NCBI GenBank assembly: GCA_015183035.1
Contig: JACZZP010000001.1
Coordinates: forward strand, 1,426,001-1,490,000
Length of the DNA: 64,000 nt
From: Meloidogyne chitwoodi
Lineage: Eukaryota > Nematoda > Chromadorea > Rhabditida > Meloidogynidae
Direction of reading: 5' to 3'
The notes under the pieces are model-generated. The model had not been told where the DNA came from and did no database searches. It saw only the letters and a list, made by a program, of their open reading frames with translations. Both the position numbers and the translations under genes were made by a program. Below, piece by piece: positions 1-64,000 of the stretch; position 1 is the first letter of the stretch, and every line of letters starts with the position of its first letter.

Positions 1-523
1 CAGCAACTTGGATTTTCGTGGATTGAAACGCAATTTTTGCAAAAGGCAGTTGAGGTACTTGTTGAATGCAGACGTACTCTTATGTATACGTACGTTAATA
101 AATATGCTGCATTGAAGCTATTAACTTTTTTTATAGTTATGTTTTCGCCTTCTACTTGAAGCAAAACAATATTACTAAATTATTTGAAGATAATCAAAGT
201 GACCTTGAACTTGCGACCGAGCAGGTTCTACTAAATTTTTTAAAATTTAAAAATCATTATAAGCTAAGCGAATATTTGGAACGAGATTTGCCTGATGATA
301 AAGACTTGGTTACTGTAAAACAGAAGGTTTTTTTATTATTTAATAATTTAAATTTATATAATTTAATCTATTGTTATTAATTTTTTAGGTCCAAGATAAA
401 TACAGATATGTTGAGCAGCGACGACAAATCCTCCTGACTCATTGTGATGAAGGCTATGAGAAAAGCGAGTGGGTTTTTTGTTTGGCAACACTTGAAAATA
501 AGATTGAATTCAAGCGTGTATAG
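1..523 (+). CDS. ari-1: Ariadne-1-type RBR E3 ubiquitin ligase, C-terminal end (partial)
   Basis: Only the last four exons lie in the window: 1-89, 137-224, 264-326 and 389-523. The spliced frame gives an Ariadne domain, with [23 protein letters not shown] and [12 protein letters not shown], all hallmarks of ARIH1-class proteins. These ligases take ubiquitin from an E2 onto a RING2 cysteine and cooperate with neddylated cullin-RING ligases; the Ariadne domain is the autoinhibitory C-terminal helical bundle. The RING1-IBR-RING2 part must lie before base 1. The intron at 225-263 is only 39 bp, typical of this genome. Stop is TAG at 521-523. The family assignment is confident; ari-1 versus a close paralogue is not certain. 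Confidence 0.9.
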
Positions 524-800
524 AGTATTAAATTATAAAGTAAAGAAGGATCTGACGATAATGGGACTTGTATTTGTTTTTATGATTAAATTCTGTTCTT
601 TTCTCATTTACTGAATTTTTATCGTTTATTTTTATAAATTTTGTCCTTTATTCATGTTAATTTATGTTCGTTCATAAAAGACAAACAATGAATTATTCAA
701 ATTAGGATGTTATTATATAAATCGCTTTTGTATTTCTAAATAATTAATTTTAAAGATATTTTAATTACAAATTTTAATAATTTGTTTTATTTTATTTTTG

Positions 801-812
801 CAGCTTAAAAGA
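801..812 (+). promoter_or_regulatory. Candidate spliced-leader (trans-splice) acceptor of the NDUFB6-like gene
   Basis: A T-rich tract ends in CAG at 801-803, and the first ATG follows 8 bases later. No matching exon or donor is visible between the ari-1 stop (523) and this point. The 289-bp gap could be intercistronic DNA of an operon running from ari-1. Confidence 0.45.
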
Positions 813-1896
813 TGGGAATTTTTTATACTAAACCTGAAGTAAGAGGGCCCAATCCATAGTAAGTTGCAAACTTTTAATGTAAAGCTAAAACGTTTCATTT
901 TAGTACAAGATCTGGCGAGCCTCCACCGAAACTGAATATCTCAAAAGATAAGGATCGGCCTGGTCATCGGGTTTATGATCCGGTTTAAATTTTATCTAAA
1001 TTATATTTCTATCTTAATTGAATTTTTAATATTTAATGAATCATTTTCTCTAAATTTAGATGAGTTTAGAATTGCATATGGGAGGTAAATTTTACTAAAA
1101 ATTATGTCTATATTTGAGGGTTCTAGCTTATTGATCAAATTTAAGATGAGCGTGTTCGAACGGCAGGATTAACACCAGCGGAACGAGAATGGCGACAGTA
1201 AGTTAAAATCTAATTTTTTGTAGACAAAATTTTCAGAAAGTTTTTGAAATCTGAACATTTACATCCGGATGAGCCGATCCATGTTGACGCCGTACACAGG
1301 TCAGTTTAAATAAATTTAAAGGTTTTCATTAATTTATACGACCTGTTTTCTTTTCGATTTCTGGGACTGGATAATGTTGAGAAATTTGTAAATCCTTTAA
1401 ATATTTTTTGTTTCTAAATTTATAATTATAAGAACTTAAGACAAATGAATCCAGTTCGGGTTATTTACCGAATGCCCTGGGATGCTCTCTATAAACATTT
1501 TCTTCGCCCTACTTTTGGAACGCTTCGTGCCACTATTATTCGTGCTTATACCCCGAGATTTCTTATCTTTTGGACTGTCATCATTTATTTTCATTATTAT
1601 TGGAAGTATGAAATGAAGGTAAAGAATATTATTACCTATTTAAATATATTTTTCTGCTAAATTTAAGACATGGGAACGTGCGCTTGGATTTCAACCCGGC
1701 TATAAATTAGAACATTTTGAGCTCTTCGAGGATCACGATGATCAAGCTGTGCGTAATGGATTACCAAGGTGAATTTTTATAACATGAATTGAAAGAAATT
1801 TACTTTTACAGACCAGATCTTTACAACTTTTTTGATCGAGAATTTGTTCATCGAATTCAAAAATTTCCCATTGGTGAGACAACTAGACCTTGGTAA
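812..1896 (+). CDS. Complex I accessory subunit NDUFB6-like
   Basis: Eight exons (812-858, 904-982, 1060-1084, 1146-1197, 1237-1299, 1441-1618, 1668-1768, 1812-1896) join in phase to about 209 residues. The central part resembles NDUFB6 (B17): L-T-P-A-E-R-E-W-R-Q, then L-K-S-E-H-L-H-P-D-E-P and a hydrophobic segment F-L-I-F-W-T-V-I-I-Y-F-H-Y-Y that would cross the inner mitochondrial membrane once. NDUFB6 is a structural subunit of the membrane arm of NADH:ubiquinone oxidoreductase. The protein is longer than the mammalian one, with a basic N-terminal extension and a longer C-terminus, as is common in nematodes. The start is chosen because a TTTTGCAG acceptor (ending at 803) lies 8 bases upstream with no donor in sight, fitting spliced-leader addition. 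Confidence 0.78.
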
Positions 1897-2096
1897 TTGA
1901 GGCATTGGGAAGTAATATTTGGATAATTAAAGCAAATGTATGCTCATATTTTATAGGATTTTGTTTTAGTTGTATCTGTTAAATAAAATTTTTGATTTGA
2001 AGCAATTTCTATTTTGTTAAGTATTTTCGATTAATTTTTTGCTATATATTATTTCTTGTAAAATGGAAATTCAAATTCAAATTATTTTGATTAATT

Positions 2097-3196
2097 ATGG
2101 TTTGCCGCTTAGCAAAAACAACCATTGTAACATTTGTACAAAAAAGAAAATCAAGTAGTTTGAAACGCAATAATTCAAAGATGCCTGGTACTACAAGGGA
2201 AGATGGGACAGCTATAAATACATCATTGAGAAAATATTTGTTTTTAGTTTGTTTTTAGCAAAATTATTTATAAATGCTTATTCAGCTTGTGCCCTCAACA
2301 ACATTATGTTTGGGATATTGGCAATGGCGAAGACATATTTGGAAAACAAATTTAATCGAGAAAATTCGTTCACAAATGAGTGAAGAGCCAATCGAATTTC
2401 CTATTGATGAGTATGTTTATTTATAAAATTAATGTAAATATTTGATGTTAGTCCCTCAAAATTTGAGAAATTGGAATATAGAAGAGTGCACGTTAATGGA
2501 GAATACTTATTCCAAAAGCAATTTATAATTAATTGGAGAGGCCGTTTAGATATGACACAAAATGAGGCAAAAGAATATTCGAATAGATTTAATCTGTCAC
2601 CAATAACAAGTAGCAATGGTGCCCAAGTTATAACACCATTTAAAATTTCTGGAACAGAGTAATTATATATTTTTTGAAAATTTAATAATCCTTTAAACAC
2701 AATTTACTTTCGTAGTCTTGTGATAATGATTAATCGAGGATGGATTCCAGCAGAGCGGATAGAATTTGAGCTAACTGAGGGTCGGAAAAGGCAACCAATA
2801 AAAGAAGATATTATCGGAACAATAAGGGCATCAGAAAAGGTAAAGAATTCTTACCATAATTTTTGAAAAATTTTTACAGCCCCATTGGCTACTTAATAAT
2901 CAACCAAAAAAAAACATATGGGTGTATAAAGATATACAACAAATGGCTAATCATTGTGATGCATCACCATTTCTCATAGACGCTGATAAATCTGCATTTA
3001 ATAAAGGATGTTTAGAACCGATTGGGAGCCAAACAAATATTGCATTAAGAAATCAACATTTCAACTACATGCTCCAATGGTTTGTTTCTACAATTGTATT
3101 GGGAAAATAAGCATTTTTAAACATTTGTACTATATGATTTTCAGGTTCTCCTTGTCAGCCGCTACATTAGTTATGTGGATTTCAAGGGTTTTATGA
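2097..3196 (+). CDS. SURF1: SURF1 homologue, cytochrome c oxidase assembly factor
   Basis: Six exons (2097-2246, 2286-2410, 2452-2658, 2716-2839, 2880-3079, 3145-3196) join to about 285 residues. The N-terminus is basic (R, K, S, T rich), like a mitochondrial presequence, followed by membrane segment 1 ending C-L-G-Y-W-Q-W-R-R, the SURF1 signature. Then come L-E-Y-R-R-V, V-I-T-P-F, V-I-M-I-N-R-G-W-I-P and W-L-L-N-N-Q-P, and the closing hydrophobic F-S-L-S-A-A-T-L-V-M-W-I. SURF1 sits in the inner mitochondrial membrane and supports haem a insertion into COX1 during complex IV assembly. It follows the complex I subunit gene by 200 bp on the same strand, so the two respiratory genes may be co-transcribed (inference). 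Donor and acceptor phases agree at all five introns. Confidence 0.92.
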
Positions 3197-3641
3197 TTTG
3201 TTGTTAAATTTTAGACGATTTTGAATGCCAGAATCTTCTAATTGTCAAAATTTGATTTAAAATATCTGAAACATTGTTATAATTCACACTAGAATTAAAT
3301 AAACTGGATATTTTCTATTATATATTGTAAAATATCACCCAACTTCGCACGGAGGAAATATTATTGGAGGAAATATTATTCTCGAAAGTACCAAATTGCC
3401 AGTGTACAATCGTCTCCTATAAAATTGTCCATTGTACAAGTCTCTGCTGCACAATTGTCGACTAAATTGTTTATTTTTTTATCAAATTTTTATTCTAAAT
3501 TTGTTTTATTTTATACACATATGTAAAAATTAAACTTTCACCTTACATTAAATTTTTATATTGACAAAGTTTGATCCTCACTATTTTTAGTTTTTTTTAA
3601 CTTATATAACTTTTTAACTTTTAATAGCAACTGGGAGCATA
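3197..3641. other. Intergenic, SURF1 to RRN3
   Basis: No coding potential is visible. A GGAGGAAATATTATT unit is directly repeated near 3350-3381, followed by a run of imperfect short repeats around TTGTACAA/CAATTGT (3395-3470) that can partly self-pair. A possible spliced-leader acceptor TTTTAATAG ends at 3627, 14 bases before the RRN3 start. Confidence 0.4.
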
Positions 3642-6600
3642 ATGGAAAAACTGACCTTTGATATAAACGTAAGGAAGGAATTTCAACAAAGTCAAACTAC
3701 TGGACGTGAAATTGTTTGTGGATATTTACAGGTTAATTTTACAAAACAAAGCTAATAAAATAATGTACAAGTATACTACTACGGTTTTGCTAAAAATTTT
3801 ATTTTTCGAAAAATTTTAGAAATGATGTTTATATACCTCGAAAAAGCTCCTAAAGCTGAATCGTATTTACCAAATTTTTTCAGAGAAAATTTTCATAATT
3901 TTTTTGATATTCAAGGAATTATACTTATTTCAGCTAGAACCTGAATCGGTTGCCAAATATTTAGAAATTCAAGAAGCTCTTAAGACGTTTGAAAACTGGT
4001 CAGAATCTTCACGAATAAATTTTTTAGAACAAGTAATATTTTTTGAATATTAACGTTTAATTTTGTTTGTTAAGTTTATTGATATGCATGATATTCTCGA
4101 TGAACGATTTCACGAGCTTGTTCAACAATTTTGTGTAATTCAAAAGAAATTAAAAAATTTTTTTTTGGCTTTTAGAAAATTCATTGGTGTGATGTGCCGT
4201 TGTCTATTCGGGATCAATTTGTTGAATTTTTAATAACATTGGGAATTTTTCAAATTAATCATATCGAGGATGTTTTTACTTCATTTGTTACACATCTATT
4301 ACCAATCTCAAAAAAGGGAATTTGTATCGATCCTAGAGAACAAGAAGTACTTTATAAGATGGCTCATTATTCTATTAAACGAGTTGTTTCTTGCAATAGA
4401 TTGTATTTTAAATTTACTTATTAACTTGGAAATTTTTCTAACTTTAGAAGCAATCGTATACTTGTAAAATATTGTGTTCGTCTATTCCCGCATGTAAGAC
4501 AACCTGCAGATAAAATGCTTGCATTTGTATGTAATTTGATTAAACTAGCAGAACAAAATGACGATGAGGATACAAAAATTGAAATTTGGTCATTAATTGT
4601 TGATAGATTACTACAATTGGATGTTTATCTAAAAATATTTTTAAATAATTTTTTTTATTAATTTAAGGCTGCTATAACTGATTCACATGACGAAGAAAGC
4701 CGTTTAAGTTTTTGCAATTATTCTAATGATTTTTCCGCTCCAATTGTTAGACATTAAATTTTACTAGAATTATATCTATTTTTAGAATTGCCTTTCAAGC
4801 TCTACGACTGATTCAGAAGCTATAATAAATTCAACTTTTGAAGAAAAACAGACCTTAGAAAATCCAATGGAGGTAAAACTAGATCAATTTGTTGCATTAA
4901 TCCTTTTATTTATTGCGACAAGAAGTGGAAAATCAGCTGATGAAATTATAAAACAAATGATTAATAGCGAATCTGTTATTGGTATACCAATGATAAAGTT
5001 TAAAATTAATATTTTATTTAGATAAAAGTTTTGAAGTGTTGGCATTATTTTTGGTTCAAAGTGATGAAGAAATTAACAAAGGAATTGAAAATAATATTAA
5101 GAGAAGAAAAACAAATATATCTCCAATTTTTCAATTATTTCTTGAAGGATTTGATGAACATGTTTTAATCGCTACGGGAGTACATTCAACCCCATTTGTT
5201 TGGTTTTATCTTTGCAGTCTTTCCAAAGTATTTTTATAAAAAAATTTTTATTTAAATTTTCTTTAAAGGAAAATTGTCAAAAAATGTTGGAATTTCTGTG
5301 GGAGATTATTCTTTTGCCGGCTGATTTACGTGGAGATAGAAGAAAGTCACAAAATGCAGCTACTTTTTTGTGTGGTTTTTTAGCACGAGCAAATTATATT
5401 GATTTAAAGTAAAAAATAGTTTTAATTAAATATATGGTTATATACCTTTCATGGTACTTGTGTGTTATCCCTACGGACTTTTTGCGGACTTTTTTTTTTG
5501 CGGACAAATATCAATTTTTCTTTTCTTTCTCCATATACTGTTGTCACTCAGTCAATCAATTAAATTTGATTCATAATATATATGAAAAGTTAAGAAAAAG
5601 TGCTGTTTATCATTTCTATTCCAGTTTCTTAGCTATTTTATTTATAATGAAAATTTGGGATTTGCCAACAACTGAAAAAGATACCATCGAATTCTTACAA
5701 GAACGTGGTCTTCTACACAAAACTAGAGTTTGTCGCGCTGGACATGAGATGAACTTTATCACAAACATGATTGGTGATAGAGACGTTTTTGAAGAAATTA
5801 TGATTGATTGGAGGAAATATTGGCCATTGGATTGATTTTTTCTTTTATATATTTTCTCTTAAAAAATAAATTTTGTCCGCAAAAAAAAAAGTCCGCAAAA
5901 AGTCCGTAGGGATAACACACAAGTACCCCTTTCATTTATTAATAATGGCCAATACCATTTAATAAAACAAAAATTTTGTTATTTTTATTTATTTTTAATT
6001 TAATAATTATTTTTTTAAAATAGATTTATTTGTTTATGGTTAAAAAAGTTAAGTAATTGGTGTTTGGATTATGTTACAGAAAATTTAAACAATGAAATTG
6101 TTAGAAGAAATACTTCTACCAATATAAAAATAACTCAACATGGAATATTTTTTTCAATAGTGCAAGCACTTCTTTTTGTTTTTTGTTATCGACATGAAGA
6201 GTTAAGTAAAGAAGAAAATGGTTATTCTTTTAAAAAATAATTTATCTTAAAATATTTTTTAGTTTTAAAAGAAGTTCATTCTTGGAATTTTGATAACATT
6301 GTTTTTAATTCACTAAATCCATTACAACATATTTCTAAGGGTGTAGCTTTGTGTTTTTTGAATTTGGCTAAGTAAAATTAATTAATTAAATTTAAAAAAT
6401 AAATAAATTTTAGACGTTTTAATTTGTTTGAGAAAAGCGATGATAAGTTGCCATTGATGGCTCATAAAACTACCATTATAACAGATTCATTATCAAAACA
6501 TCGAAAAACTGTTATTGACTTATTTTTTCCTTTTAGTTTTTGTTCGTTAAAAATGTAATAATTTTTTAATATTTTATTTTTAAATAATTTAATTTAAAAA

Positions 6601-6890
6601 GATGTTCTCCACTTCTACTTCCATTAATGAGACGTTTTTCTCCTTTGGAGAAAAATTGCAGAAATGTTACTATTGATGAAGATATTGAAGATGATGAAGA
6701 AGAAGAACAAAAAAATACTTTCAATGATTATATTATTAAAGAAAATGAAAGAGAAAATAATGATATTTTACAAGTAGATGAAGGTTATGAAGAAGAATTA
6801 ATGTGTTTACAATCAGTTAATAAATTTAATAATTGTAATATAATGTATGAAAGCAACACTGAAGAAGAACAACAAAAAATGGAAGTTTAA
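3642..6890 (+). CDS. RRN3: RRN3 / TIF-IA, RNA polymerase I transcription initiation factor
   Basis: Thirteen exons join in phase to about 668 residues: 3642-3731, 3934-4032, 4075-4134, 4176-4402, 4448-4622, 4668-4745, 4786-4981, 5022-5227, 5269-5408, 6024-6220, 6263-6371, 6414-6554 and 6602-6890. RRN3 recruits Pol I to rDNA promoters by bridging Pol I and the SL1/core factor complex in the nucleolus. Recognisable blocks are F-V-W-F-Y-L-C-S-L, G-F-L-A-R-A-N-Y-I (family F-L-A-R-A-K-F-I), N-S-L-N-P-L, and F-F-P-F-S-F-C-S-L-K followed by S-P-L-L-L-P. The C-terminus is very acidic (E/D-rich), a usual site of phospho-regulation in TIF-IA. The 615-bp intron 5409-6023, far longer than its neighbours, holds a Merlin-type element. 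The start follows a possible spliced-leader acceptor at 3626-3627. Confidence 0.92.
5453..5927. mobile_element. Non-autonomous Merlin-type DNA transposon in an RRN3 intron
   Basis: The element is 475 bp with perfect 56-bp terminal inverted repeats (5453-5508 and 5872-5927) beginning GGTACTTGTGTGTTATCCCT. It is flanked by a perfect 8-bp target-site duplication CCTTTCAT (5445-5452 and 5928-5935). An 8-9 bp duplication is typical of Merlin (IS1016/IS1595-like) elements. The inside carries a short ORF resembling the N-terminus of a nematode Merlin transposase, so the element is best explained as an internally deleted Merlin copy. The perfect termini and duplication suggest a recent insertion. A decayed relative is at 46008-46332. 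Confidence 0.88.
5647..5835 (+). pseudogene. Merlin transposase N-terminal fragment inside the element
   Basis: The 62-residue ORF starts M-K-I-W-D-L-P-T-T-E-K-D and contains F-L-Q-E-R-G-L-L-H-K and V-C-R-A-G-H-E-M, which look like the zinc-ribbon start of IS1595/Merlin transposases. It ends with I-D-W-R-K-Y-W-P-L-D. The DDE catalytic core is absent, so it cannot transpose by itself. The open frame can also be read upstream to 5434, but that part is terminal repeat and flank. Confidence 0.55.
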
Positions 6891-7696
6891 TTTACGTGTA
6901 TTTGTTTTTAATTGAATACATTATTTTTTGAAAGATCTTTAAAAAATTCTTTCAATTTTGTTTTTGTTTCTTTTCAGTGAAATAATTTGGAATAATCTGA
7001 ATTAATTTATCACTCTTAAAAGTACAGAATCAATTTACAATTGTTAGAATTTTTAAAGACAATGTTACTGTTATTTTTGTTAAAAGTTGTAAATGTTAAA
7101 ATATTGTTAACTATATTTTTATATTATTTTCAAAGACCCCACTAGAGATCGGAATTCTAAAAAATCCTTGATCTGGATTCTGGATCTTGATTTTATTTAT
7201 TGACCTGGACCAAACTCTGGACTCTGGAGTCCAGGAAAAATCCAGGTCTGGATCCAGATCCAGTCCGATTTCTAGACCCCACCACCCAACAAGCACAACA
7301 GCTTAGCTAAGGGAACCAACGCCAACTGATTCAAAAATAAAAAAAGAAACGAGGTCACCCCTTCATCTTCCATAATTTTTTCCACCGACCGAGTAAATTA
7401 AGTAAAAATATAGATAATTTTTTATTGAGCAAATATTATTATACATATTAAAAAACAAATAAATTTGACTACATATTCATCGAAACCTTAATATAAGTAT
7501 TATTACTAAAAAATCAAGAAAAATCTGTACCCGGACCCATTCACGAATATCGGCTAATAAACTACATAAATAGTAATTAATATAAACTTAGCAAAACCTG
7601 TACTGACAAAAGTTAAAGCTAATACACACATTGATGAATAAGGTTCCGATAAATGGATTGATTCAATAAAAAGATATGTTTGTATATTGTAATTAA
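6891..7696. other. Intergenic between convergent RRN3 and K2P channel genes
   Basis: The stretch contains AT-rich 3' flanks and one GC-richer repeat block (described separately). No gene or RNA was recognised. Confidence 0.4.
7134..7285. repeat. Degenerate CTGGATC-type repeat block with inverted ends
   Basis: About 150 bp of imperfect, partly palindromic repeats of the type CTGGA(T/C)(C/T) (for example TCTGGACTCTGGAGTCCAGG). Near the ends, TAGAGATCGGA (left) pairs with the complement of TCCGATTTCTAG (right). It is markedly GC-richer than its surroundings, suggesting an inserted repeat or MITE relic. Confidence 0.5.
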
Positions 7697-10487
7697 TTAA
7701 AGAAATTTTGAACCAAAATCATTAATTCCCGTTTTTTTAGGAAGGGGAGGTGGTGGTGGGGGAAGTTGTATATCTTGTCCAGGCGATGCTTTTCTAATTG
7801 AATTTCTACTTGGTAATGAGGCAGAGTCTTCATTAGAAAAATATTGAAAATACTGAAGAAAAAAAATAATTATAAAAATTATTATTTTAAATAAAAAATA
7901 TTGCTAAAAAAGTAAATAAATAAATAAAAATACCGCATCTTCAATCCATTTAAAAATATGTACGTTATAAGGAACATATGGCTGTCTTTAAATTTGAAAA
8001 AATATTAATATAAATTTTTTAATTTACCTTAATAATTGTTCTTGTACTTCCAAAAAACGTTTTAAATCTTCTAAAGTAATTCTTTCTTTACTACCTCTTA
8101 ATTTAATTTAAAAAATAAATTTAAAATAAAATAAAGATAAACCTTATCTTTTTCATTGCAGAAATTATTTTCATAGCTTCACGCATATCTCTACTTAAAA
8201 TAATTAATTTTATTTAAAAAAATTTAATAATTTATTTTAAATTAACCTTAATCCATGAATTCCATGAATTTCACGAATTTTTCTACCAAAATAATGAAGT
8301 TTAGTAAATGTTTTTTTTAATGTAGAAGAACATAAATCAAGTGATGCTTTTTGATATTTAAATATTTAAATAGAATTAATTAATTACCTGTAATAACAGC
8401 TAATCCAATAATTACATAAAGTATAACTAACTAAATAAAAATAAATAAATATATTTAATTAAATAAATATAAATATACAGCTAAATATATTCTACTAGTT
8501 ACACGAATATTTCCTAAACCAATTGTTGTTATTGTATTAAAAGAAAAGAAAAGTCCATGAATAAATGACCTAATAATTATTTAAATTAATTAATTTAATT
8601 ATTTTACCAAACAGCTCCTCTTTCCCAAGCATTAAATAAAGCACTTCCTATAGCACAATAACCAACAACTAAAGCAAAATAACTAAATATTGGTAATTGT
8701 AAACGTTCTCTTTCTTCATCATCTTCCTCGTCTTCTTCATCTTCACCATTATTTAAACGTCTACGACGTTGTTTACGATGTTCTCTCCATTTTCTTTTTT
8801 TTTTTAATTAATTAATTAATTAAAAATAATAAATAAATAAATAAATACCTAGATTCAATAGATTCATCATCTGGTTGAATAATACAATCACGTACAGTAT
8901 CTCCAATAGAAGCTAACCATGTAAATAATGCTAATAATTTTCCATATGTTTTAATAACTAAATCAGATAAAAATTTTCCAATATCAGCTGCAGTTATAAA
9001 CATTAAAGGAATTCCTAATAATCCATATAAAACTTTAATTTAATATTTAATTAAATTATTAATTAATTAATTAACCAGTAAATATTCTTCCAGCATCTGT
9101 TAAAGGTGTTAAATGATCATAACCTTTAAAATAAAATATATTATAAATAAATAATAATAATTATTACCTGTAGATGTAATAACAGTTAAAGCATATAAAC
9201 TAGAAGCAGCAAAAGTCCACTTAAAAAATAAATAATTAATTAATTAATTTAAATAAAAACTTTAGTATTTAAAGTTTGTTCAGAATCTGTCCACATTTGT
9301 GCTTCAGGTGTAAATCTTTCATCATATTCATGTGTACGTGAAAGTACAGAAAGTAATGGACGAATACGACGTTCAACTATATTAATATTTAATGAATTAG
9401 CTCCTGCTGAATGGCAAACAAATTTTGTTTCATTAATTATTAAATTATCTATAAAAACTAAATTATTTTAAAATTAATAAAATTACAAATTTGAAGAATT
9501 TGTTCCAATTTATTTCTTCTTTGTTCTAATTCATTTTCAGCTTCCAAAAATATAAAAACAAAAGCACCAAATGAAATATAAGTAAATAAAAGAATATTTA
9601 AACCAACATGTGGTAAAAGAATTTTTAAATACTTAAAATAATTAAAATAGTAATATTTTAAATATTATTTAAATACTTTTAATGTTTTTTGTAAAAATGT
9701 TTCACTGTCAGAAGATAACTTTATAAAAAAAAATAATAATAATTAAATTAAAATAAATAATTTAAAATTACTTGGTCTGTCAAAGGACCACTCATTTCAT
9801 CAAAATCATCTCCATAACGACCTCTTAATAATTCATCATCATCCCATTTAACACCTCTATGTGGACCAAATGATATTTCTTAAAAAATTAATTTTTATTT
9901 TTTATTTAAAATAAATAATTTAAATTTAAGAAAATAACAAAAAATAATATTTTTTAAATAAAAATATATTATTTAAGAAAATATAAGTATAAATCAGTTT
10001 AAAAAAATTGTAAAAATGGTATAAAATAAATATTATTAAAAATATAATTACCATATGATTATTTTTATATTTTAAAAATATATTTATTTATTTATTATTT
10101 TAAACACATTTTCTTTTAAAAATATAAAATAAAATAAAAAGAAACATTTGTGCCGTTCCGCTCAAATTTCTTCAATTTTTTTACTTAAAACTTTCTTTCA
10201 TATAATCTTGTGAGAAAATCCATTTTATAATTTATTTATAAATAATTAAATTAGAATTACATTAAATTACTTTTTATATATAATTTTAAAATTTAAATTA
10301 TTTAAATAAAGGCAATATTATTTAAAAATATATTTTTACCAAAAGAAGGTCTTGAGCACATACTTGACCGTGGCAATAAAGGTGGAACAATAGAGGAATG
10401 CCTAGCAGCAAAAAAACCTCCACTACTTCGGTCAATTGAAGCTTCAGTAAGGCGACGAGTAAATGCAGCAGCACCAGAGGAACCCAT
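7697..10487 (-). CDS. Two-pore-domain potassium channel (TWK/K2P family)
   Basis: Sixteen exons join in phase to about 556 residues. From the start they are 10487-10340, 9878-9772, 9718-9677, 9631-9487, 9457-9261, 9219-9168, 9123-9076, 9032-8849, 8793-8608, 8569-8479, 8430-8388, 8346-8247, 8193-8143, 8096-8028, 7985-7934 and 7852-7697. Membrane segment 1 is followed by an extracellular loop, pore 1 with T-S-T-G-Y-D, then M2/M3, an acidic cytosolic linker (E-D-E-E-D-E-E-D-D-E-E), pore 2 with T-T-I-G-L-G-N, and M4. The tail ends in a polyproline run. K2P channels carry background potassium current and set resting potential. Pore 1 has GYD where GYG is usual. An alternative first exon lies upstream. 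Which C. elegans TWK is the orthologue was not decided. Confidence 0.88.
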
Positions 10488-11062
10488 TTTTATTTATTTT
10501 AATTTAATAATTAGAAAAAATATGAGAAAATAATTTTTATAAAATTGATTTTAAAAAATAATAATAATAATTATTATTATTTTTTAAAAATAGTTATAAT
10601 TTTATATTTTTAAAATATGAACAAATGTTTTTTTTAAAAAAAAAGAGAAAAGTTTAAGTAAAAAATAACAATTGGCACCTAAAAAAACAAAAATATAATT
10701 AATATAATAAAAAGATAATTTTACTATATAAAATATTTAAAAAAATTAGATTTTAATTTAATTCAAGAATATTATTTTTTTATAAGAATTATTTTAATAA
10801 CTTTATTTTATTTTAAAAATAAATACTTGACTTTTTTAAGAGTTTATTGAGAAAGAAAATGAGTAAAAAAATAAGAAATATATTTTTATTTTATTTATTT
10901 ATTTATCTTCAATAAAAAATAAAAAACAATTGTTTTGAAGGAATTATTATTATTTCCCTCTTTTTTTTAATTTAAAAATATTTATTGCCTTTATTTAAAA
11001 ATAATTTAAAATTAAATTAAAATTTATAAAAAAAAAAATAATTAATTAAATTAATTAATTAC

Positions 11063-11312
11063 CTTGTTTATTTTTATTTATTAAATTTGATGACATTTTT
11101 ATTTTTAATTTTTCTGTCGTTTCAAAAAAAGGTTTAATAATTGTTGATTTATTTTGTAAATTAATTAATTGCTTATTTGATTTTGTAAGAGAAAATAATT
11201 CTTTTTCAATTAATGGAAGAGATTGTGGAAAAGAAATATTAATAAATTTATTAAGTGATAATAAATTATTATTATTATTTAAAGCTAAATGGGCAGCTAC
11301 TGATGAACCCAT
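11063..11312 (-). CDS. Alternative first exon of the K2P channel
   Basis: An 83-codon exon starts M-G-S-S-V-A-A-H-L-A and ends in phase 1 at a GTAATT donor (11062-11061). It therefore splices in frame onto the shared second exon at 9878, exactly as the downstream first exon (M-G-S-S-G-A-A-A-F-T) does. The ATG lies 3 bases after a TTTTCAG acceptor, fitting spliced-leader addition or a 5' UTR intron. The two isoforms would differ only in their cytosolic N-terminus. Confidence 0.68.
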
Positions 11313-11933
11313 CTGCTGAAAATTTATTTAAAAAAAATAATTAAATTTATTTTTTAAAAGAATTTATTAAATATTATTATTTAAAAAATAAAAGAAAAAT
11401 AATTTTTATTTTTTATAAACAAATTAAATTAATTAATATATTTAGGAAATAAAATAATGTCTAAAAAAATATTTAAACACTTAAAAAATAAAATAATGTT
11501 TAAATGAATAAATAAATAAAGAGCCTTTTTTAGTCAATAAAAATATTGCCAAATTTTAAAAACTTTCTTATATTCTTAATTTTAAATTTAAAAAAATAAA
11601 ATATTTTTTAAAATAATTTTAAAAATTTGTTTTATTTTACTGATAATTTTCTAATTAATATTTAATTGTTTTAATTAAAGAATATTATTAATTTAATGTT
11701 TTTATTATTTACTTAAAATAATATTTAAATATTTAAAAGGTATTTATGAGTAAAACAAAAATAAATATATAAATGACTAAAAAAAGAAAAGAAAAGTCAA
11801 AGGTCCCGAAGGGATTTGTTTTTTTATTATTATTCAAAATAAAAAGGATTTGACATATTTTTTGAAATAAAAAATAGACTTTTTTTATTTTTAAATTTAT
11901 ATATTTTTATATTATTATTATATTTATTTAATA
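11313..11933. other. AT-rich intergenic DNA upstream of the K2P gene
   Basis: No coding potential or RNA gene is visible. Composition is almost only A/T with short homopolymer runs. It probably contains the distal K2P promoter. Confidence 0.4.
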
Positions 11934-11974
11934 CTAGCGGAGATGGACGCCCTTCGGGCGTCCTTCTCCGCTAG
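11934..11974. repeat. Strong GC-rich hairpin
   Basis: The 41-bp segment from CTAGCGGAGA to TCTCCGCTAG forms a near-perfect stem of 18 pairs (one mismatch) closed by a TTCG loop. It is an island of GC in surrounding A/T. It could be the foldback end of a transposon, a Helitron-type 3' hairpin ending in CTAG, or a transcribed stem-loop. Confidence 0.6.
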
Positions 11975-12060
11975 CAAAAAACAATAAACTTAAAATAACC
12001 TGAACAATAAATCTTTTACACTTACAAACGTTTTAAAAGAACAAAACACAAAATACTGAG

Positions 12061-12210
12061 ACTCAAATGTTTCTGACTCATGAGTCTCAAACTCAGAATC
12101 AAATGTCTCTCACTCAGAATCAACTGTCTCTTACTCAATTCTCACGTGTCTCTTACTCAAGTTTCTCAGTCATAAGTGTCTTCGATTCAGCTTCAAGTGC
12201 TCATACGCAG
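12061..12210. repeat. Diverged flank of the 15-bp satellite
   Basis: The sequence carries irregular copies of TGTCTCT(C/T/G)ACTCA with 5-15 bp variation. It looks like the older, diverged edge from which the perfect 15-bp array expanded. Confidence 0.6.
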
Positions 12211-13659
12211 ACTCTTGTGTCTCTGACTCTTGTGTCTCTGACTCTTGTGTCTCTGACTCTTGTGTCTCTGACTCTTGTGTCTCTGACTCTTGTGTCTCTG
12301 ACTCTTGTGTCTCTGACTCTTGTGTCTCTGACTCTTGTGTCTCTGACTCTTGTGTCTCTGACTCTTGTGTCTCTGACTCTTGTGTCTCTGACTCTTGTGT
12401 CTCTGACTCTTGTGTCTCTGACTCTTGTGTCTCTGACTCTTGTGTCTCTGACTCTTGTGTCTCTGACTCTTGTGTCTCTGACTCTTGTGTCTCTGACTCT
12501 TGTGTCTCTGACTCTTGTGTCTCTGACTCTTGTGTCTCTGACTCTTGTGTCTCTGACTCTTGTGTCTCTGACTCTTGTGTCTCTGACTCTTGTGTCTCTG
12601 ACTCTTGTGTCTCTGACTCTTGTGTCTCTGACTCTTGTGTCTCTGACTCTTGTGTCTCTGACTCTTGTGTCTCTGACTCTTGTGTCTCTGACTCTTGTGT
12701 CTCTGACTCTTGTGTCTCTGACTCTTGTGTCTCTGACTCTTGTGTCTCTGACTCTTGTGTCTCTGACTCTTGTGTCTCTGACTCTTGTGTCTCTGACTCT
12801 TGTGTCTCTGACTCTTGTGTCTCTGACTCTTGTGTCTCTGACTCTTGTGTCTCTGACTCTTGTGTCTCTGACTCTTGTGTCTCTGACTCTTGTGTCTCTG
12901 ACTCTTGTGTCTCTGACTCTTGTGTCTCTGACTCTTGTGTCTCTGACTCTTGTGTCTCTGACTCTTGTGTCTCTGACTCTTGTGTCTCTGACTCTTGTGT
13001 CTCTGACTCTTGTGTCTCTGACTCTTGTGTCTCTGACTCTTGTGTCTCTGACTCTTGTGTCTCTGACTCTTGTGTCTCTGACTCTTGTGTCTCTGACTCT
13101 TGTGTCTCTGACTCTTGTGTCTCTGACTCTTGTGTCTCTGACTCTTGTGTCTCTGACTCTTGTGTCTCTGACTCTTGTGTCTCTGACTCTTGTGTCTCTG
13201 ACTCTTGTGTCTCTGACTCTTGTGTCTCTGACTCTTGTGTCTCTGACTCTTGTGTCTCTGACTCTTGTGTCTCTGACTCTTGTGTCTCTGACTCTTGTGT
13301 CTCTGACTCTTGTGTCTCTGACTCTTGTGTCTCTGACTCTTGTGTCTCTGACTCTTGTGTCTCTGACTCTTGTGTCTCTGACTCTTGTGTCTCTGACTCT
13401 TGTGTCTCTGACTCTTGTGTCTCTGACTCTTGTGTCTCTGACTCTTGTGTCTCTGACTCTTGTGTCTCTGACTCTTGTGTCTCTGACTCTTGTGTCTCTG
13501 ACTCTTGTGTCTCTGACTCTTGTGTCTCTGACTCTTGTGTCTCTGACTCTTGTGTCTCTGACTCTTGTGTCTCTGACTCTTGTGTCTCTGACTCGGAATC
13601 CTCAGCACGGCTTCTTTTCTTATGGCGTCACTGGAGCAGCAGGGTTCTTCGGCGTCCAT
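12193..13659 (-). CDS. Repetitive basic protein (S-Q-R-H-K)n, putative
   Basis: From an ATG at 13659 an intron-less frame of 488 residues runs through the whole satellite. It has a unique N-terminus (M-D-A-E-E-P-C-C-S-S-D-A-I-R-K), about 92 copies of S-Q-R-H-K, and a short tail L-R-M-S-T. The product would be extremely basic and low-complexity; no signal peptide is apparent. This frame is preferred over the + strand frame (V-S-L-T-L repeats, 12067-13755) because a TATA-containing box (13728-13760) lies about 90 bases upstream of this ATG and the same box precedes the divergent array at 15540. Coding status is inference. The function is unknown. Confidence 0.4.
   Translation of the reverse strand: MDAEEPCCSSDAIRKEAVLRIPSQRHKSQRHKSQRHKSQRHKSQRHKSQRHKSQRHKSQRHKSQRHKSQRHKSQRHKSQRHKSQRHKSQRHKSQRHKSQRHKSQRHKSQRHKSQRHKSQRHKSQRHKSQRHKSQRHKSQRHKSQRHKSQRHKSQRHKSQRHKSQRHKSQRHKSQRHKSQRHKSQRHKSQRHKSQRHKSQRHKSQRHKSQRHKSQRHKSQRHKSQRHKSQRHKSQRHKSQRHKSQRHKSQRHKSQRHKSQRHKSQRHKSQRHKSQRHKSQRHKSQRHKSQRHKSQRHKSQRHKSQRHKSQRHKSQRHKSQRHKSQRHKSQRHKSQRHKSQRHKSQRHKSQRHKSQRHKSQRHKSQRHKSQRHKSQRHKSQRHKSQRHKSQRHKSQRHKSQRHKSQRHKSQRHKSQRHKSQRHKSQRHKSQRHKSQRHKSQRHKSQRHKSQRHKSQRHKSQRHKSQRHKSQRHKSQRHKSQRHKSLRMST
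12211..13590. repeat. Perfect 15-bp minisatellite, 92 copies
   Basis: The unit ACTCTTGTGTCTCTG is repeated 92 times without a single visible substitution across 1,380 bp. The unit is a multiple of three, so the array stays open in reading frames on both strands. Strand composition is asymmetric (pyrimidine-rich on the + strand). Homogeneity implies recent expansion or ongoing homogenisation; assembly collapse or polishing could also hide variants. Confidence 0.97.
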
Positions 13660-13727
13660 ATTGAAGCAAAATGCATTAAGCAGCGTTGTTGTTTGTTTGT
13701 TGTTGAAATGTATTGGCTGGCGTTAAA

Positions 13728-13760
13728 GACTGATCAAAATACAGGGTTTATATAGTATCC
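13728..13760 (-). promoter_or_regulatory. TATA-containing box, copy 1 (faces the satellite ORF)
   Basis: Read on the minus strand this is GGATACTATATAAACC followed by CTGTATTTTGATCAGTC. It is an inverted copy, with about 3-4 differences in 33 positions, of the box at 15506-15537. Each copy points into one of the two tandem-repeat arrays, with a TATATAA core at promoter-like distance from the first ATGs. Confidence 0.5.
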
Positions 13761-13905
13761 AAGTTCAAGTTTATTTTCAAGTTTTAATTTCAAGTTATTT
13801 TCAAGTTTTAAGTTCAAGTTTATTTTCAAGTTTTAATTTCAAGTTTATTTTAAAGTTTTAAATTTAAACTTAAGCCCTATTCAAGTTTATTTTCAAGTTG
13901 CAACT
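13761..13905. repeat. TTTTCAAGTTTTAA-type short tandem repeat
   Basis: Irregular repeats of TTCAAGTTTATTTTCAAGTT and shortened forms occur immediately behind the TATA box. Confidence 0.7.
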
Positions 13906-14579
13906 TTACTATAAAAACTCCCCATTTTCACTTCCCCCAATTACTTGTCTATAAAAACCCGGACAAACATACAAACAAACATTCTCAATTATATAATTAG
14001 ATTTTTAAGAAAAAACCACAAATCAAAATAAAGAAAAAATAATATTTTTTAAAATATAATAATTACACATTTCCTAAAACAAATAATAATGGAACTAAAA
14101 TAAATAATAAAATTACTTTTTTAAAAAACAAAAATTAAATTTATATAAAATATATTTTTATAAAAAGAGTGAAATATCCACCAATATTAATAAATGTGAA
14201 TTTATTTTATTTTTAATATTTATTTATATTAGCTTAAATTATAATTAATTATTTTTTCCGTAGTTCTAATCTGAAAATTTAAAATAGAAATTTTTTAATA
14301 TATCAAAGTATTGAACAGAAAAAATTTAAATTGAAAAGTACAAAAAATTTAAAGATGAAATGATCTGAGATAAAGCTAATAACAAACACTGAAAATTTTA
14401 CAAATTTCTTAACTATAAATATTCTTACAATTAGTATATATAAATATTTAACATACTCTGAATTTCGCAATAGACTTCGCCCAACGACCCTCACGTGGCA
14501 ATAATAAGTAACTTTGTTAGAAATTATCTAGATAAAGATTTAAAATTAAAAATATTATAATTATATATAAAATAACTTT

Positions 14580-15200
14580 GAAACTCGTGAAAACTCGTGT
14601 TTCGATAAAATACGCTTTAACCAGGATCGGGAGGGCTGGAAGTTGAAAATGTTTCTGGAAACTTATGACTGCGCATCCAGGAAAATTATAGACTTTTTGG
14701 TGCGGTGGTTCCTTCCCGCCGAAACAGCCCCCGCTCCGGATCTATTTCGTGAACGGGAGGAGATAGCGGAAAACTTCTGCTTGGAGGGCCCTGAAGAGCG
14801 ATTAGTAGATAATTTTGGAGAAAAATCTCAACTCGAAGGGGTGAAGTGCCTTCCTAACCCTTTTTAAATGCTGGCATTTTGTCCATGCCATGGGGTAGTG
14901 ACGAAAAATTGCAAATGCTATTAAGCGAACGGAGGGAAATACGGGAAAATGTCTGGAAGGGATAATGGGTAAACGAATATGGGGAATTTTTTGGGAATGG
15001 TTATTTTGGTGCCGAGTTTGAGAGTGGCACTGAAATGGCCGATTGAATTTTAACTCGCTTTTTGAGTGAGAACCTAACAAATAAGTCGCGGGTTTTGGGT
15101 GCAGTTGAAGCATGCACAAGTGTAAGCTACAAAAAGTTTGGGAGTCACTTGAGTCTGGGAAGAAGTTTTGGAGAGATATGAGTCAAAAAGTGGTTAAGAA
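14580..15200 (+). other. GC-richer segment with an orphan ORF, origin unknown
   Basis: Composition rises sharply against the AT-rich neighbourhood. A 74-residue frame at 14643-14867 (starts M-K-M-F-L-E-T-Y-D-C-A) contains R-E-R-E-E-I-A-E-N-F. A further frame downstream (about 14920-14960) contains S-E-R-R-E-I-R-E-N-V-W-K-G, so the two look like diverged copies of one motif interrupted by stops. No family was recognised. It is probably a decayed gene or transposon piece. Confidence 0.3.
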
Positions 15201-15505
15201 ATTAAAATTAAAAATTAAAAAATCATTTTGAAAAATTCTAGAAAACTGCAATGACATCATTCATGCTTTTTTTGCGCGAATATTTGTCTTTCACGTATTC
15301 AATTTTTTATATACGCGAAAAAATTTAGTTTATTTAAATAAAAACGACGAAAAATAAGTCGTTCCAAAATATTTTTATAAAGATTAAATAATTTAAAAGT
15401 CAATATCTTATTTTTAATTAAATAATTGATAAGTGGTGGTTTGTTTATATTTTGTAGTATAATAATTTAGTGGAAGAGAAAATTGAGTTTTAGTGTTTTT
15501 AAAAG

Positions 15506-15537
15506 GGATACTATATAAACCGCGTATTTTAACAGTC
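15506..15537 (+). promoter_or_regulatory. TATA-containing box, copy 2 (faces the 83-bp array)
   Basis: The + strand reads GGATACTATATAAACCGC, then GTATTTTAACAGTC, matching the inverted box at 13728-13760. An ATG lies at 15540 and another at 15569. The conservation is limited to this segment, which suggests a functional core promoter or a transposon terminus. Confidence 0.5.
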
Positions 15538-15539
15538 TT

Positions 15540-15734
15540 ATGTCCAGAGCTACGTCAACAAACGTCTATGAGCAGCGCCGCCAACGACTACGAGCAACGC
15601 CGACGACAACGAGCAACTCCAACGGTATTGCTTCTATGAGCAGACGTTCTGGAGCTACGCCAACGGTGGTGGTTCTAGTAACTTATGTTATAGGAGCTAC
15701 GCCAACGGTGGTGGTTCTAGTAACTTTGTTATAG
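15540..15734 (+). CDS. Short ORF entering the 83-bp array, putative
   Basis: The frame starts M-S-R-A-T-S-T-N-V-Y-E-Q-R-R-Q-R and runs into A-T-P-T-V-V-V-L-V repeats before a stop at 15734. In another frame the same array reads S-Y-A-N-G-G-G-S-S-N. Because the repeat units are 42 and 41 bp, the reading frame rotates and no single long ORF results. Coding is doubtful. Confidence 0.2.
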   Translation: MSRATSTNVYEQRRQRLRATPTTTSNSNGIASMSRRSGATPTVVVLVTYVIGATPTVVVLVTLL

Positions 15735-15925
15735 GAGCTACGCCAACGGTGGTGGTTCTAGTAACTTATGTTATAGGAGCTACGCCAACGGTGGTGGTTC
15801 TAGTAACTTTGTTATAGGAGCTACGCCAACGGTGGTGGTTCTAGTAACTTATGTTATAGGAGCTACGCCAACGGTGGTGGTTCTAGTAACTTTGTTATAG
15901 GAGCTACGCCAACGGTGGTGGTTCT
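15650..15925. repeat. Tandem array with alternating 42- and 41-bp units (83-bp higher-order repeat)
   Basis: The unit GGAGCTACGCCAACGGTGGT, continuing GGTTCTAGTAACTTATGTTATA, alternates with a form that lacks one A (AACTTTGTTATA). About 6.5 units are present and nearly identical. The last unit grades into the kinase pseudogene (TTCTATGAGC then GACGTTCTAGGAGC). Confidence 0.92.
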
Positions 15926-15948
15926 ATGAGCTGACGTTCTAGGAGCAA

Positions 15949-17083
15949 TGTTGCTTGGAAAACTGATAGATGATCTCCGGATGCAGCAAAGCGCAGGTTT
16001 TCAGCCGTCACCACTCTTCGGATTTGTATTCAATTTATTTGAGTAAGAAAATTTTAGTAAATAAATGTCAAATAATAATTATTATACTTTAAGGCCTTCT
16101 GCAGTCTCCATAAAGTGGATTCATTCATCGCGATGTGAAACCAGCAAATATCGCTGCAGGCCACAAGCGGCCAGATCTCATCTACCTCTTTGACTTTGGG
16201 TTAGTGCGCTTCATTTACACAGACGAGGACAAATTAATGCTGAGACCGCGTCGCAAGAAGGTGAAAATGAAACATTTCGTCCAAAAATTTCTTTATCTTC
16301 GCTTATTCTTTCAGATCCAGTTCCGTAGGACCTATCGCTACTGTTCGTTGAACGCACAAAGTGCATGGACCAAGGTCGAGTGGATGATCTTTGGAGTGTT
16401 TTGGTGTGTAATACTTATTTTTTAATATAAAAATTTCTTGTAGTATACATTGATTGAATGCCGAAAGCGGAAGTTGCCTTGGACTGGAATCAAACCAAAG
16501 GAATGCCTGGAAAAGAAGGAGACCATTACTAGCACCGAGTTGCTTGAAGTAAATTGTCCTTTTTTTATCACTAACAAATTTTATAATATTAGGATTGTTC
16601 GCCTTCCTTCCCTCGTATCATGGAGAATTTGCGCCCACTTGGATTCGCTGATGAGCCCAAATACAGTTCTCTCATTCAGTGGCTTACTGAAGACTTGCAA
16701 GCGGACCCAGAAACAGCAATAGTTTTGAATGGCAGAGTGCCGGTCAGTCAGTGGCTCGTGTTAAGGATGCAGAGGTAACTGGAAGTGATACGGAGGCAAG
16801 TTTTTCAGAGATGTTTGTGTGACCTCTAAATTAGAATAATTTGCAGGTAAAATCCGAAACTGCACAGACAGATGTCAGTCTCTTCACTACATTGGCTGTT
16901 TCAGACGAAGAAGATGGGAGCACCGTTGAATACGATGACACCATTGAGAACATGCCACCTGACAAAAAAATTATGAACATAGATGAGATCAAAGAAAAGC
17001 AGCAGAAGGGAGCGGCAGAGAAGGAGATGACGGCCAAACCTCCAGAAGATATCAAGAAACCTTCAGAAGATGCAAAGAAATAA
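15949..17083 (+). pseudogene. Broken CK1/tau-tubulin-kinase-like protein kinase gene
   Basis: Nematodes carry many CK1/TTBK-like kinases. Pieces in order are L-L-G-K-L-I-D-D-L-R-M-Q-Q, R-F-S-A-V-T-T-L-R-I, G-F-I-H-R-D-V-K-P-A-N-I-A (catalytic loop HRDVKPAN), L-F-D-F-G-L-V-R (DFG), R-Y-C-S-L-N-A, G-R-V-D-D-L-W-S-V-L, Y-T-L-I-E-C-R-K-R-K-L-P-W and an acidic/lysine tail ending at 17083. These are not in one frame. Shifts are needed between M-Q-Q and R-F-S, just before G-F-I-H-R-D, and after S-L-N-A; the N-lobe with its ATP loop is missing. Intron-like gaps remain near 16041, 16262, 16404 and 16548. The GC content and codon use differ from neighbouring genes. A misassembled or diverged living gene cannot be excluded. 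Confidence 0.7.
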
Positions 17084-17410
17084 TATAAAGATTATTGCTA
17101 TCAGTGTTCTCCTGACCGGGTTTCGGTCATGATCAAAAGTGACATGACCTTGACTGTTCTGACCGGGTTCTGGTCAGGTAATTTTGATGACCGAAAAAAG
17201 GCCAGTCAGAATACTGAGTGCTATCACATTTCCTTTTTGTATTGTTTCGTAACTATTTATTTGTATTATAATTGTAGTAAAATGTAATTTGTATTGAAAA
17301 AGTGAATAGAGTTTCGATGATTTGGTTGATCCCGTTTTGAAGGCAGTGAGAGATGACGACAAAACTCCAGAAGATGCCAAGAAATAATATAAAGATTATT
17401 ACTATCAGTT
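17060..17410. repeat. Duplicated kinase 3' end with a palindromic GACCGGGTT insert
   Basis: The end of the kinase frame, CAGAAGATGC(A/C)AAGAAATAATATAAAGATTATT, occurs at about 17062-17098 and again at about 17365-17402. Between them, 17110-17215 contains several copies of TGACCGGGTT and its complement (CTGACCGGGTTTCGGTCATGA, then CTGACCGGGTTCTGGTCAGG), able to fold back. This looks like a small insertion that duplicated its flank, or an unequal-exchange product. Confidence 0.55.
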
Positions 17411-17461
17411 GTCGGTTTCTGGAGAACCTTATATCCAGTGTTTGAATTTTCGATTTTGTTC

Positions 17462-17575
17462 ATACTCATACTTCATATCATCAAAAAAAGTTGCTCATAC
17501 ATCATACCGTCTATTTTTTCCCTCATACATCATGCTCTATTTGTACATTTTTAGGCTTCATACATCATACACATA
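17462..17575. repeat. TCATACATCATA short repeats
   Basis: At least five imperfect copies of CTCATACATCATAC, spaced 20-35 bp, occur after the kinase remnant. Confidence 0.6.
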
Positions 17576-18066
17576 AATTTAATAGGAAAAAAAATTAAAT
17601 ATTTGTCTCCAAAAAATTAAAATTAATTAATTAAAATAATTAATATTTTGTTTAGCGAGAAAATGCTTTCTGATCTTTACACTCAAATATTTTTTAAATA
17701 TATTTAAAATATTTATATACATATTTCTTTAACTACCATAAATAATTTTAAAAAAATTTTTTATTTATTAAATAATTTTAATTTTTAAAAAATTTAAATT
17801 TATAGAAAATTTTGTAGTTTTTAATTACTCTATGACAAATGTAAAGAGTTATTATTATTATTTATTTATTTATACACTACTACTTAAGTACAGCTGTTGT
17901 AATTATATTTTTATTTATTTATTACCAAAGGAAAGACTGGCTGTATTTAATTTTTATATTATTATAGTAGTAGTAGTGAGTGGTGAATTTAACAATCGAT
18001 TGATTTTTAAGTAAAAATAAATAAGATTAAAATATATTTTATTTTTTAAATATTAATATTTAAAAA
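17576..18066. other. AT-rich intergenic DNA upstream of the CCDC50-like gene
   Basis: No gene was recognised. There is a (TAG)n-like stretch near 17964-17975 and short TTATTA runs. It presumably includes the CCDC50-like promoter. Confidence 0.35.
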
Positions 18067-18561
18067 ATGTCAATTAATAAAACTTCTTCTTCTTCTTCAA
18101 ATAATGATGAACGTGAAACTGTAGCTACAAGTAATTAATTATTTATTATATTTAATTAATTAATTTATTTATTTTTAAGTAGCTAATCGTTTAAGTTTGG
18201 GTGAAGATTTAACATTAGCCTATTCATTACAAGAAGAAGAATTTCGTTCTCATTATTCAAATAATAAAGAAAAATATAAAAATATTGTCAATGATTTTAA
18301 ATTAAGTAAAAAAGAACAAATAGAAGAATTAATAGCAGCAGAAAATGAAAAAGCTGAAATGTAAATTTATTTTTTAAATTAAATTAAATTAATTTTTTTA
18401 AAAGTATTCATAAAGATGAACAATTAGCATTAAAATTATTTAAAAGATTTGAATTAGAAGCAAATAATAAATTAGAACAAACAAATAAAGATGAAGAATT
18501 AGCTAAAAAACTTGCTAATATTGAATATATTTCTGTTCAACAAAAAGAAAAAAATAATTAA
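18067..18561 (+). CDS. CCDC50 N-terminal-domain-like coiled-coil protein
   Basis: Three exons (18067-18130, 18180-18360, 18405-18561) give about 133 residues. After a serine-rich start, G-E-D-L-T-L-A-Y-S-L-Q-E-E-E-F-R-S-H-Y matches the L-E-D-H-x-L-A-x-S-L-Q-E-Q-E pattern of the CCDC50 (Ymer) N-terminal domain. It is followed by a charged helix and a repeat-like D-E-Q-L-A-L-K-L and D-E-E-L-A-K-K-L, which resemble ubiquitin-interacting-type helices of the family. CCDC50 proteins bind ubiquitin chains and modulate receptor down-regulation and autophagy. The worm protein is short and ends after this domain. The gene is convergent with the TSC22-family gene, 325 bp away. Confidence 0.7.
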
Positions 18562-18886
18562 AATAATTTTTAATTATTTTATTATTATTATAAATTAATT
18601 AATTAATTAAATATAATATTTTTTATACTTTTATGAAGAAAATATTTAAAAAATAATTTTATATTAAAAATATATAAAAATATTTTAATTAAAAAAATAA
18701 ACTAAAATAAAGGAAAAATACAAAACCTGAACAAAAATAAATATTTACTAAAATTTAATATTAAATAAATTCTGAGCAATTAAAAAATAAAAAAATGCTA
18801 AAATTAAAGAATAATCAAAATGCTTTTTTGATTTAAAAATTTAATTTATATTTTACCGGGAAATAAATAAATAAAATAAAAATTTT

Positions 18887-21800
18887 TTAATTATTTTTTG
18901 TTAAAGTATTATTAATAGAAAATAAAATTTTAGGTTTATTATTAATTTGTTGAGAAATATCTGAATAAATATTTAAAAGAATTTCTTTTGGTATATGTTC
19001 ACGTAATGTTGCATTTTCTATTTCTAAATGATTAACCTAAATATAATTAAATATAATTTAAATATATTATTTATTTACAGAGTAACTCAAAAGTCTTGCG
19101 CCACTTTTTAATTTTTCATAATTTTTTTTATATTTAATATTTTTAAATAATTTAATAATCATTTTATAGATAATTCAATTCTCTGTTATAATATAGTGAT
19201 TATTTGGGTGGTTATCGCAAAAGTTATTTTTCTCCCCAAAAATTCACTTAAGATATCTCAACACTGAGAAGTTAGATTGGTGATATCTCAAAAGAAATCA
19301 AACGAGTTCGCTAGTGAATCGGACCAATTTTTAATATAAAAGCTGTAACTCTGGCATGGAAGGCTGTGAGTAGATGTAAATAGATTAGAGGGGGAAATGA
19401 ACTTTTTTGATTTTGGGAGTGTTGCGCGAAAATTTAAATCTCTTTAAACTTTTAACCGAAAAATTTTTAATTTTATAATTTTAAAGAATAGAGATCCCCC
19501 TAGATTCATTTAAGTCAATCTTTCAATCCATTCTCATTTTATAATTTTTGAAACAAAAAGCCAAAAGCAGAAAGTCTGAAATCTTAAACTTTTGATATTT
19601 CTTAATTCCTAATTAGTTATCTATCATATTATTTCATTATATCTATTTTAATAAAGTTATTAGGAAAAATTGGTGCTGCAAGATTTTTGGGTCACCCTGT
19701 ATTTAATTACATTTTTTTCTAATTCAATAATTTTTGATTTAAGTAATTCAATTTCATCACGAACAGCATAAATTAGATGAGTCTTTACCAAATCCTATTT
19801 AAGATTAAAAATATTAAAATCTACTTATATTTTTTTATTAAAAATTTCTAAATTTTTTTTCTAATTTTTACCATTGCCTGCTCAATTTTATAATCAATTG
19901 TAACACCTGGATTAACATTTTGATGTGTTGCAGAAGGTACTGCACCAGTTGATGCTGAAGAACCACTAAAAAAAGATAAAAATATTTTTATTTATTTTTA
20001 ATTATTTTAATTAATTAATTAATTAATTAATTAATTAATTAATTAATTAATTAATTAATTAATTTATTTATTTATTTATTTATTTATTCATCATCGCTTG
20101 AGAAAAAATAATTAAAATAATTAGAAAATATATTTATAATAATTTAACTAAAATGATATGAATTCTTTGATTTAGTAATTTCTTTTGATTTATTATTTTT
20201 AATTTCCCCATTATTCTCAAAAATAAATGTTTCTGGTAAAACAGAAGAATGTCTTCTTCTAATTAAATAAGTTGATGGAACATTTACTTTAATTAATTTA
20301 AATTGAGAAGAAGAAGATTTTGTTGTTTTTATTGGAGAAAGATAATTATTATTTGTTATTATCATTTTATAATTTATTTATTTAATTATATAATTTATTT
20401 AATTATTTAAATAATATTAAATAATTGTTTGATAAAAAAATATTTTATAATATATATTTAATTAATTATTAATTTAAAATTTTCTTTTAATAAAATTAAA
20501 ATAAAAGATTGATTATTTTATTAATATTTTAATAATATTTAATAATATATTGACAGGTGATTTGAATAAAAAAAGAATATTTAATAAATAATTGACTTTT
20601 ATTGGACCAAAGATATTTTGTGTTTGACAAATATAAAAATTGTTATTATTTTTTAAATATAAAATGATAATAATAATAAATATTTTTAAATAAATTTATT
20701 GTTCAAAAAAAAAAAGAAAATATTTTTTTAATTGAATAAATTTTAATAAATAAATAAATAAAAGTTTATTATATTTTTAATAAGAAATATATTTAAAATT
20801 AAAAATGAGAGATTTAAATATTTTATTAAATAAAAAGAATATATTTAATTTTTAAAATTTTACATTTTTTGTCTTTGATGATTAAAAAATAAAGAAAATG
20901 TTTTTGTTGAATTCTGAGATGAAAAATTCTGTCCAACAAATAATTCTAACGATTGAAGCCAACAACAATTTAATTGAGAAGATGAACAACAAATAATATT
21001 TGAATTATTATTATTATTAGCTGTTGAAGGAGAAGAAGAACATAAACTTTTTAACATTTTTAAAAAATAAATATAAATATTATTCTTAAAAATAAATAAT
21101 AATTAAAATATAAATAAATAACATGTTTAAAAAAATATTAAATAAATTATCGTAAAAAATGCCAAAAATAGAAACACTTTAAATCTCACAGTTTTATTAT
21201 AATATTATTATAATTCTCTCTCTCTCTCTCTCTAAGAGGATATTTTAAAAAATAAATTATTTTCACATATTAGAGAAAAAATATTTATAAAAAAAAAATA
21301 AAAATTGTGCAATTCATGGAAAATTAAATATAATTTTAAAATATTTAATTTAATATAAAAAATATATATTTTTAAAAATAAATAAATATTTTAAATCTTT
21401 TTATTTTCTTATTTTTTAAATTTATTAATTTCTAGGAATTAGAGTAAATAAAATTCTGAGTGGGAGGAATGTTAAAAAAGAAAGAAAACAGTTGTTTTAT
21501 TTAATTTTGACATAAATTAAAATGACAAAAAATAAACAAAAATATATTTTTATAAAATACTTAAATTATATTTTTAATTAAATTAATAAAATTAAATAAA
21601 TATTTTAAAAAATGACAATTTACTAAAATATTTTAAATAAAAGTTAGAAAAAAAAAGATGGAAAAGAAGAAATAAAAAAATAAAAAAAAAATCACCTGTT
21701 GTCATTTTTTTGATTAAAAATTAATATTTATTAAAAACTTTTTTTTTTTAATCTTTAAGAAAAATAATTTAATAAATCTTTAGTTAATAAATATTTAAAA

Positions 21801-24800
21801 AATAAAAAAAAACTCTTTAAAATAAATATAAAAAATGCGCGACTAATACATATATTGACGTATTAACACAACAAATAAATAAATAAATAAATATTAATTT
21901 AAAAAGAAGGAAAGAATGTTTGCGTTAAATAAATATTTTTAGAGAGAAAGCTTTAAATAAATAAATTATTTTTAATTATAATTTAAAATAATTAACTCTA
22001 TAGACAATATTTATTTATTTATTTATAATAATTAATATTATTTAATTTTTATTTAAATTAATTTTTAATTTTAAAAAAGCACGATGATGAATAAAAATTA
22101 AAAAAAAAATTAATATTATTATTTTTACTTACCGCCTTGCAATTGCTTTTTTTTTTCTCTTCTAATGAATTATAATAATGCCCTCCTATAATACCTTCAT
22201 TAATTATTTTAGACATTTCACTATTATTATTATTAAATTGTATTTGTCCAGGTCCAAATGAAGCAGAAAAATATTGTTGATAATTATTATTATTATTATT
22301 TAATTCAATATTTAAATTATTTTCTAAATTAATTATATTCTGCTGTTTTTGTTGTTGAATTATCATTTGTTGTGTAGAAGAAGATGGAATTGTTTTATTA
22401 TTATTTGGTGATAACGAAGAATTAATTGATGATAATGATGAAACTAAAATTAAATTAAAATAATAAATAAATTAATTAATAAATAAAATAAAATAAATGC
22501 GCACATTGATTATTATATTATTGCTACTATTAAATCAAGTTCTTTTTTTCTTTTACTAATTATATGTACAAAAATATTTACTTGATAATATATAATAAAT
22601 TTTAATAAACTTTAAATTTTTTAAAATTAAATTAACTTTTAACAAAACAGGTTTTTATTTTTGAAAAAAAGAGATATAATTAAATTAAAAATATATATTA
22701 CCTGAATTACTACTATTTTGTTGTTTTATTTCAGTTATTTTATTTTTATTAAAATTAGGGAATGTTATAAATTCTGAAGATGTAATTTGTTGTTTCTAAT
22801 TAAATTAAATAATTATTTTTATATTAAAAAATAAACAAACAATCAAATTATTATTATTATTAACAACACCAATTAAATTTAAATGTTCTTCAGAAATTGA
22901 AGTTGGAATAAAAGATGATAAATTATTTTTATTATTATCTTCTAAGTTTTTTATTGTAATTAATTGAAATGAATTACGTCTAGGAATTATTTTTTGCTTA
23001 AAATTATTATTTTAATTTTAATTTAAAAAAAAACTTGAAGAGATGATTGTGGAATATTTTGAGAAGAAGAATTAATAAGAGGAGATAATAATAATAATTG
23101 TTTTTTATTTTCATTTAAATCTAAATTAATAAATTAATTAATTTTAATAAATAAATAACCATTTTCTTTATTATTATTATTTTCAATTATTTTATCATTA
23201 TAATAATCCCATACTTGCCAACGACCTTTTTTATAATAATTATTATTTACTGGAATTATCTAAATATTAATTAATTAATTAATTTATTTATTTTAAAATA
23301 ATATTACCTTAAATCTAGATAAATTATTAGACATAAATAATTTATTATTATTAATAATTATTTGTTCTTCTTCTTGTTCTACTTCACTTTCTACAATTAC
23401 ATTAACAACAGTTGGAAAACATTTACAAATTTTAAATGCTAAAAAAAGACTTAAAATAAATAAATATAATTTATTTATTTTATGTTTAATTTAAAAAAAA
23501 AAAAGAAAAACAATTTTTATTATCAAATTAAAAATTACGAAACGAGAAAATAATAAATTATTTATTTAAAAGAAATAAAATAGATTATATAAATAAATAA
23601 ATATAATCAATTAATTAATTAATTAATTAATTAATCAATTAATTAATTAATTAAATAATCTATATTAAATTAAAAAATAAACTAACATTTTTTTCTTTTT
23701 TTTGGTAAATCTTCATTAAATAATTTATTTTGTTGTTCTTTTAATTGTTTTTGATTATTTATTTCGTTATTATTTTGTTCCAATATTAAATTATTATTAT
23801 TTAAAAATATTTGACTATAAAAATAATTTAATATTTATTTTTTTAAAAGTAAATAAATAATTTTTAAAATAAATTTTAAAGAAAATAAAAAATTTAAAAT
23901 ATTTTTTAAAGAGGTAAAAATAAATAAATATATTTAAAGTAAATATATTTATTTATTTTACTTAAATATATTTTTTAAAATAGAAATTAAATTAAAATAT
24001 TAAATAATTTGTAATAGAGATGAAAATTGTTTTTTAGTCTTATAAAGAATTTTTATTTATTTTTGAGGCATAAAAAATAAAAAAGATTGGACAAATCACG
24101 AGTAAAAATGAACAAAAAAGTTTAAATTCCAACATGACAAAAATTGGTTAAAATAAATAATTTTTATTTAAAATATAATTTTTTTTAAATATTTTAAATT
24201 AATTAATAAACTTACTTATTTATTTTATTTTCATTTAATTCTTTATTATTTTGTTCATTATTATTTATGAAAAATAATTTATTTTTATCAATTGTATTTT
24301 TAATTGTAATTAATTCATTTTTATTTTCAGATATTTCTGAGATTAACCATTGGACAGGTATTTTGCAAATACCTAAACCCATTTGTTGATGAAGAAGAGA
24401 AGTAGCAGCAAAATTAGATTTAAATAAAATTAATTTATTTAAATAAAATTAATTTATTTAATTAATTTAATTTATTTAATTAATTAATTTAATTTAATTA
24501 ATTTAATTAATTAATTTAATTAATTTAATTAATTTAATTAATTTAATTAATTTAATTAATTAATTAATTAATTTAATTAATTTAATTAATTAATTTAATT
24601 AATTAATTTAATTAATTTAATTAATTAATTTATTTATTTATTAATTTATTAATTTATTTAATTAATTTAATTTATTTAATTAATTAATTTAATTTATTTA
24701 ATTAATTAATTTATTTAATTAATTTATTTAATTAATTTAATTAATTAATTAATTTATTTATTTATTTATTAATTTATTAATTTATTTAATTAATTTAATT

Positions 24801-26829
24801 AATTAATTAATTTAATTAATTTATTTAATTTATTTAATTAATTTAATTAATTTAATTAATTTAATTAATTAATTAATTTATTTATTTATTAATTTATTAA
24901 TTAATTAATTTATTTAATTAATTTAATTTATTTAATTAATTAATTAATTTAATTAATTAATTTATTAATTTATTAATTTATTTAATTAATTTAATTTATT
25001 TAATTAATTAATTTAATTTATTTAATTAATTAATTAATTTAATTAATTTATTTAATTAATTTAATTAATTTAATTAATTTATTTAATTTATTTAATTAAT
25101 TTAATTAATTTAATTAATTTAATTAATTAATTTATTTATTTATTTATTAATTTATTAATTAATTAATTTATTTAATTAATTTAATTTATTTAATTAATTA
25201 ATTAATTTAATTAATTAATTTATTAATTTATTAATTTATTTAATTAATTTAATTTATTTAATTAATTAATTAATTTAATTAATTTATTTAATTTATTTAA
25301 TTAATTTAATTAATTTAATTAATTTAATTAATTAATTAATTTATTTATTTATTAATTTATTAATTAATTAATTTATTTAATTAATTTAATTTATTTAATT
25401 TATTTAATTAATTTAATTAATTAATTTATTAATTTATTAATTTATTTAATTAATTTAATTTATTTAATTAATTAATTTAATTTATTTAATTAATTAATTA
25501 ATTTAATTAATTTATTTAATTAATTTAATTAATTTAATTAATTTAATTAATTTAATTAATTTAATTAATTTAATTAATTAATTAATTAATTTATTTATTA
25601 ATTTATTAATTTATTAATTTATTTAATTAATTTAATTTATTTAATTAATTAATTTAATTTATTTAATTAATTAATTAATTTAATTAATTTAATTAATTAA
25701 TTAATTAATTTATTAATTTATTTAATTAATTTAATTTATTTAATTAATTAATTTAATTTATTTAATTAATTAATTAATTTAATTAATTTATTTAATTAAT
25801 TTAATTAATTTAATTAATTTAATTAATTAATTTATTTATTTATTTATTAATTTATTAATTAATTAATTTATTTAATTAATTTAATTTATTTAATTAATTA
25901 ATTAATTAATTTAATTAATTAATTTATTAATTTATTAATTTATTTAATTAATTTAATTTATTTAATTAATTAATTTAATTTATTTAATTAATTAATTAAT
26001 TTAATTAATTTATTTAATTAATTTAATTAATTTAATTAATTTAATTAATTTAATTAATTTAATTAATTAATTAATTAATTAATTTATTTATTAATTTATT
26101 AATTTATTTAATTAATTTAATTTATTTAATTAATTAATTTAATTTATTTAATTAATTAATTAATTTAATTAATTTATTTAATTAATTTAATTAATTAATT
26201 AATTTATTTATTTATTTATTAATTTATTAATTTATTTAATTAATTTAATTTATTTAATTAATTAATTTAATTTATTTAATTAATTAATTTATTAATTTAT
26301 TTAATTAATTTAATTTATTTAATTAATTAATTTAATTAATTTATTTAATTAATTTAATTTATTTAATTAATTAATTTAATTTAATTTATTTAATTAATTA
26401 ATTTAATTTATTTAATTAATTAATTTAATTTATTTAATTAATTAATTAATTAATTTAATTTATTTAATTAATTAATTTAATTAATTTAATTAATTTAATT
26501 AATTTAATTAATTAATTTATTTATTTATTAATTTATTAATTTATTAATTTATTAATTTATTTAATTAATTTAATTTATTTAATTAATTAATTTAATTTAT
26601 TTAATTAATTAATTTAATTTATTTAATTAATTAATTTAATTTATTTAATTAATTAATTTAATTAATTTAATTAATTTAATTAATTTAATTAATTTAATTA
26701 ATTTATTTAATTAATTTAATTTATTTAATTAATTAATTTAATTTATTTAATTAATTAATTAATTTAATTAATTTATTTAATTAATTTAATTAATTTAATT
26801 AATTTAATTAATTTAATTAATTAATTAAT

Positions 26830-26876
<47 letters not shown>

Positions 26877-27413
26877 TTAATTTATTAATTTATTAATTTA
26901 TTAATTTATTTAATTAATTTAATTTATTTAATTAATTAATACAATTTATTTAATTAATTAATTTAATTAATTTAATTAATTAATTTATTAATTAATTTAA
27001 TTAATTTAATTTATTTAATTAGTTAATTAATTTAATTAATTTATTTAATTAATTTAATTTATTTAATTAATTAATTTAATTAAAATTACTTGGTATTTTA
27101 TATTTATTATTTATTTCTTCTTCTTCTTTTTTATTTTCTTTTTTTATTTTTTCTTCTTTTATTTTATTTTTATTTTTAATACATTTACATGATGGAATTA
27201 ATAATCTTTTGGCTATTTGTGATATTTTTTGTTTTAATGGAGAATTTTGACATTTTTTAATTTTTTGAGAAGATATTTCATTTTCTTTTTTAAATGAACT
27301 AATTTAAATATATTTAATAAAATATATTAAAATAATTAAATTATAATATATTTAATTTAAAAAATAAATAAATACCTAATATTTATTCCAATTTGTGATG
27401 AAGTTGAACACAT
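18887..27413 (-). CDS. TSC22-domain family transcription regulator, long and short isoforms
   Basis: The 3' exons 19954/19965-19872, 19794-19711 and 19036-18887 encode the TSC box: K-I-E-Q-A-M, D-L-V-K-T-H-L-I-Y-A-V-R-D-E-I-E-L-L, then a leucine zipper. Far upstream, in-phase exons 27413-27376, 27298-27090, 24372-24216, 23814-23687, 23438-23308, 23259-23160, 23120-23035, 22996-22841, 22795-22702 and 22443-22133 encode a low-complexity N/Q/K-rich region. It carries N-L-S-R-F-K joined to Y-Y-K-K-G-R-W-Q-V-W-D-Y-Y, which fits the SRF(R/K)V and KKGRW blocks of long TSC22D proteins. TSC22 proteins dimerise and act in TGF-beta-related and osmotic-stress regulation. The link between 22133 (phase 0) and the TSC-box exons was not found, so a connecting exon is missing from this model. 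Nearby first exons provide short isoforms. Confidence 0.8.
19078..19699. mobile_element. Degenerate mariner-like element in a TSC22 intron
   Basis: The 622-bp element starts CAGAGTAACTCAAAAGTCTT and its right end, reverse-complemented, reads CAGGGTGACCCAAAAATCTT; the two align at about three quarters of 27 positions. It is flanked by TA on both sides (19076-19077, 19700-19701), the Tc1/mariner target-site duplication. No transposase frame survives. It begins only 11 bases from the intron donor, so the exon junction narrowly escaped disruption. Confidence 0.75.
20008..20085. repeat. (TTAA)n then (TTTA)n microsatellite
   Basis: An uninterrupted run of TTAA tetramers, followed by TTTA tetramers, lies in a TSC22 intron. 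Confidence 0.9.
20149..20365 (-). CDS. Candidate first exon, short TSC22 isoform A
   Basis: The exon starts M-I-I-T-N-N-N-Y-L-S-P-I and ends with one base of a codon at a GTTAAATT donor. It fits in frame to the acceptor before 19954 (T-S-T-G-A-V-P-S). Serine-rich and basic (L-I-R-R-R-H-S-S-V). The reading phase supports use as an alternative promoter exon, but the donor is weak. Confidence 0.45.
20864..21057 (-). CDS. Candidate first exon, short TSC22 isoform B
   Basis: The exon starts M-L-K-S-L-C-S-S-S-P-S-T-A and contains several cysteines (I-I-C-C-S-S-S-Q-L-N-C-C-W). It ends with two bases of a codon at a GTAAAATT donor, in frame with the acceptor before 19965 (G-S-S-A-S-T-G). Short TSC22D1/TSC22D3 isoforms in vertebrates also start from separate first exons just upstream of the TSC box. 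Confidence 0.45.
21215..21233. repeat. (CT)n microsatellite
   Basis: About nine CT dinucleotides in an otherwise A/T-only intron of the TSC22 gene. Confidence 0.9.
24421..27082. repeat. 2.66-kb TTAATTTA-type A/T repeat in a TSC22 intron
   Basis: The block consists almost entirely of TTAA, TTTA and TTAATTTA blocks in shuffled higher-order order (recurring segments such as TTTATTTAATTAATTTAATT). Only a few non-A/T bases occur (near 26941 and 27021). No CT dinucleotide occurs on the + strand, so on the transcribed strand there is no AG and hence no false 3' splice site across the block. The exon boundaries at 27090 and 24372 remain intact around it. Confidence 0.95.
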
Positions 27414-28037
27414 TTTTATTTTAAATAGACTTTCGTTTCCAAATAAAAATATTAAAATAAATAAATATTTTAAATAAAATTAAGGAAAATTAATTTATAA
27501 ATAAATATTTATTGACTTTTTAATTTTAAGGTGCGCAAAATAAAAATAAAAAAAGAAAATTTAAGAAGAAATAAAATTGTTTTGTATAAATATAAAAATC
27601 AAAAAAATTTTAAATAGGAAAAAAAATAAAGGATAAACCTATTTTATTATTTTAATTCTCTTTTTAGAGTTTTATTATTATTTTTAAAAATATATAATTT
27701 TAAAATTATATTTCTTTTTAATCGATTTTTAGATTAAAAATAAATATTTATTTATTTATAATAATTTTAAAATATTTACTTATCTATTTTATTATTATTT
27801 AGAAATGTCTTTATCTAAATAAAATTAATTTTATTTTTTATTAAAAAATATTTATAAAATATTTTAATTTAATAAATAAATAAAAATATTTTTTATTAAT
27901 TTAAAAAAATTAAAATATTTTTTTATCAAAAATGAACATTTTTTGTAAATTTTTATTTTCATTAATATTATTATTTATTTTTATAATAAAAAATAAGAAA
28001 TATTATCAGCATTATTTATTATCTTCTTTTTTTAACT

Positions 28038-30911
28038 TTAATTAATTATTGGTAATTTATGATTAATTATAGCTTCTTTTTTAATTAATTTTTGTTTATT
28101 TGTTGGTATATTATTATTTAAACAAAAATATTTTTCTAGATTTTGCTTTAAAAATAATTTAAATTTAAAAATAAAAAATAAAAGCAAACATTTTGTTTAG
28201 TAATTATTATTTGTTTTGATGGAAATAATATTTCTTTATTATTTATTTTATTATTATTTCCTTCATTATTTTGTTCTTCAATAATTGTTTTTGTTCTTTT
28301 AGCTAATATACTTGGATATTTTAAATTATTATTAATTGGATGATGATAATTAATTCTTCTAATAATATTATTATTTTGATTTCGACGATTAATAAAAATA
28401 GAAAATAAAATAATAAGTCCTAAACTCTATAAATTTAATTAAATATATTTCTTTTAAATAATTACTAACTAACCAATCCAATAAAAAATAAAATAAGTCC
28501 AGCTAAAATTAATTTTTTTAAATTTAAAGGAAAATAATAATTTCCTCTTTTTACTTCAATTTCTTTAAATAATTTATTATTATTATTTCCTTTTGATTTT
28601 TCTGCTATTGGATATTTAATATTATTATTTGTTAAAATTGTTGTTTTAATATTTTCAGAAATATTATTATTTTTTGTTTTATTATTATTATTAGTAACAT
28701 TATTATCAATAATTAAAATATTATTTATTAATTCATTTTTATTTAAAAATAATGATTTTATTGTTGTCATTTCTTCTTCATTATTATTTATTAAATTATT
28801 ATTTATTAAATTATTTGTTTTTTCAAATATTTCAACATTTTCTTCTTCTTCTGATAATAATAATTCTTTATTTTCATTATTTAATAAAATTGGTGTTTTA
28901 GACGATAACTTAAAAAAATATATTTTTATTTTTTATAATAAAATAATATTATTAACTATTTTTGAATATAATTGTTTATTATTTAATAATTTATTATTTT
29001 TTATTTTATTATTATCTTCATTTATTTCTTCTTTTAAATTATTTGAAATATTATTATTAGAAAAACCTCCAAAAATATCCATTGAACTAAAATATATATT
29101 TATTTAAATAATTTAATTTACACAATTCCTGAAGTTATAAAATGTGTAGTAGTAGATGAATAATTAGATAAATAACATAATTCCCCAATACAATCAATTG
29201 GTATTTGTTCTTGTGAAGATTTTATATTTAATGGACTCTTTTTTTAATTTAATTTAATTTTAATAATTAATTTAAAAAAAACTTGTCTTTGTTCAATTTT
29301 TGAACATTCAATACATCTTTCTTTTTTAATTTCAGATAAGCAATGATTACAAATAAAAGGAATTATTGGAATATTTAATTTATTTATTTTTTCTTTTTCT
29401 TCAAAATAAAATGCACAAATTTGTAATCCATATATAATACCCCATTGAGGTGTTAATTCTATTTTTGTTATATTTCCTGGAACTTTAATTTGTTGGCCAT
29501 TAATTATTTTACGAAATATTGATGAAGAATTCTTTTTTTATTTAAATAAAATATATTTTTTGAAAATAAAATAAACTTGATTTTGTGTAATAGGTCCCCA
29601 ATTAATAATATAATAATTTGGTTTTAATAATAATAAATTATTATTTGGTTTTTGCCAAACAATTGTAGCTCTTCCATCATTATTTCCCCAAAGATCAATT
29701 AATTGAGTACATTCAGGTTGTTCTATTAATTTAAAATATTTTATTTATTTATTTATTACCTTTTTTACAATATTCTAAATTTGAAAATTTTTGACAATCA
29801 AATTCTGTTGAAATTTGTATATCAAATGGTTTAATTCTTTCACATCTAATTAATTAATTAATTAAATTAAATTAATTAAATTAATTAAATTAATTAAATT
29901 AATTAAATTAATTAAATTAATTAAATTAATTAAATTAATTAAATTAATTAAATTAATTAAATTACTTTGGTAATATTTTAATTTCTAAATATATTTGACA
30001 TTTTTCTTTTAAAATATCAATAGGTAATGCTAAATTAAGACGAGCACCTTCTCCTTTAATTAATTCTAAAAATGGTTGACTTATTTTTTCTTCAGATATT
30101 AAACAATTAATTGGATATGCTGTTGGTAATGAATATCCTAAAATATCTTCATCTTCATAACCTAATGGATTCTTCCAATTTAATGAAATATATAATGTTT
30201 GTCCATCATTTGATTGTTTTGGAAGATCCAAATAAATCTAAATAATTAATTATTTTATAATTAATTAATTTATTTATTTATTCTTTAACTGATTTATCAG
30301 ATACAATAAATTGTGGTAATTGAAAAGGAATTTGTTTTTCTTTAAAAATAATTAAATTTAATTGAGGATTTGTTGAACGTAAAATAACAATTAACCGAAA
30401 TTGATATTCTTTACAATAATCAGGAATTAAATAATTAATTTGAGGAGAATAAGAAGTTCCCTTTATTTTAAAAATAATTAAAATTATTATTTTTTAAAAT
30501 TAAATTACAGCAAATATCCAAACAGGAACATCTGAATTTAAATCAGAAAATTCAAAAATATAAATAAAAGCATTTGGAATTGGTTTAAAATTTAACCAAA
30601 TTATTTTAATATTTAAATAACCACTTTTAAATTCATTTAAATTTTCAATTGTTTTTTCTTTTAAAATAATTAAAAATTAAAATAAAAAATAAAAAATAAC
30701 CATTATAATTATTAAATAATTCTTTATTATTAATTAATTCACAATTATTATCAATTTCTAAACAATTACAATAATCAGCAATTGGTGTTCCTGATTCTAA
30801 ACATTTTTTATAACATTCAATAGAACATATAGTTTTATTATTATTTATTAATAATATTACTTTATTAATCTTTAAATAAAATATTAAAATAAATAATAAT
30901 AATATTTTCAT
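28038..30911 (-). CDS. Unrecognised type I membrane protein with Cys-rich start and fibronectin-III-like ectodomain
   Basis: Twelve exons join in phase to about 769 residues: 30911-30701, 30657-30509, 30460-30290, 30237-29966, 29845-29760, 29722-29577, 29531-29283, 29237-29122, 29086-28957, 28908-28474, 28426-28190 and 28145-28038. The N-terminus is a signal peptide (M-K-I-L-L-L-F-I-L-I-F). A compact cysteine cluster follows (C-S-I-E-C-Y-K-K-C-L and D-Y-C-N-C-L). Then come stretches with fibronectin-III character (I-I-W-L-N-F-K-P, L-N-W-K-N-P, Y-Y-I-I-N-W-G-P). Next is an N/E/K-rich stalk and one membrane helix (L-I-L-A-G-L-I-L-F-F-I-G-L continuing S-L-G-L-I-I-L-F), with a basic cytosolic tail of about 100 residues. 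The order Cys box plus FnIII recalls anosmin (KAL1), but anosmin has no membrane helix; I do not assign a name. Confidence 0.65.
29850..29963. repeat. (TTAATTAAA)n 9-bp repeat in an intron
   Basis: About a dozen near-perfect 9-bp units fill the intron between exons 4 and 5 of the membrane-protein gene. Confidence 0.9.
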
Positions 30912-31694
30912 AATTTATTTAATAAATAAGTAAAAGTAATTATAATACTTTTTTTCTTCAAAAATCTTTAAGAAAAATCATTTGGATTTATTTAATTCTT
31001 AAAAAGAATATATTTTTAGATATTAATTGAAGGAATATATTTTTGAGTGGATATTAAAGAAAAGAAATAAGAAAACAACTTTATTGGAGTAAAAAGAGTG
31101 AATTTTTAAAAAAAAAGAGGAATAAAGCACCGGAGGGTGAATGAAAAAATAAAATAAAATGAAGGATTGTGGTCAATAGCAATTAAATATATATTTTTTA
31201 TGATTAATTATTATAAGAAATCCAAAGATGAAAAGTGTAGCCTTCTTCAAAATAATAATAATAAAAGTAGTAAGTGAATGAATGGAAGAACTTTGTTCAA
31301 AAAAATTAAAAAATGTTGAATATAAATTATTTTAAAAAAATATTTAAATTAAATCTGAAAATAAATTAAAAATATTTATTTTTGATAGATAATTAAAAAA
31401 TAAAATATTTTATAAAAAATTAAAATAAATTAAATAATTATTTTATTTTTATTCCAATTTTTATATAAATTCACAAATAATTAAAATGCTATAAATATTT
31501 TAAATTAAATTATTTATTAAAAAATAATATAATAATTTTTAATTAGAAAATTGTTAATATTTTATTATAAAAGAATTACATAAAATCCCAAATAATTATT
31601 TCCCAGAATTTAAAAATATTTTTATAAAAACCAAAATATTATTTTAATATTATTATTTTGGCATATTTAATTTCTTTTTCTCTTTTTAATATTT
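30912..31694. other. Intergenic, membrane-protein promoter and PROSPERO 3' flank
   Basis: AT-rich, with a G-poor but polypurine-leaning stretch near 31040-31160. No gene or RNA was recognised. Confidence 0.4.
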
Positions 31695-34600
31695 TTATGG
31701 GGCATTCTCAAGCATTTCAACAAATTGATAATCTCTAAAATAATCTGGAATTGGTTCATCTAATTGTTGAATTATTTTATATATTGACTTTTTCCAGGAA
31801 GGTTCTAAATCTTTTTGTTCTTTCAAAGCTGTAAAAAATTCTCTTAAAGTATCTTGAACAACAAATTGTAATCTTTCTGGTGGCTAAAAAATATTTATAT
31901 ATTTTTAATTTAATTAATTATTACCTGAAAAACATTATTTTTATTATAATGTTGATTAATTTGTTTGAATATTTCTGATTCAGATGTAACAATTATCTAA
32001 ATAAAATATTTAAAATAAATAAATAAATAAAAACCTCTTCTTGATGCTTGACCCCTTCTGCTAATGCTTGTTTTGCAAACTTTTCCATTTGCATATAAAA
32101 GAACTCTCTAAATAATTTAATTAATTAATTAATGTATTATTTAATTTTTTAAAATAAAAAATCTATAAAAATAAATTTAATTATAATTTTCATATCTTTC
32201 TTAAAAAATAAATATTAATTTATTTAAATATTATTTTAAAACAAATTCTTCTTCTTCTCTATTTTCTCTTTTTGATCATTATTATTTTTTATTTTTTTAT
32301 TTTTATCATCAAAATATGTTCTTTTTTATTACTTTACATTAAATACTCTCTTCTATTACTATTTTCTAATCCTTTTTTTTTAGTGGAATTACGTGCCACT
32401 CATCCTTTCAACTATTATTATTATTATTACAGTACATATTTAATTATTTTTAAATTCTTAACTAATAATAATAAAATAATAAAATATATTTATTATAACC
32501 AACCTAAAATTTGAAAACCATTTAACAAGCTTTAAAAATATTTAAAAAAATTTAATTATTTATTTATTTAATTTTACCTGTGCAGTATTATGTTTATTAA
32601 ATTGAACATCTGGGAAATAACTTTTAAGAACAGAACTGCTTGGATAACGTTGATAAAAAAACATTAATTTAGCTTTACGTAAATGAACATGTGTTAATTG
32701 ACTTCTTTTTAAATAAATAAATTAATTTAATTAATTAAATATTTTTATTTACCTAAGAGATTCATTTATAAAATAATTATTGTTGTCCCTTTCTAACTCA
32801 TCATCATCAGAAGAACTTCCTCCATCTTTATCAGGTAATCGAAATATTTGATTATTTGATGGAAAAACCATTGTAGGTAATGGTTGTTGTTGTTTTATAT
32901 TATTATTATTATTATATCCACTACTACTACCACCAGATGTTGAACGATCAGAAGTTGTTTTTGTTGTAGAATAATTATTTAATGTTTCACGACAATGTAA
33001 ATTTGAACGAGGACCTCTTACAGAATCTGTTACTTTTTGTCTTTTCTTTCGAGGACTTCCACTTAAATTAATTAAATTAAAAAATATATTAATTTAATTT
33101 AATTTACTCATTTTCTTGTTTTGCTAAATATTTTAATTTTTGTAAATTAATTGTTGGATGAGAAAGTGGTGGTTGTATAAATTTATTTGTTTCTGTTATT
33201 ATTTTTGATGGAAATATTCCATTATTATTAACAGAATTTTGTTGTTGTGCAAAAGAATTAGCTGCTGCTGTTGCCATTGCTGTTGCAATTAAAGGATTTT
33301 GAGTAATTGCTAAAAAATTATTAAAAATATTTAAATTAGTAGAAGAAGAAGAAATATTTGAATTAATTATTGATGATAAAGAAGGCATATTATTATTTGA
33401 AGAAAAAATATGAGAAGCTGTTGAAGAAGGCAATGATGAAGAATATAAAATTGGAAAAGAAGAAGAAGATGAATTATTACGTAAATTATTATTCAAAAAA
33501 AATCCTCCAAATTGTTCATTTGTCCATTGATGTTGACGAACATTTTGTTGTAATACTGCAAGTAATCGACCATATAATTCTTGTGAAGAAAAGTCATCAC
33601 CAAATACCTAATAATTAATTAATTAATTAAAATATAAATAAAAAACTATTTGAAATTTAGAGATAGAATATTTATTAGTGATTAATTAAGAAATTAGTAA
33701 AATATATATTAATTAATTTAAATTAACTTTATTAATATCCCCAGAACATATTCCATTCAATTCTTCTTTTAAAGGTTTTAAATTTTTTCCAAAATTTTTA
33801 TAAATATCAATAATATTATTATTTTGATTATTTCCCCCTTGTTGTATATATTTTTTTATAAATTGGGCATAAAATTGTTGTTTCCGTTGTTGTTGCTCCA
33901 CCCCTTCATCCTCTCTAAAATTCATTATTTCCTCTTCTGTTTTGCCTAAAATAGTATCAGTGGCAGTATATGAATGTGAGGAAGATGAGAAACCATCAAA
34001 TTGTAATGAAATAGTTGATTTATATTCTTCATTTTTATTATTTTCTAATAATTCATCTATTTCAATTTTATTTGAATTTTTTGTTAATTTAAATTCATTT
34101 TCTAACTTTAAAAATAATATTATTTATTTTTTAAATTTTATTTAATTTTTACCTTATTTTTATTATCTTCTTCTTCTTTTTCCTCTTCTTTATCTCTTTT
34201 TCTTTTAAGATTTTTTATAATATTTTCATTAATCATTCTTATTGGATTTCCATTCTTTCGACGTGATGAAGAAGTAAAATAATAATTATTATTTGAAGAA
34301 TGTTGATTATCTTTTTGTTTAATCTATTTAAATTAATTAAATATAATAATTTAATTTAATTTACTAACTAATTTATTTATATTTTTATTTTCCTCAATTT
34401 CCTCTTCCTCCTCTTTTAATTTTACATTATTTATTATATCATTTATTTTTAAATTTTCTTTTATTTCTTTTTCTTCATTATTATTATTATTATTATTAAT
34501 TCCTGCAAGTTTAGCAATGGTTTCAAAAATATTTTCTTGTCCATTAATTTTTGAAAAAGATTGTTTTTCTTGTAATTTTTGTGAAGAATTCATTTCAACA

Positions 34601-34713
34601 GGTGAAGAAGATTCTGAAGAAGATGATGAAGAAGATAATAATTGGAGAGAATTTGAAGATGTTTGAGAAATATTTTCAGAAGAAGGAGAAGAATAAGAAG
34701 GCATTATCATCAT
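31695..34713 (-). CDS. pros-1: Prospero homeobox transcription factor
   Basis: Ten exons join in phase to about 729 residues: 34713-34369, 34323-34153, 34105-33728, 33607-33108, 33061-32753, 32704-32578, 32529-32504, 32107-32035, 31996-31925 and 31883-31695. The C-terminal 160 residues are a complete homeo-Prospero domain: [34 protein letters not shown], then the Prospero part with T-L-R-E-F-F and [11 protein letters not shown] basic nuclear-localisation-like stretch (S-P-R-K-K-R-Q-K-V) precedes it; the N-terminal half is S/N/Q/E-rich. Prospero factors control neural, glial and excretory-cell fate. One exon (32529-32504) has only 26 bases and carries the helix-3 residues. A TTTTAG acceptor lies about 10 bases before the ATG. 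The large gene-poor region upstream may be its control region. Confidence 0.94.
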
Positions 34714-35741
34714 ATTATTAAAACTAAAAATATATATAATATGCAAATTTATGAAGAAAAAATATAGAGAGATTGAAAAAAAGGTAAAAAAATATATATT
34801 TATTTATTCTTTTAGAAAATATTTTTTTTTAATTTTTTATTTAAAAAAGTAAAATTTAAAGTAATCGGAAAGAAATAAAATTAAAGAAAATTATTTTATT
34901 AAAAAAGGTGAACAAATAATTAAAAAAATGAATATAAGAGGTGTAAATATGAGAAAAGATAAAGAGAGGAGAAGAGGTCATCATTGAGGGAAAGATTAAA
35001 TTAAAATAAAAGAATATAATAAAGAAAATGTGTAAAGAGGAATCTTTGAGGAATTTTAATTAATTAATATTTTAAATAATTTATTTTTTATCTTTTAAAT
35101 TTTTTAATTTTCTTTTAATAATAATAATATTTTTATAAATAAATAATAATATTATTAAATATATAAATGATTATTCATCTTTTTTTTATAAATTTTTTTT
35201 CCGGTACTACTCCCCGCATTTTTTTCAAAAAAAAAATAATTATTTAATATATTAAAAGCAAGATAAAAAAATAAGAGAAGCAAAGGAATGAATATTTAAA
35301 AAAAATAAATATTTAATGAAGAAAATAAAATATAATAATGTACATAAATATATTCACAACAAATCTAGAAAAATACTAAGCAAATCTTTTCCTTTTTTTT
35401 CTTTCTCTTCTAATCAACAACTTGTGTGGCTATATATTCATTTAATGATCAACTCTTTTAAATATTTATAGGAGACAAAATAAATTTTTAAAAAATAAAA
35501 GTTAGATTGTGGAAAAAGATTTTTTTGAAGTAAAAACTTTTAAAAAAAAAGGAAAAAAGAGATAAGAAATCAACAAATTAAAAAGAATTTTATTCAAAAA
35601 AAATTTTATTTTAAATTATTTTATCTATTAAGATTTTATATATTTTAAATTAATTAAAAAATCAATATATAAATTAATTCTTTTAATTAAAAAATATTAA
35701 AAAATGAAAAAATTATAAAAGAAATAAATTTGAAATGAAAA

Positions 35742-35990
35742 GAAAAATAATTTGGAGAAAAGAAATTTTTTAAGTAGTAGTAGTTAGTAGAAGGAGAGAG
35801 GGAGGAGCACATGGAAATAAAGACGAAATACGAGCGAATAAAAAAAGAATATAAATATTTATTTGGAGAAAAGAAAAGAGAGGAAATAAGAAGGAGGAGG
35901 AGAAAAGAAATAAAACTAAGAAAAGAAGGTAAAAATACCGTAAGATGAAGGAAAGGAAGATGGAATGAATGAAAAGATGAAAAAATAAAA
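35742..35990 (+). repeat. Polypurine (G/A) tract
   Basis: Roughly 250 bp in which the + strand is overwhelmingly A/G, for example GGAGAGAGGGAGGAGCACATGG and AAGAAGGAGGAGGAGAAAAG. Polypurine tracts can adopt H-DNA or bind GAGA-type factors. The tract lies about 1 kb upstream of the pros-1 start. Confidence 0.6.
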
Positions 35991-38900
35991 GATAGGCGTG
36001 TCTTTATTTTCTTTTCAAACTTTTTAATTTTTAAATAAAATTTAAAAAAAAAGACTTAATTTAAATTAATATTTTTATTTAATTTTAATTTATTTTATTA
36101 TTTTAATTACTACTCAATTATATATTAATTTTATTTAAATTTTCCAATATTTTTATTTAATTTTATCAATTACAATTATTTAATTATTTTTTTAATTCAA
36201 ATATTTTTATTTATTTATTTATTTACAATTAAATATAAATATATTTAAAATTAAATTTTAGAGTTAAAATGATATATATATTATATATTTGCGTCAATAG
36301 GAAATGACAGTCTTTTTAATCGAGGCAGTCAACATCTCCTCATCTCTCTCCGGCTGAGCTCTTCTTCTGAAAAAATATATTTAAATTCTCGAGGGACCAA
36401 TTTCGTAAAGGCTGAAAATATTTTTTAAAAAAAGAGGTGTTGTCGATAGAGATTTACATTCAATATAATAAGGTTTGTGACTAGGTAGTATAGGCCTTTT
36501 TAATTCTTTTTTTCTTCTATAAAACAAGATTGAATGAATGACTGGCACATACACAAACAAAAAAAAGAAATTAAAAGGGAGGATTTTGAATTTTTAAAAA
36601 ATAATTAAAATGATTTGTGAGAAATACTTAAAGAAAAAAAGAAAGAATTTTTATTTTTTTGTGCCTAATTTATAATTTTATATTTTTAAAAATTTCTATG
36701 TTCAAAAAATCCCTTTGTATTTAACAATTGTGTAGATTTATTTACCGATTCTGCGGTATTTTTATAAAAAAAAATAAATAAATAAAAGAGTGGATGGGAT
36801 TGTAAAATAATTAATGCCAAAATCCTTTTTTTCTGTTCATCCATGCCTTTCAACAAAAATGAGGACATAGCACACCGTTGTCCGTTCAATGCAAGGAAAA
36901 GAATAAAAAAATGAATGCCGCTTTTTTATTAAAAGAAGAAAAGAAGCTTTTCTCGAAAGAATAAAAAGCGTGAATTAATTTCTAGATGAAACAGTTGAGG
37001 ATATATTTGAAAGGTTTTTTTAGTAAAGAAGACCAAAATAATAATAATAGAGAGAAAAAGGCCAAATGTTTAAAATATCCAGGTGCGCAACAAATGGGAG
37101 ATGACCAATCTTTTAGAGGAAATTAAAAGCATATATATTAAGGTCAATTCAAGGAAAATAAAAAAAGAATTTTAAATAAATTGTATTTATTTATATTTTT
37201 ATAAAGACAAACAAATTGACATAAATAAATAAATAAAAGGTTAATAAAAAAGTGAATCTCCAATTTCGGATAAGCAAATGGATAAAAAAAAGAAAAAAAT
37301 AATATATAAAAACTAGTAAAGAAATTAATAAGATGATGATGATGAAGCGGGAAAATTGTAAAAAAAGAAGACAATTAAATATAAATTAAAAAATAAAAAT
37401 CAATAAATAAATTTAAATAAAACAGATGCCTCTAATCAATCATTTATAAATTCTAATTTAATAGTTGTCAAAAATTTAGATATAATTATAAAAACTTTGA
37501 ACTTTTAAAGATTGATGAGCATTAATTAATTATTTATTTATTTATTTATTATTAAAAGATATAATAAAAAGAAAAGAATATTTAAAAAAGATGGATATAT
37601 TATTATTATTATTATTAATAAATAATATATATTTATTAAATAAATAACTCTATTTATCATTTGAATGCCAGTTTCTATTTTTTAAATTAATTTTGGCAAT
37701 CCCAGTTATTTTTATATTTTTTTACACATTCTCCCTTTTTCTGTAAATATAATAAATTCCATCATTTGTTTAGAATCGCTCTTCAATTATTTTTTTACCG
37801 CAAACCTGCTGGCGCCCCTCTGTGAGTAAAATAATAAAAAATAATAATTACCAAATCTGATTAGCGGTCAGAGTATTTTTAATATATAAGAATTCGCGCA
37901 GCAAATAAAAATTAAATAAAGCCTTCCTTCCTCCTCTATTATTTCCAAAAATTTCTTTGGTTAATATTTTCCGTCAATTATTATTCTTTTTCTATATTTA
38001 TTTATTCAACAAACGGACACGGTCCAACACTCTTCTTTTTCTTTTTCAATTATTTAACTGTAAACAAAGATAAAATAGAACAATCAAAATTAAAGAGACA
38101 AAAAAGATAAAAATAAAATTAAATTGTTGACTAAATTTAATATTAAAAAAAATAATTTATATTTATTTATAGACTTGTGAAAAAAAGTTTTAAAATTATA
38201 AAAATAATTTTTTTATCTTCTCTTTTATTTCTTTTTTCATAATAAATAATAAATAAATATGTATATTTAAAGTTTTATTTTTATCTTTATTTTTTTCGAA
38301 AATATCCTTTGCCCTTTAAAATAAATAAAATATTTACTTATTAAATTTATTTTTATAGATGAGGCAAATAAAACGAGTATATATTAATATATGTATATAC
38401 TACTGTATTATATATTTATTATTAAAGAAAATAAAAAGAATTAAAAATTATTTTATTTTTCTCCGAATTATTTAAAAAAAAAAGAAAAGAAAATCATCTA
38501 GCTTTTCAGTTCCGCTTGAATAAAATTTAAAATTATAAAATATAAAAGGGATGATTATATGTAGATTTGGGGATTAGTTGTGCTCTGATTTTACTTAAAA
38601 ATATTTTAATTTTTAAATATTTTATAAAACAAAGTTTTCTCTTTTTTTTATTAATTTTAAATTATTTTTATATTAAAAAATAATTTATTTTTTTATTTTG
38701 ATTAATTAAATATTTCAATTAATATCTTCTTCAAATTATTTAAAATAAACAAATGAAAGGGCAATGAAAAAAAAAATTAATAAAAAAAATTAATTAGACA
38801 AAAAAAGAAAAAGCACTGAGAAAGACGGCTGAAAAAATAAAAAACAATAAAAAAATTCAAATGATAATAATAAAGGATATTTTAATTAAAAGAGAAAAAG

Positions 38901-39761
38901 GTTATATTAATTAATTATTTAAATAAAATTATAATTTAAAGATATACTTATTTATATATTTTATTTATTTATTAAATATTTTTATTTCTTTAATTGTTTT
39001 TTTACAAATTTCTTAAAATTATTTATTTTCCAAAAAAAAAATCTTAACAATTATTTAGTTATAATGTGTATGTATAATATTAACAAAACTTATATAAATA
39101 AACAAATGAAAGAATGATTTTGAGATGAAAATAAATAAAAAATAAAATGGCCAAAGGCATTGATTAATTATTTAAAAGTATTGGTTTTTAAATATTTTGT
39201 TTATTTTATATTAAAAGAAAAGAAAATAAGGTCAAAAGAAGAGCAAAATAATAATAATAATAATAAAAGAATTATGAGTATTTTTGGGGAAAAAAAGTTA
39301 AAATTGAGGGAAGTTGCGAGGTCAATTCTACCGGAAAGTCAATGGTGGGGTGAGGAAATTGCATTTTAATAACGGGGAGTGCCGTCCTTTTTATAATAAA
39401 CAAACAATAAATAAAGCATGAAGAAAATAAAAAATAATAATTTTTTGGAGAAACAAAAAGAGTTAATAAAAATTGAAAGAAATTTCAATCTCTCAAAATA
39501 AATGGTAATAAACCTTTATAAAAATAATATTTAATTATTATTTTTTGTTTTATGGCCCCAATCATTATATCCAATAATTATGATCTAAAATTTAATAATT
39601 TTTGAAAAGTTTTGAGTTTCTGAGAAAATTGATTTTTTGGAGTGAAATAATTCTCTTTAATTTAAAAAATTAAATTTTAAAATTATATTTTAATTTTTAT
39701 TGAAAGTTTAATAAATTAATGGTTTTAAACCTTTAACTGATTTTAATAAATAAAAATATGT

Positions 39762-39821
39762 TTTGATTTTTTTACATATTTATATAAATATATATTTATA
39801 TAAATATGTAAAAAAATCAAA
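39762..39821. repeat. Perfect 60-bp palindrome
   Basis: The left arm begins TTTGATTTTTTTACATATTT and the right arm is its exact reverse complement, ending AAAAAAATCAAA, with no spacer (centre at 39791/39792). It could extrude a cruciform, or be a foldback transposon remnant. Confidence 0.9.
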
Positions 39822-41335
39822 TTCAAAAATTCATTGGCCCATAAATTTAAAACAAAAAATTATACAAAAGATTTGTAAAAAATAAAAGAACAAAAAAATG
39901 AACAGAAAAAAAGAAGTTGTATATTATAATAATGTAAAAAACCATTGTATTGAATATATTAGTGTTGCCAATGGGGATATGTGCCTCACACATGGATTTG
40001 AAGAAAGATAAAGAAAGATATGTCCGGTCGAGCGCAAATCTCTTTTCTCTCTATTTGGCGGCTTGCCTGTATAAATATAATAGTGAAAGGATTAGATTGA
40101 GCTTCATCTTCTCCTTATTCTTTTCTTTATTTTTTTTTCAATCCTTTCTTTTATTTCTAATTTAGAATCGACCACAGGTAATTATTCCCAAAGGAAAGAA
40201 AAAAGAAAGAAAGGATCATCATCATCATGGCACACAACGGAAAAAGACAATTTACTCGTTACCTTGCTAATAAATGTATAGGTACTACTACTACTTTAGT
40301 ATATTTTATATAAAGATTTAAGATGTAATTTTAGAGAGAAAAAATAAATAAATAAATAAATAATAGATTAATAATTATTTTTTCATTAAAAATAAAATTT
40401 AACGTTAATTAATATTATATATCTATAGTCAAAGTCAAAAATAAATATTGTGTGAAATATGAGAGATAACACATTTTAAAATTAGAATAATTTTTTATTT
40501 ATAGAGATTTTAAATAAATTTTAAATTAATAAATAAGCCCAACCAAACTAACACAAAGATTTATTTATTTATTATGACTGGATACAAAGAAAACAAAATG
40601 TATTTATAGTTATTTAGTTCTAAACTAATTTAAAAGATTAATTAATTAATTAATATTGTCAGAAATATTTAAATGAGTGTAGGGAACTAATTTATAAATG
40701 AATATGCTTTTGTCAAATAAAGCTCTTTATAAACAATATAAAAAGACTCTAAGACGAGAATTAATTAAATGCCAATGGGTTAAAAAAGAAATATAAAGAA
40801 TAGTGAAAGCGGAAGTTGTGCTTGACAGGCATTAATATAATTTTTGTTAAAAATTTCTAAGCTAAATGAAAATAGGTATTTATATACATAGGTAGTATAT
40901 AAATATTATTTATAATATTAATGCAGAAATCCAAGTTCAAAGCTTATCGAACTTATTTTTGTGGAAGTTAGGAACTCACTCAAAATCACCACAATATTGT
41001 GTTATAATTCGAAGAGCACAAAAATCTTGTGGAATTTCTTCATTATCGAAAAGATCTCACATCATGTTTACATTTCATATATTCGTTTCTAATTTTTTTT
41101 ATTGAGCAAATTATTCAATCCAATTTTTGTAATTTTTGTTTTTTAAAATATTTTCTACTTTTTTTGCCTAATATTTATTTATTTTTATGTAAATAAATAT
41201 AAACAAATAAAAATCAGTTTTGTTTTATATTACTTCACATTTTTATTCACGATCAGGAACAGTCCGAGAGCCAAGCTTAAAATCGAACACGGTCAAGGAG
41301 ACTTTAATTACACCTTTCATTTTCCACATAATCAC

Positions 41336-41547
41336 CAGGGTTGCCCAAAATATGCACGGAAAACCCCAAAATTGCGTGCACAAAAAATGTCCAAAATATG
41401 CACCGAAATATGCACGAAGTGCCAAAATATGCAATAAGAACCGGGTCCTAAACAACTAGTACCAATGTAAAAAAACCATTTTTAAGCTTTTCTTATCGGG
41501 GCATATCCGCATGCAAAACATGCATTTGCATGTTTTGGGCAACCCTG
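41336..41547. mobile_element. Small hAT-like MITE (CAGGGTTGCCC termini)
   Basis: The 212-bp element has ends CAGGGTTGCCCAAAATATGC and, reverse-complemented, CAGGGTTGCCCAAAACATGC, so about 20 bp of terminal inverted repeat. The 8-mer ATAATCAC precedes the left end directly and recurs 4 bases after the right end (41552-41559), an imperfect target-site-duplication signal. Inside are repeated AAATATGCAC motifs. Confidence 0.7.
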
Positions 41548-41837
41548 ATATATAATCACACTTTAGGACAAATTGAGTAAATATTTTTGTCATTATGGCG
41601 AATTGTTTATGTACTATTTTGTTTTTACTTGGCGCTAAAATCGATTTCAAAATTTGGCACATTTATCTATCGACTCGGTAATGTTTAAGCAGCCTAAATA
41701 TGTTTTTCCTTTCTGTTAAGCCAAGCCATTTGCCCGCTCAAATCTTAAGGTTTTTACTTTTTTAAATGATCCATTTTTCCCAAAGAATAAAAATCTTGTG
41801 ATATTTTATGTATAAACACTATTTTATGTATTTTAGG

Positions 41838-44018
41838 ATGAATGGACGTAAGTTTAGTGCAAAAATTACAAAAATTGCTAATTTTACATTTCAACAATTC
41901 TCTTCTAATTGCAACTCATCTGAAGAAAATAATAAAATTAATAATCTAAAAAATAACAATTCATACCTTGAGGAAAAAGCTAATGAAAATAACAAACCAT
42001 CATCTTGTATTGATTTGGACAAAGAGAAGAAAAGAGCACCTTTGGTTAGATTTTTTGTAACTTTTATTTAAATGATCAAGCTTTAAGTTGATTGGTATAT
42101 ATTTAAATATTTAATTCCTCTAATTAAAAATCTTTAAGGGTGAAGTTAAAATCAATACGACTGGAGAAATTTATGCGCCATCCGAAAGATCTCTAAATAA
42201 CCCGCCGCTGTTTAAAAAGAGAACCGAACGTTTTGAGGTTCGTTTAGATCACGATGAGACAGCTGAAGATGTATCTAAAAATAATTGCGAAGATATGAAT
42301 CCAATAAACTCTACTTTTGATAAGAAGCGTGATTTGTCAGACAATGAAAACTGTAATGAATTAAAAATAAATGGAAATTCGAGAGACAATTATTTGGATT
42401 TATCACCGGTAGGATTTTATTTTAAAAACTTTAGAGATATCTTTCTAATATAGTTACCAGGAAAGGAGAATGTTATGCCTAAAAAAACTCCAACAAAAAT
42501 TGTTTTTAAAGAGTATTCCTCATTTTGTACTGAAAATATCAGTAGTCACGATGCAGTGCCTGAATTATCTTCACCAAGAGATTGTTTAACTTCAAAATCT
42601 TTAATCCCAATTGCTCAGCTAAAAGGACAATTGACGATAAATGATCCATTAGTAACTATTCTTTTATAAATTATTTAAACTTTTTAGTATATTTCTTATG
42701 AGGATGATATATACAAATGGATGTTGTATAAAGAAAAAGCACATAGACCAAAGGCTAATTTTATGGATAAGGTAAATCCTATAACTGGGAAATAGGATAA
42801 GATAGTTTTTTTCCAACTTTTTTTCAATTTTAGCAAACAAATATTAATGTGGAAATGCGTGCAATTTTAATTGATTGGTTTGTCGACGTCATTGGTGAAT
42901 CGTTTTTTAATTTATATGTAATTTCTTTTATATTTAGTCGAACTCGAGCTAAGTCCAGCTTCGTTTTTCCTCGCTGTCTCTTTAACTGATCGTACTTTAT
43001 CTATCGTTGATTGTCCACGAGAACGGCTTCAACTTCTCGGAGCTACAGCTATTTTGATTTCAACTAAAGTTCAAGAAGTTTTTCCGCCATTGGTTAAAGA
43101 TATTGGTATGAAATTAGAATTTTAAGAGTAATGCTTTTGCTTCGTGTTATGAAGTAACTTATAGCTAGGTGCAGCTTGTAAGTATTTCTGAAATTAATTT
43201 TTGGATTATTCAATTAATTTTAACTCATATGCTTATTTTAAATATATTTTAATTCGAAATTGTATAATTTATACTCGATTTTTGAATAATTTATTAATTT
43301 AGTTTTTGTAACTGATGATAGCTACAGTGAAAATCAGGTTTTTAATGATTCTTTTGCTACATTATAGTTATGTCTATTGCCAGGTGAGAAAAATGGAGAA
43401 GGTTATTTTACGTGTTACTGACTTTCAACTGTATGTGCCATTGGTTGATTCTTTTGCTCAGCTTTATGATCATACATCCAATGTTTCTGCATACCCACTT
43501 AATCAAGTTGCCCGCCATCTTATGTGGTATTTTTAAATTTTTCAGTTTTAGCTCACAGTCAAATATCAAAATTTTCTTAGTTTGTCTGAAAAATCTTAGC
43601 TTTCGGCCGTGTCTTATAAAACATTTTTCTCCGCAAATATAAAATATATTTTTTTAGGTACTTTTTGGAACTTTCCACATTCGATTGTCTCTACGTTTAC
43701 ATTCTACCAAGTCGATTGGCGGCAGCTGCCTTCCTTTTGGCTTTATCTTTTCAATCTATTCGGCAAAATATCGAACCAAATGTTATAAGCGAAAATGCAA
43801 AGTGTAGTAAATTATGGTCTGATGAAATGGTTGAAAGAACAAAAATTAAAAGATCAGAATTGGAAGAACCAGGTGAGAATAAGATTATTGATTTTAGTGA
43901 ACAAATTTATAGCAAGGATGTTGATGAAGTTACAACAGAAGGCAGTCTTGTCAAAGTTTCAAGCTCTTTTCAAAGTAAACCATTTTTATTATTAGAAATC
44001 GATCCAATTCCATATTAA
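41838..44018 (+). CDS. A-type cyclin
   Basis: Nine exons join in phase: 41838-42044, 42139-42408, 42454-42651, 42688-42771, 42834-42894, 42938-43105, 43303-43337, 43384-43526 and 43658-44018. A long unordered N-terminus leads into the cyclin box, with D-I-Y-K-W-M-L, M-R-A-I-L-I-D-W-F-V-D-V (the MRAILIDWLVEV signature), L-L-G-A-T-A-I-L-I-S-T-K, and V-F-V-T-D-D-S-Y-S-E-N-Q-V-R-K-M-E as in cyclin A. The C-terminal cyclin fold follows (L-E-L-S-T-F-D, L-P-S-R-L-A-A-A-A-F-L-L-A-L). Cyclin A activates CDK1/CDK2 in S phase and mitosis. The C-terminus is uncertain: the open frame stops at 44018, but a downstream frame (44025-44129, V-A-C-L-K-P-L-E-F-D-D-V) looks cyclin-like and may be the real last exon; I found no in-phase donor for it. 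The ATG lies one base after a TTTTAG acceptor. Confidence 0.82.
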
Positions 44019-44129
44019 TTTCAGAAATTCTCTTGCTCTAAAAGATGCAAAGTTGCATGTCTCAAACCGCTAGAATTCGATGATGTCGCTAGTCAGTTTA
44101 GCGATAACACTTTTTCAATAACTAAATAA

Positions 44130-44578
44130 TTATATGTCTTACCCATTGTTCAAGTAATTATAAACCATAACCTATATTTTCGAATGAATCTCTAAATCCA
44201 GATAATATTCTAAAAAACTTGTGATTTTCAATATTTCCAACAAAAAAATTAATTAATGTGTTATGTAATTAAATTTTCTTCTGAATCATGGCGAAGTTTC
44301 TGCCAATATTGCAGCAACAAATTATCTCTATAGCCCTTCAGACAGCTCCAAGTCAACGTTTTAATTATTTTTTAAACAGGTTTCCTTATTATTAATGCAA
44401 AAATTTCATAAAAAAGCTCTTAATGCCGTCAATCTCAAAATCCGATAAGAGCAGCAAATTGAAACTCAAAATACTTATATAGCAACCATATAACCTAAGT
44501 CCAACGACCTCCACATTCTTCTTTGCTCCTATTGAAAGTTTTTGAAAATAAAATATATTTTATTAAATTTATTTTTTG
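44130..44578. other. Convergent 3' flanks of cyclin and JAZF1-like genes
   Basis: Nothing beyond putative 3' untranslated sequence is visible. Confidence 0.35.
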
Positions 44579-47500
44579 TTAAATAAGATTATTCAAAATT
44601 TGATCTGCAATTGCAGGTGACTGCCGTCGAGTTCCTTGGCGCTGTTGGTTATAAAATTGATTTTGTTGGAAAATTCTATGCTGTGGTTGTACAGACGCGG
44701 TTCTAACCGTGTTAGAGTAAGACTGTTGATTTATTGCCTAAAATATTATTCAAATTGAAATAGCATAAATTCCAATTTACCTCTCCATAAATATTGTTGC
44801 GGGTTCCGTAAACTGTTTGGTGGAATTGTTGTTGTGTTCCAATTTGTTGGTTACTTCCTCCAAGTGGAATTGTTCGAAGAGCAGTGTCAGATGTGCCTGG
44901 GATCAAACGGGTACCGGTAGATTGAATATCAAGATATCCGCCTGAATTTTGTTGCTGTACTGTTGGCTCAACCAAATAGTGTTGTACTTCTGGTTGTTGG
45001 CGGTAAAACTTAAAAAATATATTAACGTCTAAAACCATCTACATATTTGAAAGATACTGGATGACCAAGGCTGTCCTGTTCATATTCCATTTGATTTGAG
45101 GTTGCATAGCTGGGTTGTTGGGGCCCAATCTGCTGCTGTGTCACATAAATTGTAGTTGTTCCAGCACTATTCTCTACTCCTCCCATTGATGAGGAATATG
45201 CATATGTTGGTGATGTTCCATGAGATGAATAAATTTGTTGTTCTGGCTGTTGGTAAGTGTAGCGCAAAAATCTCTGCTGAGATAAGCTTCCACCGGCCGA
45301 TGATTGTTGCTGAGGCTGGAGAACCGGCGGTTGTTGATCATTGGAAGTAGTCAGAATATTTGATGTAGTATAGTAGTGTTGTATACCACCTGCCATCACA
45401 TGCTGATCTTGGTTTTGCTAGAATAGACAAATATTTAGAAGAATAGTAAAAACAAACATCCGATTCTATTGAAAAATGATTTTGTCGCCGATGCTGTTGT
45501 TGAATAATTTGATTTTTTTGTGGTGAATAATTGTTGGCTGTAGAGGATGAAGCAACTAACGTAACAACGGCAGAGTATGGAGAAGGTGGAGTGGATGGAG
45601 GAATTGGAGCTGATGGACGTGCCAAACGTGGCTGAATGGAGCACTGTTGTTGTCGAGACATAGTCATTACTGGGGCAATGAAGGAATCACTACTCTGAGA
45701 CTGGAACATCGAAATTTGTTGCTAAAATATAAAAAAATTTTAAAGGTAAAATAAAATAGAATAATAACCGAACTGCCAACAGACACTGGCCTTTGAGGTG
45801 ATTGATGTGGAGAATAAATTTGAATTAACTTTTGATGCTGACCAGATGCTAGAGGTGTTAACAAAAATTGAATCAAATAAAAAATATTATAATAAAAATT
45901 ACAATAACGCGAAGGTGAAAGAGTGACCGTTCCATGAGCCTCGCGTAAGTGCTGAAAAATAGTATAAAAGGTTCTTTGCAAATAATTCCTTAAAATTTCT
46001 TATTGTTGGACTTATATGTTATCCCTACCTTTTTGCGTACTATTTTTTTGCGCACAAATTTATTTATAATATACAACTACAATAAAAATTTACTCCAAGG
46101 GTTCCATTCGATGGCGTCTTTTTCAGTTGTTGGCAAATCCCAAATTTTCATTATTAAAGAAAATAAAAAATTGAAGTGATAAAGACTATACTTTATCCTT
46201 ACAATTAGTTTTCAAATATATTATGAACAATTTTAATTGATTGTTTTTGGTGCCAACGGCATAATTGAGGAAACAAATTAATATTTGTCAGCAAAAAATG
46301 TACGCAAAAAGAGTGTAGGGATATTTAGTACCTAATAAAGCACTAAACTATCTTCTAATCAATAGTTACTATCGTATTTCTTTCGGTACTTTTGTATCAC
46401 GTCTTTTTTTTTTAATTTTTAATATAACGATGATAGCTCATAATGTATTCAGAAAAATAGTGAAACTTTTTTGCTTGAGTTTAAATTATAAACCTCGATT
46501 TGGAAAAAACTATAAATATCTAAAAAAAATTCAATTTTATACCTTGTTAAGTGCCGTAAATGTCTTAAACACATGTAATTCATTGCCAATAGATGCACAT
46601 TGTTGACATTGGTATTTACTATCTCTTTAAAATAAAAAAAATAAATAACTAATTTTGAAATTGAAAAATTATAACCGCATTAAAGAAGTATTAGAAACTG
46701 ATGAGGTACTAACAATCATAGAAGCTGCACAAGTTGTAATCAAGAAAGGAGTTTCTTGAATAATATTAGCTTTAGTAGTTGAAGAGTCATTAGAAGAAAA
46801 AGGGTAAAAAGGTGACTGGCGCCCAGGAAATTGTCTGCTAAGAATTCCCTCTTCCGATGCACTTAACTTAGAGGCAGACATTTGCATGGAATGCTCGAAA
46901 GATGAAATATGATTAGTTCGCATATGATGCCTGACATAAGTAAAAAACAATTCATCAATTATTAAAATGTTTGTAAAAATTAATTCGTATCAATAAATCA
47001 TATTAAAAAAGAAAAATGCTGAAAATGGAAATTATTTTCCTAATGGTCAAATAAAAATAATGTATATATAAAAACAAAAACCTTAGTCCTTGTTGATTTT
47101 TGTAAGTTTTTAAACAGCCATCAAATGTACAGCGGTATTTTCTATCTTCAAAATCACCCAACAATTTAAATATTGGCATTTTAATATAAAAGAAGTTAAA
47201 AAAACTTGATGTCCAGGCGACTGACCTCCACTTAGTAAATCTGGTGTTATACAGTCTAAGATATTAGAAAAAGATATTTAAAAATTAAGATATCATGGAG
47301 GTTTGAGAAAAAAATGTTAAGTAAAATTTTGCCCAAAAAAGTTTACATTCCTTCCCTCTTTCAATATATTAATATGGTTTGTAAACTCAACAAATTTCCC
47401 TCGTCTTGACTTGACAACTAAATTTATCAAAAATTATTAATATTCAAAACGTTCAAAAAAGTATTTATTTAATTGCCAAGATAAAATAAGGGAAATTTTG

Positions 47501-48274
47501 GAAAATAAAAGTGAAGAACTAGAAATCTTATCGATAATATTATCAAGTTTTAGCATTGCCCCGGTCATACCACTCGAAGTAGAAGCCTCTCTGGGACGAG
47601 TGAGCTGATTTTCTGATATCTTCTTCGAACCTAGTGCAGAAAAAGAAACTTGATCATTCGCGGCTAGTATTTCAGAATTCAAAGATGAATTTGTTGTTTG
47701 CCTAACTAAATTGTATGAAAATGTAATCCCAATTATTATCAGCCTTTTACAGGTGCCACATTAATAAAATATTTAATTACTAAAATAAAAAATAGAGTAA
47801 ACATACCATTATTAGGCATAGAAGGAACTTGCTGAGTAATTGATTTAGTCTTATAATGACAGAATTTAAGTATTCTTTGTTTGGGAGGCGCTATCGGATG
47901 AACTTTATGTCCTTTTGGAAAAGGTTTTAGCCTATAATGAATTTTGTTAATTAAAAAGTTCAAAAACTAACTTGTAAATCAGAGAAAGAGGAACAGGTTG
48001 ATTAAACGAAGCTGCGCGGGCCTTCTCGTATTGTTCTGGTTCATCGATAAATTGTTCACGAAGAAGCTTTCGCTCAGCGATTTTAGCATTTTCGATTAAA
48101 GCTTTAGAATAACTTTAAAAAGTAGAAAAATTATAAATAATTACGTATATGTTCCTCCTCGATATGATGAATCAATTCAAGTAAATTTTTATAATAAAGC
48201 CCACATTTTTCACCATGAGCATTGATCTGTCCATCTTCAATTTTTACGAAAGTGCAACAATTCTGATGAAACAT
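44579..48274 (-). CDS. JAZF1-like (SFP1-type) C2H2 zinc-finger protein
   Basis: Fourteen exons join in phase to about 699 residues: 48274-48145, 48101-47972, 47931-47807, 47705-47571, 47255-47226, 47145-47082, 46930-46676, 46624-46543, 45951-45909, 45848-45769, 45721-45458, 45417-45043, 45008-44781 and 44737-44579. Residues 24-42 form a finger C-x12-H-x4-H within C-G-L-Y-Y-K-N-L-L-E-L-I-H-H-I-E, like the first finger of JAZF1. A second, Y-R-C-T-F-D-G-C-L-K-T-Y-K-N, and a third, Y-Q-C-Q-Q-C ending H-L-R-E-A-H, match the C-terminal finger pair of JAZF1/Sfp1. JAZF1 is a chromatin and transcription cofactor (TR4 partner, NuA4-associated). The worm protein adds a Gln/Ser/Pro-rich tail of about 350 residues. 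The exon at 47255-47226 rests on phase and is the least certain. Intron 46542-45952 holds a Merlin copy. Confidence 0.8.
46008..46332 (-). mobile_element. Decayed second copy of the Merlin-type element
   Basis: The 325-bp copy has ends of the same family as the element at 5453-5927: ATGTTATCCCTAC then TTTTTGCGTAC and TTTTTTTGCGCACAAAT at left, and the inverted form at right ending TACGCAAAAAGAGTGTAGGG. Read on the minus strand it has the same start of the transposase frame (M-K-I-W-D-L-P-T-T-E-K-D-A-I-E), after which homology ends and a stop follows. It lies in an intron of the JAZF1-like gene. The target-site duplication is not clear. Confidence 0.78.
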
Positions 48275-48413
48275 TCAAAAGGTCGACATAATTTTGACAA
48301 ATTTGATAGATATTTATATGTTAGAAGCGATTTATGAACAAATCCTGATTTGTCGCAGGCCGGTTTATCACGACCGGTTTGTTGTTTATTTAATAATATT
48401 TCAATGTGATGAT

Positions 48414-48973
48414 TAGGGCTGCAGATTTTAGTTGTAAAAAAATGCAAAATAGTGACTAAAATAGTTGCTAAAAAAGTGTCAAAATAGTTGGTAAAATGGA
48501 AAAAAGTCCAAAATAGTTGCAAAAATAGTTGCTAAATTATTTTTGGCTTATTTATTTAACTAATGACAAAATGTCATTAAGGAAAAATTTGACAAAATGT
48601 CACAAAGGGAAAAAAGACAAAATGTCACTAAGGGAAAATTGGACAAAATGTCATTAAGGGTAAACAGACAAAATGTCAATGAGAAATTTTTTACGATTTT
48701 CCATTCATAAATTTTCTGCCATGAACCGTTTTTGACTTTCTTTCAATATTTAAGATATTTTTTGTCTGAACTTGGCAAAATATGCCAATAGTTACTAAAA
48801 TCCCTAAAAATCCCGAAATAGTGAAAATAGTTTAAAAAGCCAAAATAGTTAAAATAGTTGCCAATAGTTGCGTTCAAATCAAAAAATTATTGCTCAATTA
48901 TACGTTTTTTTGCATATCTCGACTTGTACATTCAGCAAAAAAAATTATTAAAAAACTAAAATCTGCAGCCCTA
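48414..48973. mobile_element. Non-autonomous hAT element (TAGGGCTGCAGA termini)
   Basis: The 560-bp element has inverted ends TAGGGCTGCAGATTTTAGTT and AACTAAAATCTGCAGCCCTA, flanked by a perfect 8-bp duplication GTGATGAT (48406-48413 and 48974-48981), the hAT signature. The interior consists of repeated AAAATAGTTG motifs and four or five GACAAAATGTCA(C/T)TAAGGG units. No transposase frame is present. It lies about 140 bp upstream of the JAZF1-like start codon. Confidence 0.9.
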
Positions 48974-48981
48974 GTGATGAT

Positions 48982-51625
48982 GTCTGAACCGAAAATGTAT
49001 GGGCCGCAGATGTCGGCTTATCTTTAATTTAGGTTGTAAACTATGTAACGCACAGTATGAAAAATTTGTTGCAGGTTATTAAGCCACAAGGTAAAGAAGA
49101 AAATGAAAGTTGATGGAAGATTTTAAACATTTTTAACTGCTACGAACTTGGAACTGTCATTGATATTTACTAGAGATCTCATAGTTTTAAAATTATTTAA
49201 CTAAATAAGTATTTTCAATTTTTAGATTTTATTTAATCTTTAGTCATTACTGACTTTATTTTTATTCTAAAATTTCCTTATATTTTGAGGTAAGAACTGA
49301 TGAGAATGAGGTACAGGTACTTATACGGTTAGCTTCGATCGATCCGACTGCCACCTCAAATTTGAGTCGACCTCTTAAGATCACCTCTTTTGTCCGTAAC
49401 TTTATTTATTTTCTGTGAGTGATCTTCTGTCTGTTATCGAACTATGCAGGCTATCAATAATCCTTATTTTTTCTATCGATCATCATCCACTTGTCCATTA
49501 GAATTTATTTATTTTTCTCCCACTTATTTCCTGCCAGTGCTTTGTCGAGCATTCAACATAAAATTTTCTGTCTTGTCTGTTTGGCCATCAAGGAAAGCCT
49601 TTAAAACTACATTATAACCCTTCTTTATTTATTGAAATCGATCCTCTATTTTATTTCTATAAATTATTTAATTAATGAAGTTTTACAAAATGTGCAAAAA
49701 ATTAATGAAAAAAAAAATTTTTTGCTTTATTATAATTTTAAATCGTTATACATATTTATTTTTGATGTCAAATATTTTTATTTGTCAATTAATATTTATT
49801 ATTTAATATATGGTGTATATGTAGATCAATTCTTTATTATTTTCTCTTACACATACACAACAGGGATGGGTAAATTTTGGATTTCGGGTTTCGGAAATTT
49901 ATTTTTTGGGTTTTTAAGTCATTTTTATTTCGTATTTCGTTTTATTTTTTACATTTTGTTTCGGATGTCGGATTTCGTATTTTATTTTCCAATTTTGATC
50001 CCTAATACACAATATTCTTTTAAATGTTTCTTTTAGATATACTTTAAGTTTATATTTTAGCTTTTTTGTTTGTTCATTATTCTACGTTTTAAACCACAGT
50101 TAAAAAATATCCACAAAAAATATTAAACACTAAAATGCATCTTTCTCAGACTAATGTTCCACTTTTCTCTAAAATTATTTCGTTTTTTTATTTAAGAAAA
50201 TATGTAAAGTATTGAATATATACAAGCGCGAAAGTGGGCGAACTGAAAGAAAATTGATATGCGCTGTCGCAATATTTTTTGCTTTCTATTTTAAACGTAG
50301 TTATATGTGTAAATCTTTCTTATTTTCAGATTTTTTCTCCCAGAAAGAAATGTTTATTTTTTAAATTTATTTTTACCTTAAAATGGAAAAAAAGAATGAA
50401 AATTATGTATATATTTTTTTATTTTATGTCAGTCCACTTGGCAATTTATTTAGTAGTTTTATTTTGGATGCGACAAAAACATGCTAGAAATAGCGTGAAA
50501 GCACAGGAGCTACGGAAGGGTGAAAGCAATCAAATTTTCTCGAGTTGAGTTGAGGATGAGTAAAAAAAGAAAAAGGCATATTTTTTGCTTTATTATAAAT
50601 AAAACTTTACTTAAATTTTTTTATTTTATTTTTTTAATATTTTGAATAAATATTTATTTTTAAATATAATTATATCAATTTATTTAATTATAAAAATGTA
50701 ATTTAAATAAAAAGCCGATTTTCGCGCACCTGCTTCCTCCTTTTTAAAAAATTTATCTTTTTTTTAATTTTAATTTCCGTTTCCTCTGAATTAAGTAAAA
50801 ATATTTTATTATTTTTTTAAATATTTTTATTTCTTTACTAAAAATAATATTTAATTTTCTAATAATATTATTTGTTAATTATTTAAAAAATATATTTTTA
50901 GACCTTTTTAAATTTTTTAAATAAAATTATTCAACCATTAAACAATATCCATTTATTCGAAAAAATTTACTGTCAACAATTTAAAAGCTTTTTTTTGATA
51001 TTTTTTGGACAATAAAATCTTGAAATAAATATTTTTTAAATTTTTATTTAAATTTAAATTAAAAAAATGTTTTTCTTATTTTTTAATAATTTATTCATTT
51101 TTTTAAATTCTTTTTTCAATCTCATTCTTCTGCGCTTCCTTTATTATTTTGAAATATACATATTTAGTTTAAGTCCAAAAAACTCAACAAACCAGCCTTT
51201 TGTTCCTGACATTCTTTTTTATTTATTATTAACATTTTATAATAATATATAAATAACAAAAATATATTTATGTACATAAATATATTTTTTGGAAAAAAAG
51301 AAAAAATTAAATATTTAAAATGTCAATATTATAAATTTAAAAAATATATATTGATTTTTTAAATTTATTTTTAAAATATAAATTTAAAAAATCATTTATT
51401 TTATATAGTAAAACATAGAAAAATAAACATAAATATTATGTATGTACATTTATATTGAAAAGCGTCATCAATCACTAAAAATGAGACAACTCATTTTTCT
51501 GTATATATTTATTTTTCCTTCACACTTTTGCCTTTACTTTTTTTACATTCGATTTTTAAGCAACAAATTTTTTAATCTAAAGTAAAAAATTTAAAAAAAA
51601 TTAATTTAAATTTTATCCTTTATTA
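48982..51625. other. Non-coding region
   Basis: No gene is supportable; hydrophobic open frames at 49632-50036 and 50279-50548 are AT-driven without splice or start context. A repeat-like patch lies at 49862-50027. Confidence 0.4.
49862..50027. repeat. ATTTCGG-rich patch with inverted ends, possible MITE relic
   Basis: It starts CAGGGATGGGTAAATTTTGG and ends CCAATTTTGATCCCTA, imperfect inverted copies. Inside are about eight copies of ATTTCG(G/T). Probably a short degenerate element. Confidence 0.4.
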
Positions 51626-52338
51626 CAGGGTTGCCAGATGAAAAAATGAAAAATCCGTAAATTCATCGGAAAAAATCCTCATTTTTGGGCAAAAATCCGC
51701 AAATAATAAAAATGTTTATTATAATAGAAATTTTTTAAATGTTCATATTTTTCGCTATTAACAATGGATTTTAACAATTTATTATTCGAAATAATCATCT
51801 TGTAAAATTCTGTGCAAGAAAATCATAATTAACCTTCACTTGGGCTAGTGATTTGACACGCCGCAAACGAAAAATTGCTCCACCCCAGAAGATCGAAACC
51901 AAAAAATCGTTCAACCAATTGCTCCAATTGCTATTTCGGTCAAATATCTTACAATTAGTTTGTATTGCACAAACTTGGATCTATTGGGAGTGTTTTATTA
52001 CTTTTCCGTTTAGGTGATTGGCCCAATTGGTTGAATCTTTTGGGTTGAACACGAAAACTTTTGAGATCTAATGTACTCTAGTTAACCAAAATTTACCTTT
52101 TCAGCGCCACAGGCGAAAAATTTTGGAAATTTTTGTACTCTTGTTGCAAAAATTAAACCAAAAATAGCAATTTTTAATTAAATTTCTGAAAAAACATCAA
52201 AAATATCCAAAAACATAAAAAATCCTCAAAAATCCTCAAAAAACCACAAAAATCCGCAAATCCTCATTTTCAAAAAAATCCTCTTCGATTTCTTAAAATC
52301 CTCAAAATGAGGATAAATCCTCACATATGGCAACCCTG
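51626..52338. mobile_element. Non-autonomous hAT element (CAGGGTTGCCA termini)
   Basis: The 713-bp element has ends CAGGGTTGCCA and TGGCAACCCTG, flanked by a perfect 8-bp duplication CTTTATTA (51618-51625 and 52339-52346). Subterminal repeats AAAAATCC(T/G)CAAA are abundant at both ends and oriented inward. No transposase frame is visible. The termini resemble those of the small element at 41336-41547, pointing to one hAT lineage. Confidence 0.9.
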
Positions 52339-52615
52339 CTTTATTACTATAAGATTTCAATTTTTATAATTTAAATAAATTCCATTCAATTATTAATTAA
52401 CTAAATTTAAAAAAATAATTAAAATCGTTCCGCTGTCAAAAACATTCTTATTTTATTCTCTTTTAAATATATTAAAAAATAAATAGTAATTAGAATATAA
52501 TTAATTTCTTAAAATTATTATTATTTACAAATATATTATTTTTATTTTTTTACAGGTTTTTTAATGTTTATTTATCGGCAAATTGATTTTTAATTTCTTT
52601 AAATTAAAAAAAAAT

Positions 52616-54999
52616 ATGAAAATTGATGCTAATAAATTCAATAATAAAGAAAAAACGACAAATAATAATTGGAATAATAAAAATCGTCAAAATCATCAAC
52701 AAAATGAACAAAATCTATTAATTATGTCTAATAATAATTCTGAGGTTATATTATATTTATTTACTCTTTTTAATATATTTTAAAGGATATTAAAGCTGAT
52801 AATTATCTTCATTCTTCTTCTTGTCCTTCCTCAAATAGTCCAAATGGTTTGATTATTTAATTATTTATTATAAAGGAATAATTTTATTAAAAAAATATAA
52901 AACTTTCAAAAATTATTATTTTCTTACCTTTACAAATAATTTAGCTGATTAAATAAAATTATACAAATGTTCCTATTAAATAATTTTTATTTTACTCAAT
53001 TGTATTCTCCGAATATTTAGACTACTTTTTTTTTTAAATTTTTTAGCTAAAATGTTTTCTTTTTTAATTATATTTAAAATATTAATTTTTATTTTAGGTC
53101 AAGATGCATTATTAAATATTAGTAGCAGCTGTTTACAAAAGCCTGATTTAGAATATCTTGGTTTATTACTTAAAGATAAAAAACAACTTTCAGCATTTCC
53201 AAATGTTTTTTCTCATGTTGAAAGACTTGTAGATGAAGGTATTTTTTTATTTAGAAAAAAATTAAAAAAATATGTTTAGAAATTAATCGAGTTCGTATTT
53301 CAATATTTCAATGTGAGTTTAGCCGTGAACCTTTGCAATTACCTGATGCTATTGGAGAAAATATTATTCATCAAGAAAAGTTATTTGTTCCAGTAAAGCA
53401 ATATCCAGATGTTTGAAAATAAAATAATTTTTAATAAAAATAAATAAAATTTTAAAGTATAATTTTGTTGGACGTATTCTTGGGCCTAGAGGAATGACAG
53501 CAAAACAATTAGAAACAGAAACTGGATGTAGAATAATGGTTAGAGGAAAAGGTTCTATGAGAGATAAAAATAAAGAAGATGCAAATAGAGGAAAACCTAA
53601 TTGGGAACATTTAAATGAAGATTTACATGTTATTATACAAGTAAATAAATAAATAATTTAAATAAATATATTTTTTATAGTGTGAAGATACTGAAAATAG
53701 AGCAAAAATTAAAATGTCTAAAGCAATTGAAGAAGTTAATAAATTATTAATTCCACAACCAGAAGGTGAAGATGAACTTAAAAGAAAACAATTAATGGAA
53801 TTAGCTATTATAAATGGAACATTTCGTAATTCAATTCCAATAACTACTTCAATAATATCTTCATCTAATAATAATACTTCTATTAATTCAAATAAATTAA
53901 ATAATTCTTTACTTCGTAAGTTTTTCTCTCTCTCTCTTTTTCCCATTATTTTCCTATTGATAAAAATTAAATTTAGAAAAAGTAAATTTATTTATTATAA
54001 TTAAATTTTTTAAAAGAATTAGATCAACGTTTTTTACTTGGTTCATTTGGTAATTCATCTGCTATAGGACTTACAGGTGTTCCTTTAATGATTGCACCAA
54101 ATTCTGCTTCTACATTAATTAAAGGAATAGGAGGACCTTTAAATAATAATAATTCAACAACAATACCACATTCATTAACAAATGCTTCAATTGCTCAAAC
54201 ATTATTACAATTAAATGGAATTTCAAATAATATTTTAAATACTCCAGGTCCATATGGATTAGCATTACCTCAACAAAATAATGGAACTTCATTAGATTTA
54301 ATTTCTTTTGGAGCTAAGTTTGTTTTAAAAATATTTTTTTACTTTTATTTATTTATTTTAAGTCAATTTCAACAAGATCAACAACAACAACTTTCATTAT
54401 TACTTCAACAGCAACAAATAGCTTTATTACAACAACAAAATAATAATAATAATGGAGGAATTTCATTAGGAGAATATACAGATAATTTTGGTGGAACGGA
54501 TTCTGCCGGTCAGTTATTGATCTCTTCTATTTTATAAAAAAATAATAATTTATTTTTCATTTAATTTGTAATTTTTTAATATTTTTTTTTTAATTTTTAT
54601 AGTCTTTCATAAATTTTAAGTTATAAGTAATTGTTATATTATATTTAAATATATATTTGCATTGGGTGTTTGAATATTTTATAAACTATTTTTTAACAAA
54701 CTAAATAAAAATAACGAAACTTTCAATTTAATAAAAAAATATTCAATATTAACAAAATAATTTAGTACTCTTTTACTTTCTTCTAGTCATTTGTTTCATT
54801 TTTTGTTAACTCAAAAATTTTCTAATTTATATAATTAATATTTAGTAATTGAGATTAAATTATTCTAATTAAGAAATAACCTTTTTTTACGGTATGAAAT
54901 AACAAAAATACTAAAGACCTTTCAGGTGCAATTCTTTCGGGACAACGTCGATTTGTTGGACACAGTCGCGATGCTTCATTTCCCTATGGGAAGCAATGA
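52616..54999 (+). CDS. asd-2: STAR-family KH RNA-binding protein (ASD-2/Quaking-like)
   Basis: Nine exons join in phase to about 466 residues: 52616-52744, 52786-52846, 53098-53238, 53280-53410, 53458-53640, 53681-53915, 54017-54317, 54363-54508 and 54926-54999. QUA1 is [10 protein letters not shown], ending [10 protein letters not shown]. The maxi-KH domain has [18 protein letters not shown] and [11 protein letters not shown]2 has [19 protein letters not shown]. The tail is Gln/Asn-rich. STAR proteins bind ACUAAY elements and control splicing or translation; E-N-R-A-K-I-K and Q-C-E-F-S-R-E-P-L favour ASD-2 or its relative GLD-1. Reading through the last donor (54509) gives an alternative short C-terminus ending at 54537. 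A TTTTTACAG acceptor at 52554-52555 may receive the spliced leader. Confidence 0.88.
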
Positions 55000-55429
55000 T
55001 GAAAAAATAATGCTTAAATTATAATTCGTTATCGTTATAATAATGTCCTTGTTTTTGCTTTATCAATATTAAACTAACTAAAATAATAATAATCTTATAT
55101 ACCCTCCTCTTCATTTTTGCATAATTGGTGCCTTAAATTTTAACAAAAAATCTCTTTTAGTCTTTTAAAAATATAAAATTTCTATAATATTGCTATCTAT
55201 ATTCATAATATTATATATTGTTATCTAAATCTCGAATAATAAAAAGCCTTAAAATTCAATTACTTATTCATTTTATATGCGGCTTTACAATTTAATTACA
55301 TAAAAGCAATTTTTTCATAAAAATTTCATTTAAATTTATTAAGCATAATGTGCCTATTTTTAAATAAATTGAATTTTTTTTAAATTTTTTATTAAATAAT
55401 TTTAGGATCAACAAATAATAAAAAATTTT
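55000..55429. other. Convergent 3' flanks of asd-2-like and kanadaptin genes
   Basis: AT-rich, no feature recognised. Confidence 0.35.
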
Positions 55430-57948
55430 TTAATATTTTCCATCAAATTTACGATTAAGTCGTGTTGATCCATCTCCGGATTGATCTTCTGGTGGAAGCC
55501 AAGTAGCATACATGTCTTCCGATTTGTTTTGATTTCGTTCATTCTCTTCAGCTTTTTTACTTTCTTCCTTTTAAAAATTAGTTTTTAACATTAAAATATT
55601 TTTAAAAATTTAAAACTTAATTTACCTAATTTAAAAATAAAAAAGACTACTGAAAAAAGACAAAAGAATAAAACATACTTCAAGCAAAATGCGTCGTCTT
55701 TTTTCTAATAATGCTTCCTTATTTCTTTCACCTTGTCTTTGAAGTAATTTCATTTGAACTAATTCTTGTTTAGTTAATATTCCAAAACGAGGGGAAATTC
55801 CAGCAGTAACTGACTTTGGAGGCATTTCTGGAGCATAAAATTTTGGTTCATTTTCTTCTTTTTTAATTTCATTTGTTCGTTCTAATTCTAATATTTTTAT
55901 TTTCTCATTATTTTCTTCTTTATTGACTAGAAATTTTGATGTTTCTATCTTAATAAGTTCTTCTTCATCTTTTCCTATTTCTTTTTTATCAAAAGTTTCA
56001 TTAATATCTTTATCTTCTAATTTACATTTTTCATTAATAACATTTTTATTATCTTGTTTTTCTTTTTTAAATTCTCTTTCATTTCTATTCAAGTTGCCTC
56101 CAATCAAAATACGTTGAATAGGTTTAGAAATTTCAACCAATCTTGCAGTTGTATTCAATTTTTCCAACAACTTTTTTTCTTTTGTTTTTAATTGAGAAAC
56201 TGCCATACGCATCTAAATTAAAAATTATATTATTTAAAAATTAAAATAACCGAAAAATTTTGTTTAATTAATTTTCCTTCATTAAAATCTTCAGCAATTA
56301 TATCCTTTCCTGTTAGACGCTCTATTTCAGAGCGAATAACCAAAAGTTTTTCATTCAATTCTTCATGTTCCTTCAACAAATCGCTATGCGTTTTTGCTGT
56401 CTGATTCGATCCAAAATCTCCCTTAAATTCCCAAAAGATCAAAAATGGAGAAAATCAAACCTCATACCAACGTTTTCGTTTTTCTCGTTGTTCTTCTAAT
56501 TGTCCAGTTCTGTCATAGAAGAGATCCTCATCTGCGGCGTAAAAATCATTTTCTGTATAATTTTTTCGCTTATTCCAAATTGTTGAAATTTGCAAAAGAC
56601 AAGCTGCCTCGAGTCGTTCACAAGCCAACAATGAACATTGTAATTGTGCAAGCCGCTTTGAAGGTGCTGATGCAGAAACAAGTGCACCTTCTGTTAGAGA
56701 AACATCAGCAATAAGTCTGAATTAGATTAATAATAAAATTTATAGTGATTTATTTATTATAGGAATTTTATTTACAAAGAAGAAAAACAATTTCAACTTA
56801 AAAATTTAATGAGAAAGTCGATAAAATGTTAAAATATTGTTTCAAGGCAGACCAACAATTAAAAGGTTTTATTTAAACTTTTAAAAAAAACCTACTCAAT
56901 AGAACAAATCCAAATGGAGCTGCCATCATCCTCTGTTGAAGCTTTTGCCTTTGACTTTTTAGATTTTTCGCTCAAACCCAAGTAATCATTGGCCTCTACT
57001 GCTTTTGTAAAACGAAAATTCATGGGAGCACCCTCACGTTCAAAATAAAGTTCTAACCAATGCAATGGATCTTTTTCATAGTAACGATAATTTGACACTT
57101 CCGTATCTTCGACTTTTTTACACTTATTTCCTTCAAATTTTAATTTTGAAGAGTTTTCATTTTTTGTGGTGGACATCTCTAAAGTACTCACAACCTCAAA
57201 TTCGTCTTCATTTGGACCACCACATAATGTAAAAATTCTCGAACTAGCTGAAAAGAAATTAAATTTTAAGAATTTTTCGATTTTTTTGAAAATCTTAATT
57301 GTCAGAATTTTTTATTATAAGATGAAATTTTTTTAATAAAATTACCAGCAATTTGAAAGACAAAACCAGTTAAAAGAGGTATAAATTTTTGCTTTTCAAT
57401 CAGCTTTTTGTTCACTCGAATGCCATGCGTGCTGTTCATGTCGTAAATAAACCTTAAGTCATCTACCTTATTTTATTCAAATAATAAAATCTATACCATT
57501 GAGGTTTTCCTCTAGAACATTCTCCGTATTGAAGAATAGAATGGAAACGGGAAACTGATGGATGTTCCAACTAAAATATTTATATTTCATATAGATTCTT
57601 TAAAACTAAAAAAGTTAAACCTTTATTTCACAAGGATCGAAACGCCCAATTGCCACGTAAGACTTTTGATTTCCTTCACTGTGTAAAGATATACGTTCAA
57701 TAACAACCCCATCTTTAATTATCTAAAGAAGTAAATATTGTTTATTTAACATTTAAAAAATCCCTTAAAAATTCAACATTTTATTGATAATAAATGACCT
57801 CAATGTAGTATCCGTCTTTACTGTAAGTTGGAACTCGCGCCCAAATCGGCTCAGTATAGTGAAGTTCTACATCTTGTTTTGTAGAAACTGTACATGCTTC
57901 AACGTCATGAATACCTGCATCATTGAATTGACTATTTACAGACTCCAT
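55430..57948 (-). CDS. SLC4A1AP: Kanadaptin (SLC4A1AP) homologue, FHA-domain protein
   Basis: Nine exons join in phase to about 627 residues: 57948-57799, 57722-57621, 57570-57497, 57452-57346, 57247-56896, 56716-56461, 56421-56251, 56212-55679 and 55567-55430. The FHA domain (roughly residues 50-145) shows A-I-G-R-F-D, L-E-H-P-S-V-S-R-F-H-S-I-L-Q-Y and Y-D-M-N-S-T-H-G, the phosphothreonine-binding residues. A double-stranded-RNA-binding-like segment follows (L-A-Q-L-Q-C-S-L-L-A-C-E). The C-terminus ends W-L-P-P-E-D-Q-S-G-D-G-S-T-R-L-N, nearly identical to the kanadaptin signature W-V-P-P-E-G-Q-S-G-D-G. Kanadaptin is a mainly nuclear protein found with spliceosomal components. The middle third is a charged coiled coil. 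Confidence 0.92.
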
Positions 57949-58185
57949 AGAATTTTTTTGTTTGTTAACAATACATAAAATTGGATTATGAAATAAATAG
58001 AAAAAGCTTGGTGACTAAATTAAAACTAGAATAACATGGGTGTTAGAGTTTTTTTGTCTTTCTTCTAAACTTTAAATTTAAAAATTCTGAATGACAATAG
58101 TCAAAGGAATCTGACAATAATAAATTCAAAGCTAAAGACAAATTTATGCTTTGACTCTAATAGTGGGACTCAAAGATAAACCGCA

Positions 58186-59580
58186 GGGAGCGAGTCATTT
58201 TAACGACGCCGTTTTAACGATAGGATTTTACCGACAGATTTTCACCGACAGCCGTTTTAACGATGCCGTTTTACCGACGACCGTCTTATCGACGCCATTT
58301 GACCGACCGAAGAAAAAGTTCCATTTTACCGACAGAATTTTAAATTTATTCAAAATTTTTACTCCAACAGGATAAAATAAAAAAAACAAGAATGGACATC
58401 AAAAAATTTTATTTTCAATCTTTTTTCAACATTAAGCAAATTAAATAATTTAAATAAATTTATTAAATAAATTCTTTTTAAAAGTTTAACAAAATAAATA
58501 AAATTCCAATGACAAGGGGTTAACCCTACATTCATTGGAAGAGTAACCGGAAAGAGAAACATTAAAATGAATCAAAATTAATCCATATGATAGTTCCTTG
58601 AAATACCACGCAAAAATTGGATAAATGTATGCTGATTGAAAGCCTGATTAATATCAAAAAAGTTGGGATCATTATTTATGGGGACATATTGGTTCACCAA
58701 GGCAAGAATTCGAGCATCAGCTTCTCGGTATTTCTTTGCTTTCATTGGTGGTCGACTTCCTTGGACAAATTTCGCAAAATCAGCATCCACAATCTTCTGT
58801 CGCTTGCGTAAGACATCGATAAATCTAAATATCACTTATCATAAAGCTATAGGGAAAGTTTAAGTATACCGCCAAATGTTAGGATGGTCACAGGAAAATG
58901 CATTCTGTAATGCTCGATGTGCTGATTCGGCTCTGTTGTTCGTCCTGTCGTAACCCATAATTGTTCTATCATACATGTTCCATGCCTCAGGACTGAAAAG
59001 AGGCCGAGTTCGCGTTCCATTCATAAGTGGCCGACCAGTGTAATTGGTTAGAAACCTTTGTTAAAAACTATTTAAATATCTAATTCAATCTCACCAGTCC
59101 ATTAGTGGTTGAATTTGAACCGGTAAAGGTAAGTTTCATTTTGCATGTTAGTCCACACTCGACCTTTACAACATATGCCGTTTTCATCTCCTGAAGAACT
59201 ACAACGCCAAAACATTGCTGTGCCATCTTTTTTCATTTTATCTTCTACATAAAGAAAACCTTCATGCTCCACTGTTGCATTTCCACGAATAGTTTCAATA
59301 TCCTGTGCCATTTAAATTTAAATAAATCCTAAAAATAAATCAAATATATAATATAAATAAAAAATAATTGAAAAAAGAAATTAAAACAATTTTTTAAATT
59401 CGAAAAGATAAAATTATAAATTTAAAATTCTGTCGGTAAAATGGAACTTTTTCTTCGGTCGGTCAAATGGCGTCGATAAGACGGCCGTCGGTAAAACGGC
59501 ATCGTTAAAACGGCTGTCGGTGAAAATCTGTCGGTAAAATCCTATCGTTAAAACGGCGTCGTTAAAATGACACCCCCCCC
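58186..59580. mobile_element. Deleted Mutator-like element (MULE) with long terminal inverted repeats
   Basis: The 1,395-bp element has terminal inverted repeats of about 160 bp (58186-58349 and 59416-59580) that match almost perfectly beyond a G-rich tip. They consist of many GTCGGTAAAA / GTCGTTAAAA units (CCGACAGCCGTTTTAACGAT and relatives). The 7-mer AACCGCA lies directly outside both ends (58179-58185, 59581-59587), consistent with most of a MULE-type 8-10 bp target duplication. Long TIRs plus a FLYWCH-containing ORF inside fit nematode MULEs. Confidence 0.88.
58578..59311 (-). pseudogene. MULE transposase remnant (FLYWCH N-terminus fused to C-terminal end)
   Basis: On the minus strand, 59311-59107 encodes M-A-Q-D-I-E-T-I-R-G and a FLYWCH-type zinc finger (F-L-Y-V-E-D-K, F-W-R-C-S-S-S, C-C-K-G-R-V-W-T). 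After a stop and a small intron-like gap, 59056-58871 encodes F-L-T-N-Y-T-G-R-P-L, then N-R-A-E-S-A-H-R-A-L-Q and D-H-P-N-I-W-R. 58824-58578 encodes F-I-D-V-L-R-K-R-Q and the tail, ending N-Y-H-M-D. The last parts are typical of the C-terminus of nematode MULE transposases. The DDE core between them is deleted. The element could only move with a transposase supplied elsewhere. Confidence 0.75.
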
Positions 59581-59720
59581 AACCGCATCTAGTTAAAGCA
59601 CAATTTGTCGCTAAAAGGGCAGTTTCGCCGTCAGTTCTGACAAACTTTTTAATTTTATTTTAGTTTTTGTTAATTTTTATTTGACTTAATATTATTTTTA
59701 GTTGAGCATTTGATTGGACT

Positions 59721-60350
59721 ATGACTTCTAATAAACAACAGGTCGAGGAACAACCAGAAGAGGATGCAACAGAATTGAAATTTCCAAAAGGTTTAATTTT
59801 ATTTTTGAATATATACATTATTGAGATTAAATATCTTATTGTTAGATTTTGAAGTGCCTGGATGTGATGCTTTGATGATTTCAGAGGTGTTTCTTCTTCT
59901 TGATCATAGACGTAAGCAATCGGAACAGAAAGAAGAAATTGAAGATATTAGCGAAGTTTTCTTAAAAACGCTCAATTATACACGACGACTTTCGAAATTT
60001 AAAAGCCGAGAAACAATTCGTTCCGTTCGAGGGTAGATTTATTAATTTTTTTATAAAATATTTATAAATAATATATTTTAGGATATTTGCAGGCAAACAA
60101 AATCTTCACAAATTTGAAGTTGCCCAAATTGCTAATTTGTGCCCTGAAACTTCTGAAGAAGCGAAAGCATTGATACCAAGGTCTTTTAATTAAAATACTT
60201 GAGGAAGTTATAAAATAATAATTAAATTTTCCAATTAAAAACTTAGAAAATATTAATTTTAATAAACCTATTAGTTTGGAAAATAAGATGGAAGATGAGG
60301 AATTAGATGAATTGTTGAAGGATTTGCACGCAAAGAAAACATTTCAATAA
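59721..60350 (+). CDS. rpb-4: RNA polymerase II subunit RPB4
   Basis: Four exons (59721-59790, 59846-60032, 60082-60180, 60275-60350) give about 143 residues, the usual RPB4 length. Family blocks are [44 protein letters not shown] and A-L-I-P-S-L-E. RPB4 pairs with RPB7 in the Pol II stalk, which acts in initiation and mRNA export and decay. It is the first gene of a close-packed five-gene cluster on the + strand. Confidence 0.95.
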
Positions 60351-60376
60351 TTTGTTAATTTGATGCCACTGTATTG

Positions 60377-60424
60377 TAGCTTATGTAAAGTTTATCGAAA
60401 TAGCTTATGTAAAGTTTATCGAAA
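60377..60424. repeat. 24-bp tandem duplication in the RPB4 3' region
   Basis: TAGCTTATGTAAAGTTTATC plus GAAA occurs twice in direct succession, just after the RPB4 stop codon. Confidence 0.9.
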
Positions 60425-60625
60425 AAGTTTATTATTCGTTTATTCTGATGGAATAGATTTCGTGGCTGGTCTACTACATTATATCATTATTTTATGAAAA
60501 TTATTGTATAAATTTAACTCAATTCTTCTAACTTTAAGTCTTAATTAAATTTATATATTTTTAATTTAAATAATTTTTGTATAACTATTACATTGTGTAT
60601 TATTCATTTGTTTTATATTAGACTA

Positions 60626-61167
60626 ATGGAGATTGATAATTGTACAATTGAAGACATTTCAAAGTCTATTGATGGTAATTTTTTGATTTTGTGTCTAAAT
60701 ATTTTCAATTCCTCTAGTTGGGGATCCTGAATTTCGTCGATTGGTCGTGAGGTTAGCCAGTTACTTTGGACTTGTGCAGAACCCTGATCCGCTTATAACA
60801 CTTCGAGCTGTTGAAGCACGAATGACTGCAATAAAGGAGCAAAAGCTGCGGATAGATGAACTCAAAAAAAATGTATATTTCAAAACTTAGTTTTAATTAC
60901 TTTTCCTCCATTTTAGCCTCATCAGTTAAATCCTTTGAACATTGTTCCGTTAGGTAATTGTTAAAATCTAAATAAAAAATTTTATCGTTCAAAGGAATTG
61001 AATCGACAAATTCACAAAAAATTGATGATGGTGTTCGTATACTCCGTTTACTACATGGTGCTCGGATCAGAGAACTACAAACAAAAATTAATGAATTAAT
61101 GGCAGATGTTCAAAAGGTGACGGCAAGTCCTCGTTGTGATTTAAGTCTTGGCCGTGTTGGACGATGA
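60626..61167 (+). CDS. RTRAF/hCLE-like protein (C14orf166 family), N-terminally short
   Basis: Four exons (60626-60674, 60718-60872, 60917-60953, 60995-61167) give about 137 residues. The C-terminus I-L-R-L-L-H-G-A-R-I-R-E-L-Q-T-K-I-N, ending L-S-L-G-R-V-G-R, matches RTRAF (hCLE/CGI-99) closely. This protein belongs to a tRNA-ligase-associated and Pol II-associated RNA transport complex. The vertebrate protein is about 245 residues. Here the N-terminal calponin-homology-like half is missing, and nothing resembling it lies in the 275 bp before the ATG. The ATG follows an acceptor (60620-60621) by 4 bases, so the short form seems to be the real product. Confidence 0.85.
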
Positions 61168-61311
61168 TTTTAAAGAGTATTTTATCTTATTGTTTTTTTT
61201 AAATTTAATAAATTTTGTGGTTAATAAAATGTTATTTTTTAAAGGTTATTTTTACATTTTATTTTTGCTGATATTGTCAGTTATTCTAATTTATTAACTT
61301 TTAAATAGTAA

Positions 61312-61956
61312 ATGAAAAGATTCAGACCCAATATTTTGATCACTGGTACACCTGGAACAGGTATTTTCATTTCTTTTAAGTAGTTACGATTTACTTGACT
61401 AAGGGAAAACAACCTTGGCCAGAAAAATTTCTGAGAATTTAACACTCAACTTTGTTGACGTTGGAGAAACAATTAAGTTTGTGAAAATCTTTTCTTTATT
61501 GCTACTTTTTTTAAGGAATCAAGGTTTCTTTGATGGATACGATGAACGGCTGGATACGCACATTCTGGACGAAGACAAATTGCTTGATCATCTACAGGTA
61601 TTAAAAACATTCGGCCATATATTTTACTAATATGTATAAAGGAGCGATTAAATTCTGAGGAGGGTGGTTATGTTTTGGATTATCATTCTCCTGAACTTTT
61701 CCCTAAACGCTGGTTCGATTTTGTTTTTGTTCTTCGATGTGATACACAACCACTTTTTGACCGACTTACTGATCGTGATTATTCTGAGAGAAAAAGACGT
61801 GAGAATATTGAATGTGAAATTTTTGGGACAATTGCTGAAGAAGCACGAGAAAGTTATGACGATTCTATTGTTTATGAATTAAATAATAGTGAAAAAGAGG
61901 ATTTGGGAAAGAATATTTCAGAAATTACGAAAATTGTTAGTAAATATTCAAAATAA
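61312..61956 (+). CDS. AK6: Adenylate kinase isoenzyme 6 (AK6/hCINAP/Fap7)
   Basis: Four exons (61312-61360, 61404-61476, 61516-61597, 61642-61956) give about 172 residues, the family length. The P-loop is I-T-G-T-P-G-T-G-K-T-T, followed by V-D-V-G-E-T-I, G-Y-D-E-R-L-D-T-H-I-L-D-E-D, Y-V-L-D-Y-H-S, F-V-L-R-C-D-T and N-I-E-C-E-I-F. AK6 is a nuclear ATPase/adenylate kinase needed for late 40S ribosome maturation (uS11 placement, 20S rRNA cleavage). The start follows a TAG acceptor (61307-61308) by 3 bases. It lies 144 bp after the RTRAF-like gene. Confidence 0.95.
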
Positions 61957-62059
61957 ATTGATAAAATTTTTGTTTTTTGTCAAACTTTTGTTATTGTTTT
62001 AATAATTTCAAAATTACTTTTATAAATTTATTACTTTAATTTTTTGGCCAAAATAAAAT

Positions 62060-62712
62060 ATGGGACTTGATAATGCTGCTCCAGGTTATTTTTTTTAATA
62101 TTTAATGAAATAATTTTGTTTTAATTTTAAGTTGTTCATGCAACAAAGGTGAGACACGCAGATGATCCTTATCTTTACGATGAAAGCATTGAAGATCCTG
62201 TAGATGTTCAAGAAGTATTTGACTACATTAAGAACATAAGTGACCCTGAACATCCATACACTTTAGAACAATTAAATGTTGTACAGGTGCTTCAATTTTT
62301 TTTAATATTATTTAAAAATATTCAGGAAGATTTAATTCGTGTTGTCTCTGATCCTCTAGATCCTTATGTTGATGTTCGATTTACTCCTACAATTCCACAT
62401 TGCTCTATGGCTGCATTAATTGGTTTGGCAATCCATGCAAAACTTAAAAGGTAATTAATTCCTAATACTTTCAAAAGTTGACCATATAGATCGTTACCTA
62501 AAAAGATGAAAATCGTTGTAAGAATAACTCCAGGTTCGCATAGCACAGAGGAATCAATAAATAGACAACTTGCTGACAAAGAACGGGTTAAACTGTTACT
62601 TTACTTGAAAATATTGTCTTGATTTTTCTAGGTTTCGGCCGCAATGGAAAACATTGGTCTTATGCGAACAATAAATTCATGTTTGAAACCACGCGATGAA
62701 CAAATTCATTGA
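62060..62712 (+). CDS. CIAO2B: CIAO2B (MIP18/FAM96B), cytosolic Fe-S targeting factor
   Basis: Five exons (62060-62084, 62132-62286, 62326-62450, 62490-62586, 62632-62712) give about 160 residues. Blocks are [25 protein letters not shown] with the conserved reactive cysteine, I-T-P-G-S-H and L-A-D-K-E-R-V-S-A-A. CIAO2B, CIAO1 and MMS19 form the targeting complex that delivers 4Fe-4S clusters to DNA polymerases, helicases and other nuclear enzymes. Only 103 bp separate it from the AK6 stop. Confidence 0.95.
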
Positions 62713-62822
62713 TATTTTATATGAAAATAAAATTTTATTTTATTGTTCTAATTCCATAAATAGATTGCATACTTTGCTACGTTTATATCTATGATTTTTT
62801 TATTCATTTTTTATTGCAAGAA

Positions 62823-63367
62823 ATGTGTCGTTTGTGGGGCAGAATTCGACATGGCGTTCTTTGGAACAGGAATGAGCAGATAGAGTTAGCAGTAAAAGCT
62901 TTGAATCTTCGAAATGTTCTTTCTGTTCAACTTTCTATTGATCCTTTCTCTGGAGACAGTACTGCCTTAAGGTAATCTTTGAAGAAAATTAAAAATAAAG
63001 TATGTTTTAGGCAATTGTGGCACAAACTCACTACGCCAAAAGTTCGGGCAACGAATCCGAAGGTTCGTATCACTCATGAGTTTCGTAGTGATGGTAGAAA
63101 ACCATATTTTCTTATGCATCTTGGTAAAAAATTTTTTAATATCTCAAAATTATTCATGTTTTAGAGGATGGAAAAAAATTAATGTTCAAAACTGAAGGTT
63201 TCCATATTGTCGACCTGGTTACACGACTTAATCGTCTTTTGGGAAATCCTGAACTTGCTCCTAAAGGTGTACCTTTTGAAGAGGACGAAGATATAGCGGA
63301 TACTGAACTTGAAGACTGGATTAGGAATCGCAATATGAAAAAGAAAACATCCGATTTTCTTATTTGA
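62823..63367 (+). CDS. mrpl-53: Mitochondrial ribosomal protein L53
   Basis: Three exons (62823-62971, 63011-63123, 63165-63367) give about 154 residues. The core P-K-V-R-A-T-N-P-K-V-R-I-T-H-E-F, then G-R-K-P-Y-F-L-M-H-L-E-D-G-K-K-L-M-F-K, matches the thioredoxin-like fold of MRPL53. The N-terminus contains R-N-V-L-S-V-Q-L-S-I-D-P-F-S-G-D. The protein is a large-subunit component of the mitoribosome. The ATG lies 2 bases after TTGCAAG (acceptor 62819-62820), 110 bp from the CIAO2B stop. Confidence 0.85.
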
Positions 63368-63789
63368 ATATTGTATTATATTTTAGTTTAAAATTGTTTA
63401 TAAAGCTAGAATGACTAATAGAAATCCAAATAAAATTTTATATCCTATTAGGAATGGGTATGTCAGAGGAGTACGCAAAATAACAGGAAGTATATGCACC
63501 TGACATTATATATGTACAATAATCATTTCTTAAAAATTATTTCGGCGCATTCCCTGTTATAAAGTTAGACTAGATATGAAATACATGGTAGATAAAAAAT
63601 AATATAAAAATGTGTATCATATAAATGGAATTAAATACTTTAAAATGCAATCAAAGAAATTATTAACAATAAGAATAATCCTAAGATTTTAAATAAATAT
63701 ATGTAAGACTTGAGCATTTTAGGACTTAATAGATATAAATCAGACTAAGTACAGATTGGAATTTTATAGGCATTTAATAAGTGATATAC
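63368..63789. other. Convergent intergenic stretch
   Basis: Nothing recognisable. It is less extreme in A/T than most spacers here and likely holds 3' untranslated sequence of both neighbours. Confidence 0.35.
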
Positions 63790-64000
63790 TCATTGGTTTA
63801 GAGTACCATAATTTTCTGTGTTTTGTAAATTTGTATTTACAGAAGTGTTTTCAGTTGGAGTTTTTTTAGTATTAGTTTGCAAGTAAGACTCTTGTTTTTT
63901 TGAGTAATGAGTCTGAGTATCTGAAACTTAAAATATAGAAATGTATAATTTTAGCTTACCATTTTTTCTAGAAATTAAAGGTGAACTTGTTTGATCAATT
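63790..64000 (-). CDS. 3' end of an unrecognised gene (partial)
   Basis: Two exon pieces are in phase: 64000-63960 (I-D-Q-T-S-S-P-L-I-S-R-K-N) and 63926-63790 (V-S-D-T-Q-T-H-Y-S-K-K-Q-E-S-Y, ending G-T-L-N-Q-stop). The tail is S/T/N/Q-rich and hydrophilic. No family can be named from this fragment; the rest lies beyond the window. Confidence 0.5.

Follow-up and report, generated by a model that had tools for sequence, protein, structure and literature searches.

The window, that is, the whole stretch of 64,000 nucleotides from Meloidogyne chitwoodi that was analysed, contains two tandem-repeat loci that share a TATA-containing box. When the two sides were aligned locally, the boxes paired over 35 columns, 31 of which are identical, with 3 mismatches and a single gap, at a score of 25 compared with a best score of 15 from 300 shuffled pairs. 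The boxes are situated at 13726-13760 and 15506-15539 in opposite orientations, and CTATATAAACC occurs twice in the window, where 0.01 occurrences are expected. The left box precedes a 15-bp array and the right box an 83-bp array. The inverted pair reported in the preliminary description, with one copy pointing into each array, is real in this respect. In the left box, TACTATATAAACC lies at 13745-13757, and the distance from the box to the ATG is 98 nt. The features of both loci are listed below, with the type of evidence in brackets.

11934..14001, minus strand: complete non-autonomous Helitron of family A, 2,068 bp (both ends located)
13891..14001, minus strand: conserved 5′ leader TCTAATTATATAATTGAGAATG..., containing the box-like GTTTTTATAGTA in inverted orientation (like the leader on the C3 Rep-helicase copy)
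13761..13861, minus strand: internal array of the TTGAAAATAAAC type, separating the leader from the box (Tandem Repeats Finder)
13726..13760, minus strand: left box, putative Rep-helicase core promoter (alignment; family A masked-box scan)
12193..13659, minus strand: ORF MDAEEPCCSSDAIRKEAVLRIP(SQRHK)n, remnant of the Rep-helicase N-terminus fused to a minisatellite (comparison with Rep-helicase frames)
12210..13594, minus strand: 15-bp minisatellite, 92.3 copies, 100% matches (Tandem Repeats Finder)
11934..11974, minus strand: 3′ terminal hairpin ending in CTAG, then T (arm pattern search)
14562..17594, plus strand: composite repeat of leader, box, array and kinase-like exons; the coordinates give its extent, not element termini (repeat matches)
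15399..15508, plus strand: Helitron leader of family B at the right locus, diverged (leader comparisons)
15506..15539, plus strand: right box (alignment; TACTATATAAACC at 15509-15521)
15651..15926, plus strand: 83-bp array of the right locus, with two 41/42-bp halves (Tandem Repeats Finder)
16117..16260, plus strand: piece of a kinase-like exon (HRDVKPAN ... FDFGLVRF), situated after the right array (Pfam Pkinase)

The left Helitron begins at 14001, where A precedes its 5′ TC, and ends at 11934 with a hairpin and CTAG followed by T; both types of end recur on dispersed copies with unrelated flanks. A host A precedes the 5′ TC in 40 of 41 distinct ends (43 rows minus L034, a non-leader match, and L003, which repeats the window copy), the exception being L078, which is preceded by C. 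On the opposite side, T follows CTAG in 12 of 13 ends, and likewise in L019 and L041, whose 3′ ends fall outside the 3′ search pattern, while the exception L048 is altered and has A next. The 3′ hairpin arm yielded 37 exact and 130 near matches in the genome, compared with 0 for the reversed control. In families A and C this hairpin reaches right up to the 3′ end, and it takes a spaced form in L067 and L070. Among 10 distinct elements with both flanks, no regular target-site duplication was found; the bases shared by the flanks numbered 0, 0, 0, 0, 0, 2, 2, 3, 3 and 4, being AT-rich, variable in length and chance-like. A search for an empty site with the joined flanks of L020, the right one of which is part of another high-copy repeat, gave no junction-crossing match among the best 40 of 202 candidates scored.

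Clean transposon copies, which the preliminary description had considered, do exist elsewhere, but their ends differ from the boxes. It had proposed that the boxes might be the termini of a single mobile element covering 13728-15537, and the inverted arrangement indeed resembles terminal inverted repeats. However, none of the 84 matches listed besides the window itself (2,541-base query; best 40 of 509 candidates scored) covers this interval, and these matches split into a left and a right block. The true element ends are located elsewhere, and the boxes are internal to two different repeats that point outward. As no such copy is among the matches listed, the single element was rejected and retains almost no probability.

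At the right locus, the 151 bases around the box have 34 matches in the genome, its own site counted. The right-hand array unit is also present inside a complete Helitron at C5 (L070, L106); L070 contains the right-hand array, and this complete element has CTAG followed by T and a hairpin that is imperfect. Nine other places hold parts of the composite repeat including the kinase-like stretch, with 84-94% identity. The kinase-like exon matched Pkinase in Pfam with an E value of 2e-5 and 24.5 bits, which does not reach the cut-off of 31.7.

The preliminary description considered the two sides unrelated outside the box, which does not hold for the upstream leaders. Comparison of the left leader with family C leaders gave z values of 29 and 12.5, and the right leader matches one family C leader with a z of 10.8, so that the two are related via these intermediates. 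Compared directly, the left and right leaders show only a weak match (z 5.1; score 38 vs a shuffled maximum of 34), and homology was rejected on this direct match alone and accepted only via the intermediates. The right leader compared with that of L070 gave a z of 0.2. In the left copy, leader and box are separated by an additional array.

A leader of the left-locus kind was found on a copy at C3. Its open frame of 1,605 aa starts with MDADEPCC and contains the Rep and helicase domains of Helitrons (Helitron_like_N, E 8e-55; start of PIF1, E 8e-7). The element occupies C3:1611792-1617316, coordinates obtained by arithmetic from the located ends. Here, A is followed by TCTAATTATATAATTGAGAA and then by the box TACTATAAAAACC, a one-letter variant, with the ATG 92 nt further on, and the 3′ side bears the terminal hairpin ending in CTAG followed by T. 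This copy also carries a stretch resembling the TTGAAAATAAAC-type internal array of the left locus. Judged by its Rep and helicase domains and by ends that match those of the derivatives, the C3 copy is likely a potentially autonomous partner. The genome contains 23 matches to PF14214 (Helitron_like_N), 21 of them at no less than 97 bits. At C7, a copy carries the exact box followed by a Rep domain, with the frame broken. The start of the left ORF, MDAEEPCCSSD, resembles MDADEPCCSNEI...SSDARRKRKSRAEE of the Rep-helicase frames, and the "satellite ORF" of the window (MDAEEPCCSSD plus SQRHK repeats) is a leftover Rep-helicase start running into the minisatellite. Arrays related to the 15-bp minisatellite, differing in length, occur in other family A copies.

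The search for further box copies suggested in the preliminary description revealed many, TACTATATAAACC being present at 93 exact places in the genome and at 462 with one mismatch. Extended leader or downstream homology, exceeding the highest value among 1,000 random stretches, was detected in 46 of the 50 exact-box loci examined out of these 93 (38 of 42 once the reference loci are excluded), suggesting shared descent of the box loci. Alternatively, the box could be an independent host promoter element that arose by convergence in many unrelated genes and repeats. This would suit L051, L056, L059 and L060, the four of the 50 exact-box loci examined in which no Helitron leader was found, as well as L067, L071 and L039, where an ORF deeper in the family A stretch carries its own similar box. 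The homology in the other 46 loci points to descent instead, and convergence seems very unlikely.

A further reading, related to the effector idea raised in the preliminary description, regards the loci as hypervariable repeat-containing effector genes with coding arrays and a common gland promoter of the STATAWAARS type. Both CTATATAAAC and CTATAAAAAC match STATAWAARS, which marks gland effectors in Bursaphelenchus xylophilus according to PMC6062891, at every letter. Arrays follow many box copies, and a long SQRHK or SQRRL frame is kept in 10 of the 22 family A copies at hand without a Rep domain. A kept coding frame is expected of effector genes, but in the other 12 of these copies it is not kept: six have no ATG, four have fewer than 50 codons and two read ESETL. 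Moreover, the gene behind the left-type box in longer copies is the Rep-helicase, and the left ORF itself opens as one. A later paper (PMC8158474) states that in root-knot nematodes STATAWAARS is not predictive of effectors. The effector reading was set aside because the Rep-helicase lies behind the same box and the array frame is unkept in 12 of 22 copies; we regard it as highly improbable. What stands of the first interpretation is a promoter-like TATA box common to loci with different, fast-changing repeats, its many copies and the mobile-element alternative.

Very probably, the box serves as TATA core promoter within the 5′ leader that characterises a Helitron lineage in this root-knot nematode; the derivatives of the lineage keep the leader and hairpin with minisatellites in place of the gene body. 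In the potentially autonomous copy, the box stands 92 nt upstream of the Rep-helicase start codon, most likely as the core promoter of this gene, and it would be carried along by non-autonomous derivatives that retain the box-containing 5′ leader and the 3′ hairpin and have a replaced interior. The left locus is one complete gene-less derivative, and the right locus is a diverged leader and array absorbed into a composite repeat that is longer and includes kinase-like exons. Since these two loci adjoin and point outward, the boxes appear as an inverted pair. As both boxes resemble Helitron promoter regions, the repeat arrays behind them most likely represent cargo of mobile elements and not a novel type of effector gene of the parasite. 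The element ends, the insertion site, the leader held in common, the partner with the Rep-helicase and the leftover N-terminus are demonstrated, while promoter function of the box and the way in which the arrays took the place of the gene body are inferred; the Rep-helicase may mobilise the derivatives in trans.

The upkeep of the box differs between families. When the box was masked in the search, 54 of 57 family A places carried one of two TATA variants, in a scan that cannot detect altered-box places such as L023, where the ORF is kept and the box region is altered. These variants differ solely at the W of the consensus TATAWAAR. Family A showed 3 deviations in 684 box positions compared with 31 in 1,254 flank positions. 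In family C (31 places in the masked-box scan), deviations amounted to 10/403 in the box and 22/682 in the flanks (p 0.58); the box is not better preserved than its flanks, leaving promoter upkeep in gene-less copies unsupported. It is conceivable, though rather doubtful, that a mobile RNA polymerase II promoter is provided by the Helitron leader and is active in many copies that lack the gene, where it would transcribe unrelated minisatellites along with captured fragments, the kinase-like exons among them, with the TATA being selected only in the Rep-helicase-holding lineage.

In comparison with known systems, the elements share with Helitron1, as defined in PMC4067079 and PMC5148889, the 5′ TC, 3′ CTAG, A/T insertion, 3′ hairpin and a Rep-helicase with PF14214 and PIF1. 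Whereas the canonical hairpin lies about 11 nt inside the 3′ end in that account (PMC4067079), it is flush with this end in M. chitwoodi families A and C, and the long minisatellite interior is a further difference. Helentron-associated elements (HINE, DINE-1; oyster Cg_HINE) are likewise non-autonomous rolling-circle elements with central satellite-like arrays, as described in PMC7492417 and PMC4067079. However, these elements insert at TT or T-rich sites and possess inverted repeats in subterminal position, while the M. chitwoodi elements insert between A and T and have a 5′ TC. The Helitrons of Caenorhabditis elegans, another nematode, are also associated with satellite families (PMC4595182) and with regulatory sequence upstream of the Rep-helicase gene (PMC6927752), which is a heat-shock element there and a putative TATA core promoter here. 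The M. chitwoodi box matches all ten letters of the B. xylophilus motif (PMC6062891), but 46 of the 50 sites examined are transposon-like sequence. Scans for effector-promoter motifs such as STATAWAARS can catch transposon promoters. What appeared as a shared promoter of effector-like satellites becomes a defined Helitron lineage of a crop-parasitic nematode, with a likely autonomous partner and satellite-carrying derivatives, and its dispersed copies allow promoter upkeep to be compared between gene-bearing and gene-less lineages.

Some family A stretches contain a second ORF of 212 aa after manual splicing. It had 0 matches to E 1 in both Pfam and solved structures and 0 relatives at E 0.001; by eye it is reminiscent of a single-strand-DNA-binding fold, a likeness that we do not claim. 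In L046, an overlapping frame of 25 codons, signal-peptide-like by eye, ends in a stop.

The preliminary description had reported two boxes in opposite orientation, each followed by a different tandem array, and both observations hold. The boxes, at 13726-13760 (minus) and 15506-15539 (plus), align with 31 identities over 35 columns, with an alignment score of 25 against a best of 15 among 300 shuffled pairs, and CTATATAAACC occurs within the 64-kb window (C1:1426001-1490000) at two places, only at the left and right boxes. Behind the left box stand 92.3 copies of a 15-bp unit with 100% matches, and behind the right one lies an 83-bp array. The pair had been read as a promoter common to effector-like repeat loci, with a mobile element as the alternative. 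The feature is real and not random, and its cause is ordinary: judged from sequence, two Helitron-derived repeats lie back to back, each retaining the putative promoter from the 5′ leader of a Rep-helicase gene. The features concerned are the following (window coordinates unless a contig is named).

14001 to 11934, minus strand: Helitron copy (left locus), 2,068 bp
12193-13659: 488-aa ORF, starting MDAEEPCCSSDAIRKEAVLRIP, then SQRHK repeats
14562-17594: composite repeat of the right locus, ~3 kb, into which the right array runs
C3:1611792-1617316 (contig C3): Rep-helicase element, span by arithmetic

A search of the genome (47,477,280 bases, 30 contigs) recovered further box copies: TACTATATAAACC is found at 93 exact places and, with at most one mismatch, at 462 compared with 206 for the reversed control. 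The right box with its surroundings (151 bases) has 34 matches, including itself, and the left box with its surroundings (191 bases) has at least 42, the best 40 of 79 candidates having been scored. Fifty of the 93 exact places were classified, using as threshold a score above all 1,000 random window stretches with the locus itself excluded; 46 resemble a reference copy in the upstream leader (45) or the downstream start (43), and 38 of 42 still do so without the eight reference loci. A further box-bearing repeat, family D (L049, L050 and L052), has mutually matching upstream and downstream stretches, with other sequence behind the box.

By its ends and insertion site, the left locus is recognized as a Helitron, belonging to family A of the box-bearing repeats. 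Its dispersed copies have sharp common ends and unrelated flanks. The 5′ end is TCTAATTATATAA or a near variant; of 41 distinct ends (two rows were dropped before this tally), 40 have A as the preceding host base. The 3′ end is a hairpin closing on CTAG, and the next host base is T in 12 of 13. Since only 0 to 4 bases are common across the site in ten distinct elements with both flanks, and none in five of these, there is no regular target-site duplication. The hairpin arm plus the next T was found at 37 exact places in the genome and at 130 with up to two mismatches, either arm of the palindrome possibly being counted, compared with 0 for the reversed control. These ends and insertion features agree with the canonical ones as defined in PMC4067079 and PMC5148889. 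There, the hairpin normally lies ~11 nt inside the end, whereas here it closes on CTAG at the 3′ end; the spaced form is present in two related stretches, L067 and L070 with L106. L072 (C6:305179-306191) holds a head-to-tail pair, in which the next family A element begins directly after a Helitron-like 3′ end (hairpin, CCGCTAG). The right flank of L020 is part of another high-copy repeat (C10:1528994-1529193 and other places), frequently in inverted copies with a few hundred bases between.

The Helitron_like_N model has 23 matches in the genome; two are weak and are fragments of a single locus with stops. One Rep group comprises six matches of ~192 bits each in five open frames, and the frame starts with MDADEPCC on contigs C3, C28 and C7. 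The C3 copy has a leader starting A|TCTAATTATATAATTGAGAA and a box, TACTATAAAAACC, whose first T lies 92 nt ahead of the ATG; the open frame spans 1,605 aa, and the 3′ terminus is a hairpin with CTAG|T. Within the part of this copy in L093, Pfam recognizes Helitron_like_N and the beginning of PIF1 helicase. On C7 the box is exact and is followed by a Rep domain, but the frame is broken. No far leader is left in the C28 copies L103 and L104. It is replaced in these two and in C28:1112209-1113924; in L103 its place upstream of the Rep-helicase is taken by a DUF1759 gag-like frame, and among these copies two Rep domain matches lie within one 1,996-aa frame. The family A stretches L067 (from 1501), L071 and L039 carry a further ORF behind its own TACTATATAAACCCAGTATTTTG box. 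Its 212-aa spliced product gave no match, and it may be a second gene that one transposon carries under a similar promoter.

The 488-aa ORF in the window opens with the start of the Rep-helicase frame. Of the 22 family A copies that lack a nearby Rep match, six have lost the ATG at this position, their first ATG opening only 13 codons, and four reach a stop before 50 codons; the continuation is SQRHK or SQRRL in ten, and the array is read as ESETL in two. As the repeat unit of 15 bp is divisible by three, an open array remains open without selection. Array uniformity in these copies is 99-100% in 18 and 82% and 86% in two, with no array in the examined part of the other two, and the units vary from copy to copy. 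In this set the arrays range from 6 to over 100 units, two running past the end of the examined stretch. This uniformity, together with the differences in length and unit, is minisatellite turnover inside a transposon. An AATT-type array of 2.6 kb (13-bp unit TTAATTAATTTAT, ~204 copies) lies at 24428-27083.

Box upkeep was assessed by a masked scan, with the 13 box bases hidden and two mismatches allowed in the flanks. Family A yielded 57 places, 33 with TATAAAAA, 21 with TATATAAA and 3 deviating otherwise; between the two main forms, the W of the TATA consensus is the sole difference. Outside the W column, deviations number 3/684 in the box versus 31/1,254 in the flanks (p 0.0008). In family C, where no Rep-helicase gene was seen, the exact box occurs at 22 of 31 places and is no better kept than its flanks (10/403 versus 22/682, p 0.58); the W column, whose letters depart there from the family A pattern, is included in this count. 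This would suit a putative promoter that is important in the presence of the gene and decays in its absence, the tests being indicative only, as the copies are kin by descent, the flanks were capped at two mismatches and places with a changed anchor (e.g., L023) escape the scan. The box agrees at all ten letters with STATAWAARS, a motif reported as non-predictive in root-knot nematodes (PMC8158474). Helitrons of C. elegans have heat-shock elements ahead of a Rep-helicase gene and of other genes (PMC6927752), and satellite-carrying rolling-circle elements are described in oyster (PMC7492417) and C. elegans (PMC4595182). Among the titles and abstracts listed on Meloidogyne Helitrons or M. chitwoodi transposable elements, none describes this family; a transposon survey includes M. 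chitwoodi, and the two places where its text mentions Helitrons concern Aphelenchoides (PMC11118728).

Though diverged, the right leader is related to one family C leader (z 10.8); it shows no detectable relation to that of L070 (z 0.2), a complete element on contig C5 in which the right array recurs. L070 itself combines a C-type leader (z 18 against L069) with the 41-bp array and a tail that by eye resembles family C, and its hairpin, which is imperfect, precedes CTAG|T. Parts of the composite repeat, including a kinase-like stretch (Pfam Pkinase, E 2e-5, under the model's cut-off), occur at nine other places (C3, C4, C7, C23, C25, C30) with 84-94% identity. A gene piece captured past a failed 3′ end would yield the array and kinase-like composite, and its presence at these nine further places makes a multiplied gene capture possible. 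Elsewhere in the window, an inverted repeat at 58186-59579, with 164-nt arms that are 98% complementary and 1,066 nt between them, looks like a complete terminal-inverted-repeat transposon.
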